A stretch of DNA of 64,000 nt from Falsirhodobacter flavus (lineage in GTDB: Bacteria > Pseudomonadota > Alphaproteobacteria > Rhodobacterales > Rhodobacteraceae). The position numbers and the translations under genes are program-made. Below the pieces are notes generated by a model that was not told the origin of the DNA, did not search any database, and worked only from the letters and a program-made list of their open reading frames with translations. Positions 1 through 64,000 of this stretch are shown one piece after another (the stretch's first letter is position 1; each line of letters begins with the position of its first letter). The stretch spans positions 124,001-188,000 of the forward strand of contig JARWBI010000001.1 in the NCBI GenBank assembly GCA_029846755.1. Reading direction: 5' to 3'.

Positions 1-67
1 TCTCTCTCTCAGCGGTAGGTCGGGCGCTGATACCTCTGAGCGTTCGCGCCCGGGGGCACGCTCAGAG
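1..67 (-). promoter_or_regulatory. Attenuator stem-loops after a leucine leader peptide
   Basis: Read as minus-strand RNA, CTCTGAGCGT (67-58), which contains the leader stop codon, pairs perfectly with ACGCTCAGAG (43-34). Further on, TCAGCG (30-25) pairs with CGCTGA (14-9). CTCAG (40-36) in the second arm could instead pair with CTGAG (12-8), so competing folds are possible, as in amino-acid attenuators. The controlled gene and the final terminator lie beyond the left edge. The pairings are seen; the attenuation mechanism is inferred. Confidence 0.72.
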
Positions 68-142
68 CAGAGTAAGAAGAAGCAGGCCGCGGGTGCGGAT
101 CAGGGCGCTTGCGCCGAATGCGATATGTTGGTCCCGTGCCAT
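62..142 (-). CDS. Leucine-rich leader peptide (26 aa) of an attenuated branched-chain amino-acid gene
   Basis: This is a short frame, ATG at 142 to TGA at 62. It begins MARDQHIAFG and ends GLLLLTLL, so six of its last seven codons are leucine (CTG, CTT, CTT, CTT, ACT, CTG, CTC). The stop lies inside the first arm of a 10-bp stem-loop. This is the classical layout in which ribosome stalling at leucine codons selects the RNA fold. There is no ribosome-binding site, and a good promoter puts the transcript start at or next to the ATG, so translation is probably leaderless. The target is most likely leuA or another leucine/isoleucine/valine gene off the left edge; it cannot be seen. Confidence 0.8.
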   Translation of the reverse strand: MARDQHIAFGASALIRTRGLLLLTLL

Positions 143-149
143 AGGGCGG

Positions 150-177
150 ACTATAGGCGGCGCGAAACCCGGCGCAA
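150..177 (-). promoter_or_regulatory. Promoter of the leader peptide transcript
   Basis: On the minus strand, TTGCGC (177-172) and TATAGT (155-150) are separated by 16 bases. The -10 box ends seven bases before the leader ATG, so transcription should begin at or within a base or two of that ATG. Confidence 0.65.
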
Positions 178-204
178 CCCCAAATAAAGGACAGCTTTTC
201 TGCC

Positions 205-1194
205 CTACAACCATTTCTTGCGGCGGAACCAGATATAGGGAAGCAGCGCCGACAGCACCATCGCCCCTATGGCCAGCGGATAGCCGTAGCGCCAGTCGAG
301 TTCGGGCATGTTGTGAAAGTTCATGCCATAGATGGTGCCGACCAGCGTGGGCGGCAGAAACAGGGCGGTCGCGACGGACAGGACCTTGATGATCTGGTTC
401 TGCTCGACCCCGATCAGGCCGATGGTGGCGGAATGCAGGAAGGTCAGCTCCTGCTCCACCTGCGATTCATAGGCTGAAAGGGAGCGCAGGTCGCGCTCGA
501 TCCCCTTCAGGCGCGCGGCCTTGGGGGTAAGCGGCAGCGGCCCGCTTTCCCGCGCCCCGGCGGTGCGCAGGAACGGGATCAGCCGGTCGAGCGAGAGCAT
601 GCTTTCGCGCAGGATCGACAGGGTGCGGCTTTTTCGTCCAAGGCGGCGGACCAGCGATTGCAGGTCGTGGCCGGGCTTGGGTTTGCGGGCGCTCTCCTCC
701 TCGGTAAAGAAGATTGAGTCGGACAGGTCCGACAGGTCGGCCGAGGTCTGCTCCAGCACGTCGGCAATCCGTTCCACCACCGCTTCCAATATCGTCGCCA
801 TCAGGCGCGGGGCGGTGTCGCATTCATGCGGCGCGCGGGCGATGCGGGCGGCGACGGTCCGCAGCGGCAGCGGGTTGGTGTATCGCACGGTGATGAGCAC
901 ATGCGGCAGGAGCACGAAGGTCAGCTGCGCGCGCTTGGGGCGGCCGTCCTGCACGCCCTCGATCACGACGGCGGTCATCACCAACGCGTCGCCGTCGGTG
1001 TAGAGACGCGATGAATCCTCGATATCGGCCATCTCGGCGCGGGTGGGGACCTGCACGCCCATCCGGTCCTCGATCAGCTTTTCTTCCCAGCGGGTGGGGT
1101 TGCACAGATCGACCCAGAGGACGCCTTCGGGCGAGGGCGGGGCGCCTTCGACGGATTTGAGGCCCTGCGGCGTCAGGAAATGGTGTTCGATCAT
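205..1194 (-). CDS. corA: CorA-family divalent cation (Mg2+) transporter
   Basis: This 329-residue protein has the CorA architecture: a long acidic and helical cytoplasmic domain (about 1-265) followed by two C-terminal membrane helices (about 268-289 and 305-324). The signature GMN sits at residues 290-292 (context GTIYGMNF) at the end of the first helix, and the C-terminus is the basic RRKKWL. CorA proteins form pentameric channels for Mg2+ and sometimes Co2+ or Ni2+ uptake across the inner membrane. Length is normal for the family. The gene follows a hairpin terminator and precedes the leucine leader on the same strand, with its own promoter unlocated. The family is secure; the ion preference is not visible. 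Confidence 0.93.
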   Translation of the reverse strand: MIEHHFLTPQGLKSVEGAPPSPEGVLWVDLCNPTRWEEKLIEDRMGVQVPTRAEMADIEDSSRLYTDGDALVMTAVVIEGVQDGRPKRAQLTFVLLPHVLITVRYTNPLPLRTVAARIARAPHECDTAPRLMATILEAVVERIADVLEQTSADLSDLSDSIFFTEEESARKPKPGHDLQSLVRRLGRKSRTLSILRESMLSLDRLIPFLRTAGARESGPLPLTPKAARLKGIERDLRSLSAYESQVEQELTFLHSATIGLIGVEQNQIIKVLSVATALFLPPTLVGTIYGMNFHNMPELDWRYGYPLAIGAMVLSALLPYIWFRRKKWL

Positions 1195-1198
1195 GCCA

Positions 1199-1226
1199 AA
1201 GCCCCCGCAGGTGTTTGCGGGGGCTT
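1199..1226 (-). terminator. Hairpin terminator after the sugar dehydrogenase gene
   Basis: AAGCCCCCGCA (1199-1209) and TGCGGGGGCTT (1216-1226) form a perfect 11-bp stem with a 6-base loop, lying between the stop of the upstream minus-strand gene (1258) and the corA start (1194). The U tract is short, so it may also act as a stability element. Confidence 0.7.
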
Positions 1227-1257
1227 CAGACCGTGTCGCGCAGATTCGCGCAAGGGG

Positions 1258-2535
1258 TTATCCCTTGGTGATGCGCACGATCTCGGACGATCCGGTGTCG
1301 CGATCCTCGGTCACGGCATAGATCGCGCCGTCCGGTCCGACGCGCACGTCGCGCACGCGGGCATCGAGCGGGATGCGCTCCTCGTAGGCCACGCTGTCGC
1401 CGTTCAGGTGCAGAACGACCACGCCGGTGGAGACGAGGCCGCCGACAAGGGCCGCGCCGTTCCACTCCGGGAACTCCTCGCCCTCATAGAAAGCCATGCC
1501 CGAAGGCGCGATGACGGGGTCCCAGTAGTAGATCGGTTGCTGGGTGCCTTCGCGCTGCGTGATGCCTTCGCCCACGGGATCGCCGGAATATTCGATGCCA
1601 TAGGTAACTTCGGGCCAACCGTAGTTGAGCCCGGCCTCGGGGCGGTTCAGCTCGTCCCCGCCCTTGGGGCCGTGTTCGACCATCCAGAAACGACCCTCGC
1701 TGTCCAGCGCAGCAGATTGGGTGTTGCGGTGGCCGAGCGACCAGATTTCGGGCATCGCGCCTTCTTCGCCCGCGAACGGGTTGCCCTCGGCGGGGGTGCC
1801 GTCGGTGTTGATGCGGATGACTTTGCCGAAGTGGCTGCCGAGATCCTGCGCCTGCACGCGCGGCTCCTCGTCCGACCGCTCGCCCACGGTGAGCCAGATC
1901 ACGTCGTTTTCGTCGATGTTGATGCGGCTGCCGAAATGCTTGTCGCCGTCATAGGTGGGGCGCTGGCTGAAGATCACCTCGACGTCTTCGAGGCTGGCAT
2001 TTGCGCCATCCTCGACCAGCCGTGCGCGGGCGAGGGCGGTGCCGTTCCCATCCTCGCGCGGTTCGGCGAAGGAGAAGAAGATCGTGCCGTTTTCGGCGAA
2101 GTCATTGCCCAGCGCCACGTCGAGCAGCCCGCCCTGTCCGCCGAAATCGACCTCAGGGACGCCTGCGATGGCAGGGCCGGGGGTGCCGTCCGCGACGATG
2201 TGCATCGCGCCTTCCTTGGCGGTGACGAGCATCCGGCCATCGGGCAGGAACTCCATCGCCCAAAGATGGGGCAGGCCCTGGGCGACGACCTCGGTCGCGA
2301 CGGCGACGGTCTGTTCGGGCTGCGGCGCGCGGGTCTGGCCGTCGAAGGCAGGCTGCTGGTCCGGCGCGTTGGGGGCGGCGGTTTCGACCGGCTGGCCGGC
2401 GGGGGTGTCGGCGGCACCCGACGCGGGGGCGCTGCCGTCGGCCTGATCCTGCGGAACGGCATCGCCGGTCTGCTGGGCCAGAAGTGGGGAGGTGGAGAGG
2501 ATGGTTGCGGCAAGCAGAAGCGCGATGCGTGACAT
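1258..2535 (-). CDS. Secreted PQQ-dependent aldose (sugar) dehydrogenase
   Basis: This 425-residue protein belongs to the soluble glucose/sorbosone dehydrogenase family, periplasmic beta-propellers that use PQQ to oxidise aldoses. A signal peptide (residues 1-21, ending PLLAQQ) is followed by a Pro/Ala/Asp-rich linker to about residue 70 and then the propeller. Family signatures visible are GHRNTQ, EHGPKGGDELN and GLNYGWP. The start at 2535 is chosen over an upstream ATG because the signal peptide begins there and GGAG precedes it. No PQQ biosynthesis genes are in the window. The family is clear; the sugar substrate is unknown. Confidence 0.88.
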   Translation of the reverse strand: MSRIALLLAATILSTSPLLAQQTGDAVPQDQADGSAPASGAADTPAGQPVETAAPNAPDQQPAFDGQTRAPQPEQTVAVATEVVAQGLPHLWAMEFLPDGRMLVTAKEGAMHIVADGTPGPAIAGVPEVDFGGQGGLLDVALGNDFAENGTIFFSFAEPREDGNGTALARARLVEDGANASLEDVEVIFSQRPTYDGDKHFGSRINIDENDVIWLTVGERSDEEPRVQAQDLGSHFGKVIRINTDGTPAEGNPFAGEEGAMPEIWSLGHRNTQSAALDSEGRFWMVEHGPKGGDELNRPEAGLNYGWPEVTYGIEYSGDPVGEGITQREGTQQPIYYWDPVIAPSGMAFYEGEEFPEWNGAALVGGLVSTGVVVLHLNGDSVAYEERIPLDARVRDVRVGPDGAIYAVTEDRDTGSSEIVRITKG

Positions 2536-2664
2536 GGAAGCTCCGGGGTTCGTGCGATCCAGGTTCAACGCGCGCGTCCGCCTTGGGTTGCGGTGGCCGA
2601 TTGTCGCAGGCGGGGCGTCCTCGGGGCGCATCGAGCCCCCGCTTGGGCGCGGCCGCAGGGGCGG

Positions 2665-4062
2665 CTACTGCGCCTCGGCCGGAGAGGTCAGGATGCCTTC
2701 GGACCATGTGCCACTGCTGACCTGACCCGAGGTATAGGTGAGGGTGCCGGTGCCGTGGGGGCGGTTGGCGGCGAATTCGCCCTCATAGACGTCGCCGGTG
2801 GCGTAGGTCAGCTTGCCCGTGCCGTCGAACTGCCCGGCCTTCCAGCCGCCGATGTAGTGATAGCCGTCGGGGCGTTTCAGCTCTCCCTGTCCTTCGCGCA
2901 GACCCTTGGACCAGCCCCCGGCATAGGTCATGCCATCGGCATAGGTCGCGGTGCCGGTGCCCTCGCGCTCGCCAGCCTTCCATTCGCCGTCATAGCGGTA
3001 GCCGTCGGGCATGGTCATCACGCCGCGGCCTTCGTATTTGCCCTGCACGAAACCGCCCTCATAGACGGTGCCGCCGTGATCGGCGCGGCCCTGGCCTTCG
3101 ATGCGGCCCTCCACCCAGTCGCCGTCATAGGTGGAGCCGTCGGCATAGGTGATCTTGCCTTTGCCCTGCGGTTGGCCGCCCACAAAAGCGCCTTCATAGG
3201 CCGAACCGTCGGCATAGCTGGCGCGGCCCTGACCCTCGATCCGGCCCCTGGCCCAGTCTCCGTCATAGCGGTAGCCGTCCTTGCGGGTGAAGACGCCCTT
3301 GCCCTGACGCTGGTCATGCACGAACTGCCCGCCATAGGTGTCGCCATTGGCATAGGTCACGCGCCCGACGCCGTGGCGCTGGCCGTTCTCCAGCGGGCCT
3401 TCATAGATGTCGCCGTTCGCCTGCGTCAGCTTGCCCGTGCCGTTGATCTGCCCGCCCGTCCAGCCGCCGACATAGTGCAGCCCTTCGGTCGTCGTCAGGC
3501 TGCCCTGACCTTCGGGCTGCCCGCCGACCAAGGCGCCTTCATAGATTGAGCCGTTGGAATAGGTGATGCGGCCATTGCCTTCCTTGGCGCCGTCCAGCCA
3601 TTCGCCGTCATAGATATAGCCGTCGGGCGTCTGGATGCGCCCGCGCCCCTCTTGCCGCCCGCCTGCGAAACCGCCGGTATAGGTCGATCCGTCGGCATAG
3701 GTGGCAACGCCCTCGCCCGTGCGCTCGCCGCCCAGCCAGTCGCCCTCATAGGTCGATCCGTCGGCGAAGGTGATCGTGCCGCGCCCCTCGGGGCGTCCTT
3801 GGGCGAAATCGCCCTCATAAACCGAACCGTTGGGATAGCGGGCGGTGCCCTTGCCGCTGATCTGACCGTTTTCCCAGTTGCCGGTGTATTCGTAGCCGCT
3901 GGGCAGGCGATAGGTGCCCTGCCCATGCTGGAGCCCGTTCAGGAAGGTGCCTTCATAGACCGATCCGTCGTCGTATTGCTTGGTTTCGACCGTGTCCTGC
4001 GCGGTGGACATATGGGCAAGGCCGACCGCGAGGATACCGCCGATCCAGAATCGTTTTGCCAT
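2665..4062 (-). CDS. Exported protein made almost entirely of MORN repeats
   Basis: This 465-residue protein has an N-terminal signal sequence (about 1-21) followed by about 18 MORN repeats of 23 residues. Each has the pattern YEGxFxxGxxxGxGxxxYxDG, for example SVYEGDFAQGRPEGRG and STYDGDWVEGRIEGQG. One repeat is 22 residues long and the last is degenerate. MORN repeats form extended beta-hairpin ribbons involved in protein or membrane association; no catalytic domain is present, so the molecular role is unknown. The start at 4062 has a strong AGGAGG seven bases upstream. The gene is divergent from wrbA across a 159-base region. Confidence 0.87.
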   Translation of the reverse strand: MAKRFWIGGILAVGLAHMSTAQDTVETKQYDDGSVYEGTFLNGLQHGQGTYRLPSGYEYTGNWENGQISGKGTARYPNGSVYEGDFAQGRPEGRGTITFADGSTYEGDWLGGERTGEGVATYADGSTYTGGFAGGRQEGRGRIQTPDGYIYDGEWLDGAKEGNGRITYSNGSIYEGALVGGQPEGQGSLTTTEGLHYVGGWTGGQINGTGKLTQANGDIYEGPLENGQRHGVGRVTYANGDTYGGQFVHDQRQGKGVFTRKDGYRYDGDWARGRIEGQGRASYADGSAYEGAFVGGQPQGKGKITYADGSTYDGDWVEGRIEGQGRADHGGTVYEGGFVQGKYEGRGVMTMPDGYRYDGEWKAGEREGTGTATYADGMTYAGGWSKGLREGQGELKRPDGYHYIGGWKAGQFDGTGKLTYATGDVYEGEFAANRPHGTGTLTYTSGQVSSGTWSEGILTSPAEAQ

Positions 4063-4092
4063 GCGATCACCTCCTGGGATTTTTCGGGCCAA

Positions 4093-4121
4093 GACCTAGT
4101 GAAATCGTCGGGTTCGCGCAA
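4093..4121 (-). promoter_or_regulatory. Promoter of the MORN-repeat gene
   Basis: On the minus strand, TTGCGC (4121-4116) and TAGGTC (4098-4093) are separated by 17 bases. The -10 region is one arm of a 9-bp inverted repeat (AAGACCTAG 4091-4099, CTAGGTCTT 4184-4192), so the wrbA side carries a near copy of the same motif. Confidence 0.5.
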
Positions 4122-4221
4122 CCCGTGCAGGACCGCACAGATGGCTTGCGGATTTGGCGAATGGTGTTCGGGCGGCGTGGGGGCTAGGTCTTTGCCCAAG
4201 GAACATCCAAAGGGCAAGACC

Positions 4222-4812
4222 ATGACGAAACTCGCGATTCTGTTCTATTCGACCTATGGCACCAACCACCGCATGGCGGAAATCGCCGCCGAGGCTGCGC
4301 GCGCCACGGGCGCGGAGGTCCGACTGCTGCGTATCGCAGAAACCGCGCCGGAGGCGGTGGTGAACGGGCAGGACGCATGGAAGGCGCAGGCCGAGCGGAC
4401 CAAGGACATCCCGGTCGCCACGGTCGAGGACATGGAATGGGCGGATGCGTATCTGTTCTCCTCGCCGACCCGGTTCGGCGGGGCGTCCAGCCAGGTGCGG
4501 GCGTTCATCGACACGCTGGGGGGCGCATGGTTCACCGGCAAGCTGTCGGACAAGGCGGTCAGTGCCATGTCCTCGTCGCAGTCGCGCCATGCGGGGCAGG
4601 AGGCGACGATCCTGGGGCTCTATACCACATTCATGCATTGGGGTGCAGTGATCGTCGCGCCGGGCTTCACCGACGAATCCGTCGCGAAATCGGGCGGCAA
4701 CCCTTACGGCTACAGCCACACGCAGGGCGACGAGTTCACCGAGGATGCGAAGGCCGCCATCGGCCACCAGACGCGCCGCCTGATCGATTTCGCGGGCCGA
4801 ATCCGCGGCTGA
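4222..4812 (+). CDS. wrbA: NAD(P)H:quinone oxidoreductase, WrbA family
   Basis: This 196-residue flavodoxin-like protein matches WrbA in length and motifs. The FMN phosphate loop is FYSTYGTNHRMAE (8-20), a second flavin loop is SPTRFGG (81-87), and the family stretch SSSQSRHAGQE follows. WrbA proteins are tetrameric FMN enzymes that reduce quinones by two electrons and protect against redox cycling. The ATG follows a weak AAAGGGC ribosome site. It is divergent from the MORN gene and followed by an abnormal G/C homopolymer palindrome. Identification is firm. Confidence 0.92.
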   Translation: MTKLAILFYSTYGTNHRMAEIAAEAARATGAEVRLLRIAETAPEAVVNGQDAWKAQAERTKDIPVATVEDMEWADAYLFSSPTRFGGASSQVRAFIDTLGGAWFTGKLSDKAVSAMSSSQSRHAGQEATILGLYTTFMHWGAVIVAPGFTDESVAKSGGNPYGYSHTQGDEFTEDAKAAIGHQTRRLIDFAGRIRG

Positions 4813-4828
4813 CGCAAGGGCGTGGGGC

Positions 4829-4879
4829 GGGGGGGGGGGGGGGGGGGGGCGCGCCCCCCCCCCCCCCCCCCCCCCCCCC
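4829..4879. repeat. G21-CGCG-C26 homopolymer palindrome
   Basis: Twenty-one G (4829-4849), then CGCG (4850-4853), then twenty-six C (4854-4879) form a near-perfect palindrome of about 50 bases, with a GGCGCGCC core, between wrbA and ileS. Such runs are very rare in bacterial chromosomes. It could be an assembly or base-calling artefact, a collapsed join, or a real hypervariable hairpin. Run lengths should not be trusted as given. Confidence 0.9.
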
Positions 4880-4886
4880 ACAGGGT

Positions 4887-4923
4887 TGCCCGCTTGCGCG
4901 GGCACGAGCGTCGCGCGTATAAG
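4887..4923 (+). promoter_or_regulatory. Hairpin and probable promoter upstream of ileS
   Basis: TGCCCGC-TTGC-GCGGGCA (4887-4904) is a perfect 7-bp hairpin with a TTGC loop. Overlapping it, TTGCGC (4894-4899) and TATAAG (4918-4923) are 18 bases apart and resemble a housekeeping promoter, leaving an ileS leader of about 115 bases. I found no T-box features in the leader. Confidence 0.45.
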
Positions 4924-5043
4924 CCGGGGCATGACGTATCGCAGCGCGATCCTTCGAATTAGCCGCCCGGCGCGCTGAGTAGCCTTCAGCCGCCGGGTTC
5001 GCTTGCATGGCCCCCACGCTTCATTCCCCCGAAGGACCGCCCG

Positions 5044-8000
5044 ATGACTCCCGACTACCGCGATACCGTTTTCCTGCCCGAGACCGATTTTCCCATGCGC
5101 GCGGGCCTGCCGCAGCGCGAGCCCGAATGGCTGGCCCATTGGGAGAAGATCGGCATCTATGACCGCCTGCGGGAAAAACCCGGCCGCGCGCCCTTCACGC
5201 TGCATGACGGCCCCCCCTATGCCAACGGGCATCTGCATATCGGCCACGCGCTGAACAAGACGATCAAGGACATGATCGTCCGGTCGCACCAGATGATGGG
5301 CTTCGATGCGCGCTACGTTCCGGGCTGGGATTGCCACGGTCTGCCGATCGAATGGAAGATCGAGGAGCAGTATCGCGCCAAGGGTCTGGACAAGGACGCG
5401 GTGGACATCGTCGCCTTCCGTCAGGAGTGCCGCGCCTTTGCCAAGGGCTGGGTGGACATCCAGCGCGACGAGTTCAAGCGTCTGGGCATCACCGGCAACT
5501 GGGCCGACCCGTATCTGACCATGGACTTCCATGCCGAGGCGGTGATCGCGGACGAGTTCATGAAGTTTCTGATGAACGGCACGCTCTATCAGGGCTCGAA
5601 GCCCGTGATGTGGTCGCCTGTCGAGAAGACCGCGCTGGCCGAGGCGGAGGTCGAGTATCACGACCACACCAGCCATACGATCTGGGTGCGGTTTAGGGTT
5701 ATCTCTACGAAATTTTCGGTATCGGCAGCTTCGGGTGAGGGCTATCACTCCACGGGCTACGACGCGCAGCTTCCTCCGGAACTGCAGGATGCATCGGTGA
5801 TTATCTGGACGACAACGCCGTGGACGATCCCGCAGAACCGTGCCATCGCATTCTCGCCTGAGGTAGCATACGGCATATACCGTGTTGATGAGGTCGAGGA
5901 ATTGTCGCGGGCGATCGTCGGCGAAAGGCTGATCGTCGCGGATTCTTTGGCTGCGGAGTTAATGCGTCAGGCGCGTGTTTCCGCGTTCGAACGTGTCGGA
6001 TCGCTTGCTTCGACGCAGTCCGTTAAGCCTCCTGCCCGCTATGAGGATTATGAGGCATGGTTCGCCGAACAGGCCGAACAAAATAAGCGCAACGGGATCT
6101 ATCTGGGCGATCTCACCTTCGCCCATCCCTATCGCGGGATCGAGGGCGGCGCGGGCGAATGGGACTATGACGTTCCCATGCTGCCGGGCGATCACGTCAC
6201 GGACGAGGCGGGGACGGGCTTTGTGCATACCGCGCCCAGTCATGGCGACGACGACTATCAGCTTGGGCTGAAGTTTGGCCTGCCGATGACCTATAACGTG
6301 ACCGAGGACAGCTCTTATCGCGCGGACCTGCCGTTGTTCGGCGGGCAGCATGTCATCACGGCCGAGGGCAAGGAAGGCCCTGCGAACGTGTCGAACATCA
6401 AGGCGCTGGCGGCGTCGGGCGGGCTGCTGGCGAAGGGGAAGGTCAAGCACTCCTATCCGCATTCGTGGCGGTCCAAGGCGCCGCTGATCTTCCGCAACAC
6501 GCCGCAATGGTTTGCGGGTATCGACCGCCCGCTGGACGACGGCATGAGCGAATATGGCGACACGATCCGCAAACGCGCGCTGGCGTCCATCGAGCGTTTG
6601 GTGAAGTTCACGCCGATCTCGGGCCGCAACCGACTGCATTCGATGATGGAGGCGCGGCCCGACTGGGTGCTGTCGCGCCAACGCGCATGGGGCGTGCCGC
6701 TGACCTGCTTTACCAAGGTCGGCGCGAAGCCGGACGATGCGGATTTCCTGCTGCGCGACGCCGAGGTGAACGCGAAGATCGTCGCGGCCTTCGAGGAGGG
6801 TGGCGCGGATGTCTGGTATCAGGACGGCTTCAAGGCCAAGGTGCTGGGCGACCGGGCGGACGACTACAACCAGATCTTCGACGTGCTGGACGTTTGGTTC
6901 GATTCGGGATCGACCCATGCTTTCGTGCTGCGCGACCGCGCGGACGGGACGGCGGACGGCATTGCGGACGTCTATCTGGAAGGGACCGACCAGCATCGCG
7001 GCTGGTTCCATTCCTCTCTTCTGCAAGCCTGCGGGACGACCGGGCGCGCGCCTTACCGCAACGTCGTGACCCACGGCTTCACGCTGGACGAGAAGGGCAT
7101 GAAGATGTCCAAATCGCTCGGCAATACCGTGGTGCCGGAGCAGATCGTCAAGGAATACGGTGCCGACATCCTGCGGCTGTGGGTGGCGCAGGCGGATTAC
7201 ACCGCGGACCAACGCATCGGGAAGGAAATCCTGAAGGGGACGGCGGACAGCTATCGCCGTCTGCGCAACACCCTGCGGTTCCTGCTGGGCGCGCTGAAGG
7301 GCTTCGACGAGGCCGAGCGGATCGAGCCGGCGGATATGCCGGAACTGGAACGCTGGGTGCTGCACCGTCTGGCCGAGATGGATGCCGAGGTGCGCGCGGG
7401 TTACGCGGCCTTCGACTTCCAGGGGGTGTTCCAGAAGCTGTTCACCTTCTGCACCACCGACCTGTCGGCGGTCTATTTCGACATCCGCAAGGACGCGCTT
7501 TACTGCGACGGCGAAGGCAGCCTGCGCCGCCGTTCGGCGCGGACGGTGCTGGATCTGGTGTTCCACCGTCTGGTGACCTGGCTGGCCCCGGTTCTGGTTT
7601 TCACGACCGAGGATGTGTGGCTCTCGCGCTTCCCCGGCGAAGGCAGTTCGGTTCACCTGCTGGACATGCCCGAAACGCCCGCCGAATGGCTGGACGAGGC
7701 GTTGGCCGCGAAATGGCAAACGATCCGCGCCGCCCGCCGCGTGGTCACCGCCGCGCTGGAGGTGCAGCGCACAGCCAAGGTGATCGGCGCGAGCCTAGAG
7801 GCCGCGCCGGTGGTGCGGGTGGCGGACGATCTGCGCGGGGTTCTGGCCTCGGTCGATTTCGCGGAAATCTGCATCACGTCGGGGCTGGTGCTGGAAGGTG
7901 CGGGTGACGGGTTCACCCTGCCGGACGTTCCGGGCGTGGCCGTGGAGTTCCGCGAGGCCGAGGGACAGAAATGCGCGCGTTGCTGGCAGATCCTGCCCGA

Positions 8001-8055
8001 TGTCGGCACCCATGCGCATCCCGAAACCTGCGCGCGCTGCGACAGCGTTCTGTGA
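5044..8055 (+). CDS. ileS: Isoleucyl-tRNA synthetase
   Basis: This 1003-residue class I synthetase charges tRNA-Ile. HIGH is at residues 65-68 (context YANGHLHIGHAL), KMSKS at 687-691, the editing domain contains WTTTPWTIP, and the C-terminus carries a CxxC...CxxC zinc knuckle (CARCW and CARCD). The start has no strong Shine-Dalgarno but fits the family N-terminus. Odd: residues about 217-349 of the CP1 editing domain are written with codons rare elsewhere here (AGG, ATA, TTA, GTA, TCT, CCT) and visibly lower G+C, and include an unusual insert. This suggests local gene conversion or transfer. The gene is otherwise complete and ends at a bidirectional terminator. Confidence 0.97.
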   Translation: MTPDYRDTVFLPETDFPMRAGLPQREPEWLAHWEKIGIYDRLREKPGRAPFTLHDGPPYANGHLHIGHALNKTIKDMIVRSHQMMGFDARYVPGWDCHGLPIEWKIEEQYRAKGLDKDAVDIVAFRQECRAFAKGWVDIQRDEFKRLGITGNWADPYLTMDFHAEAVIADEFMKFLMNGTLYQGSKPVMWSPVEKTALAEAEVEYHDHTSHTIWVRFRVISTKFSVSAASGEGYHSTGYDAQLPPELQDASVIIWTTTPWTIPQNRAIAFSPEVAYGIYRVDEVEELSRAIVGERLIVADSLAAELMRQARVSAFERVGSLASTQSVKPPARYEDYEAWFAEQAEQNKRNGIYLGDLTFAHPYRGIEGGAGEWDYDVPMLPGDHVTDEAGTGFVHTAPSHGDDDYQLGLKFGLPMTYNVTEDSSYRADLPLFGGQHVITAEGKEGPANVSNIKALAASGGLLAKGKVKHSYPHSWRSKAPLIFRNTPQWFAGIDRPLDDGMSEYGDTIRKRALASIERLVKFTPISGRNRLHSMMEARPDWVLSRQRAWGVPLTCFTKVGAKPDDADFLLRDAEVNAKIVAAFEEGGADVWYQDGFKAKVLGDRADDYNQIFDVLDVWFDSGSTHAFVLRDRADGTADGIADVYLEGTDQHRGWFHSSLLQACGTTGRAPYRNVVTHGFTLDEKGMKMSKSLGNTVVPEQIVKEYGADILRLWVAQADYTADQRIGKEILKGTADSYRRLRNTLRFLLGALKGFDEAERIEPADMPELERWVLHRLAEMDAEVRAGYAAFDFQGVFQKLFTFCTTDLSAVYFDIRKDALYCDGEGSLRRRSARTVLDLVFHRLVTWLAPVLVFTTEDVWLSRFPGEGSSVHLLDMPETPAEWLDEALAAKWQTIRAARRVVTAALEVQRTAKVIGASLEAAPVVRVADDLRGVLASVDFAEICITSGLVLEGAGDGFTLPDVPGVAVEFREAEGQKCARCWQILPDVGTHAHPETCARCDSVL

Positions 8056-8060
8056 CGCGA

Positions 8061-8082
8061 AAGGCCCCGCGAGGGGCCTTTT
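8061..8082. terminator. Bidirectional terminator between ileS and the convergent pcs operon
   Basis: AAGGCCCC-GCGA-GGGGCCTT (8061-8080) is a perfect 8-bp stem with a GCGA loop, flanked by A on the left and T on the right. It abuts the stop of the minus-strand gene at 8081 and follows the ileS stop by five bases. Confidence 0.85.
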
Positions 8083-8407
8083 ACCAATCGCGGGCCGGTC
8101 GCCGGTCGGCGTCCAGCAGCAGGCCATCGCCCGTCATGACTGGCAAGGCCAGCCCGCGCCGCACGGCATCCGCCACATCTTCGCGGTTGCGCACCCGCAT
8201 GCAGAAGCAGGACGCCTCTGAATCCACGGATCGCATGTCGGCGGCAAAGACCTCCGACATTATCGCCCGGTCGCCATTCCATGACAGCACGAAAGGCCGG
8301 ATGTCATGCTCGCGCACATAGGCGTGGATGCCGTCCACCCGATACAGAGAGTAGCCCCGCAACTGCGGCTGCGGGCGGCTCGACGCGATGGCGACGATCT
8401 CGCTCAT
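8081..8407 (-). CDS. Uncharacterised 108-residue protein coupled to pcs
   Basis: I do not recognise this family. The product starts MSEIVAIASSRPQ and has no signal peptide or membrane segment. It looks like a small globular alpha/beta protein, with a CFCMRVRNREDVADAV stretch in the middle and GDGLLLDADRRPARDW near the end. Its ATG overlaps the pcs stop (ATGA, 8407-8404), so it is translationally coupled to phosphatidylcholine synthase as the last gene of DUF484-xerC-pcs. The coding frame is supported by the junction and by the terminator directly at its stop. The function is unknown; a link to lipid metabolism is only guilt by association. Confidence 0.7.
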   Translation of the reverse strand: MSEIVAIASSRPQPQLRGYSLYRVDGIHAYVREHDIRPFVLSWNGDRAIMSEVFAADMRSVDSEASCFCMRVRNREDVADAVRRGLALPVMTGDGLLLDADRRPARDW

Positions 8408-9096
8408 GCCCGTTTCGGGAACAGTTCCTGCACGATCCCGGCGAACAGCAGATAGACCGATGTGACGACCAGCCCCCAATGTGCCCAGCTTTGCGGGTGG
8501 AAATCGACATGGATCGCCCATCCCGCGAACAGCACCCATGCCATTGCCACCGGCAGGGTGATCCACCGCCACCGCTCGGTCCGCACGGGGTGGACGAATT
8601 TCAGGTTGAGGAACATCGCCACCGTCAGCGCCAGCGAGATCAGCAGGATGGTCACCTCGCCCGGTTTTACGGCGAACAGGACGAGCACGACCATGTTCCA
8701 GCAGCCCGGGAAGCCCGCAAAGCTGTAATCCTTGGTCTTCATCCGCGTATCGGCGAAATAGATGACCGAGCCATAGACGATCAGGATGATCGTCAGCCAT
8801 CCTTCCCAGCCGTCCAGAAGGCCCGATTTGAACAGGGCATAGGCGGGGATGAACACATAGGTCAGATAGTCGATGATGAGGTCCATCAGGACCCCGTCAT
8901 AGTTCGGCCAGTTGCGCGTCACGTCGTATCGCCGCGCCAGCGGGCCGTCGATCCCGTCGACGATCAGCGCCACCACCAGCCACAGGAACATCAGGGACCA
9001 CTTCTCCTCGACCGCGGCGAGCATGGCCAGCATCGACAGGACCGCGCCGGTGGCGGTCAGAAGGTGGACGGAGAGGGCTTTGATGCGAAGATCCAT
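8404..9096 (-). CDS. pcs: Phosphatidylcholine synthase
   Basis: This 230-residue multi-spanning inner-membrane enzyme condenses CDP-diacylglycerol with choline to give phosphatidylcholine and CMP. The CDP-alcohol phosphotransferase motif is seen as DGIDGPLARRYD followed by YDGVLMDLIID, with about eight hydrophobic segments. The start at 9096 (MDLRIKALS) matches the usual family N-terminus; an ATG at 9132 would add 12 residues and abut xerC. The choline uptake system choXWV lies about 9 kb away in the same window and could supply the substrate. It is downstream of xerC and coupled to a small unknown gene. Confidence 0.9.
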   Translation of the reverse strand: MDLRIKALSVHLLTATGAVLSMLAMLAAVEEKWSLMFLWLVVALIVDGIDGPLARRYDVTRNWPNYDGVLMDLIIDYLTYVFIPAYALFKSGLLDGWEGWLTIILIVYGSVIYFADTRMKTKDYSFAGFPGCWNMVVLVLFAVKPGEVTILLISLALTVAMFLNLKFVHPVRTERWRWITLPVAMAWVLFAGWAIHVDFHPQSWAHWGLVVTSVYLLFAGIVQELFPKRA

Positions 9097-9133
9097 GGCG
9101 GGGATGATGGCCTTTCGGGGCAGGGGTGGCAAG

Positions 9134-10045
9134 TCAGGCGCGCGGATGGGCGCGGGAATAGACTTCCATCAGCCGCGCACTGTCCACCGAAGTATAGACC
9201 TGGGTGGAGGAAAGCGAGGCGTGGCCAAGCAATGTCTGGATGGTGCGCAGATCGCCGCCCGCGTTCAGAAGATGCGTTGCAAAGGAATGGCGGAAGGCGT
9301 GGGGCGTGGCCGATGCCGGAAGGCCCAGCCGCGCACGGGCCTGCGCCACGGCCTTGGCGACGATGGCGGCGTTCAGCGGCCCGCCCCGCGCGCCGCGGAA
9401 GGTCGGGCCGGTCGTCAGATCGAACGGGCACAGGCGGACGTAATGGGCCACGGCCTCGCGCGCGATGGGCAGGGTGGGGATCAGCCGTTCCTTGCCGCCC
9501 TTGCCGGTAACGCGCAGCACTTCGGGCAGTTCGGTCCCGGTCAGGGCCAGCGCCTCGGATATCCGCAGGCCGCAGCCATACAGCAGCGTCACGACGGCCT
9601 GATCGCGGACGGCGATCCATTCCTCGGGGTGGCGGGCCACCTCGGTCATCATCTCTCGCGCGGCGGCTTCGGGCAGGGGGCGGGGCAGCGAGCGGCGATA
9701 TTTCGGCGCGCGGGCCGACAGCATGACGGTGGCGTCGCCCCCATGCCGTTCCACCAGCCAGTCGGTGAAGTTCTTGACCGCCGACAGCCGCCGCGCCAGC
9801 GACCGCGACCCCAGCCCCGAGGCGCGTTCGGATGCCATCCACGCCCGGATGTCGCCCTGCGGCACCGCGATCAGCGCCGGGATGCCGTAACCTTCGCCCC
9901 AGTGCCGCGCCAGAAAATCCAGCCAGCGCGTCACATCCGCGCCATAGGCCCTGACCGTCGCGGGCGAGCAGCCATCAAGGCTGCCCAGATGCAGCAGCCA
10001 GCGGCCCATCGCGTCGCGCGCGGCGGGGGGGATGGCAAGGCTCAT
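9134..10045 (-). CDS. xerC: Tyrosine recombinase XerC
   Basis: This 303-residue site-specific recombinase has an N-terminal SAM-like core-binding domain (about 10-95) and a C-terminal catalytic domain. The active-site residues are visible: Arg in GCGLRISEAL, Lys in GKGGKERLIP, His-x-x-Arg in PHAFRHSFATHLL, His in LLGHASLSSTQ and the nucleophile Tyr in QVYTSVD. With XerD it resolves chromosome dimers at dif during division. Its ATG overlaps the stop of the upstream DUF484 gene (10042-10045), the common dipZ-like gene pairing in proteobacteria, which argues for a housekeeping Xer rather than an integrase. No attachment site is seen nearby. Confidence 0.94.
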   Translation of the reverse strand: MSLAIPPAARDAMGRWLLHLGSLDGCSPATVRAYGADVTRWLDFLARHWGEGYGIPALIAVPQGDIRAWMASERASGLGSRSLARRLSAVKNFTDWLVERHGGDATVMLSARAPKYRRSLPRPLPEAAAREMMTEVARHPEEWIAVRDQAVVTLLYGCGLRISEALALTGTELPEVLRVTGKGGKERLIPTLPIAREAVAHYVRLCPFDLTTGPTFRGARGGPLNAAIVAKAVAQARARLGLPASATPHAFRHSFATHLLNAGGDLRTIQTLLGHASLSSTQVYTSVDSARLMEVYSRAHPRA

Positions 10046-10737
10046 GACAGCCAGCGGCGCATCACGCGCTCGAACACCCCGGCGAAGAAGGTCAGCAGGT
10101 CGGCGCCTTGGGTCGCCTTGAACTGTTCGGGGTCTTCGGACCCCATCGCCAGCATCCCCGGCAGCCGTCCACGCCCGAGGTCCAGCACCAAAAGCGCCTC
10201 GGACCGGATCCAGCCCGCATGGTCGCCATAGACGGCCTCGGATCCCTGATCGGTCTGGCGCAGGGTCACACGCCGGTCGCGCAGGGATCGCCCGCCCGCG
10301 ACGTAATCGGCCACCAGCCCCGGCTCCACCATCCGCAGAACGTCCAGCTTGCCCAAGGCCGGGTCTGCCCCTTGCGAGGTTTCCAGCACCAGCCGCATGT
10401 GATCGACCCGCAGCGTGTCCGACAATTCGCCCGACAGCATGGCCAGCAGCGCCGGAAAGCTGTGCGGGTCCAGCAGTTGCAGGATCGCGCGGTGGATCTG
10501 GTTCGTCCCGGCCAGATTTTCATAGGCCGCCGCGATGACCGAACGGTGGGTATCCTCCAGCCGGTCCAGCCGCGTCTCCAGCCGTTCCATGGCGATGCCG
10601 CGCATGTCGATCACGTTGGTGCCGCGCGCGGTATCGGTCGCGTCGATCAGCGCGCGCATCACGTCGCGATCCTCCAGCACCAGTTCGGGGGCCGAGATGA
10701 TCCGCTCGCGCAGCTGCGCAAGGATGGGGTCTGACAT
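10042..10737 (-). CDS. DUF484 family protein (GAF-like)
   Basis: This 231-residue soluble protein of the DUF484 family has a helical N-terminus (MSDPILAQLRERI) with a heptad-rich stretch around RLETRLDRLEDTHR, followed by a GAF-like sensor fold ending in the typical DLLTFFAGVFERVMRRWL. The biochemical role is unknown. It is almost always encoded immediately before xerC, and the ATGA overlap with xerC is seen here. The start at 10737 is taken because the conserved N-terminus begins there; an ATG 57 bases upstream would add an unconserved tail. It is divergent from gltX. Confidence 0.85.
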   Translation of the reverse strand: MSDPILAQLRERIISAPELVLEDRDVMRALIDATDTARGTNVIDMRGIAMERLETRLDRLEDTHRSVIAAAYENLAGTNQIHRAILQLLDPHSFPALLAMLSGELSDTLRVDHMRLVLETSQGADPALGKLDVLRMVEPGLVADYVAGGRSLRDRRVTLRQTDQGSEAVYGDHAGWIRSEALLVLDLGRGRLPGMLAMGSEDPEQFKATQGADLLTFFAGVFERVMRRWLS

Positions 10738-10853
10738 GCCTGCTCTCGTTCTTTTGTTTTGCGGCAGGGTAACGGCGGAAGCCCCTTGCCGCAATGGTGG
10801 ACAAGGCGGGCCTTCTGTGAAACAGGTTCGCGCGAAGAACCGGAGAGTTTTCC

Positions 10854-12179
10854 ATGACCGTCGTCACCCGTTTCGCCCCTTCGCCCACCGGCTATATCCA
10901 CGTGGGCAACCTTCGCACCGCGCTGATGAACTGGATGATCGCCCGCAAGGCTGGCGGCACCTTCATCCTGCGGCTTGACGACACGGACCAGGAACGCTCG
11001 AAGCAGGAATATGTCGACGCGCTGAAGGAAGACCTCGAATGGCTGGGCCTGACCTGGGACCGTGAGGAGACGCAGTCGGCGCGGCTGGAGCGGTATGCCG
11101 AGGCGGCGCAACAGCTGAAGGATGCGGGGCGGTTCTATGAATGCTTTGAATCCCCGACCGATCTGGACCTGAAGCGCAAGAAGCTGCTGAATATGGGCAA
11201 GCCCCCGGTCTATGACCGTGCGGCGCTGAAGCTGACGGACGAGGAAAAGGATCGTCTGCGCCAGAAGGACGGCGGCTATTGGCGCTTCCTTCTGGATCAG
11301 GAGCGGATCGAGTGGACGGACGGCATCCTTGGCCCGATCTCCATCGACGCGGCTTCGGTGTCGGACCCGGTGCTGATCCGCGCGGACGGGCAGGTGCTAT
11401 ATACCTTCGCGTCGTCGGTCGATGACATCGACATGGGCGTTTCGTTCATCGTGCGCGGGGCGGATCACGTCACCAACACGGCGACGCAGATCCAGATCAT
11501 GAAGTCGATGGGCGGCACACCCCCCGATTTCGCGCACCATTCGCTGCTGACCGGCCCGCAGGGCGAGGCGCTGTCGAAACGCCTCGGCACCCTGTCGCTG
11601 CGCGATCTGCGCGCGCGGGGGGTGGAGCCGATGGCGCTTTTGTCGATGATGGCGCGGCTGGGCTCGTCCAAACCGATCGAGGTGGCGCGGACCCATGACG
11701 AACTGATCGCCGGGTTCGACATCGGCAGCTTCGGCGCAGCGCCGACCAAGTTCGATGCCGAGGATCTGTTCCCGCTGACCAAGCAATGGGTGCAGGGGCT
11801 TTCGTTCAACGAGGTCGCGCCGAAGATCGGCGCCATCGGCGTTCCCGCCCCGCTGGCCGAAGGGTTCTGGCGCGTCGCCAAGGACAACGTGACGGTGTTG
11901 GACGACCTGAAGGGCTGGTGGCAACTGTTCCACGAAGGCGCCGAGCCACAGATCGACCCCGAAGATGCCGAGTTCGTCGCGCAAGCGCTGGCACTGCTGC
12001 CGGAAGGGCCGTTCACGCAGGCCACTTGGGGCGAATGGACCGCCGCCGTGAAGGAGGCGACGGGCCGGAAGGGCAAGGGGCTGTTCATGCCGCTGCGCAA
12101 GGCACTGACCGGACAGGCGCATGGGCCGGACATGTCGGACGTGATGCCGCTGCTTCAGCGGGTCCGTGCAAAGGAATAA
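10854..12179 (+). CDS. gltX: Glutamyl-tRNA synthetase
   Basis: This 441-residue class I synthetase attaches glutamate to tRNA. The HIGH-type motif is seen in FAPSPTGYIHVGNLRTAL (residues 7-24) and the KMSKS-type motif in ALSKRLGTLSL. At 441 residues it is of the shorter alphaproteobacterial GltX2 type. That type may aminoacylate tRNA-Gln as substrate for GatCAB, but this is not visible from sequence. GGAGAG lies eight bases before the ATG. It stands alone between a divergent DUF484 gene and a bidirectional terminator. Confidence 0.96.
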   Translation: MTVVTRFAPSPTGYIHVGNLRTALMNWMIARKAGGTFILRLDDTDQERSKQEYVDALKEDLEWLGLTWDREETQSARLERYAEAAQQLKDAGRFYECFESPTDLDLKRKKLLNMGKPPVYDRAALKLTDEEKDRLRQKDGGYWRFLLDQERIEWTDGILGPISIDAASVSDPVLIRADGQVLYTFASSVDDIDMGVSFIVRGADHVTNTATQIQIMKSMGGTPPDFAHHSLLTGPQGEALSKRLGTLSLRDLRARGVEPMALLSMMARLGSSKPIEVARTHDELIAGFDIGSFGAAPTKFDAEDLFPLTKQWVQGLSFNEVAPKIGAIGVPAPLAEGFWRVAKDNVTVLDDLKGWWQLFHEGAEPQIDPEDAEFVAQALALLPEGPFTQATWGEWTAAVKEATGRKGKGLFMPLRKALTGQAHGPDMSDVMPLLQRVRAKE

Positions 12180-12181
12180 GG

Positions 12182-12207
12182 AAAAGGCCCCCACGGGGGC
12201 CTTTTTT
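12182..12207. terminator. Bidirectional terminator between gltX and bioY
   Basis: AAAAGGCCCCC (12182-12192), a two-base AC apex and GGGGGCCTTTT (12195-12205), followed by further T to 12207. It serves gltX on the plus strand and, through the A tract, the bioMNY operon on the minus strand. Confidence 0.9.
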
Positions 12208-12755
12208 CATGCCCGCGACAGGATCGCTTGCGGGCGCGCGCGGGCCAGCGAGCGGGTGATCGCCGCCGCCAGAACCGCCTTCAGGATGTCGCCCGGCAGG
12301 AACACCGCCATCGCGGCGGTTGCGGTGGCAAAGGACGTCTCCTTGGTGGCGAACAGCACCAATCCGGTGATCCCGAAGGCGTAAAGCACCGGGATCGCGC
12401 CGAAGACCGAGGCGACGAAGGACACCGTGCCGATCCCCGCGCGCCAGCGTTCGACGATCCAGCCGATGACGAAGGCCGCGACCGGGAAGCCGATCAAAAA
12501 GCCCGCAGACGGGCCAAAGAACGGCGCAAGGCCCCCGCGCCCGCCCGACAGGATCGGCAGGCCCATTGCCGCCACGGCCAGATAGAGCAGAACGGCCAGC
12601 GCCCCGCGTTTCGCGCCCAGCACCGTGCCGCACAGCATGGTGCCAAGCCCCTGCGCCGTGATCGGCACGCCGAAGGGCAGGTGGACCTGCGGCACCAGCG
12701 TCAGAACCGCGATCAGCGCGGCGAACAGCGCGATCATCGAAAGGTTGCGTTCCAT
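12207..12755 (-). CDS. bioY: Biotin transporter substrate-binding subunit BioY
   Basis: This 182-residue membrane protein, with about six helices, binds biotin with high affinity as the S-component of an ECF transporter. Family motifs seen are VPITAQGLGTMLCG, GLPILSGGRGGLAPFFGPS and FLPGDILKAVLAA. It is the third gene of bioM-bioN-bioY, the complete energised form of the system. The start at 12755 has an ideal AAGGAGG; an in-frame ATG at 12779 overlaps the bioN stop as ATGA and would add eight residues. No biotin synthesis genes are in the window. Confidence 0.94.
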   Translation of the reverse strand: MERNLSMIALFAALIAVLTLVPQVHLPFGVPITAQGLGTMLCGTVLGAKRGALAVLLYLAVAAMGLPILSGGRGGLAPFFGPSAGFLIGFPVAAFVIGWIVERWRAGIGTVSFVASVFGAIPVLYAFGITGLVLFATKETSFATATAAMAVFLPGDILKAVLAAAITRSLARARPQAILSRA

Positions 12756-12775
12756 GTATCCTCCTTGCGACGAAT

Positions 12776-13375
12776 TCATGACAGCCCGCCGCGTGCGCGC
12801 AATGCTTCCGACACCTGCTCGGCATCGTCAAGCGCGGCGAGCGCGGCAGGCATGACGATGCGCCAGCCCGGACGGCGGCGCGACCGCGCGCGCCACGCGT
12901 CGCCGATCTGCGCGACGCGGGTGGACATGACCGGGATGAAGCGGATCATCAGCGCGATGGCCAGCGCCAGCGCCTCGGGGCGCAGACCGATATGGCGCAG
13001 TGGGGCGGCGATGCGCTGCACCACCGCGATCATCTGGTCCAGCCGCGTGGTCATGGTGACAAGGTTTGCCGCCGCCATCGCGACCAGCATCCGCAGGATC
13101 ATCACGAGCCCCGCCTCGGGCGCGTTCAGCCACAGGTGCCATGCCATCAGAACCACCGCCAGGGGCAGCACGGGCCGCATCACCCGCAGCCCGTGCCGTG
13201 CGAAACCCGCGCCGCCCGCCGCGAACAGCAGCGCCACCGCCAGCAGCAGGCCCGCCAACGGCAGCGGGTTCGACAGCGCCATCGTCACCCCTGCCACCAG
13301 CAGCAGCGCCAGCAGCTTCGGCCCCGCCGGGATGCGGTGGAACGGCGTGCGGATGGGCGAGGTGAGGCTCAGCAC
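12776..13375 (-). CDS. bioN: ECF transporter transmembrane subunit BioN
   Basis: This 199-residue T-component couples ATP hydrolysis by BioM to biotin uptake by BioY. It has four or five hydrophobic helices. The coupling-helix region is visible as AWRARSRRRPGWR, with the Ala-Arg-Ser coupling motif of ECF T-components. The start is a GTG at 13375 overlapping the bioM stop (GTGCTGA), chosen because the conserved protein begins there and translational coupling is typical; longer frames upstream run through bioM. The operon order is bioM, bioN, bioY. Confidence 0.88.
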   Translation of the reverse strand: MLSLTSPIRTPFHRIPAGPKLLALLLVAGVTMALSNPLPLAGLLLAVALLFAAGGAGFARHGLRVMRPVLPLAVVLMAWHLWLNAPEAGLVMILRMLVAMAAANLVTMTTRLDQMIAVVQRIAAPLRHIGLRPEALALAIALMIRFIPVMSTRVAQIGDAWRARSRRRPGWRIVMPAALAALDDAEQVSEALRARGGLS

Positions 13376-14061
13376 AGCATCGCGTCCGAACCCTCGGACA
13401 GGCGGGCCATTTCCGCCGTGAAGGCGGGCAGCACGGTATCGGGCGCGCCGTCCATCCTGAGCCGCCCCTCGTCGATCCACAGCACCCGCTCGCAGCCATT
13501 CGTCGCCGCCGGATCATGGGTGATCGTGACAAGCCGCTGCGGCAGGGCGGCCAGCCGCCGCGCCAGCCGCGCCTGCGTCGGCAGATCAAGGCCCGCAAAG
13601 GGTTCGTCCAGCAGGATCGTCTCCGGCTGCATCAGCAGGATCGACATCAGGCACAGGTATTGCTTCTGCCCCTGCGACAGGCTTTGCGTCGGCGCGTCGG
13701 CCCAATGGCTGCGCCCTTCGGCGGCCAGCAGCGATGCCACGGCGGCGGTGTCCCGGCCCATCTGGCGCAGTCCGAAGGACAGCTCCTCGGCCACGGTGGG
13801 GAAAAGGATCTGGTGGTCGGGGTTCTGAAACAGGATGCCGATGCGCGACAGCATCGCGCGGCGGTTGCTCGGTGCCGTGCCGTCCACCGTCACCCGCCCC
13901 GAGGTCGGCGCGATCAGCCCCGCCATCAGCCGCAGCAGCGTCGTCTTGCCCGATCCGTTGCGTCCGATGATCGCGATGCGGCGTTCGTCCAAGCGGGCCG
14001 AGATGCCGTGCAGGATCGTCCGCCCCTGAATGGCGAAGGTAGCGTCGTCAAGGTGGATCAT
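13369..14061 (-). CDS. bioM: Biotin ECF transporter ATPase BioM
   Basis: This 230-residue ABC ATPase has Walker A GRNGSGKTT, the Q loop FQNPDHQI, signature LSQGQKQ, Walker B TILLDEP and the switch His in VTITHD. It drives biotin uptake with BioN and BioY encoded directly downstream. The start at 14061 (MIHLDDATF) has AGCAGGG upstream; an ATG 27 bases earlier would add an unconserved stretch. No BioR-type palindrome was recognised in the roughly 100 bases shared with divergent dprA. Confidence 0.93.
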   Translation of the reverse strand: MIHLDDATFAIQGRTILHGISARLDERRIAIIGRNGSGKTTLLRLMAGLIAPTSGRVTVDGTAPSNRRAMLSRIGILFQNPDHQILFPTVAEELSFGLRQMGRDTAAVASLLAAEGRSHWADAPTQSLSQGQKQYLCLMSILLMQPETILLDEPFAGLDLPTQARLARRLAALPQRLVTITHDPAATNGCERVLWIDEGRLRMDGAPDTVLPAFTAEMARLSEGSDAMLC

Positions 14062-14165
14062 CGTTTGGCCCTGCTGCAATTCGGGCATACTGCCCCCGAA
14101 CGGAGGGCGGGTTCAAGCGGGCGGGCGTTAACGCCGGGTTAACCTTCGCGCGGGATTGAAGGGCG

Positions 14166-15230
14166 ATGGAACAGAATGCGCTGAACATGCTGCGGTTGAT
14201 TCGGTCGCGCCGAGTGGGGGCGTTGACGTTCCACCGGCTGCTGTCCGAACATGGCGGTGCGGCGGCGGCGCTGGACGCGCTGCCCGGAATCGCGCGGGCG
14301 GCAGGGGTCAGCGGGTATGAGGCCTGCCCCGAAGGCGTCGCGCGGGCCGAGATCGCGAAGGGTCACGCGGCGGGCGCGCGGCTGTTGTGCTTCGGGGACG
14401 CGGATTATCCTGGATCGCTGGCGGATTTGCCGGATGCGCCTGCGGTGCTTTGGGCGATCGGCGACGTAACGTTGCTGTCGCGGCCGATGGTGGCGCTGGT
14501 GGGGGCGCGGAACGCCTCCAGCCTTGGCATCCGCATGGCGCGGAAGCTGGCGTGGAGCTTGGGCGAGGCGGGGCATGTCGTCGTCTCCGGCCTCGCGCGC
14601 GGTATCGATGCCGAGGCGCATGAGGCTGCGCTGGACAGCGGCACGGTCGCCGTGCTGGGCGGCGGCGTGGATGTCGTCTATCCGCAGGAGAATGCGGGGC
14701 TGCACGCGCGGATCGCGCAAAAGGGCTGCATCCTGTCGGAACAGCCGCCGGGGACCGAACCGCAGGCGCGGCATTTCCCGCTGCGCAACCGAATCGTGTC
14801 GGGGATTTCGCGCGGCGTCGTGGTGGTGGAGGCGGCGGCGCGGTCGGGCAGCCTGATCACGGCGCGCAACGCGCTGGATCAGGGGCGCGACGTGTTCGCG
14901 GTGCCGGGCCATCCGTTCGACGCGCGGGCGGCGGGCTGCAACCTGCTGATCCGCGAGGGGGCCGTGCTGGTCCGTTCCGCCGCCGATGTGATCGAGGGGA
15001 CGGGCCATGTCCAGCGCACGCTACCGCTGGAACAGCCCGCCCCAAAGGTCGATCCGGGACCGCTGGACGGGCGCATCCTGTCGCTGCTGGGCCCCAGCCC
15101 GGTGGCCGAGGATCAACTGATCCGCGACCTTGGCCTGCCGGCCGAAATGCTGGCCCCGGCGCTGCTTTCGCTGGAACTGGACGGGGTGATCGAACGTCAG
15201 GCCGGGGGTCTGCTTGCGCGGGTCGGTTGA
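14166..15230 (+). CDS. dprA: DNA processing protein DprA
   Basis: This 354-residue protein has the DprA/Smf extended Rossmann domain (about 80-290) with the motifs LVGARNASSLG, VSGLARGIDAEAH, VLGGGVDVVYP and ARSGSLITARNAL. A winged-helix-like C-terminal segment (about 300-354) ends in LELDGVIERQAGG. DprA loads RecA on incoming single-stranded DNA during transformation. It precedes topA, a common arrangement. No other competence gene is in the window, so activity in natural transformation is only inferred. Confidence 0.93.
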   Translation: MEQNALNMLRLIRSRRVGALTFHRLLSEHGGAAAALDALPGIARAAGVSGYEACPEGVARAEIAKGHAAGARLLCFGDADYPGSLADLPDAPAVLWAIGDVTLLSRPMVALVGARNASSLGIRMARKLAWSLGEAGHVVVSGLARGIDAEAHEAALDSGTVAVLGGGVDVVYPQENAGLHARIAQKGCILSEQPPGTEPQARHFPLRNRIVSGISRGVVVVEAAARSGSLITARNALDQGRDVFAVPGHPFDARAAGCNLLIREGAVLVRSAADVIEGTGHVQRTLPLEQPAPKVDPGPLDGRILSLLGPSPVAEDQLIRDLGLPAEMLAPALLSLELDGVIERQAGGLLARVG

Positions 15231-15291
15231 CAAACCCCCGGCTTCATCCCCATGTAGCCGCGCTGTCGAGCAAAGAAAAATGGGTGGGTGA

Positions 15292-17847
15292 ATGGCCGTC
15301 GTCGTCGTCGAATCTCCGGCCAAGGCCAAGACGATCAACAAATATCTGGGGTCGGACTTTACCGTTCTGGCATCCTATGGCCATGTGCGCGATCTGCCGC
15401 CCAAGGACGGATCGGTCGATACGGATGCCGAATTCGCCATGAAATGGGAGGTCGCGGCGGACAGCAAGAAGCATGTCCGCGCAATTGCCGAGGCGCTGAA
15501 GACCGACGACACGCTGATCCTTGCCACCGACCCCGACCGCGAGGGCGAGGCGATCTCGTGGCACCTACAGGAAGCGCTGGCATCGTCGCTCAAGAAGGGC
15601 AAGACGGTCCAGCGCGTCACGTTCAACGCCATCACCAAGGCGGCGGTGCAGGAGGCGATGAAGAACCCGCGTCAGGTCGATGCGCCGCTGGTGGAGGCGT
15701 ATCTGGCCCGCCGCGCGCTGGATTATCTGGTGGGGTTCAACCTGTCGCCGGTGCTGTGGCGGAAACTGCCGGGCGCGAAATCGGCGGGGCGGGTGCAATC
15801 GGTCTGCCTGCGCCTGATCGTGGAACGCGAGATGGAGATCGAGGCCTTCCGTGCGCGCGAATTCTGGACCGTCAAGGCGCTGATGGCGACCCCGCGCGGC
15901 GCGGAATACGAAGCGCGGCTGACCGTTCTGGGCGGCAAGAAGCTGGACAAGTTCGACATCGCCACGACCGAGGCGGCAGAGCTTGCGGTTCAGGCCGTCA
16001 ACTCTCGCGCCTTTACGGTCAAGGCGGTCGAGGCGAAGCCCGCATCGCGCAACCCCTCGGCGCCCTTCATGACCTCGACCCTGCAACAGGAAGCCAGCCG
16101 CAAATTCGGCATGGGGGCCAAGGCCTGCATGTCGGCGGCGCAGCGGCTTTATGAGGCGGGGCATATCACCTATATGCGGACCGACGGCATCGACATGGCC
16201 CCCGAGGCCGTGATGGCCGCGCGCGACGAGATCAAGCGCCGCTTCGGGGCCGATTACGTGCCCGACAGCCCCCGCATGTACAAGAACAAGGCCAAGAACG
16301 CGCAGGAAGCGCACGAGTGCATTCGCCCGACCGAGATGTCGGCATCGCCCGAAAAGCTGCGGCTGGAGGCGGACCAGTTCAAGCTCTATGACCTGATCTG
16401 GAAACGCACCATCGCATCCCAGATGGCGGCGGCGCGGCTGGAGCGGACCACGGTGGACCTGACCAGCGCGGACGAACAGGTCGTGCTGCGGGCGACGGGC
16501 CAGGTCGTGCTGTTCGACGGCTTCCTGAAGATCTATGAGGAAGGCCGCGACGACGAGGGCGAGGACGATGGCCGTCTGCCCCAGATCATGCAGGGCGAAA
16601 AGGCCGAGAAGCGCGACGTCACCCCCGAACAGCATTTCACCCAGCCCCCGCCGCGTTACACCGAGGCGACCTTGGTGAAACGGATGGAGGAGCTTGGGAT
16701 CGGGCGTCCGTCCACCTATGCCTCGGTGCTGACGACCATTCAGGACCGCGAATACGTCCGCAAGGACAAGAACCGCCTGTTCCCCGAGGACAAGGGGCGG
16801 CTGGTGACGGCCTTTCTGACCAACTATTTCCGCCGTTACGTCGAATATGATTTCACCGCGGATCTGGAGAACGAACTGGACGACGTGTCGGCCGGGGATC
16901 GCAGCTACAAGGAAGTCCTGGCGCGGTTCTGGCGTGACTTCTCGGCCGCGATCGCGGAGACCGCCGATCTGCGCATCGGCGAGGTTCTGACGACCATCGA
17001 CGAATTCCTAGCGCCCCACCTCTATCCCCCGCGCGAGGATGGGACGGATCCGCGCATCTGCCCGACTTGCGGCACCGGGCGTCTGCACCTGAAGACGGCG
17101 CGGGGCGGCGGGGCCTTCATCGGCTGCGGCAACTATCCCGAATGCCGCTTCACGCGGCCCATTTCGGGCGCGGAAGGCGAAGCGACGGCGGAACGCATCC
17201 TTGGCGATGATCCGAACGGCGTGCCGGTCTGGTTGAAGGCCGGGCGGTTCGGCCCCTATGTGCAGCTTGGGGATGCGACGACGGATGTGCCGAAACCCCC
17301 GCGGTCCAGCCTGCCCAAAGGCTGGTCGCCCGAGATCATGGACCTTGAGCGCGCCTTGCGTCTGCTGGCCCTGCCGCGCCCCATCGGCCCGCACCCCGAG
17401 GATGGAGAGTTGGTCGAGGCCGGGATCGGTCGTTTTGGGCCTTATGTGAAGCATGGCTCGAAATACGCGAACCTGCCGGATGTGGAGGAAGTGTTCGAGA
17501 TCGGCATGAACCGCGCGGTCGAGGTTCTGGCCTCGAAGGTGGTGCGCGGCCAGCGGGCGGCAACCGAGCCGCTGCGCGCCTTGGGCGATCACCCGGATGG
17601 CGGCGCGATCTCGGTCATGCCGGGGCGATATGGGCCGTATGTGAAGTGGGAGAAGGTCAACGCGACCCTGTCCAAGGACCAGACGCCCGAGACGATCACG
17701 CTGGAAGATGCCATCGCGTTGGTGAACGAGAAGGCGTCGAAGGGCGGCAAGAAGAAGGCGGCGCCGAAGAAGGCTGCCGCCGCCAAGAAACCGGCGGCCA
17801 AGAAGGCCCCGGCCAAGCCGCGCGCCAAGAAGAAGACCGAGGAGTGA
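15292..17847 (+). CDS. topA: DNA topoisomerase I
   Basis: This 851-residue type IA topoisomerase relaxes negative supercoils. It has a Toprim domain (VVVESPAKAKTI at 3-14 and DPDREGEAISWH) and the catalytic Tyr294 in ITYMRTDG. A C-terminal zinc finger follows (CPTCGTGR, then FIGCGNYPEC), with repeated TopA-C modules of the GRFGPYV type. The last about 40 residues are an extreme Lys/Ala/Pro tail ending AKPRAKKKTEE, a disordered DNA-binding extension of a kind common in high-GC bacteria. The ribosome site is GGTGGGTG. Its stop overlaps the GTG of the next gene. Confidence 0.97.
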   Translation: MAVVVVESPAKAKTINKYLGSDFTVLASYGHVRDLPPKDGSVDTDAEFAMKWEVAADSKKHVRAIAEALKTDDTLILATDPDREGEAISWHLQEALASSLKKGKTVQRVTFNAITKAAVQEAMKNPRQVDAPLVEAYLARRALDYLVGFNLSPVLWRKLPGAKSAGRVQSVCLRLIVEREMEIEAFRAREFWTVKALMATPRGAEYEARLTVLGGKKLDKFDIATTEAAELAVQAVNSRAFTVKAVEAKPASRNPSAPFMTSTLQQEASRKFGMGAKACMSAAQRLYEAGHITYMRTDGIDMAPEAVMAARDEIKRRFGADYVPDSPRMYKNKAKNAQEAHECIRPTEMSASPEKLRLEADQFKLYDLIWKRTIASQMAAARLERTTVDLTSADEQVVLRATGQVVLFDGFLKIYEEGRDDEGEDDGRLPQIMQGEKAEKRDVTPEQHFTQPPPRYTEATLVKRMEELGIGRPSTYASVLTTIQDREYVRKDKNRLFPEDKGRLVTAFLTNYFRRYVEYDFTADLENELDDVSAGDRSYKEVLARFWRDFSAAIAETADLRIGEVLTTIDEFLAPHLYPPREDGTDPRICPTCGTGRLHLKTARGGGAFIGCGNYPECRFTRPISGAEGEATAERILGDDPNGVPVWLKAGRFGPYVQLGDATTDVPKPPRSSLPKGWSPEIMDLERALRLLALPRPIGPHPEDGELVEAGIGRFGPYVKHGSKYANLPDVEEVFEIGMNRAVEVLASKVVRGQRAATEPLRALGDHPDGGAISVMPGRYGPYVKWEKVNATLSKDQTPETITLEDAIALVNEKASKGGKKKAAPKKAAAAKKPAAKKAPAKPRAKKKTEE

Positions 17848-18080
17848 GGGACGTTCCGACCTGGCGGATCGTGCTGGCATTCCTGCTTGATCTGGCGACG
17901 GCGTTCTGGGCGTTCGGCTTCCTGGTCGGCTGGGCGACGGGTGGGCTTACGGGCGAGGGGTTCTCCCTCTCCGGCGGCCCGGCGCTGTTGTTCATCGCGC
18001 TGGTGATCGCATATTTCCCGGTCGGGAACCGCCTGTTCGGCGGCACCCTCTGGAAGCACATCCTGCGCGCGCGGCGTTAA
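17844..18080 (+). CDS. Small RDD-like membrane protein
   Basis: This 78-residue protein has two membrane helices (about 8-28 and 45-62) and a basic C-terminus (FGGTLWKHILRARR). The spacing and the GTLWK segment resemble a minimal RDD domain, whose function is poorly known. The start is a GTG at 17844 overlapping the topA stop (GTGA), so translation is coupled. Its TAA overlaps the choV stop in the convergent TTAA at 18077-18080. Confidence 0.7.
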   Translation: MRDVPTWRIVLAFLLDLATAFWAFGFLVGWATGGLTGEGFSLSGGPALLFIALVIAYFPVGNRLFGGTLWKHILRARR

Positions 18081-19099
18081 CCGCGCGGGTTCAGCAGTTT
18101 GGCCATGACGCCTTCGGATCGGATCGTGCCGATCTTGGCGCCATTCTCCAGCACGGCGACCTCGTTCGCGCCGCCTGCGAACATTTCCATCACCTGCTTC
18201 ACCGGCAGTTCGGCATCGACGCCATGGTCTGCGGTCGATGCGCCCGGCACCATCACGTCACGCGCCGTCAGAACCGACAGCGGGTTCATGTGTCCCACGA
18301 AATCAGCGACGTAGTCCGACACCGGGTTCGCGATGATCTCTCGCGCCGTGCCGCATTGCACGATCCGCCCGCCTTCCATCAGGGCGATGCGGTTGCCGAT
18401 CTTGAACGCCTCGTCCAGATCGTGGCTGACGAAGATGATCGTGCGTTTCAGCTTTGACTGAAGATCCAGCAATTCGTCCTGAAGCCTTGCGCGGATCAGC
18501 GGGTCCAGCGCCGAGAACGGCTCGTCCATCAGCAGGATCGGCGCCTGAGTCACGAAGGCGCGGGCAAGGCCCACGCGCTGCTGCATCCCGCCCGAAAGGT
18601 CCCCAACCTTGCGATCCGCCCATTGGGCAAGGTTCACCAGCTTCAACTGCTCGTCCACCCGGTCGCGGCGGTCCTTGGCGGACATGCCTGCCAGTTCAAG
18701 CCCCAAGCCGACATTCTCGCGCACCGTGCGCCATGGCAGCAGGCCAAAGCTCTGGAACACCATGGCGATGCGCGACAGGCGCAGCCGGCGCAGTTCGGCG
18801 GACGAGGCGTTGGTCACCGACACCATGCCGTTGCCGTTGTTCACCCGCACTTCGCCCCGCACGACGGGGTTGAGGCCGTTGACCCCGCGCAGAAGCGTGG
18901 ACTTGCCCGACCCGGACAGGCCCATCAGCACGAGGATCTCGCCCTCGTTCACCGTCAGCGAGCAGTCGTGCACGCCAAGGATCTGGCCGGTTTCCTTCTG
19001 CACCTCGGTCCGGGTCTTGCCCGCATCCATCAGCGGCAGCGCCCGTTCGGGATAATCGCCGAAGACGATGGATACCTTGTCGAAAATCACTGCGGTCAT
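18077..19099 (-). CDS. choV: Choline/betaine ABC transporter ATPase ChoV
   Basis: This 340-residue ATPase is of the ProV/OpuA type. It has Walker A GLSGSGKST, Q loop FQSFGLLPW, signature LSGGMQQRV, Walker B ILLMDEP and the His switch VSHDLDE. A C-terminal CBS-like regulatory segment (about 270-340) follows. Gene order choX-choW-choV next to betIBA strongly suggests choline uptake rather than general osmoprotectant uptake. Its ATG overlaps the choW stop (19096-19099). Choline imported here can feed betAB and the pcs gene. Confidence 0.92.
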   Translation of the reverse strand: MTAVIFDKVSIVFGDYPERALPLMDAGKTRTEVQKETGQILGVHDCSLTVNEGEILVLMGLSGSGKSTLLRGVNGLNPVVRGEVRVNNGNGMVSVTNASSAELRRLRLSRIAMVFQSFGLLPWRTVRENVGLGLELAGMSAKDRRDRVDEQLKLVNLAQWADRKVGDLSGGMQQRVGLARAFVTQAPILLMDEPFSALDPLIRARLQDELLDLQSKLKRTIIFVSHDLDEAFKIGNRIALMEGGRIVQCGTAREIIANPVSDYVADFVGHMNPLSVLTARDVMVPGASTADHGVDAELPVKQVMEMFAGGANEVAVLENGAKIGTIRSEGVMAKLLNPRG

Positions 19100-19932
19100 T
19101 TGCGGTGCACCTTCAGCATACGGTCAAGGATGATCGCCACGACGACGATGATGAACCCGGATTCGAAGCCCAGCGCAGTGTTGACGGTGTTCAGCGCCCG
19201 CACGACCGGAACGCCCAGCCCGTTTGCGCCGACCAGCGCCGCGATGACCACCATCGACAGCGACAGCATGATCGCCTGCGTCAGCCCGGCCATGATCTGC
19301 GGCAGGGCATAGGGCAATTCGACTTTCCACAATCGCTGGCTCGGCGTCGCGCCGAAGCTTTCCGCCGCCTCCATCAATGCAGGCGGGGTCGAGGCGATGC
19401 CCAGCGTCGTCAGCCGGATCGGCGCGGGCAGCACGAAGATAACCGTCGCCAGCAGCCCCGGCACCATCCCAAGGCCGAAGAACACGATGGCCGGGATCAG
19501 ATAGACGAAGGTGGGCAGCGTCTGCATAAGGTCCAGCAGCGGCGTGATCGCGGCGTGCAGCCGGGGCCGGTGCGCGGCGGCGATGCCGATCGGAACGCCG
19601 ATGGCCATGCAGGTGGCGCAGGCGATCAGGATCAGCGTCAGGCTTTCCATCGTCGGCTTCCAGTATCCCTGGTTCAGCACGAACAGAAAGCCTACCAGAA
19701 CGAACAGGCAGGTCTTCCAGTTGCGCTGGAACAGCCATGTCAGCGCGACCATCGCGGCGATGATGACGAAGGGATGCGCGCCCTGAAGCACGAACATCAC
19801 GCCGTCGATCAACCCCTGCATCACCCAGCGGATCGCCTCGAACACCGTGCCGCCATTGGCGTTCAGCCAGTCGAAGGCGATCTTGGCCCATCGGCCCACG
19901 GGAATCTTGTAATCGGTAAACCAGTCCAGCAT
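19096..19932 (-). CDS. choW: Choline ABC transporter permease ChoW
   Basis: This 278-residue inner-membrane permease is of the ProW family, with about six helices and the BPD-transp-1 domain. The cytoplasmic coupling loop appears as TPPALMEAAESFGATPSQRLWKV, with the EAA motif. AAGGGG precedes the ATG. It lies between choX and choV; a strong hairpin in the gap from choX probably lowers its expression relative to the binding protein. Confidence 0.93.
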   Translation of the reverse strand: MLDWFTDYKIPVGRWAKIAFDWLNANGGTVFEAIRWVMQGLIDGVMFVLQGAHPFVIIAAMVALTWLFQRNWKTCLFVLVGFLFVLNQGYWKPTMESLTLILIACATCMAIGVPIGIAAAHRPRLHAAITPLLDLMQTLPTFVYLIPAIVFFGLGMVPGLLATVIFVLPAPIRLTTLGIASTPPALMEAAESFGATPSQRLWKVELPYALPQIMAGLTQAIMLSLSMVVIAALVGANGLGVPVVRALNTVNTALGFESGFIIVVVAIILDRMLKVHRK

Positions 19933-19978
19933 TCGGGCCCCTTGCTGTGGAAAGACGCGGGCGGGGACGCCCTGAATG

Positions 19979-20003
19979 GCCCCGCCGCCTCATGCGGCGG
20001 GGC
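19979..20003 (-). promoter_or_regulatory. Intercistronic hairpin between choX and choW
   Basis: GCCCCGCCGC (19979-19988), loop CTCAT, GCGGCGGGGC (19994-20003) form a 10-bp stem without a U tract, eight bases after the choX stop. Such hairpins often stabilise the binding-protein mRNA and reduce readthrough to the permease genes. The structure is seen; the effect is inferred. Confidence 0.6.
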
Positions 20004-20011
20004 GGCGTGGA

Positions 20012-20929
20012 TCAAAGCCCGAGGGCTTCCTTCACCACCGGCAGGCCTTCTTCGCCGTCCACGGTGGTCACGCCCGCCAGCCACGGATCGACGGTGCCGG
20101 GGTGTTCCTTCAGCCATTGCAGGACGGCCGCGTCCGGCTCCATCCCGTCGTCGAGGATGAGGCCCATCATCTCGTTCTCCATCGGCAGGGTGAAGGTCTG
20201 CTGCGACAGAAGTTTGGCGACGTTCGGGCATTCATCCGCGAAGCCCTTGCGGATGACGGTGTTGACGACGCCTTCTTCGCCGAAGAACTCCTCGCCGCCT
20301 TTCAGGTATTTGATGTCATAGGTGGCGTTCATCGGGTGCGGCTCCCACGCAAGGAAGGCCACGGCCTGTTCCTGCGGATAGAAGCGGCTGACCTGTGCCA
20401 GCATCCCCTGTTCGGAGGATTGCACGATTTCCCACCCTTCGAGGATCTGGCCGGGTTCGGTCAGGCTGGTCAGGAATTCGTTCGCCTCGTTGCCCGGCTC
20501 GATGCCATAGACGGTGGATTGCAGCTGGTCCTTGAACTTCGGCAGGTCTTCGTAGGTTTGAAGGCCCGCGTCATAAAGATAGGTCGGGACAGCGATGTTG
20601 TATTTCGTGCCTTCAAGGTTGACCTTCAGCGTCTCGATGCTGCCGCTGTCGAGATAGGGCTGAAGCGCGCCCTGCTGCGCCGGCATCCAGTTGCCGAGGA
20701 ACACGTCGATATCGCCCGAATCCATCGAGGCATAGGTGACCGGCACGCCGATGATGTCGACCTCCACATCATAGCCCAGCGCTTCGAGGATCTGGCGCGT
20801 GGCCGAGGTGGTCGAGGTGATGTCGGTCCAGCCCACATCGGAAAATGTCACGGCGGTGCATTCGGATTGCGCCATGGCCGGTGCGGCAAGCGCCAGCGTG
20901 CAAGCCGTGGCGAGAAGGGTTTTCTTCAT
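20012..20929 (-). CDS. choX: Periplasmic choline-binding protein ChoX
   Basis: This 305-residue substrate-binding protein of the ProX/OpuAC type has a signal peptide (residues 1-20, cleavage after PAMA). Family features are FSDVGWTD near the N-terminus, DVFLGNWMP and FLAWEPHPMN, with aromatic residues that cage a quaternary ammonium group. It delivers choline to ChoWV. GGGAGAC lies before the ATG. The divergent betI start is 86 bases away with a BetI-type palindrome in between, so choline probably induces both directions. Confidence 0.93.
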   Translation of the reverse strand: MKKTLLATACTLALAAPAMAQSECTAVTFSDVGWTDITSTTSATRQILEALGYDVEVDIIGVPVTYASMDSGDIDVFLGNWMPAQQGALQPYLDSGSIETLKVNLEGTKYNIAVPTYLYDAGLQTYEDLPKFKDQLQSTVYGIEPGNEANEFLTSLTEPGQILEGWEIVQSSEQGMLAQVSRFYPQEQAVAFLAWEPHPMNATYDIKYLKGGEEFFGEEGVVNTVIRKGFADECPNVAKLLSQQTFTLPMENEMMGLILDDGMEPDAAVLQWLKEHPGTVDPWLAGVTTVDGEEGLPVVKEALGL

Positions 20930-20956
20930 TGCAGTCTCCCTGAGAGTTTTTTGTTG

Positions 20957-20970
20957 ATTGACGAGTCAAT
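20957..20970. promoter_or_regulatory. BetI operator
   Basis: ATTGAC-GA-GTCAAT is a perfect inverted repeat centred in the 86-base gap between choX and betI. It resembles BetI boxes in other proteobacteria (ATTGA half-sites pointing inward). It can control both choXWV and betIBA. I infer repression relieved by choline. Confidence 0.7.
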
Positions 20971-21015
20971 AAACTTCACGCTAGGCACGGCATTGCAAGA
21001 AAAATAGGGGGTGCG

Positions 21016-21600
21016 ATGCCGAAACTTGGTATGGAGCCTATTCGAAAGGCAGAGCTTATCAAGGCGACGATCATCGAGATCGGCCATCGGCGGAGCCTTG
21101 ATGTGACCGTAGGGCAGATCGCCAAACGCGCGGGCATGTCCAGCGCGCTGGCGCATCATTACTTCGGTGGGAAGGAAGCGATCTTTCTGGCCGCGATGCG
21201 GCACATCCTGACGCTTTACGGCGCCGAGGTGCGCCGTGAACTGGCCGGGGCCGTCGGACCCGAGGAACGTCTTGTCGCAATCCTTCGGGCCTCCTTCTCG
21301 GCGGAGAATTTCCGGCGCGAGATCATCAGCGCCTGGCTGAATTTTTATGTGCTGGCCCAGACCGTGCCAGAGGCAAAGCGACTGCTGATGATCTATCAGC
21401 GACGTCTTCACTCCAATCTGGTGGACTGTCTGCGCCCGAGGGCCGGCGCAAGGGCGACTTCGATAGCCGCTGGTGTCGGTGCTCTGATCGATGGCGTCTA
21501 CTTGCGACACGCGCTGGCCGAGGTCAACCCCGATCCGGGCGGATCCGTCGCGATGGTGCTGGATCACATCCAATTCGAACTGAAGGGAATTTCGCAATGA
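21016..21600 (+). CDS. betI: Choline-responsive repressor BetI
   Basis: This 194-residue TetR-family regulator has a helix-turn-helix at about residues 24-52 ([21 protein letters not shown]). The BetI-type ligand domain is recognisable from [11 protein letters not shown] and RRLHSNLV. It represses glycine betaine synthesis genes in the absence of choline. It is the first gene of betI-betB-betA and its stop overlaps the betB start (ATGA). The perfect palindrome 46 bases upstream is its likely own operator. Confidence 0.93.
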
Positions 21601-23030
21601 AAGCGCAACCGAAGGGCAGCCATTTCATCGACGGCGCTTATGTCGAGGACGAGTCGGGCGCGATCATCGAGGTGGTCTTCCCGGCCACGGGCGAGGTGAT
21701 CGCCCGGCTGCACGAGGCCAGCCCGGCGCTGGTGGAACGGGCGGTCGGGGCCGCCGCAAAGGCGCAGAAGGCATGGGCGGCGATGCGCCCGGTGGACCGC
21801 GCCCGCATCCTGCGCCGCGCTGCCGACATCATCCGGGACCGCGGTGACGAACTGGCGCTGCTGGAGACGCTGGACACCGGCAAGCCCGTGCAGGAAACGA
21901 CCGTGGCCGACTGGCCCTCGGGGGCGGATGCGTTGGAATTCTTCGCGGGCCTCGCGCCGTCGGTCACGGGAGAGACGGTGCCGCTGGGTGCCGATTTCGT
22001 CTATACCCTGCGCGAGCCGCTGGGCGTCTGCGCCGGGATCGGCGCGTGGAACTATCCCAGCCAGATCGCCTGCTGGAAGGCCGCGCCCGCGCTGGCGATG
22101 GGCAATGCGATGGTGTTCAAACCATCCGAGACGACGCCCCTTGGTGCATTGAAGCTGGCCGAAATCCTGATCGAAGCTGGGCTGCCTGCCGGTCTGTTCA
22201 ACGTGGTGCAGGGCTATGGCGGGGTCGGGGCCGCGCTTGTGACCGATCCGCGCGTGGCGAAAGTATCGCTGACGGGGTCGGTGCCGACGGGGCGCCGCGT
22301 CTATGCCGCCGCCGCCGAAGGGCTGCGCCACGTGACGATGGAACTGGGCGGGAAATCCCCGCTGATCGTGTTCGAGGATGCCGATCTCGATTCGGCGGTC
22401 GGCGCGGCGATGCTGGGCAATTTCTATTCCGCGGGGCAGGTCTGCTCCAACGGCACGCGCGTCTTCGTGCAGGCCTCGGTGAAGGAGGAGTTTCTGTCGC
22501 GGCTGAAAGCCCGCGCGGAAAGGATCGTGATGGGCGATCCCTTGGACCCCGCAACGCAGATGGGGCCGCTGGTGTCCACCGCGCAGGCCGACAAGGTGAT
22601 GGCCTATGTCGATGGCGCGACCGCGCGGTTGGTGACGGGGGGCAAGCGCGACGGGAATTTCGTGCAGCCGACCGTCTTTGCCGATGTGACCGACGACATG
22701 CAGCTTGCGTCCGAGGAGGTCTTCGGCCCCGTGATGGCCGTGCTGGATTTTCAGACCGAGGAGGAAGTGATCGCCCGCGCCAACGCCACGCAGTTCGGGC
22801 TGGCGGCGGGGGTGTTCACCCGCGATCTGACTCGCGGCCACCGCGTCATCGCGGCGCTGGAGGCGGGGACCTGCTGGATCAACGCCTATAACCTGACGCC
22901 GGTGGAAAGCCCCTTCGGCGGGGTGAAGATGTCGGGCGTGGGGCGCGAGAACGGCCGTGCCGCCATCGAGCATTATTCGCAGATCAAATCCGTCTATGTG
23001 GGCATGGGGCCGGTCGATGCACCCTACTGA
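21597..23030 (+). CDS. betB: Betaine aldehyde dehydrogenase
   Basis: This 477-residue NAD(P)-dependent aldehyde dehydrogenase makes glycine betaine from betaine aldehyde. The catalytic Cys is residue 283 (GQVCSNGTR), the general base Glu is in ELGGKSP, and the Rossmann region holds PWNYP-like GAWNYPSQ and [10 protein letters not shown]. The length is that of BetB. It is translationally coupled to betI and overlaps betA by 14 bases. Confidence 0.95.
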
Positions 23031-24669
23031 TTACGTCATCATCGGCGCAGGGTCCGCGGGCTGCGCCATGGCCTACCGTCTGGCCGAGGCGGGCAAGACC
23101 GTCACCGTCATCGAATATGGCGGCACCGACTGGGGGCCGTTCATCCAGATGCCGGGGGCGCTTTCGTTCCCGATGAACATGGCGCGATACGACTGGGGGC
23201 TGCATTCGACTCCGCAGGAACATCTGGGCGGGCGCAGTCTGGTCACGCCGCGCGGCAAGGTGCTCGGCGGGTCGTCCTCGATCAACGGGATGGTCTATGT
23301 GCGCGGTCATGCCTGCGATTTCGACCATTGGGCGGATCAGGGGGCGGACGGATGGTCCTATGCCGATGTGCTGCCCTATTACCGCCGGATGGAAAGCTGG
23401 CACGGCGGCGCGGCGTCGGAATGGCGCGGCACGAACGGCCCGCTGCATGTGACGCGCGGGCCGCGCCGCAATCCGTTGTTCAACGCCTTCATAGAGGCGG
23501 GGAAGCAGGCGGGATACCCGCTGACCGAGGATTACAATGGTCAGCAGCAGGAGGGCTTCGGCCCGATGGAGGCGACGATCTGGAAGGGCCGCCGCTGGTC
23601 GGCCGCCAATGCCTATCTGCGGCCCGCGATGCAGACGGGCAAGATCCGCATTGTCCGCGCGCTGGCCCGGAAGATCGTGATCGAGGACGGCCGCGCCGTC
23701 GGGGTCGAGGTCTCTCGTCACGGGCGCGTCGAGGTGATCCGGGCGGGGCAGGAGGTTGTCGTTGCCGCGTCGTCGATCAACACGCCGAAGATCCTGATGC
23801 ATTCGGGCATCGGCGATGGGGAGCAGTTGGCGCGGCATCGCATCCCGGTGGTGGCCGACCGTCCGGGCGTGGGCGCGAACCTTCAGGACCATCTGGAGGT
23901 CTATATGCAGTTCGCGGCGCTCCAGCCGATCACGCTGTTCCGTTACTGGAACGTGCCCGGCAAGCTGCGCGTGGGGCTGCAATGGGTGTCGCTTCATACG
24001 GGGCTTGGCGCGTCGAACCAGTTCGAGGCTTGCGGCTTCATCCGCTCGAACGCAGGGGTGCAATATCCCGACATCCAGTATCACTTCTTGCCGCTGGCCG
24101 TGCGCTATGACGGCAAGGTTGCGGCGGAGGGGCACGGGTTCCAGGTCCATGTCGGGCCGATGCGGTCGAAGTCGCGCGGGGCGGTGACGCTGGCATCCAG
24201 CGATCCCGAAGCCGCGCCGCTGATCGACTTCAACTATATGTCGCATCCGGACGACTGGGCCGAGTTCCGCGCCTGCATCCGCCTGACGCGCGAGGTATTC
24301 GCCCAGCCTGCCATGGCCGCACATGTCAAGCACGAAATCCAGCCCGGCAAGGGCGTCCAGACGGATGCCGAGATCGACGCCTTCATCCGCGAGCACGCCG
24401 AGAGCGCCTATCACCCCTGCGGCACCGCGCGGATGGGGCGGCGGGACGATCCGATGGCAGTGGTCGATCCCGAATGCCGGGTGATCGGCGTGGAGGGGCT
24501 GCGCGTGGCCGACAGCTCGATCTTTCCGCGTGTGACCAACGGCAACCTGAACGCGCCGTCGATCATGGTGGGGGAAAAGGCCGCCGATCACATTCTTGGC
24601 CGCCGGATGCTGGCACCGATGAACCACGCGCCGTGGATAAATCCGGCATGGCAGGTGGCACAGCGTTGA
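23017..24669 (+). CDS. betA: Choline dehydrogenase
   Basis: This 550-residue GMC flavoprotein oxidises choline to betaine aldehyde at the inner membrane. The FAD-binding GAGSAG is at residues 10-15, GMC signature 1 is [13 protein letters not shown] and signature 2 is [13 protein letters not shown]. The active-site regions are HPCGTARMG and [12 protein letters not shown]. The ATG at 23017 lies inside the betB end; longer frames upstream are unconserved. With BetB it converts imported choline into the osmoprotectant betaine. Confidence 0.95.
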
Positions 24670-24718
24670 TTCGGCGCGGCAAGCGGATAAACCTTCGGTT
24701 GAAATGTCGGAGGACCGA

Positions 24719-25051
24719 ATGGACGATCCCATCCCCGTGCCGTCGGGCCAGACGGTGACGTTGATCGACACGGTCAGCGATGCCGCCGGCCCCTCGGGGC
24801 TGACGCTGCGCTTTCGCTTCCTTGCGCCGGACCTTGCCGGGGTGGCGTATGATCTGGCGGCCGAGGACATGCGGGCGCTTTGTGAAAGCTATGCCCTGCC
24901 GCGTATGCCACAGACCGGACCGAAACCACAGCAAATCGTGATTTCGCTGGCCGATCGTAGTCTTCCTTTCGGTGATTCCAACCCCGACGCCACCCAGTTT
25001 TTCGAGGCCTTCAGCGTCGCGGACGGCCACTGCATCTGGGAGCCATTCTGA
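24719..25051 (+). CDS. DUF6497 family protein
   Basis: This 110-residue protein is of a family common in Rhodobacterales and often mislabelled acetolactate synthase. The conserved segments are VPSGQTVTL, GLTLRFRFLAP, CESYALPRM, PQQIVISL and ATQFFEAFSV, ending in the characteristic CIWEPF. No signal peptide is present in this copy, whereas relatives often have one. GGAGG lies five bases before the ATG at 24719. The function is unknown. It follows betA by about 50 bases. Confidence 0.8.
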   Translation: MDDPIPVPSGQTVTLIDTVSDAAGPSGLTLRFRFLAPDLAGVAYDLAAEDMRALCESYALPRMPQTGPKPQQIVISLADRSLPFGDSNPDATQFFEAFSVADGHCIWEPF

Positions 25052-25265
25052 CCGGACCACAATAGATGGTGGGTTTTTCGCTTTCGTAACGCTTACCTGA
25101 TGTAAGCCCGCCACAGGGGCACGGGCCGCTCACATTCCAGTGTCAAACCGTTTCGGATTGGGCTAGGATTCGCACAGGCCGAACCCGAGCGGTCTGCGCC
25201 TCGCAGTGGGGGGCGGCCGCGGAATGGTCTTGCGAGCCGACTCCCCAAGAATACAGGAGAGAAAA

Positions 25266-25391
25266 ATGTCGAAAGTTGTTTTCGCAATGTGCATGGTTGC
25301 TTTCGTTGCCGCTTGCGCAAAGAAAGAAGAAGAAGTCACCTACGTCGAGCCCGTCACGACCGAGCCGGTCTACACTGGCAAATACAAGTGA
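25266..25391 (+). CDS. Very small lipoprotein (41 aa)
   Basis: MSKVVFAMCMVAFVAAC is a short lipoprotein signal peptide with lipobox VAAC (Cys17). The mature part is only 25 residues, Glu/Lys then Tyr/Val/Pro rich, ending EPVYTGKYK. A similar tiny lipoprotein is common in Rhodobacterales; its role is unknown. AGGAGA sits eight bases before the ATG, and a possible promoter TGTCAA-17-TAGGAT (25141-25169) gives a leader of about 90 bases. A strong terminator follows at once, so it is an independent and probably abundant transcript. Confidence 0.8.
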   Translation: MSKVVFAMCMVAFVAACAKKEEEVTYVEPVTTEPVYTGKYK

Positions 25392-25395
25392 TTTG

Positions 25396-25437
25396 AAAGG
25401 GCGGGTGACGGGCCTCTGGGCCCGGCCCGCCCTTTTT
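25396..25437 (+). terminator. Strong intrinsic terminator after the small lipoprotein
   Basis: AAAGGGCGGG (25396-25405) pairs with CCCGCCCTTT (25426-25435), with an inner GGGC/GCCC helix, and is followed by a run of five T (25433-25437). Confidence 0.88.
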
Positions 25438-25463
25438 CCTTCCATCCGGAGGAGGTGCGCTTC

Positions 25464-25853
25464 ATGCTGAAGCACCGTGGCTTTCCCAGCCGCCTGACCG
25501 GAACAGACTTCCAGTTCACGATCCGTCGCGCGTCGAAAGAGGGGCCGACCAAGATCATCCGCCGCGAAAGATTCCGTGATCGCAAGAGCATGGATCGCGC
25601 CGCCGACGAAGGTTTCATGGCCGCGCTGTGGTATCAGTTCGGCGAGGAGACGTTCGAGCGGGGCAACCTTGACGCCGGACGCTTGTCCTGGCTGTTCGGA
25701 CGCGAAGTCGTTCCCGCCGAGGATCCTTTCGATCCGCAAAGCTACGACGCCTTGCTGCGCATCGACCGCGCCAAGGCCGAGGCATCCTTTCCTGCGGTTT
25801 TCGCAGGCGATGTCGAATTGCCCGAGGAAGACGACGACGATTGGGACGAATGA
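25464..25853 (+). CDS. Uncharacterised acidic-tailed protein (129 aa)
   Basis: I do not recognise a named family. The first half is basic and looks like a beta-rich module (GTDFQFTIRRASKEGPTKII). The middle contains GFMAALWYQFGEETF, and the C-terminus is strongly acidic (ELPEEDDDDWDE). There is no signal peptide or membrane segment. GGAGG at 25451-25455 sits eight bases before the ATG at 25464; a GTG at 25455 in frame is less likely. It begins 26 bases after the preceding terminator, so it probably has its own promoter in or before that hairpin. Confidence 0.72.
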   Translation: MLKHRGFPSRLTGTDFQFTIRRASKEGPTKIIRRERFRDRKSMDRAADEGFMAALWYQFGEETFERGNLDAGRLSWLFGREVVPAEDPFDPQSYDALLRIDRAKAEASFPAVFAGDVELPEEDDDDWDE

Positions 25854-25879
25854 TCCCCGTCTGTAACATTCTGGGCCGG

Positions 25880-25904
25880 GAACCGCCGACGATCACGGCG
25901 GTTC
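25880..25904 (+). terminator. Possible terminator hairpin after the 25464 gene
   Basis: GAACCGCCG (25880-25888), loop ACGATCA, CGGCGGTTC (25896-25904): a perfect 9-bp stem in the gap before the next lipoprotein. The T-rich stretch begins only about 10 bases later, so termination is uncertain. Confidence 0.5.
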
Positions 25905-25981
25905 ACGCAAATCTCTCTTTTCCCTGCCGACCGTTCGGATAAAATCGCGGCATAATAAAACGCGAACGGAGGCCGAGCATC

Positions 25982-26284
25982 ATGGTCAAAGCGAAATTTC
26001 TGGTTCTGGCGGCGGTAATGGCGACGGCGGTTGCCGGCTGCACCGACCCCTATGGCAACAACTATGGCGGCGGCTACGGTGGCGGCTATGGCAACACGGG
26101 CGGCAACTATTACGGTGCCTCGAACAGCCCGACCAACAGCGCGGCGATCCGCACGCTGGGCGGCGCGGCGGCGGGTGCGGTGATCGCGGATGCGACCGGC
26201 GGCAGCAAGACGCGCGGCGCGATGATCGGCGCCCTTGCAGGCGGCGTGTCCTGCGGCGTTCCCGGCCTTCCGGCCTGCCACTGA
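25982..26284 (+). CDS. Glycine-rich lipoprotein with glycine-zipper segment
   Basis: This 100-residue lipoprotein has a signal peptide with lipobox VAGC (Cys20). It then has a Tyr/Gly-rich repeat (GGGYGGGYGNTGG) and a hydrophobic glycine-zipper region (about 58-92, GGAAAGAVIADATGG and GAMIGALAGG). Related 2TM glycine-zipper lipoproteins are outer-membrane associated, sometimes with stress induction; the exact role is unknown. The region before it is A/T rich (CATAAT near 25953) and probably carries its promoter. It ends at a strong bidirectional terminator. Confidence 0.8.
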   Translation: MVKAKFLVLAAVMATAVAGCTDPYGNNYGGGYGGGYGNTGGNYYGASNSPTNSAAIRTLGGAAAGAVIADATGGSKTRGAMIGALAGGVSCGVPGLPACH

Positions 26285-26287
26285 ACC

Positions 26288-26315
26288 AAAAAAGGCCGCC
26301 TTCGGGCGGCCTTTT
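26288..26315. terminator. Bidirectional terminator between the lipoprotein and DUF4174 genes
   Basis: An A run, GGCCGCC (26294-26300), TTCG tetraloop and GGCGGCC (26305-26311) then TTTT. The A and T tracts allow termination on both strands; the minus-strand DUF4174 stop lies at its right edge. Confidence 0.88.
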
Positions 26316-26719
26316 CAATAGCTGCCGGCGTCTTCGATTTCCTGCCGCCGCAGGGGGAACTTGTCGATGGCGCGGACGATCTCGCGCACATGCCAGGGCA
26401 TCGGCTTGCGCAGGGCGACCTTGCCGTCCTTTTCCATGATGACGAGCGAGAACCCACGCGGGCGCAGCTTCTCGCGCACGGCGCTGCGCGCGGCGGGGTC
26501 AGTGTCGGTGATGACCACCACATCGCGGTCCTCCAGCGACTGCGCATCGCGGGCGAGGTATTCCATTTGCGTGCGAAAAGCGGGATCTTCGGCGCTGTCG
26601 GCAAAGACGACGACGGGGCGTTTCTGCCACAGATAGTCGTCCAGCGCGACATCGGCCGCTGGCAAGGTCTGGCCGAAGGCGGCCATCGGCAGAAAAAGGA
26701 TCAGGGCTAAACTACGCAT
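26315..26719 (-). CDS. Secreted DUF4174 protein
   Basis: This 134-residue protein has a signal peptide (about 1-16, ending AAFGQ) and a thioredoxin-like DUF4174 domain. It contains RPVVVFADSAEDPAF near the start, DVVVITDTDP, and the C-terminal KPMPWHVREIVRAIDKFPLRRQE that is typical of the family. No redox cysteines are present. The family is periplasmic with unknown function. It lies downstream of the TerB/DnaJ gene on the same strand with a gap of 39 bases. Confidence 0.85.
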   Translation of the reverse strand: MRSLALILFLPMAAFGQTLPAADVALDDYLWQKRPVVVFADSAEDPAFRTQMEYLARDAQSLEDRDVVVITDTDPAARSAVREKLRPRGFSLVIMEKDGKVALRKPMPWHVREIVRAIDKFPLRRQEIEDAGSY

Positions 26720-26758
26720 GATCGCAATATAGGCGATGCGCGCGCAAAACCGAATGCG

Positions 26759-27445
26759 TCAAGCTGCCTGCTTGGCGTTGATTTCTTCCCAGGCGGTGTT
26801 GATGTCGATCAAACGACGTTCCGCCAGACGGATCGCTTCGGGCGGAACACCGCGGGCGATCATCCGGTCGGGATGGCTTTCGCGCACCGCCTTCTTCCAC
26901 GCATTGCGGACCTGAGAGATCGGGGCGCCGTGATCCACGCCCAGCACGTCATAGGGATCGCGGGGCGCGCCCGGCACGACCCGCGCCCGGATCGCGCGAT
27001 AGCAGCCATCGCCCAGCCCGAAGATGCGGGCGACTTCGGTCAGGAAAGCATCCTCGGCCGGGTGAAAACCGCCATCGGCAACGGCGACGTGGAACAGACC
27101 CTCAAGGATGTCGATGCGCACCTGCTTCTGGTGGCTGAACATCCGCGCGATCCGGCGGGCGTAATGTTCGAACCCCGCCACGTCCTGCCGCGCAAGGTTG
27201 AAGACGCGGGCGGCGTTCTTCTCCTCGCCCGGCGGAATGGCAAAGATGCAGCGAAAGGCCGAGACCTCGGTCCGGCTGACCTCACCGTCGGCCTTGGCCA
27301 TCTTGGCGCCAAGGCTGATGATGGCGATGGTGAAGGCGACGGACCTTTCCGGCGGCGATTTCAGCCGGCTGAACACTTCCGACAGCGATTCACCGCTGGC
27401 AAGCGCCGCAAGGGCTTCGGATATGCGGGTCCAGATCGACATCAT
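26759..27445 (-). CDS. DjlA-like TerB/J-domain co-chaperone
   Basis: This 228-residue protein combines an N-terminal TerB-like helical domain (about 30-150, with LGAKMAKADGEVSRTE and VAVADGGFHPAED) and a C-terminal J domain (about 163-225). The J domain carries the HPD motif (ESHPDRM) that stimulates DnaK. It resembles DjlA but lacks the N-terminal membrane anchor. It probably acts as a cytoplasmic DnaK co-chaperone with a TerB sensing module. A second ATG three bases downstream is equally possible as start. Confidence 0.85.
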   Translation of the reverse strand: MMSIWTRISEALAALASGESLSEVFSRLKSPPERSVAFTIAIISLGAKMAKADGEVSRTEVSAFRCIFAIPPGEEKNAARVFNLARQDVAGFEHYARRIARMFSHQKQVRIDILEGLFHVAVADGGFHPAEDAFLTEVARIFGLGDGCYRAIRARVVPGAPRDPYDVLGVDHGAPISQVRNAWKKAVRESHPDRMIARGVPPEAIRLAERRLIDINTAWEEINAKQAA

Positions 27446-27467
27446 GCAACCATAGCGCGAACGCGCC

Positions 27468-27953
27468 TCAAAGAAACTTCTGCATCAGGACCAGATCGAG
27501 CCACTGGCCCCATTTGAAGCCCGAACGCGGCACCACCGCCGTATGCTCATAGCCCAGCGCGGCGTGGAAGGCGAGGCCTTCGGGGTTCTGGGCGCTGACC
27601 CCGGCAATCATGGAATGCGCGCCCATTGCCCGCGCGTGATCCTCCACCGCCGTCATCAACGCGCGGCCGAACCCGCGCCCCTTGGCGGCAGGCAGCAGCG
27701 CGACGGTATTCTCCATCGTGAAGCGATAGCCGTAGCCGCCGCGAAACTGGGCATAGGTGGCAAAGCCGAGGATGCCGTCCGCTTCCTCGGCCACGAAGAA
27801 CGCAAAGCCCTGTTCGGGGCGTTCGCGGATCGCGGTTTCCACCTCGGCCGGGGTCTTCTCGATCTCGGAGAAATTCGCGAGCGAGTCGCGGATCATCGTG
27901 TTCCAGACCTCGCGCACCTGCGGGGCATCGGCAAGCGTGGCGGGTCGGATCAT
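27468..27953 (-). CDS. GNAT N-acetyltransferase (PAT/MnaT type)
   Basis: This 161-residue GNAT enzyme has the acetyl-CoA-binding motif LLPAAKGRGFGRALM (about 88-102) and the core strand FFVAEEADGILGFATY. The C-terminal segment GYEHTAVVPRSGFKWGQWLD resembles phosphinothricin or methionine-sulfoximine acetyltransferases (PAT/MnaT). The natural substrate is probably an amino-acid derivative. It lies 63 bases downstream of ppx on the same strand, with a GC hairpin in the gap. Confidence 0.83.
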   Translation of the reverse strand: MIRPATLADAPQVREVWNTMIRDSLANFSEIEKTPAEVETAIRERPEQGFAFFVAEEADGILGFATYAQFRGGYGYRFTMENTVALLPAAKGRGFGRALMTAVEDHARAMGAHSMIAGVSAQNPEGLAFHAALGYEHTAVVPRSGFKWGQWLDLVLMQKFL

Positions 27954-28016
27954 CGGCGGCTCCGTGGGGAAGGGCGGGGGGCCAATGATTAGGCCCGCCG
28001 CCGCCGCGCCGCAAGC

Positions 28017-29552
28017 CTAGTCGGCGACGATTTCGCTGGAGGCCTTCAGCGCCGAGACCAGCGATTTGAACCGCGCCTGCGCCACCTCGCCAAACAGGGC
28101 CTGCCCTTCGCGCGTCAGTTTCAGCGTCAGCACGCGTTTCTTCGGCTTCCAATGCAGCGATCCCGCCTCGGTCGGATCGTCCATGGTGAACATCGCGCCG
28201 AAACGCATCGCTTTGCCCAGAACCTCGGCCTCCTGGATCTGGTCGTCGTCCAGCAGCCTGAACAGCGGCTCCAGCCGCGAACCGGCCCGGCTGTTCTTGT
28301 AACGATGCAGCAAGGCAAGCCCCAGAAACACCCGTCCCGGATGGTCCAACCCGCCAAGGTTGGCGCGCGTCGCGTTGTCGAAGCAGACCTCGGCGCGGTA
28401 ATCGGGGTGGGCGCGCCATGTGGTGTCGTGCAGCAGGCAAGCAGCGCGGATGAGGCGCTCGCGCTCGGGCGTGCAGCCCTCGAACAGCGGCGACAGGAAG
28501 TGGAACAGCTTCTTGCCGAAGCCGGGAACGCGTGCCGATGTCATCTCGGCCGCCCGTGCCGCTTCGATCAGCGGATCGCGCGCGCGCAATTTCGCGGGCA
28601 TCACCTCATACAGCAGGCCCTCGCGGATGCCGTAGGAGGACACGTCGATCTCGGACGGCTTGAAGATCCGGACCAGCTCGCGCAGCACTTCGCAGGCCAG
28701 CGGCACAAGTTCCATCCGTTCGGCCGACGTGCCGGTCGCACTGCGCAGGGCGGCAAGGTCGGATTGCCCGATCCAGTCCAGCGTCTCCAGCAGCTCCTTG
28801 GGCTGCATGCGGTATTCGTGCAGCACCGTCAGGGGATAGCCGCGCCGTTCCATGTCCAGCCGCGCGATCACCCGCCACGAGCCGCCCACGAGGAAGATGC
28901 GGTCGTTATCCGGCTGGATGACCTCGCGCAGTTCCTTCAGGATGCGTTCGATATGCGCCAGCCGGTCCTTGGCGCTGCCGGGCACCTGCTGCAGCCGGAA
29001 AGGCCCAAGAGGCGAGGTCGCCCGCGCGCCCACCGTGCCGCCGCCGATCCGCGCCAGCTCCATCGAGTTGCCGCCGATGTCGCAGGCGATGCCCGAGGCG
29101 TCCGGCCAGCCCAGAAGCACACCCTGCGCCGAAAGCCGCGCTTCCTCGTCACCGTCCACGACCCAAAGCTTCAGCCCGGTTTCGCGCAGCACCTGACGCT
29201 GGAACTCGGGCCCGTCCTCGGCCTCGCGCACCGCGGCGGTGGCAACGACGGTCAGAGGAGAGATCCCCATGCCCTTGGCCAGCAGCGCGAACCGTTTCAG
29301 CGCGGCCAGCGCCCGCTCGCGCCCCTGTGGGTGCAGGCGATTGGTTTCGGCAAGCCCCTGGCCCAGACCCGCCATGACCTTTTCGTTGAAGAAATAGGCC
29401 GGGCTGCGCGCCGCCCCGTCGAACACGACCATCCGGACCGAGTTAGAGCCCACATCGACGACCCCCACCCGGCTGAGCGCGCGGATCGAGGGATCGTCGA
29501 ACAGATGCCCGCCGAAAAGTTCGTCGCTGTCCTTCGTCTTGGCTGGCGTCAT
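28017..29552 (-). CDS. ppx: Exopolyphosphatase Ppx/GppA
   Basis: This 511-residue ASKHA-fold phosphatase degrades polyphosphate or hydrolyses pppGpp. The phosphate loops are visible as VVDVGSNSVRMVVFD and CDIGGNSMEL, and an HD-like C-terminal domain follows (ACLLHDTTWRAHP). The ATG at 29552 has GGAGGAG. It follows ppk by 53 bases, so polyphosphate synthesis and breakdown are co-transcribed. The choice between exopolyphosphatase and pppGpp phosphatase is not decided by sequence; the ppk neighbour favours the first. Confidence 0.92.
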   Translation of the reverse strand: MTPAKTKDSDELFGGHLFDDPSIRALSRVGVVDVGSNSVRMVVFDGAARSPAYFFNEKVMAGLGQGLAETNRLHPQGRERALAALKRFALLAKGMGISPLTVVATAAVREAEDGPEFQRQVLRETGLKLWVVDGDEEARLSAQGVLLGWPDASGIACDIGGNSMELARIGGGTVGARATSPLGPFRLQQVPGSAKDRLAHIERILKELREVIQPDNDRIFLVGGSWRVIARLDMERRGYPLTVLHEYRMQPKELLETLDWIGQSDLAALRSATGTSAERMELVPLACEVLRELVRIFKPSEIDVSSYGIREGLLYEVMPAKLRARDPLIEAARAAEMTSARVPGFGKKLFHFLSPLFEGCTPERERLIRAACLLHDTTWRAHPDYRAEVCFDNATRANLGGLDHPGRVFLGLALLHRYKNSRAGSRLEPLFRLLDDDQIQEAEVLGKAMRFGAMFTMDDPTEAGSLHWKPKKRVLTLKLTREGQALFGEVAQARFKSLVSALKASSEIVAD

Positions 29553-29605
29553 GGCTCCTCCGGGACGCAATCTGGCTATGCGCGCCCGCCACGTGGCGGG
29601 AAACA

Positions 29606-31801
29606 CTATTCTTCCTCCGTCCCGCGCGCGTCGTCGCGGGAATGGGCAAGGCGTGGCACGTCCTTGGCGCCGGCGCTGCCACGGCCTGACAATGACGGGT
29701 TTTCCATGAAGAACCTGTGGCACGAGAAGGGTTCGACCCCTTCGGCTTTCGGTCGGATGAACCGCCCGTCGGCCTGAAGGATCCAGCTTTGCGCCTCGTC
29801 CGCCATGTTGGCGGCCATAATCTGCCCGGTAATCTGTGCCTTCACGGTCGGGTTCATCGCCTCGACCAGCGTTTCGACCCGGCGGTTCAGGTTGCGGCCC
29901 ATCCAGTCGGCGGACGAAAAGAACACCCGCGCCTTTTTCGACGGCAGGCCCATCCCGTTGCCGAAGCAGACGATGCGGCTGTGTTCGAGGAACCGGCCCA
30001 CGATGGATTTGACGCGGATATTCTCGGACAGCCCCTTCACGCCGGGGCGCAGGGCGCAGATGCCGCGGATCACGAGGCTGATCTTCACGCCGGCCTGCGA
30101 GGCGGCATAAAGCGCCTCGATCACCTCGGCCTCGACCAGCGAATTCATCTTGGCCCAGATTTCCGCCGGACGCCCCGCCTTGGCATGTTCGACCTCGGCG
30201 GCGATCATCTCCAGCAGGCGCGGTTTCAGACCGCTGGGCGCAATGGCGAGGTTCTCCAGCCCCTGCGGCTGCACATAGCCCGACAGGTAGTTGAACACCT
30301 TGGTCGCATCCCGGCCCAGCGCCGCATCGCAGGTGAAGAACGACAGGTCGGTATAGATGCGGGCCGTGATCGGGTGATAGTTGCCGGTGCCGTAATGCGT
30401 ATAGGTGACCAGCTGGTCCCCCTCGCGCCGCACGACGGTGCTGATCTTGGCATGGGTCTTGTAGTTCACGAAGCCATAGACGACATGCGCGCCCGCCCGT
30501 TCCAGACGGCGGCTTTGCCGGATGTTCGCCGCCTCGTCGAAGCGGGCGGCGAGTTCGACCAGCGCGGTCACGGATTTCCCGGCCTCGGCCGCTTCGCACA
30601 AGGCGGCGACGATGGGGCTGTCGGTGGACGTGCGATACAGCGTCTGCTTGATCGCCAGCACGTTCGGATCGGTCGCCGCCTGTTGCAGGAAGCGGATCAC
30701 CATGTCGAACGTCTCGTACGGGTGGTGCAGCAGCATGTCCTTCTGGCGGATCGCTGCGAACATGTCGCCGTCATGGTCCGTCACCCGTTCCGGCACGCGC
30801 GGGGTGAAGGGCGGCCACAGCAGGTCGGGCCGCGAGGACAGCACCAGTTCCTTCACATCGGCCATGCCGATCAGCCCGCGCACCTCGACCACCTCGTCGT
30901 CGGAGACGCCCAGTTCTTCCTTGATAAGGTCGAACAGCTCGTCCGGTGCGCCCGCGCTGATCTTCAGTCGGATCACGTCGCCACGGCGGCGGCGTTTCAA
31001 CGCCGTCTCGAATTCGCGGACCAGATCCTCGGCCTCTTCCTCCACCTCCAGATCGCTGTCGCGCAGCACACGGAAGGTGCAGTGGCCACGGTCGGTATAG
31101 CCGGGGAACAGCATGTCCAGATGGAGCAGCAGCAACTCCTCCAGCGGGACGAAGCGATTTTCGCCCGCGCGCCCCGGAAGGGCGACGAAGCGTGCGATCT
31201 GCGCCGGGATCGGAAGGATGGCCTGAAGACGGCGGCGGTCCGTGACGCGTTCCAGTTCCAGCCCGAGGCAGAAGCCGGTGTTCGGGATGAACGGGAAGGG
31301 GTGCGCCGGGTCGATCGCCAGCGGCGACAGCACCGGGAACACCTTGTTCAGGAAGTGTTCCTCAAGGTGCCGGTGGTCGCGCTGCGTCAGCTTGGACCGG
31401 GTCAGCAGGGTGATCCCCTCGGCCTCCATCAGCTTCCTGAGCTTGTTGTAGACCGTCTGCTGCGTATGCATCAGCTTGCGGGCATCGGCGTTGATGAGGG
31501 CAAGCTGTTCCGCCGGGCTGCGCCCATCCTCCGACAGGCCGGGGTTCGACCGGCGCGCCAATGCGCGCAGGCCCGCCACCCGGACGGTATAGAATTCATC
31601 AAGGTTCGTCGCCGAGATCGACAGGAACCGCAGACGTTCCAGAAGCGGAACGGCGGGGTTCGACGCCTCCTCCAGCACACGCCAGTTGAAAGCCAGCCAG
31701 CTCAACTCGCGATTGAAGAAGCGACGGGGACCGGCAACTTCGGCTGCGGGCAGCGTAACCGGTTGAGGAAACGGGGATTTGAGGAAGTCAGCGAGGGTCA
31801 T
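29606..31801 (-). CDS. ppk: Polyphosphate kinase 1
   Basis: This 731-residue PPK1 transfers the ATP gamma phosphate to polyphosphate through a phospho-histidine. Seen are the N-terminal [17 protein letters not shown], the kinase core with [20 protein letters not shown], and the conserved [14 protein letters not shown] near the end. The start at 31801 (MTLADFLKS) is preferred to a GTG 18 bases upstream. It is the middle gene of hdaA-ppk-ppx, a gene order frequent in Rhodobacterales. The C-terminal 40 residues ([15 protein letters not shown] onward) look low-complexity. Confidence 0.96.
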
Positions 31802-31843
31802 GCGCCTTGCCTTAGTCACGCCAAAGATGAATGTCTTGTGAAG

Positions 31844-32539
31844 TTATTGTAACAGGTGATTTGTGACACTGTCATATTCCAGAACCTCGGCGGCAAGTTG
31901 CCGGGTGATGGGGCGATGCTCCTGCAACGAGCGGGAATCCAGTGCTGCGACAAGGGCGCGGGCCGCCCCGATGGAGCGGTCCATGCGCGTCACCAGATAG
32001 GGCACCAGCGCGGGCGGCACGGCGATCTGGCGGTCGGCGAACAGCTTCACCAGCACCGCCGACAGCATCGCGTCATCGGGCGATTCGATCCGCGCGACCG
32101 GCGCCGCCATCATCCGGCTGAGCACGTCCGGCAGCATCAGCCCCCAATCGCGCGGCGGGGCCGATGCGGTCAGCAGCAGGGGTTTTCCGGCTGCGGCCAT
32201 CAGGTTGTGCAGGTGGAACAGCGCTTCCTCCGCTTCCTGTTCGCCCGCAAGGCGGTCGGCATCTTCCAGAACGACGGCATCCTCGCGCGTCAGCGCCTCC
32301 AGATCGGCGCCGGGCATCGCGCCGCTGTCCACCAGAACCGCGTTCGCCTCGGCGGCCCAGACATGGGCCAGATGCGTCTTGCCCGCGCCACGTGGGCCGA
32401 CCAGCACCATCTTGCCGCCGGGCCATGCGCGCCAGCCTTCAAGGCTTGCCAGCGCCAGCGCATTGGACGGCGCAACGAACAGGTCCGCGCGTCCAAGGGC
32501 AGGGCGTGCCGGCAGGTCGAAGGCCAGCTGGCGGATCAA
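31844..32539 (-). CDS. hdaA: DnaA regulatory inactivator HdaA
   Basis: This 231-residue AAA+ protein corresponds to the ATPase part of DnaA without DNA-binding domain IV. It has Walker A GPRGAGKTH (48-56), a Walker B-like stretch VVLEDADRL, and sensor regions. With the sliding clamp it stimulates ATP hydrolysis by DnaA and prevents re-initiation. The start is TTG at 32539, overlapping the stop of the permease gene (TTGA); the N-terminal QLAFDLP includes the clamp-binding type motif. It precedes ppk by 42 bases. Confidence 0.88.
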   Translation of the reverse strand: MIRQLAFDLPARPALGRADLFVAPSNALALASLEGWRAWPGGKMVLVGPRGAGKTHLAHVWAAEANAVLVDSGAMPGADLEALTREDAVVLEDADRLAGEQEAEEALFHLHNLMAAAGKPLLLTASAPPRDWGLMLPDVLSRMMAAPVARIESPDDAMLSAVLVKLFADRQIAVPPALVPYLVTRMDRSIGAARALVAALDSRSLQEHRPITRQLAAEVLEYDSVTNHLLQ

Positions 32540-33615
32540 CCCTGCTCTTCCCGGTAGGGGGATGCCTCGATCCCGTGATAGAGGCGGCTGGCCTTGTATT
32601 GCGCGATGCCGAAACGTGCGATCACGCCGATGGCGGCGGCGACCGGAACCGCAACCAGCATCCCCACGAAGCCGAACAGCGCCCCGAAGGCGGATAGCGC
32701 AAACAGCAGCCAGACCGGGTGCAGGCCCACCGAATTGCCGACAAGGCGCGGGGTCAGGATGTTGCCCTCGACGAACTGGCCGGACTGGAAGATCGCCCAG
32801 ATGATGATGATCGACCACCAGTCGCCCCAGAACTGGAACAGCGCCAGACCGATGGCCAGGCCCCCGCCCACGAGCGCGCCGACATAGGGGATGAAGGTCA
32901 GGAAGCCCGCAATGGCCCCGACGATGGCCCCGAAGTTCAGCCCCGCCGCCATCAGCGCAAAGGCGTAATAGGTGCCGAGGATGATGCAGACCGTCATCTG
33001 CCCGCGCACGAAACCGGCCAGCACATGGTCGATCTCGCGGCACAGTTCGCGGATGGTTGGGGCGTGGTCCAGGGGCAGGAGGGTGTCGATCTTGGCCACC
33101 ATCTTGTCCCAGTCCAGCAGCAGATAGAAGGCGACGACCGGCGCAACGATCATGAACACCACCGCGTTGATGACCGAGAACACTGAGGAGATCAGCGTGT
33201 TCGCCATCTGCCCGCCGCGCTGCTGGATGGTCTGGCCCAGCGAATCCAGCGTCTGGCGGATGGTCGAGGTTTCGTCGTTCAGCTGCGGGAAGCGGTCCAG
33301 CAGGAAGGTCTGAAGCTGGCTGAAGATGGCGGGCGCGGAATTGATGAGCTGCGTCAGCTGGTTCACCAGCGTCGGGATGACGGCCAGCACCAGCAGCACG
33401 AAGATCAGCACCGCCCCGACTGCAATCACCGCCGTTGCCAGCGCCCGGCTCAGGCCCAGCCGTTCCAGACGGTCCGCGATGGGGTCGAGGAAATAGGCGA
33501 TGGCCCCGCCGACAAGGAAGGGAAGGATCACGTTCCCCAGAAGCCACAGCGCGATCAGGAACACCAGCGCGGCAACGCCCCACCATTTCGCTTGATCGAA
33601 GCGTGAAATTCCCAT
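32536..33615 (-). CDS. AI-2E family transporter (PerM-like)
   Basis: This 359-residue inner-membrane protein has about eight helices and the family motifs FLVGGAIAYFLDPIADRLE, AGFLTFIPYVGALVGGGLA and GNILTPRLVGNSVGLHP. The family includes autoinducer-2 and ion exporters; the substrate here is unknown. The start at 33615 (MGISRFDQ) has GGGGCC upstream; an ATG at 33630 is possible. Its stop overlaps the hdaA start, a linkage conserved in many proteobacteria. Confidence 0.9.
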   Translation of the reverse strand: MGISRFDQAKWWGVAALVFLIALWLLGNVILPFLVGGAIAYFLDPIADRLERLGLSRALATAVIAVGAVLIFVLLVLAVIPTLVNQLTQLINSAPAIFSQLQTFLLDRFPQLNDETSTIRQTLDSLGQTIQQRGGQMANTLISSVFSVINAVVFMIVAPVVAFYLLLDWDKMVAKIDTLLPLDHAPTIRELCREIDHVLAGFVRGQMTVCIILGTYYAFALMAAGLNFGAIVGAIAGFLTFIPYVGALVGGGLAIGLALFQFWGDWWSIIIIWAIFQSGQFVEGNILTPRLVGNSVGLHPVWLLFALSAFGALFGFVGMLVAVPVAAAIGVIARFGIAQYKASRLYHGIEASPYREEQG

Positions 33616-33746
33616 CGGCGGCCCCTTCATGTCTTCGGCAACACATCGCCCATGCCGCCCCCCCATGCAAGCGAAAGCGCGCGGCGCTTGCCTGTCATGG
33701 GCGATCCGCCTAAACCCCGTGCTGACCCTGTTCTTATGAGGCCCTC

Positions 33747-35084
33747 ATGCGCCTGAGCCGCTACTTCCTGCCCGTCCTGAAGGAAAACCCGTCCGAGGCG
33801 CAGATCGTCTCGCACCGCTACATGCTGCGTGCGGGGATGATAAAGCAGCAGTCGGCGGGGATCTATTCCTGGCTGCCCATGGGCTTCAAGGTGCTGAAGC
33901 GGATCGAGCAGATCGTCCACGAGGAACAGATCCGCGTCGGCCACCTGCCGCTGCTGATGCCCACGCTGCAAACGGCCGACCTGTGGCGCGAATCCGGGCG
34001 CTACGACGATTACGGGCAGGAAATGCTGCGCATCAAGGACCGTCAGGGCCGCGAGATGCTGTATGGCCCCACGAACGAGGAGATGATCACCGACATCTTC
34101 CGCGCCCATGTGAACAGCTATAAAGACCTGCCGCTGACGCTGTATCAAATCCAGTGGAAGTTCCGTGACGAGGTCCGCCCCCGGTTCGGCGTGATGCGCG
34201 GGCGCGAATTCCTGATGAAGGACGGCTATTCCTTCGACATCGATCGGGATTCGGCGCTGCACGCCTATAACCGCCACATGGTTTCCTATCTGCGGTCCTA
34301 TGAACGCATGGGCCTGACGGCGATCCCGATGCGCGCGGCCTCCGGCCCCATCGGCGGCGACAACACCCATGAATTCCTTGTGCTGGCCTCGACCGGCGAG
34401 AGCGAGGTCTTCTATGACAGCGCCGTCACCGATCTGAAGCTGGGTGCGCGCGAGGTGGACGTGGACGATCGCGCCGCCGTCGCCGGCATCTGCGAGGAGT
34501 TCACGACCCTTTACGCCCGCACGGATGAGACGCACGATCAGGCGCTGTTCGACGCCGTCCCCGAAGAACGCCGCAAGGTGGGCCGCGGGATCGAGGTCGG
34601 GCAGATTTTCTATTTCGGCACCAAATATTCGGAATCGATGGGTGCCAATGTCGTGACTGCCGATGGCAGCCGCGTTCCGGTCGAAATGGGCTCGCACGGG
34701 ATCGGCGTGTCGCGTCTGCTTGGCGCGATCATAGAAGCCTCTCACGACGACAAGGGCATCATCTGGCCCGAAGGCGTCACCCCGTTCCATGTCGGCATCG
34801 TCAACCTGAAACAGGGTGACGCCGCGACCGACAGCGCCTGCAACGCGCTTTACGCCGCCTTGATCGGCAAGGGGCTGGAGCCGCTCTATGACGACCGGGA
34901 TGAGCGGGCAGGCGCGAAATTCGCAACGATGGACCTGATCGGCCTGCCGTGGCGCGTGACCGTCGGGCCGCGCGGTCTGGCGGCGGGCAAGGTGGAGCTG
35001 ACCTCGCGCCGCACCGGGGAATCCGAGGAGGTCTCGCTGGAGGCCGCCGTGGACCGTCTGACGCAGATCTACGCGAGCCGCTGA
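33747..35084 (+). CDS. proS: Prolyl-tRNA synthetase (short alphaproteobacterial type)
   Basis: This 445-residue class II synthetase lacks the INS editing insertion between motifs 2 and 3, as in other alphaproteobacterial ProS. Motif 2 is [22 protein letters not shown] and motif 3 is [15 protein letters not shown]. The anticodon-binding domain spans about 350-445. Without INS, Ala-tRNA-Pro must be cleared by a trans-editing factor, which is not in this window. The stop overlaps the start of the Lol permease gene (TGATG). Confidence 0.96.
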
Positions 35085-36352
35085 TGTTCGCCCCGTTCGA
35101 ATGGATGATCGCCTGGCGCTATCTGCGCGCCAAGCGGGCCGAGGGCGGGGTATCCGTCATGACGTGGATCAGCCTGATCGGCATCACGCTGGCCGTCTTC
35201 GCGCTGATCGCGACGCTGTCGGTCCGTGCGGGATTCCGCGCGGAACTGGTGGATACGATCCTTGGGGCGAACGCGCATGTGACCGTCTATTCTGCCGGGC
35301 AGATGGATCAGAACGGCGTGGTGACGCGCGGTTTTCCCGATTTCGACGAGGTGGCCGAGCGGCTGGCCGGGGTGCAGGGCGTCACGCGCGCGGCCCCGCT
35401 GGTCAAGGGTCAGGTCATGGTCACCAACCGCGAACAATCCGGGCTGGGCGATGTGTTTGGTATCCGCGAGGCCGATCTGCGGTCCATCCCCCGCATCGGC
35501 GACGGGGCGGACGCGATCGGCGATCTGTCGCGCTTTGGCGAGGGCATCGCCATCGGCAGCCAGCTTGCCCGTGATCTGGGCATCGGTCTTGGCGACCGCA
35601 TCCGTCTGACATCCGCCAACGGCGTTCGGACGGCCTTTGGCGTGACCCCCCGCGCGAATGCGTATGAGGTCGTCTATATCTTCACCGCCGGGCGCTACGA
35701 CATCGACAAGGTTCGCGTCTACATGCCCTTCGACGAGGCGCAGAGCTATTTCAACCGCGAAGGGTTCGCGGACGAGATCGAGGTAATGGTGGACCGCCCC
35801 GAGGCCGTGGACAGCTATATCCCCGCGCTGTCCGAAGCGGGCGGTCCGGCGGCGATGTTCTGGACATGGCGCGACAGTTCCGGCGGCTATCTTCGTGCGC
35901 TGGACGTCGAGGATAACGTGATGTTCGTCATCATGTCGGTGCTGGTGCTGATCGCGGCGATGAACATCGTCTCGGGCCTCATCATGCTGGTCAAGAATAA
36001 GGGCCGCGACATCGGCATCCTGCGCACGATGGGGCTGACCGAAGGGTCGATCCTGCGCGTGTTCTTCATCTGTGGCGCGGCGACCGGGATCATCGGCACC
36101 GTCTGCGGCGTGATCCTCGGCTGTCTGTTCGCCATCTATATCGACCCGATCTTCAGCCTCGTGAACTATGTCTCGGGCGGCGGCGTTTGGGACCCGGAAA
36201 TCCGGGGCATCTATGCGCTGCCCGCGAAGTTGCAGGTGCAGGACGTGATCTCGGCCATCGCGCTGTCGCTGGGGCTGTCCTTCGTCGTGACGATCTTTCC
36301 CGCGCGCCGTGCCGCCCGCATGAACCCGGTGGAGGCCCTGCGTTATGAGTGA
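35084..36352 (+). CDS. lolC: Lipoprotein-releasing permease LolC/LolE
   Basis: This 422-residue MacB-type permease has one N-terminal helix (about 24-46), a large periplasmic core (about 50-270) and three C-terminal helices in the FtsX domain (about 280-410). The N-terminal cytoplasmic segment FEWMIAWRYLRAKRAEGG is diagnostic of LolC/E. It extracts lipoproteins from the inner membrane with LolD, whose gene overlaps its end by eight bases. Only one such gene is present, so it probably forms a homodimer (LolF-like) as in other alphaproteobacteria. Confidence 0.94.
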   Translation: MFAPFEWMIAWRYLRAKRAEGGVSVMTWISLIGITLAVFALIATLSVRAGFRAELVDTILGANAHVTVYSAGQMDQNGVVTRGFPDFDEVAERLAGVQGVTRAAPLVKGQVMVTNREQSGLGDVFGIREADLRSIPRIGDGADAIGDLSRFGEGIAIGSQLARDLGIGLGDRIRLTSANGVRTAFGVTPRANAYEVVYIFTAGRYDIDKVRVYMPFDEAQSYFNREGFADEIEVMVDRPEAVDSYIPALSEAGGPAAMFWTWRDSSGGYLRALDVEDNVMFVIMSVLVLIAAMNIVSGLIMLVKNKGRDIGILRTMGLTEGSILRVFFICGAATGIIGTVCGVILGCLFAIYIDPIFSLVNYVSGGGVWDPEIRGIYALPAKLQVQDVISAIALSLGLSFVVTIFPARRAARMNPVEALRYE

Positions 36353-37019
36353 CATGCTGGTTCTGGACGGTGTCACCAAAGGCTACAACCGGGGCAAACC
36401 GGGCGAGGTGAGCGTGCTGAACGGCGCGTCGCTGCGGGTTGCCACGGGCGAGGTCGTGGCACTGGTCGCGCCCTCGGGCGCGGGGAAATCGACGCTGCTG
36501 CATATCGCGGGGCTGCTGGACACCGCCGACGAGGGCGTGGTCGAAATCGGCGGCACGCGCATGAACGGTCTGGGCGACAAGGCCCGGACCGAAACGCGGC
36601 GGCGCGAGGTCGGCTTCATCTATCAGTTCCACCACCTGCTGCCGGAATTCACCGCATCCGAGAACATCGTGCTGCCGCAGCTGGCGAACGGCACCTCGCG
36701 CCGGGATGCGGATGCGCGGGCGCTGGAGTTGCTGGGTCATGTCGGCGTCGCGCATCGGGCGGGGCATCGCCCTGCGGCCATGTCGGGCGGGGAACAGCAG
36801 AGGGTTGCCTTCTGCCGCGCGCTGGCCAACAGGCCCCGTCTGCTGCTGGCGGACGAGCCGACCGGGAACCTCGATCCCGCCACTTCGGATCGGGTGTTCG
36901 ACGCACTTATGGCGCTGGTGCGGGAGACGGGGCTTTCGGCGCTGATCGCGACGCACAACCTTGAGCTGGCATCACGGATGGACCGCGTGGTCCGGCTCGA
37001 TGCTGGCCGTCTGGGTTGA
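36345..37019 (+). CDS. lolD: Lipoprotein-releasing ATPase LolD
   Basis: This 224-residue ABC ATPase has Walker A APSGAGKST, Q loop YQFHHLLPEF, signature MSGGEQQRV, Walker B LLLADEP and the His switch IATHNLE. The YQFHHLLPEFTA segment is typical of LolD. It powers sorting of outer-membrane lipoproteins with the adjacent permease. The coding end overlaps the convergent DUF1194 gene by 48 bases. Confidence 0.95.
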   Translation: MSDMLVLDGVTKGYNRGKPGEVSVLNGASLRVATGEVVALVAPSGAGKSTLLHIAGLLDTADEGVVEIGGTRMNGLGDKARTETRRREVGFIYQFHHLLPEFTASENIVLPQLANGTSRRDADARALELLGHVGVAHRAGHRPAAMSGGEQQRVAFCRALANRPRLLLADEPTGNLDPATSDRVFDALMALVRETGLSALIATHNLELASRMDRVVRLDAGRLG

Positions 37020-37697
37020 AGGGGTCAGTCCCGCAATCTCCAGCACCAGTTTGCGGCGGACGGCATCGGCGAAATTCTCGCCATCCTCCGCCGCGATCAC
37101 GAAGGCGCCCGGGCCGCCGATGATCCGGTCGGTGTAGAGCCGCACCAGATCCCCGCCGGTGGACGAGAAGCACCGCTCGCACAGGATCGGCAGCCCGTTG
37201 ATGGTGATGCCCGCCGCCAGCACCCGCGCGCGCGAGGTTTCGACCGACGGCCCGGTGAAGCTGCTGGCGCTGTCGCCGGAAAAGTCGATCACCTGCCGCA
37301 TGGACTGGATGTCGTTCGCCTCGATCAATCGCAGCCCTTCCAAAAGCGCCGCCCCGATGGCGTTGCGCCCGAAGGCAAGGCGCGGCTGGTCGAGGATGCC
37401 GCCCGCGAAAGCCGCCGCCGATGCCTGCCCGTCGATGATGGTCCAGTCCACCACGATCGCCTGATTTGCCGCCCATTCGACATAGGTGACGGCGATCCGG
37501 CCCGTCATCGTGGTCGAGATCGCCTCCAGCACCTCGGGATGGACGATGGCGGCGGCATAGCTTTCACGCTGGAAGTCGATCTCGGGCTGGCTGATCGAGC
37601 CGGAACTGTCGGCCAGAAGCACAAGCTCCAGATCCACCTCCTCGGCCCAAAGGGGCGAGGCGAGGCAGAGTAGGAGTGGCGCCGTCCATATCCGCAT
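36972..37697 (-). CDS. Secreted DUF1194 protein (VWA-like)
   Basis: This 241-residue protein has a signal peptide (about 1-18, ending PLWA) and a von Willebrand A-like domain. The MIDAS-type sequence is ADSSGSIS (29-36), with DFSGDSASS further on, and one cysteine pair lies at LCERCFSS. DUF1194 proteins are common in Rhizobiales and Rhodobacterales with unknown function. The last 48 bases overlap lolD on the other strand, making the C-terminal 16 residues antisense to the LolD end. Confidence 0.86.
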   Translation of the reverse strand: MRIWTAPLLLCLASPLWAEEVDLELVLLADSSGSISQPEIDFQRESYAAAIVHPEVLEAISTTMTGRIAVTYVEWAANQAIVVDWTIIDGQASAAAFAGGILDQPRLAFGRNAIGAALLEGLRLIEANDIQSMRQVIDFSGDSASSFTGPSVETSRARVLAAGITINGLPILCERCFSSTGGDLVRLYTDRIIGGPGAFVIAAEDGENFADAVRRKLVLEIAGLTPSTQTASIEPDHAVHP

Positions 37698-37725
37698 GCC
37701 CCGAAGGGTAGCACGGATTGTTCTG

Positions 37726-38427
37726 TCACAAAGCTGATACGTTCGTATGGGCGGGCCAGCCTGAAATTTCAGCAGCGACCAGTTCCTGAAGCCGCCAAAG
37801 GTTGCGGTCGCGAAGACCGTGCTCCTCCAGCTTCATCACCGTGTTGTGCAGGTATTCCGCGCCCGACCCGCCATGGCCGCAGGCATGGGCAAGCCGCCAT
37901 GCGACCTGATCCTCGGGCAGGCGGACGACCATCGGCCCCTTCGGCCCCGCCCAGAAGGTCAGCGCACGTTCGGTGCCGCGTTCGGTCCGCAGGTTGATCC
38001 AGCGCAGGTTTTCGGCCATTTCCTTGGCGACAAGCTCGCGCTTCAGCAGGGCATACAGCGCCTCGTCCTCGTGGCCCTCGGCGATCTCCATCACCAGCCC
38101 GGTGGTCGATCCGCCGCGTTCCAGCGCCATCATCAGGCCGGGGATTTCCTCGGACCCGCGCCATTGGCGGATTTCAAGGCAGAAGCTGCGGTGCCAGCCA
38201 TGCGCGACGCCCTGCCGCACCGGGCCGACGGCAAAGCCCGGGTTCCAGATCAGCGAACCATAGGCGAAGACCGGGATCGGCCCCTTCGCCTCGGCCCGGA
38301 TGGCGGCGGCCATTGCGGCATAGTCCTCATCGGTCAGCGGCGTCCATGACGGGTCCGGGCCGGGATCGGGGACATGGCGGAGCGAACGACGAACATGTTC
38401 GGCGGTAAGGGAAAGCGAGCGGGGCAT
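37726..38427 (-). CDS. chaC: Gamma-glutamylcyclotransferase ChaC
   Basis: This 233-residue protein has the ChaC signature VFAYGSLIWNPGF (about 53-65). The catalytic Glu lies in GLVMEIAEGHEDE, and the C-terminal GHGGSGAEYLHNT is conserved. ChaC enzymes cleave glutathione to 5-oxoproline and Cys-Gly. It starts 24 bases after the parE stop on the same strand. The assignment is firm; activity on glutathione is inferred from the family. Confidence 0.91.
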   Translation of the reverse strand: MPRSLSLTAEHVRRSLRHVPDPGPDPSWTPLTDEDYAAMAAAIRAEAKGPIPVFAYGSLIWNPGFAVGPVRQGVAHGWHRSFCLEIRQWRGSEEIPGLMMALERGGSTTGLVMEIAEGHEDEALYALLKRELVAKEMAENLRWINLRTERGTERALTFWAGPKGPMVVRLPEDQVAWRLAHACGHGGSGAEYLHNTVMKLEEHGLRDRNLWRLQELVAAEISGWPAHTNVSAL

Positions 38428-38451
38428 GCCCCCTACATGGCATCTGGAACG

Positions 38452-40401
<1,950 letters not shown>

Positions 40402-40424
40402 GGCCGCTCGATTCGTTTTGGAAG

Positions 40425-40450
40425 CCCCACATAAAACATTTCATGCGGGG
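40425..40450 (-). terminator. Hairpin between the GST gene and parE
   Basis: CCCCACATAAAA (40425-40436) and TTTCATGCGGGG (40439-40450) form a 12-bp stem in the minus-strand RNA, with two G-U pairs. It sits 11 bases after the GST stop and just before parE; no U tract follows, so it could also regulate parE expression. Confidence 0.5.
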
Positions 40451-40461
40451 CGGGGGCAAGG

Positions 40462-41121
40462 TCAGGCGGGTTCGGCCTCGCGCGCGGCCATCATCGACAG
40501 GAAGGCTGGGCGGCTCTGGCAGCGGCCCAGCCATGCGCCCAGCGCCGGAAATTCCGCGATCAGCGCGGTCGCGCCCTGGGAATAGCGGATGCACTCGGCC
40601 ACGTTGATGTCGGCCACGGTGAAACGATCGCCCACCAGCCAGTCGTTGCGGGCGAAATGACGCTCCAGCCGGGCAAAGGGGCGGCGCAGCTTTTCGGAGG
40701 CGATGGCGATGGCGGCCTGACCCTCGGGCTGATCGCCGCCGCCATTGGCAAGGATCGTCTGGATCTCCAGCGCGCAGGCCTCGATGCTGGTGGCGGCCAG
40801 CAGCGTCCATTGCGAGATCAGCGCCTCCTCGGCGGCGTCCTGCGCGCCAAGAACGCCGCCGTGGACGCGGGCGATATGCTGGGTGATGGCCAGCGATTCC
40901 GTCAGGATCAGGCCTTCGTCCTCCATGCAGGGGACCTGTCCCAGCGGGTTCACGGCAAGATATTCCGGCGAGGCGGTGTTGAAGGGCGCATCCTCGGCCC
41001 GCGGCTCCGGCAGGCGGTAGGCCTGGATCACCGGGACGTGGTTGAAGGGCAGCGCGATTTCCGCCAGCAGCCACAGGGGGCGGGTCGCGCGCGATCTGTA
41101 GACGCCGTAGATGGTCAGCAT
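40462..41121 (-). CDS. Glutathione S-transferase family protein
   Basis: This 219-residue GST has an N-terminal thioredoxin-like domain (about 1-80), with YRSRATRPLWLLAE and the glutathione-binding NPLGQVPCMEDEGLILTESLAI, and an alpha-helical C-terminal domain with NDWLVGDRFTVADINVAE. There is no CPY or SNAIL subclass signature I can name. AAGGAG lies nine bases before the ATG. It is divergent from the LuxR-fusion gene. Confidence 0.92.
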   Translation of the reverse strand: MLTIYGVYRSRATRPLWLLAEIALPFNHVPVIQAYRLPEPRAEDAPFNTASPEYLAVNPLGQVPCMEDEGLILTESLAITQHIARVHGGVLGAQDAAEEALISQWTLLAATSIEACALEIQTILANGGGDQPEGQAAIAIASEKLRRPFARLERHFARNDWLVGDRFTVADINVAECIRYSQGATALIAEFPALGAWLGRCQSRPAFLSMMAAREAEPA

Positions 41122-41279
41122 CGGTCTTCTCCTTTTGCCTGCGGGCGCATCAGACCATGCCACGCCGCGCTTCGGAAGGGCTTCAAGCCGCTCATATCGC
41201 GAAAGAAGTGCATTTACCGCTTGCCGGACGGGCGATGCTGCGGCAGGGAATGACCGTCCGAAACGACATGCAGGTGCAT

Positions 41280-42950
41280 ATGACATCGCCGGACGATCAT
41301 GAGCTGAGGGCAGAGATCGTAGACCGCCTGTATGACGTGGCGCTCGACCCGATGCGGTTCGAGGATCTGATCGACGCATGGGAAGGTCGCGGCGGCGCTG
41401 CGGACGATCCGGCTATCGATGCGCATATGTCCCGCGCCCGCGTGTTCCTTGACCGCTACGATGCGTCGCGCGAAGGGGGCGGGGCCCGCGCCGTGCTGGA
41501 CGCCGTGCACAGATCGGCCGCATTCCTGTCCGACGGGGTTTCCGGGATCGTGGCCTGCAACCGCGCGATGGAGCTGGCCTTCGGCATCCGCGAAGGCGCC
41601 CCCCTTTCGGCATTGCCCTTCGATCAGGACGAGGTGGCGTCCCTGTCCGGGGCGATCCTGCGCGTTGCGGGCGGCAAGGCCGAAAAGGTCGCGACCCTGC
41701 GGCTGCGCTCTTCGCAGACGGGCAGCCCGGTCATCGTGCGCATCGCCCCCGTCGTCGCGGACGGGCCGCGACCGCTTGCGCTGGTGCAATCGACCGAGCT
41801 TGTCTGGCCGGACGGGTTCGAGGCGGCGGTGCAGGAGGCGTTCGGTCTGACCCTGGCCGAGGTGGAGATCGTGCGCGGGATCAGCATGGGCCAGCCCGTC
41901 CGCGACATTGCCGGGGCGCGGGGGCGGTCGGTGGACACGGTGCGCACGCAGCTGCGATCCATCCTTGCCAAGACGGAGACGCATTCGCAATCCGAACTGG
42001 TGCGGGTGGTGCTTGGGCTGATGGACCTCTCCCACCCCCCTCGCGAGGGCGCAGAGCTGGTCGGACTGCCGTTCCGCACCTTGCGGCTGCGCGATGGGCG
42101 GCGGCTGGACTGGATCGAATTCGGCGATCCGAACGGCGCACCGCTTCTGTTCATGCATCTGGATTACGGGCTGATCCGCTGGCCCGCCCCAGCCGAGCGG
42201 CGGGCGGCGCAGCGCGGCATCCGCGTCATCGTGCCGGTGCGCGCCGGATATGGCGCCAGCGATCTGCATCCGCGCGGGACAGATCATCTGACCGGGGTGA
42301 CGCTGGATTACGCCGCGGTTCTGGACCATCTGAACATCCGCCGCGTCGCGGTGATCGCGTTGGGCGCAGACCTGCGATTTGCGATGAACCTGTCGATCCT
42401 GCGGCCCGGTCTGGTCACGGGCATCCTTGGCTGCGCGGCCCAGCTTCCGCTGCGCAGCCGCGCGCAATACGAACGCATGGACAAGTGGCAGCGGTTCATC
42501 CTGCGCAATGCCCGCTATGCGCCGCGCATCCTGCCCTTCATGGTGCAGGCGGCCTTTGCCGTGGCGCGCAAGATGGGCAAGGATGCGTTCTTTCGCCATG
42601 TGAACGGCGGCTCGCCCGCAGATGTCGCGCTGATGGACCGCCCCGAGGTGCGCGATGCGCTGCTGCTCGGCTCCGAGGTCTGCCTGTCGCGCGGCCGGTC
42701 GGCGCATGAGGCGTTCACCCGCGAATGCATCGGATCGGAAAAAGACTGGTCCGCCGTCGTGCGCGCCTGCCGCGTGCCGACCGTGCTGCTTCAGGCCGAC
42801 CGGGACCCGCAAACCCCGGTGGTGACGGTGCAGGAACTCATCGAAGATTTTCCAAATCTTTCTGCCGAATTCCTGCCTGGAACCGGCCAGCTTCTGTTCT
42901 TCCAGGAATGGGAGACCGCCCTTCGACGGATCGACCCGATGCTGCCCTGA
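41280..42950 (+). CDS. LuxR-type regulator fused to a degenerate alpha/beta hydrolase
   Basis: This 556-residue protein has three parts: an N-terminal region (1-185) resembling a divergent PAS-like sensor, a LuxR-type HTH (about 189-232, LTLAEVEIVRGISMGQ and SVDTVRTQLRSILAKT), and an alpha/beta-hydrolase domain (about 260-556). The hydrolase catalytic residues look lost. The nucleophile elbow is IALGADL with Gly362 where Ser is expected, and the usual GH is GTGQ with Gln537; Asp509 remains. It is probably a ligand-sensing pseudo-enzyme. The start at 41280 has AGG five bases upstream; ATGs at 41235 to 41268 are possible. Confidence 0.8.
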   Translation: MTSPDDHELRAEIVDRLYDVALDPMRFEDLIDAWEGRGGAADDPAIDAHMSRARVFLDRYDASREGGGARAVLDAVHRSAAFLSDGVSGIVACNRAMELAFGIREGAPLSALPFDQDEVASLSGAILRVAGGKAEKVATLRLRSSQTGSPVIVRIAPVVADGPRPLALVQSTELVWPDGFEAAVQEAFGLTLAEVEIVRGISMGQPVRDIAGARGRSVDTVRTQLRSILAKTETHSQSELVRVVLGLMDLSHPPREGAELVGLPFRTLRLRDGRRLDWIEFGDPNGAPLLFMHLDYGLIRWPAPAERRAAQRGIRVIVPVRAGYGASDLHPRGTDHLTGVTLDYAAVLDHLNIRRVAVIALGADLRFAMNLSILRPGLVTGILGCAAQLPLRSRAQYERMDKWQRFILRNARYAPRILPFMVQAAFAVARKMGKDAFFRHVNGGSPADVALMDRPEVRDALLLGSEVCLSRGRSAHEAFTRECIGSEKDWSAVVRACRVPTVLLQADRDPQTPVVTVQELIEDFPNLSAEFLPGTGQLLFFQEWETALRRIDPMLP

Positions 42951-43104
42951 TAGACAAATTTCAGGTTTGTGCATGTGATACCCCAATTGCGGTATGCGCA
43001 TGCTGCGACTGCACACTAAGAGGGCGGCATTGTTCGATTGTATTAGTGGACTTATTGTTGGTATCTCGAACGGGGCGAGGGGCATCCCTTGCCCCGTTCT
43101 TTTT
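42951..43104 (+). ncRNA. Possible sRNA or long 3' untranslated region ending in a strong terminator
   Basis: The gap before the MATE gene is A/T richer than its surroundings. GCATGTGATACC (42972-42983) can pair with GGTATGCGCATGC (42992-43004), with an internal bulge. The region ends in a strong terminator: GAACGGGGC (43068-43076), GCCCCGTTC (43091-43099) with an inner AGGG/CCCT helix, then five T. The terminator is about 118 bases from the preceding stop. I see no coding frame. It may be a stand-alone small RNA; no promoter was firmly identified. Confidence 0.4.
43068..43104 (+). terminator. Intrinsic terminator before the MATE exporter
   Basis: GAACGGGGC (43068-43076) pairs with GCCCCGTTC (43091-43099), extended by AGGG/CCCT inside, followed by TTTTT (43100-43104). 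Confidence 0.88.
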
Positions 43105-43160
43105 CTGCACATACAAGGCGCATGTTGCCCAATATATCGGCAGGCTGTAACTCCGATGTC

Positions 43161-44504
43161 ATGAGACAGAGCTACCCCTCCCACGCCCGCGCAACGCTTG
43201 TGCTGGGCCTGCCGCTGATCGGCAGCCATCTGGCGCAGATGTCGCTGCATGTGGTCGATTCGCTGATGCTGGGGCGATACGGCGTGCCGCATCTGGCGGC
43301 TGTGGTGCTGGGCACGTCGATGTTCTTCGTGACCTTCATCCTCGGCTCCGGGTTCGCACAGGCGGTGATGCCGATGGTCGCCTCGGCACTGGGGCGCGGG
43401 GATGAGACGCAGGTGCGGCGCGATGCGCGCATGGGGCTGTGGCTGTCCGTCGGTTTCGGGCTCATCGCCTATCCGCTGTTCTGGTTCTCGGGGTCGGTGC
43501 TGTTGGCGGCGGGACAGAACGCCCAGGGGGCGGGGCTGGCGCAGGACTTCCTGCGGATCGCGGGTCTGGGGATGATCCCGGCATTGCTGGTGATGGTGTT
43601 CAAAAGCTATCTTGCCGCGTTGGAGCGCACGCAGGTGGTGCTGTGGACGACCGTGTCGGCGGTAGGGCTGAACGTCGCCATCGGCTGGCCCTTGATCTTC
43701 GGCCATTGGGGCCTGCCGGAAATGGGCGTGCGCGGGGCGGCCATCGCCTCGGTCTGCGTGCAGACGATGAACATGACCGTGCTGGCGATCTATGCCGCGC
43801 GGGTGAAGGAGCTGCGGCGCTTCCATCTTTTCCAGCGGCTGTGGAAGCCCGACTGGCAGGCGCTGGCGCAGGTGGCGCGGCTGGGCTTTCCCATCGGCGT
43901 GACCGGGCTGGCCGAAGGGTCGCTGTTTCAGGTCACAGCGCTGATGATGGGCTGGATCGGCACGAACGAGCTTGCCGCCCACGGCATCGCGCTGGAGGTG
44001 GCGGCGCTGTCCTTCATGATCCATGTGGGGCTGGCGAACGCCGCCACGGTGCGCGTGGCGCGGTTTGCTGGCATGGGTGATTACACCGCCATGCGCGATG
44101 CGGCCAAGACGGCGGTCGGCCTGTCGGTCATCGTGGCGATCTGCATTGTCACGCTGTTCCTGTCGATCCCCGAACATATCATCGGCCTGTTCCTGTCCGA
44201 CGGCAAACCCAACACCGCCGCCATCATCGCCTATGGCACGACGCTTCTGGCGCTGGCGGCGCTGTTCCAGTTCGCCGATGCGATGCAGGCCATCGCGCTG
44301 GGCCTGCTGCGCGGGTTGAAGGATACGCGCGTGCCGATGATTCTGGCCGCGATCAGCTATTGGGTCGTGGGGGTTCCGGCGGGCTATTCGCTGGCCTTCG
44401 TCTTCGGCCTGGGCGGGGTGGGGCTGTGGCTGGGGCTGGTGTCCGGCCTTGCGGTGGCCGCCAGCCTTCTGATGTTCCGGTTCTGGAGCCGTGCGCCCGG
44501 TTGA
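43161..44504 (+). CDS. MATE family efflux transporter
   Basis: This 447-residue membrane protein has twelve hydrophobic helices in two MATE halves. Features include LVLGLPLIGSHLAQMSLHVV at the N-terminus and the repeat AALFQFADAMQAIALGLLRG in the second half. MATE proteins export drugs or metabolites with Na+ or H+; it resembles the NorM subgroup. The start at 43161 lacks a good ribosome site, and an in-frame ATG upstream (43089) would add an unconserved tail overlapping the terminator. The substrate is unknown. Confidence 0.9.
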   Translation: MRQSYPSHARATLVLGLPLIGSHLAQMSLHVVDSLMLGRYGVPHLAAVVLGTSMFFVTFILGSGFAQAVMPMVASALGRGDETQVRRDARMGLWLSVGFGLIAYPLFWFSGSVLLAAGQNAQGAGLAQDFLRIAGLGMIPALLVMVFKSYLAALERTQVVLWTTVSAVGLNVAIGWPLIFGHWGLPEMGVRGAAIASVCVQTMNMTVLAIYAARVKELRRFHLFQRLWKPDWQALAQVARLGFPIGVTGLAEGSLFQVTALMMGWIGTNELAAHGIALEVAALSFMIHVGLANAATVRVARFAGMGDYTAMRDAAKTAVGLSVIVAICIVTLFLSIPEHIIGLFLSDGKPNTAAIIAYGTTLLALAALFQFADAMQAIALGLLRGLKDTRVPMILAAISYWVVGVPAGYSLAFVFGLGGVGLWLGLVSGLAVAASLLMFRFWSRAPG

Positions 44505-44533
44505 TTGTGCCTTGGCGGGGCATTGCCTATAAG
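44505..44533 (+). promoter_or_regulatory. Promoter of rpiA-gor
   Basis: TTGTGC (44505-44510) and TATAAG (44528-44533) are separated by 17 bases, directly after the MATE stop. This predicts a transcript starting near 44540, about 20 bases before the rpiA ATG. Confidence 0.6.
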
Positions 44534-44560
44534 CGAAGCAGCCCACCCAAGGAGACTTCC

Positions 44561-45349
44561 ATGCCAGCCGAGCTTTCCGCCATCGACACGGCCAAATTCG
44601 TCGCCGCCAAGCGCGCGGTTGCTTATATCGAGGACGGTATGAAGGTCGGCCTCGGGACCGGGTCCACTGCCGCGTGGATGGTCCGCTGCCTTGCCGAACG
44701 CGTGCGCGAGGAAGGGCTGCGCGTCACCGGCGTTCCCACCTCGACCCGGACGCTGGAACTGGCACGCCAGCTTGGCATTCCCGTGACCACGCTGGACGAT
44801 GCGGGCTGGCTGGACCTGACCATCGACGGCGCGGACGAGTTCGATCCGCAGCTATCGCTCATCAAGGGCGGCGGCGCGGCGCTGCTTCAGGAAAAGATCG
44901 TGGCGACGGCGTCCGACCGCATGATCGTCATCAGCGATGCGGCCAAACGCGTCGCCGCCCTTGGTGCCTTTCCCCTGCCGGTCGAGGTGATCCCCTTCGG
45001 CTGGACCAGCACGAAACAGCATGTCGAGGAACTGCTGGCCGGGTCGGACGTGCTGGGGCGTGAGGTGACGCTGCGCATGTCGGGCGATCAGCCCCTGCGC
45101 ACGGACGAGAACAACTACATCCTCGATCTGCATCTGAAACGCATCGGCGATGCGCGGCACCTGTCGCTGCTGCTGAACCAGATCGCGGGCGTGGTCGAGA
45201 ACGGGCTGTTCAACGACATCTGCGACGTTGTGATCGTCGGCCATCCCGACGGCCGGGTCGAGGTGCAGGACCTTGCCAGCGGAACCACGACGGAAGGGCG
45301 CATCGACGTCGCCCCCTCCGCCAATATCTTTGCCGACCTTGGAGAATGA
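44561..45349 (+). CDS. rpiA: Ribose-5-phosphate isomerase A
   Basis: This 262-residue enzyme interconverts ribose 5-phosphate and ribulose 5-phosphate in the pentose phosphate pathway. Active-site motifs are GLGTGSTAAW (about 33-42), TIDGADEFD and LIKGGGAALLQEKIVA. It is somewhat longer than E. coli RpiA at the C-terminus (DLASGTTTEGRIDVAPS). AAGGAG precedes the ATG. Its stop lies against the gor start, so NADPH-linked carbon metabolism and glutathione reduction are co-expressed. Confidence 0.95.
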   Translation: MPAELSAIDTAKFVAAKRAVAYIEDGMKVGLGTGSTAAWMVRCLAERVREEGLRVTGVPTSTRTLELARQLGIPVTTLDDAGWLDLTIDGADEFDPQLSLIKGGGAALLQEKIVATASDRMIVISDAAKRVAALGAFPLPVEVIPFGWTSTKQHVEELLAGSDVLGREVTLRMSGDQPLRTDENNYILDLHLKRIGDARHLSLLLNQIAGVVENGLFNDICDVVIVGHPDGRVEVQDLASGTTTEGRIDVAPSANIFADLGE

Positions 45350-45351
45350 CG

Positions 45352-46710
45352 ATGGCCTTCGACTATGACCTGTTCGTGATCGGCGGCGGTTCAGGCGGTG
45401 TGCGTGCGGCGCGCGTCGCCTCGGGCGATCACGGCGCACGCGTCGCGCTGGCCGAGGAATACCGGATGGGCGGCACCTGCGTCATCCGCGGCTGCGTGCC
45501 GAAGAAGCTGATGGTCTTCGCGTCGGAATATCGCCACCTGAACAAGGATGCCCGCGCCTATGGCTGGGATCTGGAGGTGAAGGGTTTCGACTGGACCGTC
45601 TTCCACGCCCAGCTTGAGAATGAGCTGAACCGGCTGGAGGGCGCGTATCGAAACACGCTGAAGAACGCCGGGGTCGAGACGTTCGACCAGCGCGCCACGG
45701 TCAAGGACGCGCATACCGTGCGGCTGGCCGACGGACGGGAAGTCAGCGCCAAACACATCCTGATCGCCACCGGCGGAGCCCCTTTCGTGCCCGAGTTCGA
45801 AGGGAGCGATCTGGCCATCACCTCGAACGAGATCTTCCACATGAAGGCGCTGCCGAAGCGGGCGCTGATCGTGGGCGGCGGCTATATCGCGTCGGAATTC
45901 GCCTGCATCCTGAACGGGATGGGGGTGGAGACGTCGCAATATTACCGCGGCGCCCAGATCCTGCGCGGCTTCGACGAGGAAGCGCGCGGCCATATCGCGA
46001 CGCAGATGATCGCCAGCGGCGTGAACCTGCAATGCGGCACCGATGTGCTGCGGCTGGAAAAGACCGAAACGGGCATCCGCGCCGTCGCGACCAACGGGAC
46101 CGAGGACGAGTTCGACATCGTCATGTATGCCACGGGCCGCAAACCCGCCGTTGCGGGCCTTGGGCTCGAGGACGTCGGCGTGCGCCTTGGCAAGAAGGGC
46201 GAGATCGAGGTGGACGACTGGCAGCAGACTTCGGTGCCGTCGATCTTCGCCGTGGGTGACGTGACCGACCGCATCAACCTGACGCCCATCGCCATCCGCG
46301 AAGGCCACGCCTTTGCCGACACCGTCTTCGGCGGTCAGAAGCGCAAGGCCGACTGGGATCTGGTCCCGAGCGCCGTCTTCACCCAGCCCGAATTCGGCAC
46401 CATCGGCAAGACCGAGGAGGAAGCCGAGGCCGAAGGACCGATCGAGGTCTATTCCGCGACCTTCCGCCCGATGCAGACGCTCTTCGCCGGGCGGCAGGAC
46501 CGCGTGCTGATGAAGCTGGTCGTCTGCGCCCAGACACGCCGCGTGCTGGGCTGTCATATCGTCGCACCCCATGCGGGGGAAATGATCCAGCTGGCGGCCA
46601 TCGCGGTCAAGATGGGCGCGACAAAAGAGGATTTCGACCGCACTGTGGCGGTCCACCCCTCGATGGCCGAGGAGTTGGTGACACTTCGCAAGCCGGTCAG
46701 GAAATCTTGA
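45352..46710 (+). CDS. gor: Glutathione-disulfide reductase
   Basis: This 452-residue FAD enzyme reduces glutathione disulfide with NADPH. The redox pair is Cys43 and Cys48 (GGTCVIRGCVPKK), the FAD-binding GGGSGG is at 11-16, and the NADPH site is VGGGYIASEFA. The C-terminal active-site His is in VAVHPSMAEELVT. The start at 45352 is seven bases after GGAGA; an ATG at 45346 overlaps the rpiA stop but is too close to the ribosome site. It forms an operon with rpiA. Confidence 0.95.
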   Translation: MAFDYDLFVIGGGSGGVRAARVASGDHGARVALAEEYRMGGTCVIRGCVPKKLMVFASEYRHLNKDARAYGWDLEVKGFDWTVFHAQLENELNRLEGAYRNTLKNAGVETFDQRATVKDAHTVRLADGREVSAKHILIATGGAPFVPEFEGSDLAITSNEIFHMKALPKRALIVGGGYIASEFACILNGMGVETSQYYRGAQILRGFDEEARGHIATQMIASGVNLQCGTDVLRLEKTETGIRAVATNGTEDEFDIVMYATGRKPAVAGLGLEDVGVRLGKKGEIEVDDWQQTSVPSIFAVGDVTDRINLTPIAIREGHAFADTVFGGQKRKADWDLVPSAVFTQPEFGTIGKTEEEAEAEGPIEVYSATFRPMQTLFAGRQDRVLMKLVVCAQTRRVLGCHIVAPHAGEMIQLAAIAVKMGATKEDFDRTVAVHPSMAEELVTLRKPVRKS

Positions 46711-46763
46711 TTTCCGCAGGTTAATAGCCAATTTGGCGGGAACTTAACGAAGGGACGGACTTT

Positions 46764-47930
46764 ATGGCGAACGGAGGGCCTTGGGGCGGCGGCTCGGGCG
46801 GGAACGATCCCGGGCGGGGGAACGACGGCAACCGTGGCGGCAATGGCGGCGGGCGCAGACCCGAAGGCCGGGGCGAGATCGACGAGATCGTGCGCAAGGG
46901 CCAGGAACAGCTGCGCGTGTTGATGGGCGGCAAGGGCCGCACCGGCGGACCGCGTCCGCCCAGCAGCGGTGGCGGCAACCCGATGGGTCCGATCTTCACC
47001 AAGCAGGGACTTGGCCTTGGCCTTCTGGTGGCGGCGGGCCTCTGGGCCTTTGCGTCATTCTATACCGTCCGTCCCGAACAACGCTCGGTCGAGCTGTTCC
47101 TTGGCGAGTTTTCGTCCGTCGGCCAGCCCGGTCTGAACTTCGCGCCCTGGCCCGTCGTCACGCACGAACTTGTGCAGGTTACGGGCGAGCGGACGACCGA
47201 CATCGGCACCGGCCGTCTGGGCGAGAACGATACCGGCCTGATGCTGACGCGGGACCAGAACATCGTGGATATCGAATTCCAGATCGTCTGGAACGTGTCG
47301 GACCCCGCGCATTTCCTGTTCAACCTTGAAAACCCGGGCGACACGGTGCGCGCAGTGGCCGAAAGCGCCATGCGCGACATCATCGCCCGATCGGACCTTG
47401 CGCCGATCCTCAACCGCGACCGGGGCGTGATCGCCGCCGATCTGCAAGGCGCGGTGCAGGGCACGCTGGACAGCTACAACGCCGGAATCAACGTGATCCG
47501 CGTCAACTTCGACCGCGCCGATCCGCCGTCCTCGGTGATCGACAGCTTCCGCGAGGTGCAGGCCGCGCAGCAGGAACGCGCGCGCCTCGAGAACGAGGCC
47601 GACGCCTATGCCAACCGCGTGACCGCAGGCGCACGGGGTGAGGCGGCGCAGCTTCTGGAACAGGCCGAAGCCTATCGTGCCCAAGCCGTCAACGTGGCCG
47701 AGGGTGAGGCGAGCCGCTTCGTCTCCGTCTATGAGGAATATGTGAACGCACCCGATGTGACGCGCCGCCGGATGTATCTGGAGACGATGGAGCAGGTGCT
47801 GGGCGGGATGAACAAGGTCATCCTCGACGGCGTCGCGCAGGGCGAGGGCGGTCAGGGCGTGGTGCCCTTCCTGCCGCTGAACGAGCTTGGGCGCGGTGCC
47901 GCAGCCCCGGCAGCCGGGGGGACGAACTGA
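46764..47930 (+). CDS. hflK: FtsH modulator HflK
   Basis: This 388-residue SPFH/stomatin-like protein has a Gly/Arg-rich cytoplasmic N-terminus (about 1-75), one membrane helix (about 81-100) and a periplasmic SPFH domain. The domain has VRPEQRSVELFLGEF near its start and a helical stretch with VQAAQQERARLENEADAYAN. With HflC it forms a cage around the FtsH protease. The stop overlaps the hflC start (TGATG), and degP follows, grouping membrane-protein quality control. Confidence 0.95.
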   Translation: MANGGPWGGGSGGNDPGRGNDGNRGGNGGGRRPEGRGEIDEIVRKGQEQLRVLMGGKGRTGGPRPPSSGGGNPMGPIFTKQGLGLGLLVAAGLWAFASFYTVRPEQRSVELFLGEFSSVGQPGLNFAPWPVVTHELVQVTGERTTDIGTGRLGENDTGLMLTRDQNIVDIEFQIVWNVSDPAHFLFNLENPGDTVRAVAESAMRDIIARSDLAPILNRDRGVIAADLQGAVQGTLDSYNAGINVIRVNFDRADPPSSVIDSFREVQAAQQERARLENEADAYANRVTAGARGEAAQLLEQAEAYRAQAVNVAEGEASRFVSVYEEYVNAPDVTRRRMYLETMEQVLGGMNKVILDGVAQGEGGQGVVPFLPLNELGRGAAAPAAGGTN

Positions 47931-48844
47931 TGGCGCGCTTGAACTTCATCCTGCCGGTCGTCGCGGTCGCCGTCATCGGTGCGCTGTCCTCGGTCTATAT
48001 CGTGGACGAACGCGAAAAGGCGCTGGTCCTGCAATTCGGCCAGGTCAAGGCCGTGCGCGAGGAACCGGGCATCGGCTTCAAGGTCCCGCTGATCCAAGAG
48101 GTCGTCACCTATGACGGGCGCATCCTGTCGCTGATGACGCAGCCGCTGGAAGTGACCCCGCTGGACGACCGCCGTCTGATCGTCGACGCCTTTGCGCGCT
48201 GGCGGATCACCGATGTGGTCGAATTCCGGGAATCGGTCGGTTCCGAAGGCGAGGCCGCCGCGCAGGCGCGGTTGGAGCGGATCCTGTCCGCCGCAATCCG
48301 CGAAGTGCTGGGCTCGGTTCCGTCGAACCGCGTGCTGTCCGAAGACCGCATTCCGCTGATGGTCCAGATCCGCGAGATCGCGCGGCGTCAGGCCCAGTCG
48401 CTGGGCATCGACGTGATCGACGTGCGCCTGACCCGCACCGACCTGCCGGAACAGAACCTGACCGCGACCTATGCCCGGATGCAGGCCGAACGCCAGCGCG
48501 AGGCTGCGGACGAGATCGCACGCGGGAACGAGGCCGCACAGCGCATCCGCGCCAGCGCCGACCGGACCGTGGTCGAGCTGACGTCCGAGGCCCGTTCGCA
48601 GGCCGAGGTGGTCCGAGGCGAAGCCGACGCGCAGCGCAACCGCATCTATGCCGATGCTTTCGGGCGCGACCCGGAATTCTTCGCCTTCACCCGTTCGCTC
48701 ACCTCCTATCAGCGGGCGCTTCAGGGCGAGAACAGCTCCATCGTGATGGAGCCGACGAGCGAGTTCTTCGAATACCTGCGCAGCGATCGCGGGGGGGCTC
48801 CGGCGCCCGCGCCGTCCGCGGGGCCGGTCACCGAAGGTCAGTGA
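47930..48844 (+). CDS. hflC: FtsH modulator HflC
   Basis: This 304-residue SPFH protein has an N-terminal membrane anchor (about 5-24, FILPVVAVAVIGALSSVYIV). The SPFH domain begins VDEREKALVLQFGQVKAV, and the C-terminal helix is rich in Glu/Arg/Ala (ERQREAADEIARGNEAAQ). It assembles with HflK. It is coupled to hflK and terminated by a hairpin before degP, so degP is transcribed separately. Confidence 0.95.
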   Translation: MARLNFILPVVAVAVIGALSSVYIVDEREKALVLQFGQVKAVREEPGIGFKVPLIQEVVTYDGRILSLMTQPLEVTPLDDRRLIVDAFARWRITDVVEFRESVGSEGEAAAQARLERILSAAIREVLGSVPSNRVLSEDRIPLMVQIREIARRQAQSLGIDVIDVRLTRTDLPEQNLTATYARMQAERQREAADEIARGNEAAQRIRASADRTVVELTSEARSQAEVVRGEADAQRNRIYADAFGRDPEFFAFTRSLTSYQRALQGENSSIVMEPTSEFFEYLRSDRGGAPAPAPSAGPVTEGQ

Positions 48845-48872
48845 AAAAAGGCCGCCCGCGTGGCGGCCTTTT
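48844..48872 (+). terminator. Terminator after hflC
   Basis: A run of A, GGCCGCC (48850-48856), loop CGCGT, GGCGGCC (48862-48868) and TTTT. It begins at the hflC stop. Confidence 0.88.
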
Positions 48873-48899
48873 ACGTTACAATCCGTCACACCCATTTGA

Positions 48900-48960
48900 C
48901 GCTGCGCGACGGGGGTTTGCATTGCGAAAACCACCCCCTAATTGTCATTTGATGTGCATG
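48900..48960 (+). promoter_or_regulatory. Upstream region of degP with G/C inverted repeat
   Basis: GGGGGTTT and AAAACCACCCCC flank a short TTGCATTGCG-type core (about 48912-48940), followed by CCCCCTAATTG, which is reminiscent of a heat-shock sigma -10 (CCCCAT-like). This suggests RpoH control of degP. It is weak evidence; sigma-factor assignment by eye is unreliable. Confidence 0.3.
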
Positions 48961-49011
48961 GGACCCGGCACCGCGCCGGGCCGCGTTACGCAATTCGAAA
49001 AGGAGTTCGGG

Positions 49012-50475
49012 GTGCCGTCAAACGCCAAAACCAAGAACCGCAGCATCCTGCGTTCGGCAACTGCACTGGGCCTTGCCGCCGCAGTGGCATTGGGGCCGAT
49101 GACTGCGCTGCCCGCCATGGCGCAGGGCGCGCCCGAAAGCTTCGCCGATCTGGCGCAGTCGATCAGCCCGTCGGTCGTGAACATCACCACCACCACCACC
49201 GTCGCCGCCTCGACCGAAGGCGGGCCGATGGTGCCGCCCGGATCGCCCTTCGAGGATTTCTTCCGCGACTTCATGGAGCGTCAGAACCCCGGCCAGCAGG
49301 AACCCCGCCGGTCCGAGGCGCTTGGCTCGGGCTTCGTGATTTCCGAGGACGGCTATATCGTCACCAACAACCACGTCATCGAAGGTGCGGACGACATCCA
49401 GATCGAGTTCTTTTCTGGCAAGACGCTTCAGGCCGAACTGGTCGGGACCGACCCCAAGACCGACATCGCGCTGCTGAAGGTGCAGAGCGAGGAGCCGCTG
49501 CCCCATGTGCCCTTCGGCGACAGCGACCTGATGCGCGTGGGCGACTGGGTGCTGGCGATGGGCAACCCGCTGGGGCAGGGCTTCTCGGTGTCGTCCGGGA
49601 TCGTCTCGGCGCGGAACCGGGCGCTGTCGGGCACCTATGACGATTACATCCAGACCGACGCCGCAATCAACCGGGGCAACTCGGGCGGGCCTTTGTTCAA
49701 CATGGATGGGCAGGTGATCGGTGTGAACACCGCGATTCTGTCGCCCAACGGCGGGTCGATCGGGATCGGCTTCTCCATGGCGTCGAACGTGGTCACCAAG
49801 GTCGTCGATCAGCTGCGCGAGTTCGGGGAAACCCGGCGCGGCTGGCTGGGCGTCCGCATTCAGGACGTGACCCCGGACGTGGCCGAGGCGATGGGGCTTG
49901 AGGCTGCGGCAGGTGCGCTTATCACCGACGTGCCGGACGGCCCTGCCAAGGATGGCGGGATGCAGGCGGGCGACATCGTCCAAAGCTTTGCCGGGCAAGA
50001 GGTGAAGGACACGCGCGATCTGGTCCGCCGTGTCGCCGATGCGCCGATCGGCGAAGGCGTTCAGGTTGTCGTTCTGCGCGAGGGTCGCACCCAGACGCTG
50101 GAGATCACGCTGGGCCGCCGCGAGGAAGCCGAGGGAGAGGCCACCCCCGCCGCCGCCCAGCGCCAGCAGGAGCAGACCAATGGGGAACTTCTGGGCATGA
50201 CCCTGACGCCAGTGACGCCGCAGATCGTGGGCGAGCTGGGCCTGCCTGACGGCGCTGCCGGTCTGGTCGTGACCCATGTGGATCAGGTGTCCGAAGCCTT
50301 TGCCAAGGGTCTGCGCGACGGCGATCTGATCACCGAGGCGGGGCAGCAGCCGGTCACCCGCCTGTCCGATCTGCAATCGCGGATCACCGAGGCGAAGGAG
50401 GCGGGGCGCAAATCGCTTCTGCTGCTGATCCGCCGCGGGGGCGATCCGCGTTTCGTGGCGCTGTCTATCGAATGA
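49012..50475 (+). CDS. degP: Periplasmic serine protease DegP/HtrA
   Basis: This 487-residue protein has a signal peptide (about 1-37, cleavage AMA-Q) and a trypsin-like protease with catalytic His121 (NNHVI), Asp151 (KTDIALLKV) and Ser224 (GNSGGPLF). Two PDZ domains follow (about 290-375 and 395-480). It degrades or refolds damaged envelope proteins. The start is GTG at 49012, seven bases after AAGGAG; longer in-frame starts would remove the signal peptide from the N-terminus. It follows hflKC after a terminator. Confidence 0.95.
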   Translation: MPSNAKTKNRSILRSATALGLAAAVALGPMTALPAMAQGAPESFADLAQSISPSVVNITTTTTVAASTEGGPMVPPGSPFEDFFRDFMERQNPGQQEPRRSEALGSGFVISEDGYIVTNNHVIEGADDIQIEFFSGKTLQAELVGTDPKTDIALLKVQSEEPLPHVPFGDSDLMRVGDWVLAMGNPLGQGFSVSSGIVSARNRALSGTYDDYIQTDAAINRGNSGGPLFNMDGQVIGVNTAILSPNGGSIGIGFSMASNVVTKVVDQLREFGETRRGWLGVRIQDVTPDVAEAMGLEAAAGALITDVPDGPAKDGGMQAGDIVQSFAGQEVKDTRDLVRRVADAPIGEGVQVVVLREGRTQTLEITLGRREEAEGEATPAAAQRQQEQTNGELLGMTLTPVTPQIVGELGLPDGAAGLVVTHVDQVSEAFAKGLRDGDLITEAGQQPVTRLSDLQSRITEAKEAGRKSLLLLIRRGGDPRFVALSIE

Positions 50476-50481
50476 CGGAAC

Positions 50482-51284
<803 letters not shown>

Positions 51285-51285
51285 G

Positions 51286-52695
51286 GTGAGCGCCCCCGAT
51301 CCCCGCCGCTGGTGGGCGATGGCCTGCCTTCTGCTGGCCAACTTCATGAACCTGATCGACGTGACAATCGTGAACGTGGCACTGCCGTCGATGGAGCGGG
51401 GGCTGGGGGCGACTTCGTCCGAGATCGAATGGGTCTCGGCCATCTATGTGCTGTGTTTCGCGCTGGGCCTGCTGCCCTTCGGGCGGCTGGGCGATATCGT
51501 GGGGCGCAAGCGGATGTTCCTTGCGGGCTGCGGGCTGTTCACGCTCGGGTCCGCCTTGTGCGGGCTGGCGCCGGATATCGACACGCTGATCGCGGCGCGG
51601 GCGTTTCAGGGCATCGGCGCGGCGGTGATGACGCCGCAGGTGCTGGCCATCGCGCAGGTGATCTTTCCGCCCGAGGAGCGCAGCAGCGCGTTCTCGCTGT
51701 TCGGCGTGACGGCGAGCCTTGCATCCGTGTCGGGTCCGCTGATCGGCGGGGCCCTGATCTTTGCCAACGTCTGGGATCTGGGCTGGCGGCCGATCTTTCT
51801 TGTAAACGTGCCGATCGGGATACTGGCGATCGCCGCGGGGATGCGGCTGATCCCGCCGACGCCGTCGAACCCGGCGCTGCGGATGGATTTTGCCGGGGTC
51901 GCGATCTTCGGCGCTGCGATCATCCTGATGGTCTTCCCGCTGATCGAGGGGCGGGTCTATGGCTGGCCGTGGTGGATATTCGCGCTGATGGCGGGATCGG
52001 TGCTGTCGGGGGCGCTGTTCGTCTGGTGGCAGCATCGCCGCGCGGCGGGCGGGCGGACGCAGCTTCTGCCCGTGACGCTGATCGGCAACCGGACCTATGC
52101 GCTGGGCGTCTTCGTCACGATGATGCTGTTTTCGGGGATACCGGGGCTGTTCCTGATCCTTGCGATCTTCTTCCAGTCGGGCTTCGGGCTGACGCCGCTG
52201 GAATCGGGGCTGGCGACGATGCCGTTTCCTTGTGGGGTGCTGCTGGCTTCCTTCATCTCGGGACGGCTTGGTTCCCGTTTCCTGCGGGCGCGACTATCGG
52301 CAGGGGCGGGGCTTCTGGCGGTCGGGATGGCATTCCTGCACTTCACCATCAGCCGGACGGTGGCGCCGCTGGATCATTGGGACTTCGTGCCGCCGCTGCT
52401 GGTCTGCGGCACGGGGATGGGGCTGACGGTGGCGAGCCTGTTCCAGACGATCCTTGCCGGGGTGCCGCCGCAGGATGCGGGGTCGGGGTCCGGTGCGCTT
52501 CAGGCGTTCCAGCAGGTCGGCGCGGCCCTGGGCATCGCGCTGGTGGGGCAGATCTTCTTTTCCACGCTGGAAGGGCAGGGCAGCCACGTTCAGGCGGCGA
52601 CCAACGCGACCTGGTATCAGATCGCGATGTTCAGCGTGATGTTCTGCCTCGTCCCGTTCCTCAGGAAACGTCAGCCGGAACCGGCGCGACCTTAG
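51286..52695 (+). CDS. MFS multidrug efflux transporter, DHA2 type
   Basis: This 469-residue protein with about 14 helices is of the EmrB/QacA-like family. It has motif A-like GRLGDIVGRKRMF, motif D1 near LIDVTIVNVALPSM, and motif C-like GPLIGGALI. Such exporters remove hydrophobic drugs or metabolites with H+. The start is a GTG at 51286, one base after the ferredoxin stop, chosen because the hydrophobic N-terminus follows. Its last 35 bases overlap the convergent phaZ gene. Confidence 0.88.
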   Translation: MSAPDPRRWWAMACLLLANFMNLIDVTIVNVALPSMERGLGATSSEIEWVSAIYVLCFALGLLPFGRLGDIVGRKRMFLAGCGLFTLGSALCGLAPDIDTLIAARAFQGIGAAVMTPQVLAIAQVIFPPEERSSAFSLFGVTASLASVSGPLIGGALIFANVWDLGWRPIFLVNVPIGILAIAAGMRLIPPTPSNPALRMDFAGVAIFGAAIILMVFPLIEGRVYGWPWWIFALMAGSVLSGALFVWWQHRRAAGGRTQLLPVTLIGNRTYALGVFVTMMLFSGIPGLFLILAIFFQSGFGLTPLESGLATMPFPCGVLLASFISGRLGSRFLRARLSAGAGLLAVGMAFLHFTISRTVAPLDHWDFVPPLLVCGTGMGLTVASLFQTILAGVPPQDAGSGSGALQAFQQVGAALGIALVGQIFFSTLEGQGSHVQAATNATWYQIAMFSVMFCLVPFLRKRQPEPARP

Positions 52696-53929
52696 GTTTC
52701 GACGCGTTGGCGTCGATGAACTTGAGCACCAGCGGGCGGATGTTGGTCCGCCAGCTTTTGCCTGCGAAAATGCCGTAATGGCCCGCGCCGGGTTCCAGGT
52801 GCTGCGCCTTTTTCGAGTCCGGCAGCCCGGTCAGCAGCCGGTGTGCCGCCACGCATTGGCCGGGCGAGGAGATGTCGTCTTTCTCCCCCTCCACCGTGAT
52901 GACGGCGACATCGGTGATGGCGCCGATATCGACGCGGCGCCCCTCGACGAAGAAATCGTTGTTCGCGATCTCGCCGTTCTTGAAGATGCGCTCGACGGTG
53001 GAAAGATAGAATTCCGCCGTCATGTCCATCACGGCAAGGTATTCGTCATAGAAGCGGTTATGCGCATCGTGATCCGATGCGCTGCCGTTCGCCACGGCAA
53101 GGATCTGGTCGGTGAAGGCCTTGGAGTGGCGTTCGGCATTCATCGACATGAAGCTGGAAAGCTGGAGCAGCCCCGGATAGACCGCGCGCCCTGCGCCCTT
53201 GTATTTGAAGCCGACCTGCTGGATCGCCATCTGTTCAAGCTGGCCCATGTTGATGCGGTGGCCGAAATCGGTGACGTCCGACGGCGTCGCGTCCGGGTCG
53301 ATCGGCCCGCCGATCAGCGTCAGCGTGCGCGGCTGGGCCTTGGGATCCTCGGCCGCAAGATAGGCGGTGGCGGCAAGGGTCAGCGGGGCGGGCTGGCACA
53401 CGGCGACGACGTTGATGTCGGGGCCGAGCGCCTTCATGAACTCGACCAGATAAAGCGTATAGTCTTCGACGTCGAATTTGCCTGCCGACACGGGGATGTC
53501 GCGGGCATTGATCCAGTCCGTCACATAGACTTCGCAATCGGGCAGCAAACTCGCTACGGTTGAGCGGCAGAGCGTGGCATAGTGCCCCGACATGGGCGCG
53601 ACCAGCAGAACGCGGCGGGGCATGGGGTCACGCCGACGGACCGAGAAATGGATCAGGTTGCCGAAGGGTTTTTCTACCACCGTGCGGATATCGACCAGAT
53701 GATCCGTCCCGTCCGAACCGACGATGGACCGGATGCCCCAGCCGGGTTTGGCAACCATTCGCGAAAAGCTCCGCTCGGTCACTTCGCCCCAGGCCTGGGC
53801 CAGCGTCAGGAACGGGTTCATCGACAACGCGAAGGCCGGATAGGATGCCATGGCCGAAGCCGTGGCCCCGAGCCATTCGTTCGTGTTGCGGACGCTTTCC
53901 ATCAGATCGTAGGGTGCCATATTGTTCAT
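52661..53929 (-). CDS. phaZ: Intracellular polyhydroxybutyrate depolymerase
   Basis: This 422-residue protein is of the i-PHB depolymerase family (PhaZ of Ralstonia/Rhodobacter type). It hydrolyses stored PHB. The family has a catalytic Cys in a lipase-like box; here AVCQPAPLTLAA is the expected site. The C-terminal EPGAGHYGIFAGKSWR carries the His, and VEGEKDDISSPGQ the Asp region. The start at 53929 has AAGGAG. It is divergent from phaC with a PhaR-type operator between them. Confidence 0.92.
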   Translation of the reverse strand: MNNMAPYDLMESVRNTNEWLGATASAMASYPAFALSMNPFLTLAQAWGEVTERSFSRMVAKPGWGIRSIVGSDGTDHLVDIRTVVEKPFGNLIHFSVRRRDPMPRRVLLVAPMSGHYATLCRSTVASLLPDCEVYVTDWINARDIPVSAGKFDVEDYTLYLVEFMKALGPDINVVAVCQPAPLTLAATAYLAAEDPKAQPRTLTLIGGPIDPDATPSDVTDFGHRINMGQLEQMAIQQVGFKYKGAGRAVYPGLLQLSSFMSMNAERHSKAFTDQILAVANGSASDHDAHNRFYDEYLAVMDMTAEFYLSTVERIFKNGEIANNDFFVEGRRVDIGAITDVAVITVEGEKDDISSPGQCVAAHRLLTGLPDSKKAQHLEPGAGHYGIFAGKSWRTNIRPLVLKFIDANASKPKVAPVPADVS

Positions 53930-53969
53930 GACGTCTCCTTGCCCGCGCGGGGGCGTCGTGGCGGCAATG

Positions 53970-53980
53970 CTGCACGGCAG
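53970..53980. promoter_or_regulatory. PhaR operator between phaZ and phaC
   Basis: CTGC-ACG-GCAG is an exact match to the CTGC-N3-4-GCAG site reported for Paracoccus PhaR. It sits in the 74-base divergent region and so may control both depolymerase and synthase. The match is seen; binding is inferred. Confidence 0.65.
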
Positions 53981-54003
53981 AAAGATAGAGGGGAACGGGT
54001 CGC

Positions 54004-55785
54004 ATGACAACAACCGAAGACCGCGCCGCGCAAAGCCGTGAACGACTCGCCGCCAACATGGCCCGGATCGAGGAGCTGACGCAGCGCCTGACCGCAGCCG
54101 TTTCGCAGCGCAAACCCTCGGACAAGGGGCTGCACGGGCCGGGCGAGGATGTTTTCGTCAAGGCGGCGATGGCGTGGATGCAGGACGCGGTCCAGAACCC
54201 CGCCAAGATCATGGAGCAGCAGATCGCCTTCTGGGGCCGCAGCCTGACCCACTATGTGGAGGCGCAACAGGCGCTGGCGCGGGGCGAATTGCGCGCGCCC
54301 GCCGATCCGGGGCCGAAGGACAAGCGGTTCGCCAATCCGCTTTGGGACACGCACCCCTATTTCAACTTCATCAAGCAGCAATATCTGATGAATGCCGAGG
54401 CGATCCGCTGCGGGGTGGAGCAGCTGGAGCATCTGGCGCCGGCGGACAAGAAGCGGGTCGAATATTTCTCGAAGCAGATCGTCGACATGATGGCGCCCAC
54501 GAACTTCTTCGGCACCAACCCCGACGCGCTGGAACGAGCGCTGGCGACCGATGGCGAAAGCGTCGTGAAGGGGCTGGAGAACCTTGTCCGCGATGTCGAG
54601 GCGAACGGGGGTGAGCTTCTGGTGACGCTGGCCGATCCGACCGCCTTTTCGGTGGGCGAGAACATCGCGACCGCCAAGGGCCGGGTCGTCTTCCGCAACC
54701 GAATGATGGAGCTGATCCAGTATGCGCCGACGACGGAAAAGGTCCACAAGCTGCCCATCGTGCTGTTTCCGCCATGGATCAACAAGTTCTATATCCTCGA
54801 TCTGAAACCGCAGAACAGCCTGATCCGCTGGATCGTCGATCAGGGCTATACCCTGTTCGTGGTCAGCTGGGTAAACCCCGATGCCAGCTATGCCGAAACG
54901 GGTTTGGACGATTATATCCGCGACGGATACCTTGCCGCCATCGACGAAGCGCGGCGTATCTGCGGCACGAAGCAGGTCAACGCCATCGGTTACTGCATCG
55001 CCGGCACGACACTGGCCCTGACGCTGGCGCATCTGCAAAAGCAAGAGCACAACCCGGTCCGGTCGGCGACCTTCTTCACCACGCTGACGGATTTTTCCGA
55101 TATGGGAGAATTCACCGTCTTTCTGAACGACGATTTCGTGGACGGGATCGAACGGCAGGTCGCGCAGGCGGGCTATCTGGCCAAGACATTCATGTCGCGG
55201 ACCTTCAGCTTCCTGCGGTCGAACGATCTGGTCTATGCGCCCGCCATCCGCAGCTATATGATGGGCGAGACGCCCCCGGCCTTCGATCTGCTGTATTGGA
55301 ACGGGGACGGCACGAACCTTCCGGCGAAGATGGCGGTCGAATACCTGCGCGGGCTTTGCCAGACGGACGGCTTCGTTCAGGGCGCGTTCCCGGTGATGGG
55401 CGAGCCTGTGTCGATCGCGGATGTGAAGGTCCCGCTTTGCGCCATCGCCTGCGAAGGCGACCACATCGCGGATTGGAAATCCTCGTTCAAGGGGGTGGCG
55501 CAATTCGGATCGAAGGACAAAACCTTCATTCTGTCGCAGTCCGGCCATATCGCAGGGATCGTGAACCCGCCGTCCAAGGGCAAATACGGCCATTACGTCA
55601 ACGACGCCCCGATGACGACGCCCGAGGACTTTATCGAAGGGGCCGCGTTCCATGCCGGTTCGTGGTGGGCGCGGTGGGAGGCCTGGCTGCGTCCGCAGGC
55701 GGGCGCAACCGTTAGCGCTCGCGTCCTGGATGATTCGGCAGGCGATCCCGCCCCTGGAAGATATGTGCGTTCCGTAAGTGCATGA
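54004..55785 (+). CDS. phaC: Polyhydroxyalkanoate synthase, class I
   Basis: This 593-residue synthase polymerises 3-hydroxybutyryl-CoA into PHB granules. The catalytic Cys331 lies in GYCIAGTTLAL, the Asp region is ACEGDHIADW and the His is in SQSGHIAGIVNPPS. The length is standard for class I, which needs no PhaE or PhaR subunit. GAGGGG precedes the ATG. It is followed by phaP and phaR, with phaZ divergent, the classical Rhodobacteraceae cluster. No phaA or phaB is in the window. Confidence 0.96.
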   Translation: MTTTEDRAAQSRERLAANMARIEELTQRLTAAVSQRKPSDKGLHGPGEDVFVKAAMAWMQDAVQNPAKIMEQQIAFWGRSLTHYVEAQQALARGELRAPADPGPKDKRFANPLWDTHPYFNFIKQQYLMNAEAIRCGVEQLEHLAPADKKRVEYFSKQIVDMMAPTNFFGTNPDALERALATDGESVVKGLENLVRDVEANGGELLVTLADPTAFSVGENIATAKGRVVFRNRMMELIQYAPTTEKVHKLPIVLFPPWINKFYILDLKPQNSLIRWIVDQGYTLFVVSWVNPDASYAETGLDDYIRDGYLAAIDEARRICGTKQVNAIGYCIAGTTLALTLAHLQKQEHNPVRSATFFTTLTDFSDMGEFTVFLNDDFVDGIERQVAQAGYLAKTFMSRTFSFLRSNDLVYAPAIRSYMMGETPPAFDLLYWNGDGTNLPAKMAVEYLRGLCQTDGFVQGAFPVMGEPVSIADVKVPLCAIACEGDHIADWKSSFKGVAQFGSKDKTFILSQSGHIAGIVNPPSKGKYGHYVNDAPMTTPEDFIEGAAFHAGSWWARWEAWLRPQAGATVSARVLDDSAGDPAPGRYVRSVSA

Positions 55786-55810
55786 TTGCAAAACGCTTCG
55801 CATAATTTTG

Positions 55811-55821
55811 CCGCATTGCAG
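55811..55821. promoter_or_regulatory. Second PhaR-like site upstream of phaP
   Basis: CCGC-ATT-GCAG differs by one base from CTGC-N3-GCAG and is 27 bases from the perfect site at 55838, centre to centre. Together the two could bind PhaR cooperatively. Confidence 0.5.
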
Positions 55822-55829
55822 AGAAAAAC

Positions 55830-55858
55830 TTGATTTTCTGCGGTGCAGCATTTATCTT
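55830..55858 (+). promoter_or_regulatory. phaP promoter with embedded PhaR operator
   Basis: TTGATT (55830-55835) and TATCTT (55853-55858) are 17 bases apart. A perfect CTGC-GGT-GCAG (55838-55848) lies in the spacer, an ideal position for repression by promoter occlusion. The phaP ATG is about 45 bases downstream. Confidence 0.7.
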
Positions 55859-55903
55859 TCTGTCATGATCAATCGCGGGTCAATCTGCCCGGACAGGAGC
55901 AAG

Positions 55904-56362
55904 ATGATGAACACGACCACCGACTATACCAAAGCATTCCAGGACATGCTGTCGAACTTTCCGGTCGATACGCTGGCCTTTCAGAACGCCTTCAAGACGC
56001 AAGCCGTCCTGACCGAGAAGATGTCGCGCGTCGCGCTGGAAGCAGCCGAGAAGTCGACCGAGATTTCGGCAAAATGGGCCAAGGACACCTTCGCCCGCAT
56101 CGGCGAAGTCTCGCGCGCCAAGACCGGGCCGACCGAATACACCAAAGCCGCTTCGGACTTCGCCGCATCGGCTGCTGAAATGGCTGCCGAGAACATGGCC
56201 GCCTTTGCCGAAGTGGCAAAGAAGGTGCAGATGGAAACGGTCGAGCTGATGCTGGCCGCCGGCAAGGACATCTCGGAAGACGTGACCTCGGCCGCCAAGA
56301 AGGCGACGAACGACGTGACCTATGCCACGCGCAAGGCGACCACCAACGCCTCGCCGGTCTGA
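55904..56362 (+). CDS. phaP: Phasin
   Basis: This 152-residue phasin_2-type protein coats PHB granules. It is almost entirely amphipathic helix, with SNFPVDTLAFQNAFKTQ near the start and an Ala/Lys-rich helical core (AAEKSTEISAKWAKD, FAASAAEMAAENMAAFAE). The C-terminal tail DVTYATRKATTNASPV is less ordered. AGGAG lies four bases before the ATG at 55904; an ATG three bases later (55907) has better spacing and may be the true start. It is repressed by PhaR in relatives, and operator sites precede it here. Confidence 0.92.
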   Translation: MMNTTTDYTKAFQDMLSNFPVDTLAFQNAFKTQAVLTEKMSRVALEAAEKSTEISAKWAKDTFARIGEVSRAKTGPTEYTKAASDFAASAAEMAAENMAAFAEVAKKVQMETVELMLAAGKDISEDVTSAAKKATNDVTYATRKATTNASPV

Positions 56363-56385
56363 TCCAGTTCACGGGCATTCAAGGG

Positions 56386-56410
56386 AGGGCGGGCATGATG
56401 CCCGCCCTTT
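56386..56410 (+). terminator. Terminator after phaP
   Basis: AGGGCGGGC (56386-56394), loop ATGAT, GCCCGCCCT (56400-56408), then TTT. It allows strong phaP expression with limited readthrough into phaR. Confidence 0.85.
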
Positions 56411-56494
56411 CCTTTTCTGCGGCTGCGAAAGCGGCCTTTCTTTTTGCAAATCCGTGGCATAAACTTTTCCCAAGGGATTCATGGGAGGAGACCG

Positions 56495-57022
56495 ATGGCC
56501 GACACGCAAAAGCCGCTGCTGATCAAGCGATATGCCAGCCGCCGTCTCTACAACACCGAAACCAGCGATTATGTGACGCTCGAGGATATCGCCCGCTTCA
56601 TACGCGAGGGGCGTGAAGTGCAGATCATCGACCTGAAATCGGGCGATGACCTGACGCGGCAATACCTGCTGCAGATCGTGGCCGAACATGAATCGCGCGG
56701 CGAGAATGTGCTGCCGCTGGCTGTGCTGACGGATCTTGTCCGCAGTTACACCAGCGGGGTGAATTCGGTCGTGCCGCAATTCCTTGCCGCTTCGTTCGAG
56801 ATGCTTCAGCAGAATCAGGCCAAGATGATGGAGAATTTCTCCACCCTGCCGATCGCGCAGGTTCCGGGCTTCGACGCGATGCGCAAGCAGCAGGAAGCCT
56901 TCATGAAGTCGATGATGTCCGGCTGGGGCAGCGCGCCGCAGCCTGAACAGACGCAGCCGGACGATCTGGCCGAGATCAAGCGGCAACTGGCCGAATTGCA
57001 GTCCAAGCTCGCGAAGCTGTAA
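56495..57022 (+). CDS. phaR: PHB synthesis repressor PhaR
   Basis: This 175-residue protein has the PHB_acc_N DNA-binding domain (about 8-65, with IKRYASRRLYNTETSDYVTL) and a PHB_acc domain (about 75-115, LVRSYTSGVNSVVPQFL). The C-terminus is Gln-rich and includes MMENFSTLPIAQVPGF and a short coiled coil (LAEIKRQLAELQSKLAKL). PhaR senses PHB and represses phaP and itself. GGAGGAG precedes the ATG. A weaker site, CTGC-GGCT-GCGA (from about 56417), lies upstream and may autoregulate. Confidence 0.94.
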   Translation: MADTQKPLLIKRYASRRLYNTETSDYVTLEDIARFIREGREVQIIDLKSGDDLTRQYLLQIVAEHESRGENVLPLAVLTDLVRSYTSGVNSVVPQFLAASFEMLQQNQAKMMENFSTLPIAQVPGFDAMRKQQEAFMKSMMSGWGSAPQPEQTQPDDLAEIKRQLAELQSKLAKL

Positions 57023-57163
57023 TCAGCGCCGCCGCAGCATGATCGCAGCGGAAGCCGCGAGTGCTGCGGGCGCGAGCAGCCCGAGGACGCCGAGATTTGC
57101 TGCGGCCGCGATGGTGATCCCGGCGGCAACGATCACGGCAAGGATGAGTAAGGCGATCTGCAT
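57023..57163 (-). CDS. Possible small membrane protein (46 aa)
   Basis: This is an ATG frame from 57163 to a TGA at 57023, abutting the phaR stop. The peptide begins MQIALLILAVIVAAG, has a second hydrophobic stretch (LGVLGLLAPAALAAS) and ends with the basic LRRR, giving two short membrane helices. GAGAGG is immediately against the ATG, which is unusually close. Codon content is plausible but the frame is too short to be sure. If real, it is convergent with phaR and divergent from the radical SAM gene. Confidence 0.45.
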   Translation of the reverse strand: MQIALLILAVIVAAGITIAAAANLGVLGLLAPAALAASAAIMLRRR

Positions 57164-57225
57164 CCTCTCAAGATCGGTGCCGTCCGCCGCGAAAGCAAGG
57201 GCTGGTCTGAGTTCTCTTTATGTTC

Positions 57226-57231
57226 TACACT
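57226..57231 (+). promoter_or_regulatory. -10 box giving a probable leaderless radical SAM transcript
   Basis: TACACT ends seven bases before the ATG of the radical SAM gene and no ribosome-binding site is present between them, so transcription probably begins at the start codon. The -35 region (TGGTCT at 57203) is poor. Confidence 0.4.
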
Positions 57232-57238
57232 GTCCCGC

Positions 57239-58327
57239 ATGGGACCGACTGACGATACCATCCTCCCGGGGCAACGGATCAAGGCGCGCGGCGCGCTTGG
57301 CAATGCAACCGGGCGCTATGAGGCGGCAAGCGTCACCGCCTTCGACGATGGCTGGGATCTGCCCGAGGAGGAACGTCTGGTCCGAACGGAGGTCCGGATC
57401 GAGCGTCCTCGTTCCGCGCTCAGCTTCAACAAATCGCCCGACCTGCCGTTCGACCGTTCCGTGAACCCCTATCGCGGCTGCGAGCATGGCTGCATCTATT
57501 GTTTTGCGCGGCCGACTCATGCCTATCTGAACCTGTCGCCGGGGTTGGATTTCGAAACCAAGCTGATCGCACGTCCCGGCATCGGCGCGGTTCTGGACCG
57601 GGAGCTGCGGGCGAAATCCTATGTGCCGGCGCCGATAGCGCTTGGCACCAACACCGACCCCTACCAGCCGATCGAGCGTGAACATCGCGTCATGCGCGAG
57701 GTGTTGGAGGTTCTGGCGGCACACAACCACCCCGTCGCCATCGTTACAAAAGGGGCGATGGTCGAGCGCGATCTGGACATCCTGGCGCCGATGGCGGCGA
57801 AGGGGCTGGCCAAGGTTGGAATCTCGGTCACGACGCTGGATGCCGATCTGGCGCGGAGCATGGAGCCGCGCGTGCCGTCGCCCGCCCGCCGCATCGCTGC
57901 GATCCGCGCGCTGTCGAATGCGGGCGTGCCGGTGCGGCTGATGGTGTCGCCAGTGATCCCCGGTCTGACCGACCCCGAGATCGACGCGATCCTGGAGGCT
58001 GGGCGCGATGCCGGGGCGACGGCGGCAAGCTGGATCATGCTGCGCCTGCCGATGGAGGTCTCTCCCCTGTTCCGCCAATGGCTGGAGGCGCGGGTGCCGG
58101 GGCGGGCGGCCAAGGTCATGGCCCGCATCCGCGAGGTGCATGGCGGCAAGGATTACGACGCCCAATGGGGCAAGCGGATGCGGGGCGAGGGGCAGTGGTC
58201 GACCCTGATCGGCACCCGTTTCGATCTGGCGGTCAGGCGGCTGGGCTTGACGGTGCCGCAGCCGCCCCTGCGGACGGACCTGTTCAATCCGCCCCCGCGT
58301 GCGGGCGATCAGCTTTCGCTGTTCTGA
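57239..58327 (+). CDS. PA0069-family radical SAM protein
   Basis: This 362-residue radical SAM enzyme has the 4Fe-4S ligands Cys81, Cys85 and Cys88 (GCEHGCIYCFA). The spore photoproduct lyase-like surrounding sequence reads FDRSVNPYRG before and LGTNTDPYQPIE after the cluster. It is the PA0069 family, which is widespread in proteobacteria and of unknown substrate. There is no additional C-terminal cluster domain. The end overlaps the convergent DUF1476 gene by 19 bases. The ATG at 57239 lacks a Shine-Dalgarno. Confidence 0.9.
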   Translation: MGPTDDTILPGQRIKARGALGNATGRYEAASVTAFDDGWDLPEEERLVRTEVRIERPRSALSFNKSPDLPFDRSVNPYRGCEHGCIYCFARPTHAYLNLSPGLDFETKLIARPGIGAVLDRELRAKSYVPAPIALGTNTDPYQPIEREHRVMREVLEVLAAHNHPVAIVTKGAMVERDLDILAPMAAKGLAKVGISVTTLDADLARSMEPRVPSPARRIAAIRALSNAGVPVRLMVSPVIPGLTDPEIDAILEAGRDAGATAASWIMLRLPMEVSPLFRQWLEARVPGRAAKVMARIREVHGGKDYDAQWGKRMRGEGQWSTLIGTRFDLAVRRLGLTVPQPPLRTDLFNPPPRAGDQLSLF

Positions 58328-58638
58328 ACCTCGGTGAACAGTTGCGCCTTGGCAATGGGCAGAAGCCCGGCCATCTTGGCGCGGATCTGGTCGGCATCGG
58401 CGCGCCCGTTCAGATCGCGCAGCACCTTGCGAACGACATCCTCGTGTCCGGCTTCCTCCAGATCGGATTGCACGACGCTGCGGGCGTAATCCTCGGCCTC
58501 GGCGCCCTCCAGCCCCTTCAGCTCGGCCGCCCAATAGCCCAGAAGCTTGTTGCGCCGCATCTCGGCACGGAACTGCATCTGGGCGTCATGGGCGAACTTG
58601 TTCTCGAACGCCTTTTCGCGATCTTCGAAAGCGGTCAT
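58309..58638 (-). CDS. DUF1476 protein (zeta-type F1-ATPase inhibitor family)
   Basis: This 109-residue acidic and helical protein matches DUF1476, whose best-known member is the zeta subunit that inhibits the F1-ATPase of Paracoccus denitrificans. The N-terminal [15 protein letters not shown] corresponds to the inhibitory helix, followed by [19 protein letters not shown] and a C-terminal helix bundle. The start at 58638 has GAGG upstream. Function as ATPase inhibitor is inferred from the family; no atp genes are nearby. Confidence 0.88.
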
Positions 58639-58706
58639 CGATGGCCTCTTTTGTTGGTCACATCTCATCATATGCCCCGCGAGGCCAATCGAACAAGGGG
58701 CTGGCC

Positions 58707-58735
58707 TTGCGGCCATTCGGCACTTGGACTATAGC
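58707..58735 (+). promoter_or_regulatory. Promoter of purC-purS
   Basis: TTGCGG (58707-58712) and TATAGC (58730-58735) are separated by 17 bases, giving a leader of about 55 bases before the purC ATG. No PurR box or riboswitch was recognised in the leader. Confidence 0.6.
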
Positions 58736-58796
58736 GCGTGGGGAAGGATGGGTGGCCGCTGCGCCGCCCGATCCGCTATTGGGTCCCGGAGAGTTC

Positions 58797-59540
58797 ATGG
58801 CTAGGCGCAAGAAGGTTTACGAGGGCAAGGCCAAGATCCTTTACGAAGGCCCCGAACCCGGAACCCTGATCCAGTATTTCAAAGACGACGCCGAACCCTC
58901 GCCCGAAGGTCGCGTGGAAGGGCGGGGTGTGCTGAACAACCGCCTGTCGGAATTCTTCATGTCTGGGCTGAATTCCGTCGGGGTTCCCACGCATTTCATC
59001 CGCCGCATCAACATGCGCGAACAGCTTGTCCGGATGGCCGAGATCGTGCCGCTGGAAGTGGTGGTCCGCAACTTCGCGGCGGGCGATCTGTCCACCCGTC
59101 TGGGCATCCCCGAGGGGACTGCGCTGCCGCGTCCGATCGTCGAATACTACTACAAGGACGAAAAGCTCGGATCGCCACTGGTGGCCGAGGAACATATCAT
59201 CGCCTTCAACTGGGCGAACCAGCAGGATCTGGACGATATCGTGGCGCTGGCGCTGCGGGTCAACGATTTCCTGTCGGGCGTAATGATGGGCGTCGGCATC
59301 CGTCTGGCCGATTTCCGCATCGAGGTGGGCCGCATCTGGGAGGGCGATTTCATGCGCCTGATCGTCGCGGACGAGATCAGCCCCGACAGCTGCCGCCTGT
59401 GGGACACCCGCGCGCTGGATGCCGAGGGCGGCGTGCGCGATCCCGGCCCGCTGGCAGATGTCTATACCGAACTTGCGCGGCGCCTTGGCGTGCTGCCGTC
59501 CAACGTCACCCACACCACCAAACCCACGCTCATCAACTGA
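58797..59540 (+). CDS. purC: SAICAR synthetase
   Basis: This 247-residue enzyme makes SAICAR from CAIR and aspartate in purine synthesis. Motifs include [15 protein letters not shown] at the ATP site, [24 protein letters not shown] and [14 protein letters not shown]. The start at 58797 has GGAGAG upstream. It is followed 10 bases later by purS, the usual purCSQL order; the rest of that cluster is absent here because an unrelated gene follows. Confidence 0.96.
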
Positions 59541-59550
59541 GAGGCCGCCG

Positions 59551-59790
59551 ATGAAAGCCCGTGTTCATGTCATGCTGAAGGACGGCGTCCTCGATCCGCA
59601 GGGCGAGGCGGTGCGCCACGCGCTGGGCACGCTGGGCTTCGCCGGGGTCGATTCCGTGCGCCAGGGCAAGGTGATCGAACTGGACCTGGCCGCGACCGAC
59701 AAGGCCGCAGCCGAGACCGAGGTGCGCCAGATGTGCGAGAAGCTGCTGGCCAATACCGTGATCGAGAAATACTCGGTCGAGATCGTCTGA
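59551..59790 (+). CDS. purS: Phosphoribosylformylglycinamidine synthase subunit PurS
   Basis: This 79-residue protein is the small subunit of the three-part FGAM synthase (PurS, PurQ, PurL). The domain matches throughout: KARVHVMLKDGVLDPQGEAV, GFAGVDSVRQGKVIELDL and MCEKLLANTVIEKYSVEIV. It is co-transcribed with purC. purQ would be expected next, but a terminator and an unknown gene follow, so purQ and purL are elsewhere. Confidence 0.94.
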   Translation: MKARVHVMLKDGVLDPQGEAVRHALGTLGFAGVDSVRQGKVIELDLAATDKAAAETEVRQMCEKLLANTVIEKYSVEIV

Positions 59791-59796
59791 CCGCAG

Positions 59797-59821
59797 GGCA
59801 GGCGGCAAACCGCCTGCCTTT
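59797..59821 (+). terminator. Terminator after purS
   Basis: GGCAGGCGG (59797-59805), loop CAAA, CCGCCTGCC (59810-59818), followed by TTT. Confidence 0.85.
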
Positions 59822-59889
59822 ACAGGACCCGGTGCCGCCGGTCCGGGCCTTTGTGGTAGCCATTGGGCAAGAACAAGGGAAAACAGGCC

Positions 59890-60210
59890 ATGCAAGACCA
59901 GAACCCGCCCGGTTTTGAACCGGCACCCGACCTGTCCCGCGAAGGGTTCGACGAGGTTCAGGCGAACCCTTTGCCGCCCGAGGTGGCCACACAGATCGAA
60001 GGACAGCTTCGCGGCATCGACGCGGTGAACATCCGTGTGCTGGGTGACGACGCTTCGCCGGGCCGCGACATTGCGGCGCATCTGGCCGCCAAGGGGTTCG
60101 CGGTGGATGTGACGCTGGCCGAACGGATGATCCCGCCGCCGCTGTCGCGCCATGTGTTCCGGTTTCAGGGCCGCACCGCGATCCTGACCGTCGCGCCCGA
60201 TCTGCCCTAA
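59890..60210 (+). CDS. Uncharacterised 106-residue protein
   Basis: I do not recognise a named family. The product has a Pro/Asp-rich N-terminus (MQDQNPPGFEPAPDLS), a middle resembling a small alpha/beta fold (INIRVLGDD-like NIRVLGDDASPGRDIAAHL) and ends FRFQGRTAILTVAPDLP. There is no signal peptide or membrane helix. It lies after the purS terminator with its own presumed promoter, and its stop overlaps the convergent LacI stop by four bases. The frame is supported by compact gene spacing; function is unknown. Confidence 0.65.
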   Translation: MQDQNPPGFEPAPDLSREGFDEVQANPLPPEVATQIEGQLRGIDAVNIRVLGDDASPGRDIAAHLAAKGFAVDVTLAERMIPPPLSRHVFRFQGRTAILTVAPDLP

Positions 60211-61175
60211 CGCGGGATCGCGGTCGAGGCGCGCAGGATCAGCTCCACCGGCAGGATCGTATCGCCCTCCTCGCCATCGCCGCCAAGGATGCCAAGCAGC
60301 CGTTCCGCCGACACGCAGCCCATCGCGCCGCGCGGCTGGCGGATGGTGGTCAGCCCCGGCGTCAGGTGCTCGACCATTTCGATATCGTCGAAGCCGATGA
60401 CCGACACGTCGCGCGGAACGCTGATGCCATGGCGTTGCAATTCGCCGATGAAGCCGCAGGCCATCTCGTCCGAGGCGAGGAAGACGCCGGTGGGGCGGTC
60501 CGCCATCTCCAGCCAGCGCTGCGCGGCGCGGCGGCCCGAGGCGAGAGAAAAGTCGCCTTCGATCACCGTGGGGGCGGGCAGGCCGCGCGCGGCGGCGGCA
60601 CGCTGGGTTCCCGAAAGACGCTGTTCGGTCAGCACGTTGCCGCGCGGGCCCGTGACATGGCCAAGCCGCCGATGGCCAAGATCAGCAAGATGCGTCACGG
60701 CGGTCGCCGCAGCGGCTTCGTTGTCGATCAGAACGCAGGGGGCCGAAAGCCCCCGGATGGATTCGGACACCACCACCGTGGGCCGTTCGGCAAGCACCGA
60801 AGGCGGGACCGAGCCGTCCATCACGATCAGCCCGTCCGCATGCGACGGATCGCCATAGCGGATCGGGTTCGTCGTGCGGGTATCGGCCACCAGCAGGTTG
60901 TAACCGGCGGGCGACAACACGGTCGCGATGCCCGAAAGGATCTGCGAAAAGTAGGGGTTGGCGAGGTTCGGCACCAGCGCCACGATGCTGCCCGTGCGTT
61001 GGTGGCGCAGGTTCCGGGCCGCGTGGTTCAGCCGGTATCCGGTTTCGGCGATCGCGCGTTCGATCGTGGCGCGCGTCTCGGCGCTGACCCGTTCGGGGCG
61101 CGAAAGAGCGCGGGAAACCGTTGCGGTTGAAACCCCCGCAATGCGTGCAACGTCGGTGATCCGTGGCCTGTTCAT
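60207..61175 (-). CDS. LacI-family transcriptional repressor
   Basis: This 322-residue regulator has an N-terminal LacI HTH (about 4-25, ITDVARIAGVSTATVSRALS) with hinge RLNHAARNLRHQRTG. A periplasmic-binding-like sugar sensor domain (about 62-320) follows, with VALVPNLANPYFSQI and GFDDIEMVEHLTPGLTT. It is divergent from a carbohydrate operon and two CG-centred palindromes lie between them, so it most likely represses that operon until its sugar appears. The sugar is unknown. Confidence 0.92.
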   Translation of the reverse strand: MNRPRITDVARIAGVSTATVSRALSRPERVSAETRATIERAIAETGYRLNHAARNLRHQRTGSIVALVPNLANPYFSQILSGIATVLSPAGYNLLVADTRTTNPIRYGDPSHADGLIVMDGSVPPSVLAERPTVVVSESIRGLSAPCVLIDNEAAAATAVTHLADLGHRRLGHVTGPRGNVLTEQRLSGTQRAAAARGLPAPTVIEGDFSLASGRRAAQRWLEMADRPTGVFLASDEMACGFIGELQRHGISVPRDVSVIGFDDIEMVEHLTPGLTTIRQPRGAMGCVSAERLLGILGGDGEEGDTILPVELILRASTAIPR

Positions 61176-61226
61176 TCTGCGATCATTACTCCGCCAATCC
61201 CCTTCGGTCGAGCGTCCGAATCATGT

Positions 61227-61240
61227 TGCAAACGATTACA
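61227..61240. promoter_or_regulatory. LacI-type operator 1
   Basis: TGCAAACGATTACA is a CG-centred imperfect palindrome of LacI-family type (five of seven positions match between halves), upstream of the sugar operon. Its centre is 32 bases from operator 2, about three helical turns. Confidence 0.55.
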
Positions 61241-61258
61241 GCCTCGAATTAAGGTTGA

Positions 61259-61272
61259 TGCAACCGATTGCA
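61259..61272. promoter_or_regulatory. LacI-type operator 2
   Basis: TGCAACCGATTGCA has TGCAA and TTGCA inverted halves around a central CG, the classic LacI/GalR pattern. It lies 33 bases before the ATG of the first operon gene. Confidence 0.65.
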
Positions 61273-61305
61273 GGCCTAGCTTTGCCGTCGATAAGGGAGA
61301 AGACG

Positions 61306-62370
61306 ATGAGGACGATGAAAGGGCCGGGGATCTTCCTCGCGCAATTCGCGGGGGATGCCGCGCCGTTCAACACTTGGGACGGTATCACGAAATGGGCGGC
61401 GGATACAGGATATCTTGGCGTTCAGGTCCCGTCGGGGGCGACGCAGCTCATCGACCTCGACAAGGCGGCGGCATCGAAGGATTACGCGCAGGAATGGGCC
61501 GGCAAGGCGCGCGAGAACGGCGTCGAGGTGACGGAGCTTTCGACGCATATCCAGGGCCAGCTGGTCGCCGTCCATCCCGCCTATGACGAAGCGTTCGACG
61601 CCTTTGCGCCCGCCCATCTGCGCGGCAAGCCCAAGGCGCGTCAGGAATGGGCCGTTGATCAGGTCAAGAAGACGCTGACCCTGTCGAAACATCTTGGCAT
61701 CGACGCGATGGCGACGTTTTCCGGCGCGCTGGCATGGCCTTTCGTCTATCCGTGGCCGCAGCGTCCGGCGGGTCTGATCGAGACTGCCTTCGACGAGCTT
61801 GCCGCCCGCTGGCTGCCGATCCTGAACCATGCCGAGGATTGCGGCGTGGACGTCTGCTATGAAATCCATCCCGGCGAGGATCTGCATGATGGCGCCAGCT
61901 ACGAGATGTTCCTTGACCGCGTGAAGGGGCATTCGCGCGCTTGCATGCTGTATGATCCGTCGCATTATGTGCTGCAGGCGCTGGATTACCTGGACAACAT
62001 CGACATTTACGCCGACCGTATTCGCATGTTCCACGTCAAGGACGCCGAATTCAATCCGACCGGGCGTCAGGGTGTCTATGGCGGGTTTCAGACCTGGGTG
62101 GACCGCGCGGGCCGCTTCCGCAGCCTTGGCGACGGGCAGGTGGATTTCGGTGCGGTCTTCTCGAAACTCACGGCGAACGGTTTCAAGGGCTGGGCCGTGG
62201 TCGAATGGGAATGCTGCCTCAAGCATCCCGAGGATGGTGCGCGCGAAGGCGCGCAGTTTGTCCGCGACCACATCATCCGCGTGACCGACCGCGCCTTCGA
62301 CGATTTTGCCGCCTCGGGCACCGATATGGCCGCGAATCGTCGTATGCTTGGACTGGAGGAGCAGACATGA
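61306..62370 (+). CDS. Sugar phosphate isomerase/epimerase (xylose isomerase-like TIM barrel)
   Basis: This 354-residue TIM-barrel protein is of the AP-endonuclease-2/sugar isomerase family. It has strands ending in metal or substrate ligands: GVEVTELSTHIQGQ, CYEIHPGEDLHDG, MLYDPSHYVLQ, RIRMFHVKDAEFNPTG and WAVVEWECCLKHP. Such enzymes isomerise or epimerise keto-sugars or inositol derivatives. GGGAGA lies six bases before the ATG. It is the first gene of the LacI-controlled operon and overlaps the dehydrogenase start (ATGA). The exact substrate is unknown. Confidence 0.88.
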   Translation: MRTMKGPGIFLAQFAGDAAPFNTWDGITKWAADTGYLGVQVPSGATQLIDLDKAAASKDYAQEWAGKARENGVEVTELSTHIQGQLVAVHPAYDEAFDAFAPAHLRGKPKARQEWAVDQVKKTLTLSKHLGIDAMATFSGALAWPFVYPWPQRPAGLIETAFDELAARWLPILNHAEDCGVDVCYEIHPGEDLHDGASYEMFLDRVKGHSRACMLYDPSHYVLQALDYLDNIDIYADRIRMFHVKDAEFNPTGRQGVYGGFQTWVDRAGRFRSLGDGQVDFGAVFSKLTANGFKGWAVVEWECCLKHPEDGAREGAQFVRDHIIRVTDRAFDDFAASGTDMAANRRMLGLEEQT

Positions 62371-63479
62371 GACCGATCCGGCTTGGAATGGTTGGCGGCG
62401 GGGCAGGGGCCTTCATCGGCGGGGTGCATCGCATCGCCGCGCGGATGGACGGGCAGTTCCAGCTTGTCGCCGGGGCGCTCAGCTCCAACCCCGAAACGGC
62501 ATGGACCTCGGCAGAGGCGCTGGGCATCCGCGGCTATGACAGCTTTGCCGACATGGCCAAGGCCGAAGCGCGCAAGAAGGACGGGATCGAGGCTGTCGCC
62601 ATCGTGACCCCGAACCACATGCATGTCGGACCGGCCAAGGAATTCCTGAAGCGCGGCATCCACGTGATCTGCGACAAGCCGCTGGCGGCGACCGGGGCGG
62701 ATGCCAAGGCGCTGGCCCGCGCTGCCGAAAGCTCGGACGCGTTGTTCATCCTGACGCATAACTACACCGGATATCCGATGATCCGTCAGGCGCGGGCGAT
62801 GGTCGCGGCGGGCGATCTGGGCAAGGTCCGGCTGGTTCAGGTCGAATACGTGCAGGATTGGCTGACCGAGGCCGTGGACACCAAGGGTGCGAACTGGCGC
62901 ACCGACCCCAAACAGGCGGGCGCGGGCGCGATCGGCGATGTCGGCACCCACGCGTGGAACCTTGCCGCCTTCGTCGCGGGGCAGGAGCCGAGCGAGCTTG
63001 CCGCCGATCTGACCAGCTTCGTTCCGGGCCGGGCGGTGGACGACAACGCCCATATCATGACCCGTTACGCGGACGGCGCGAAGGGTATGCTCTGGATCAG
63101 CCAGGTCGCGCCGGGGAACGAGAACAACATCCGCCTGCGCATCTATGGCGACAAGGGCGGCATCGAATGGTCGCAGGACGATTGCAATGTGCTGTGGTTC
63201 ACCCCCTATGGCGAGCCGAAGCGGATGCTGACCCGCAACGGCGCGGGCAGCCATCCCGATGCCGCGCGCGTCAGCCGCGTGCCGGGCGGCCATCCCGAAG
63301 GATATCTGGAAGCCTTCGCCAACATCTATGCCGAGGCCGCGCGCGCCATCCGCGCCCATCAGGCGGGCGAGCAGACCGAGGCGATCTATCCCAGCCTGCG
63401 TGACGGGCTGGCGGGGATGGCGTTCATCGACGCGTGCCTGCGGTCGTCGAAACGCAATGCAGCATGGGTGAAGCTATGA
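62367..63479 (+). CDS. Gfo/Idh/MocA-family dehydrogenase
   Basis: This 370-residue NAD(P)-dependent oxidoreductase has the Rossmann GGGAGAFIGG (about 9-18) and the family motif CDKPLAATGADAKAL around Lys. A C-terminal alpha/beta domain carries AGAGAIGDVGTHAWNLA with the catalytic-type His. It probably oxidises a sugar or polyol supplied by the neighbouring transporter. It is coupled to the isomerase upstream and its stop overlaps the ABC gene start (ATGA, 63476-63479). Confidence 0.9.
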   Translation: MRPIRLGMVGGGAGAFIGGVHRIAARMDGQFQLVAGALSSNPETAWTSAEALGIRGYDSFADMAKAEARKKDGIEAVAIVTPNHMHVGPAKEFLKRGIHVICDKPLAATGADAKALARAAESSDALFILTHNYTGYPMIRQARAMVAAGDLGKVRLVQVEYVQDWLTEAVDTKGANWRTDPKQAGAGAIGDVGTHAWNLAAFVAGQEPSELAADLTSFVPGRAVDDNAHIMTRYADGAKGMLWISQVAPGNENNIRLRIYGDKGGIEWSQDDCNVLWFTPYGEPKRMLTRNGAGSHPDAARVSRVPGGHPEGYLEAFANIYAEAARAIRAHQAGEQTEAIYPSLRDGLAGMAFIDACLRSSKRNAAWVKL

Positions 63480-64000
63480 TCCGTCTGGCCCTGAAAGGCG
63501 TGCGCCGCAGCTTCGGCCCGGTCGAGGTGCTGCATGGCGTCGATCTGGAACTGCACGAGGGCGAGGTTCACGCCCTGATCGGTGAAAACGGCGCGGGCAA
63601 GTCCACGACCATGAAGATCCTGTCGGGCTATCTGAACCCGACGGTCGGCGAAGTTCTGGTGGACGGCAAGCCCGTGACCTTCGGCGCATCGTCCGAGGCG
63701 GAAGACGCCGGGATCATCATGATCCACCAGGAATTCAACCTCGCCTCGCAGCTGACGGTCGAACAGAACATCTTTCTGGGCCGCGAAAAGCGCAAGGGCA
63801 TGTTCCTCGACCACAAGACGATGCGGGAAGAAACGCTGGCCCTGCTGAAACGCCTGCACTGCAAGGCACGCCCGGATGCCAAGGTGCGCGACATTTCCGT
63901 GCCGGACCGCCAGATGGTGGAAATCGCCAAGGCCCTGTCGCGCAACGCCCGCGTGCTCATCATGGACGAGCCGACGGCGGTTTTGACCGACCGCGAGACG
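63476..64000 (+). CDS. Sugar ABC transporter ATP-binding protein (partial, runs off the edge)
   Basis: The first 175 codons of a RbsA/XylG-type ATPase are present, starting with ATG at 63476 and open to the window end. Walker A is GENGAGKST (36-44), the Q loop is IHQEFNLASQLTVEQN, and Walker B VLIMDEPTAVLT lies close to the edge. This family is usually a fused double ATPase of about 500 residues. Downstream permease and binding-protein genes are expected outside the window. Confidence 0.92.
   Translation, partial: MIRLALKGVRRSFGPVEVLHGVDLELHEGEVHALIGENGAGKSTTMKILSGYLNPTVGEVLVDGKPVTFGASSEAEDAGIIMIHQEFNLASQLTVEQNIFLGREKRKGMFLDHKTMREETLALLKRLHCKARPDAKVRDISVPDRQMVEIAKALSRNARVLIMDEPTAVLTDRET

Follow-up and report, generated by a model that had tools for sequence, protein, structure and literature searches.

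A leucine-rich leader with a covarying pseudoknot and base stem precedes leuA in Falsirhodobacter flavus and its family: a probable translational attenuator

Results

A leucine-rich leader ORF lies directly upstream of leuA

The window that we analyzed, a stretch of 64,000 nucleotides, comprises bases 124001-188000 of its contig (JARWBI010000001.1) in the F. flavus assembly GCA_029846755.1. At its left edge the minus strand carries a leader ORF of 26 codons (positions 142-62; MARDQHIAFGASALIRTRGLLLLTLL), which is kept in relatives and ends with a TGA stop at 64-62. Its C-terminus reads LLLLTLL-stop, bearing out an earlier note on this DNA that had described a 26-codon peptide with six leucines in its last seven codons. 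The same note had placed the regulated gene off the window and had expected leuA or an ilv gene. When the contig was extended leftwards (locus L003), the ATG of leuA was found at L003 3994, 6 nt past the window edge, with AGCATC in between. The gene is a 520-aa ORF on the minus strand (L003 3994-2432), and its product contains the Pfam domains HMGL-like and LeuA_dimer. A gene of leucine biosynthesis therefore directly follows a Leu-run leader, as in the amino-acid operons controlled by leader peptides, and the run of Leu codons in the short ORF is conserved in relatives, on which the note had made its claim depend.

A gene for a CorA-like transporter (205-1194) precedes the leader on the same strand. 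Behind it and ahead of the leader ORF lies a terminator-like hairpin with a T-rich tail (minus strand, 188-206; L003 4206-4188), which makes a separate transcription unit for the leader probable. Further into the window, the stretch between genes at 4826-4880 consists of a long G run, then CGCG, then a long C run, possibly an assembly or sequencing artefact.

A -10 box at a conserved distance from the leader ATG

The earlier note had proposed a TTGCGC-16-TATAGT promoter that starts the transcript at the leader ATG. Both elements are present on the minus strand: a -10 box TATAGT (150-155) ends 7 nt ahead of the leader ATG and is separated by a 16-nt spacer from a weak -35 box TTGCGC (172-177), which matches TTGACA at three of six positions. 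A strict sigma-70 scan of the stretch returned no promoter, and it is the position of the -10 box that is conserved. Searching relatives for a hexamer that starts with TA, matches TATAAT at four or more of six positions and ends 5-9 nt before the in-frame leader ATG, we found one in 88 of 103 sequences (own included; L059, whose truncated contig lacks the leader ATG, and one sequence too short upstream were left out). The spacing was 7 or 8 nt in 79 of these 88, and at eight control positions, shifted 12 to 30 nt either way, only 1 to 20 of the 103 sequences had such a hexamer. An earlier, stricter rule that required the final T gave 66/103, and picking the ATG nearest the stop blind gave a match in 50/103, versus 4-5 in three controls. 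Mean -35 matches were highest at a 16-nt spacer (66 sequences tested).

No Shine-Dalgarno sequence was seen ahead of the window's own leader ATG, in agreement with the note, and a Shine-Dalgarno-like motif occurs at this place in 4 of the 103 sequences. The conserved spacing of -10 box and ATG fits a transcript that would start at or next to the leader ATG, as the note had proposed, and a leader that would be translated leaderless.

His-Ile at leader codons 6-7 (window 127-122) is common in relatives, and 60 of the 88 leaders with a placed -10 box have a His/Asn/Asp/Ala/Ile-Ile pair starting at codon 6-8. Forty of these 60 use CAT and four CAC; 76 leuA genes contain 513 CAT and 616 CAC. The preference for CAT might reflect a signal in the DNA or RNA close to the start.

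The leader stop lies in a stem, and the Leu codons can pair with the leuA start region

Four helices can be drawn in the RNA of the minus strand. Stem A, a perfect 10-bp helix in which the earlier note had correctly located the leader stop, pairs CTCTGAGCGT (67-58), made up of the last Leu codon, the stop and four more bases, with ACGCTCAGAG (43-34). The alternative pairings that the note had seen downstream are there as well. Helix B joins CGGGCGC (52-46) in the loop of A to GCGCCCG (27-21), making a pseudoknot. Helix D joins TGCTTCT (84-78), within the Leu codons, to AGAAGCA, of which three bases are in the window (3-1) and the rest past its left edge (L003 4000-3997); this downstream strand ends two bases before the leuA ATG. 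A small hairpin C (TCAGCG, 30-25, with CGCTGA, 14-9) excludes B; it was seen in the centroid fold and belongs to the window's own sequence only.

The computed folds of this one sequence are divided among these helices. Its lowest-energy fold has B complete, with seven of seven pairs, and no pair of A, C or D, and the centroid fold consists of a six-pair D helix, part of A and hairpin C. Mean pair probabilities, calculated without pseudoknots, were 0.69 for D, 0.53 for A, 0.51 for C and 0.42 for B. The D duplex has an energy of -15.3 kcal/mol, better than 86% of swapped partners; model R1 (see below) places D a little more upstream here. The competing structures are predicted to be close in energy, as a switch might need, which proves nothing alone. 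The fold energy of the leader is ordinary (z -0.50; 56 of 200 shuffles are at least as stable); the case for the element rests on conservation and covariation.

The element recurs throughout the family

We collected leuA relatives from three sources: 60 of 61 genomes of the family, with upstream DNA; the best 80 loci from a scan of named genomes; and a search across the class, which matched 94 of 190 genomes and added 28 further loci. One Paracoccus plasmid copy was left out. We treated 112 loci as family, namely 30 (L004-L033, own included), 51 (L034-L085, assigned by identity and title rather than by a taxonomy check, minus L083, which has no leuA start) and 31 (L114-L144). A detector that looks for a frame rich in Leu whose stop falls within a stem found the element within 450 nt of leuA at 102 of the 112 loci; it had no null control, and the E-values of a covariance model, R1, built from 26 sequences, serve instead. 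At five loci (L041, L044, L074, L128, L144) the element lies further upstream, before a cupin gene that precedes leuA, and at three (L123, another cupin case, L007 and L026) the detector missed it and the covariance model found it. L080 and L135 gave no element by either method. The leader and stem thus recur at 110 of 112 family loci (own included), which argues that the element is no chance feature. The commonest leader ends are LLLLSRL (27/102), LLLLSCL (6/102) and LLLLSSL (6/102).

Outside its seed, R1 found 80 of 84 loci (86 minus the duplicates L043 and L132), missing L017 (E 0.047), L027, L080 and L135. A search of 299 genomes of the phylum with R1 gave 15 matches, 14 of them within the family; it missed the family genome G023, and other misses are possible. 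The match outside the family (G402, L189) sits in apparent repetitive coding sequence and was judged a chance match. R1 is close to family-specific. In the window's own genome it finds one real copy; three further listings have E-values of 5.6 to 8.8, and one of them is the opposite strand of the same place. With three mismatches or fewer allowed, a 17-base consensus pattern occurred at 3 places in this genome versus 14 for the backward control, and the leader itself was not among them. A plasmid search with window positions 1-240 gave no match. Rfam 15, where the earlier note had thought to look, returned only irrelevant chance matches for window positions 1-1500 (E up to 5) and for 11 relatives (E up to 1), and no Rfam family matched the leader in these searches.

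Beyond the family we examined 55 other alphaproteobacterial leuA loci (28 from the named genomes, 27 from the class search). A strict test was passed by 26 of them: each carries a frame that contains Leu, most of these frames finish with Pro, and the stop falls within a stem, for instance CCCC-TGA / TCAGGGG. Among these 26, D-like 6-mer complements were found in 13 versus 7.6 expected, a count that 0.7% of permutations reach, and D-like 8-mer complements in 2 versus 0.4 expected. A D-like helix in leuA leaders outside the family is suggestive only. Leaders at L086-L113 and L145-L171 have ends such as LLLLSCP or LRLTRP, and some have just two or three codons for Leu close to the end.

Helices A, B and D show compensatory changes

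The earlier note had pointed to covariance of the hairpins as a check on its reading, and helices A, B and D all show compensatory changes in relatives. In the family, A is a stop-codon hairpin that pairs CCTC-TGA-GCG with CGCTCAGAGG, in B the loop of A, GGCGC, joins a downstream GCGCC, and D pairs the Leu/Ser codons TCCTTAGCC with GGCTAAGGA ahead of the next gene.

For B we compared loops and downstream partners in 105 distinct sequences (107 minus 2 duplicates), eight of which have a loop that is neither GGCGC nor GGTGC. Sequences with a GGCGC loop have GCGCC downstream in 79/82 cases and GCACC in 7/82, and those with a GGTGC loop have GCACC in 10/15 and GCGCC in 4/15.

The least biased test of D asked, in the same 105 sequences, how often the hexamer at leader codons -4 and -3 has its exact complement within 90 nt downstream. 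It does in 35 of 105, versus about 1.5 expected from species with another hexamer, and none of 5000 permutations (mean 13.5) reached 35. CTTAGC meets GCTAAG in 25 of 50 sequences, and GCTAAG occurs in 1 of the 55 species with another hexamer. Among the 55 sequences without CTTAGC there are 10 complements versus a mean of 2.0, a number again reached by none of 5000 permutations. This test replaced one based on duplex energy, which is blunted by the shared CTTAGC: mean D energies were -15.1 kcal/mol for a sequence's own partner, -13.2 for swapped and -13.9 for base-shuffled partners, and D beat 90% of swapped partners in just 22/105 sequences. The median rank of 0.30 reflects that many species share CTTAGC.

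When 80 held-out sequences were aligned to the model, both partners had changed at 7 of the 9 pairs of D, 5 of the 10 pairs of A and 2 of the 6 pairs of B. Of the held-out cells, 88.4% were paired overall, 75.6% in D and 90.0% in B, a helix absent from the model. Sliding the partners by 1-3 columns lowered the paired cells from 88.4% to 34.4-55.3% and the covariation score from 0.186 to 0.041-0.063; slid partners still show 7 to 11 pairs changed on both sides versus 14 in the true register. These alignments lean towards D, the seed having been chosen for a clean D and alignment A3 fitted to the model. Given the seed, RNAalifold found A and D unprompted; the program does not predict pseudoknots, and the three pairs by which it lengthens A within the loop would be in competition with B.

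The shuffled controls are inflated by the kinship of the sequences, for which a LeuA tree is the sole correction, and a weak one. On this tree the choice between CTT and CTA changes at least eight times. For D, all 38 scorable species (38/78; the other 40 could not be scored) agree with pairing, but just one independent pair is on well supported branches. For B, 63 of 66 scorable species agree (12 of 78 could not be scored); 2-3 of 5 supported pairs change together and none against.

The leader lacks a terminator-like site, and its D strand lies near the next start codon

We found no terminator-like site between the leader and leuA in the window's own sequence, and none of the 105 sequences has a TTTTT run in the 75 nt after stem A. 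A run of four T occurs there in 10/105, and five or more T within the 8 nt directly after A in 2/105. The intrinsic terminator of classical transcription attenuators was thus seen neither at the own locus nor in the 105 sequences. The earlier note had called the locus an attenuator; its leader, its stem and a following leuA hold, and we found nothing in support of intrinsic termination.

With the six cupin loci left out, we took the distance from the end of the model-placed D strand to the leuA start downstream in 100 relatives. It is 5-12 nt in 25 of them, 13-25 nt in 59 and larger in 16. In the first group D occupies the place of a Shine-Dalgarno sequence. In the second a block of the leuA start is plausible, if less direct, since the small ribosomal subunit may still contact mRNA 13-25 nt upstream of a start codon. 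Hiding of a Shine-Dalgarno sequence by D is clear just in part. The distance from the leader stop to leuA, with start codons as assigned here, ranges from 67 to 220 nt. Ten relatives (L028, L062, L139, L054, L006, L084, L131, L025, L073 and L133) have their first leuA-frame start 57 to 256 nt past the model-placed D strand; D or the start codon may be misplaced in them, or extra sequence may intervene.

In six genomes (L041, L044, L074, L123, L128 and L144) a cupin gene sits between the element and leuA. Its ORF has 117-118 aa; the L041 protein matches Cupin_2, and its identity to each of the others is 68.6% or higher. In these operons the element stays at the head, and from the end of the D strand to the cupin start there are 4-9 nt in five of the six and 15 nt in L074. 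That D lies near the cupin start in six rearranged operons suggests an element that acts on the first gene of the operon, whichever it is.

Pairing also accounts for codon choice in the leader. At codon -4, 101 of 103 leaders use CTT or CTA, as pairing with an AAG or TAG strand requires. Of the 495 Leu codons among the last eight positions of the leaders, 239 are CTT or CTA, versus 225 of 2811 in 76 leuA genes, and such rare Leu codons may also sharpen sensing.

Discussion

We consider it probable that the element is a cis-acting, leucine-sensing leader of leuA that works by translational attenuation. A conserved helix between the Leu codons and the stretch ahead of the next start codon speaks for regulation at the level of translation, and the lack of a terminator-like site, together with the rearranged cupin operons, favors translational over termination control. 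What the sequences themselves supply is the leader, leuA, the spacing, helices A, B and D with their compensatory changes, and the lack of a terminator-like site; from these we infer the start site, the stalling, and the direction and level of control.

Transcription would begin at or next to the leader ATG, and the leader would be translated without a Shine-Dalgarno sequence. With leucine plentiful, the ribosome would read through the Leu run and leave at the stop inside A. Once it is gone, A, B and D could fold, the Leu codons pairing with the region before the leuA start. The A/B pseudoknot would bring the two strands of D together, D being the switch, and leuA would be translated poorly when D has formed. 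With leucine short, the ribosome would wait for Leu-tRNA on codons -7 to -4 and cover the 5' strand of D. D could then not form, whatever A and B do, and leuA would be translated. The predicted lowest-energy fold of the window's own RNA, which lacks A and D, counts against this translational switch and lowers our confidence in it.

The architecture appears to be that predicted for actinobacterial leuA, judging from the text description of the LEU element (Seliverstov et al., 2005; PMC1262725). As described there, the LEU element has a Leu-run leader, a base stem that joins the Leu codons to the leuA Shine-Dalgarno sequence, and a pseudoknot. The present element likewise has a Leu-run leader before leuA, a D-like base stem to the start region of the next gene, seen by covariation in the family, and a predicted enclosed pseudoknot whose helices A and B each show compensatory changes. 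It differs in that it occurs in another phylum, its leader is apparently leaderless with the stop in the pseudoknot stem, and compensatory changes were counted on 80 held-out sequences. According to the same text, other attenuator elements were missing in the actinobacterial case, the mode of regulation was left open and a binding protein was proposed; experiments on Streptomyces coelicolor leuA that it cites did not fit classical attenuation. By analogy of the two elements, the S. coelicolor result speaks against the translational switch proposed for the family and lowers our confidence in it. The control genomes gave no actinobacterial leuA loci for comparison, and two Streptomyces plasmid genes were not used as leuA, their neighbours pointing to secondary or lysine-type synthases.

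Leader-peptide control of amino-acid operons is usually transcription attenuation, with the leu, ilv and trp operons of enterobacteria as the classical cases. It is possible, if rather unlikely, that the same leader and RNA switch govern termination in the family, for example through Rho acting on the untranslated leader or on early leuA RNA; Rho needs no U-tract. Caulobacter ilvIH is described as controlled by transcription attenuation through a leader CDS (PMC4117421). The enterobacterial attenuators and, by that description, Caulobacter ilvL-ilvIH (PMC4117421) share with the leuA leader a short ORF with many end-product codons, alternative RNA folds and a biosynthetic gene next in line. Unlike them, the leuA leader has no terminator-like site, and its pairing appears to aim at the leuA start region. 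Termination control is further opposed by the lack of a TTTTT run in the 75 nt after the stem in all 105 sequences and by the D strand near the start of the next gene, even where that gene encodes a cupin.

We think it most improbable that the leader acts through coupled reinitiation or through its peptide, with helices that just set the spacing and a conserved N-terminal M-T-R-x-x-H-I motif as the functional part. The frequent His/Asn/Asp/Ala/Ile-Ile pair would fit such a role, and the leader peptide of Sinorhizobium trpL is described as acting in trans (PMC10117765); but short leaders without the N-terminal motif occur (L024, L038), the C-terminal codons and the downstream strands covary as RNA, and the stop-to-leuA distance is variable. 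Sinorhizobium trpL (peTrpL/rnTrpL) is, as the leuA leader is predicted to be, an alphaproteobacterial attenuator with its leader ORF at the RNA 5' end, but it concerns tryptophan and by the same account yields an sRNA (PMC10117765). Least probable is a protein that binds the pseudoknot while the Leu codons are no sensor, the reading put forward for the actinobacterial element, in which mutated Leu codons are cited as having no influence on regulation (PMC1262725): here the conserved -10/ATG spacing and the open frame suggest a translated leader, and the Leu run is longer than D needs.

A literature search by title found no alphaproteobacterial leuA leader; the survey by Vitreschak et al. (2004, FEMS Microbiol Lett), which PMC1273637 cites for an alphaproteobacterial ilvB leader, may hold one. 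What appears to be new here is the covarying pseudoknot with its base stem, the lack of a terminator-like site, and the operon rearrangement that favors a translational switch. It is a tentative and rather unlikely idea that the alphaproteobacterial leuA leader and the actinobacterial LEU element are one ancient regulator, kept or reinvented across two phyla. If true, the sensor codons themselves would hide the start of the next gene, held by a pseudoknot, and in Alphaproteobacteria this would be combined with leaderless initiation.

For the family, the element would be a compact and family-wide regulator of leucine synthesis without an Rfam entry, in which the sensing codons are proposed to be the hiding strand. 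It offers a reason for the fixed position of Leu codons, CTT and CTA, that are rare in leuA genes, and the six cupin-operon rearrangements together with the covariation make the translational model directly testable.
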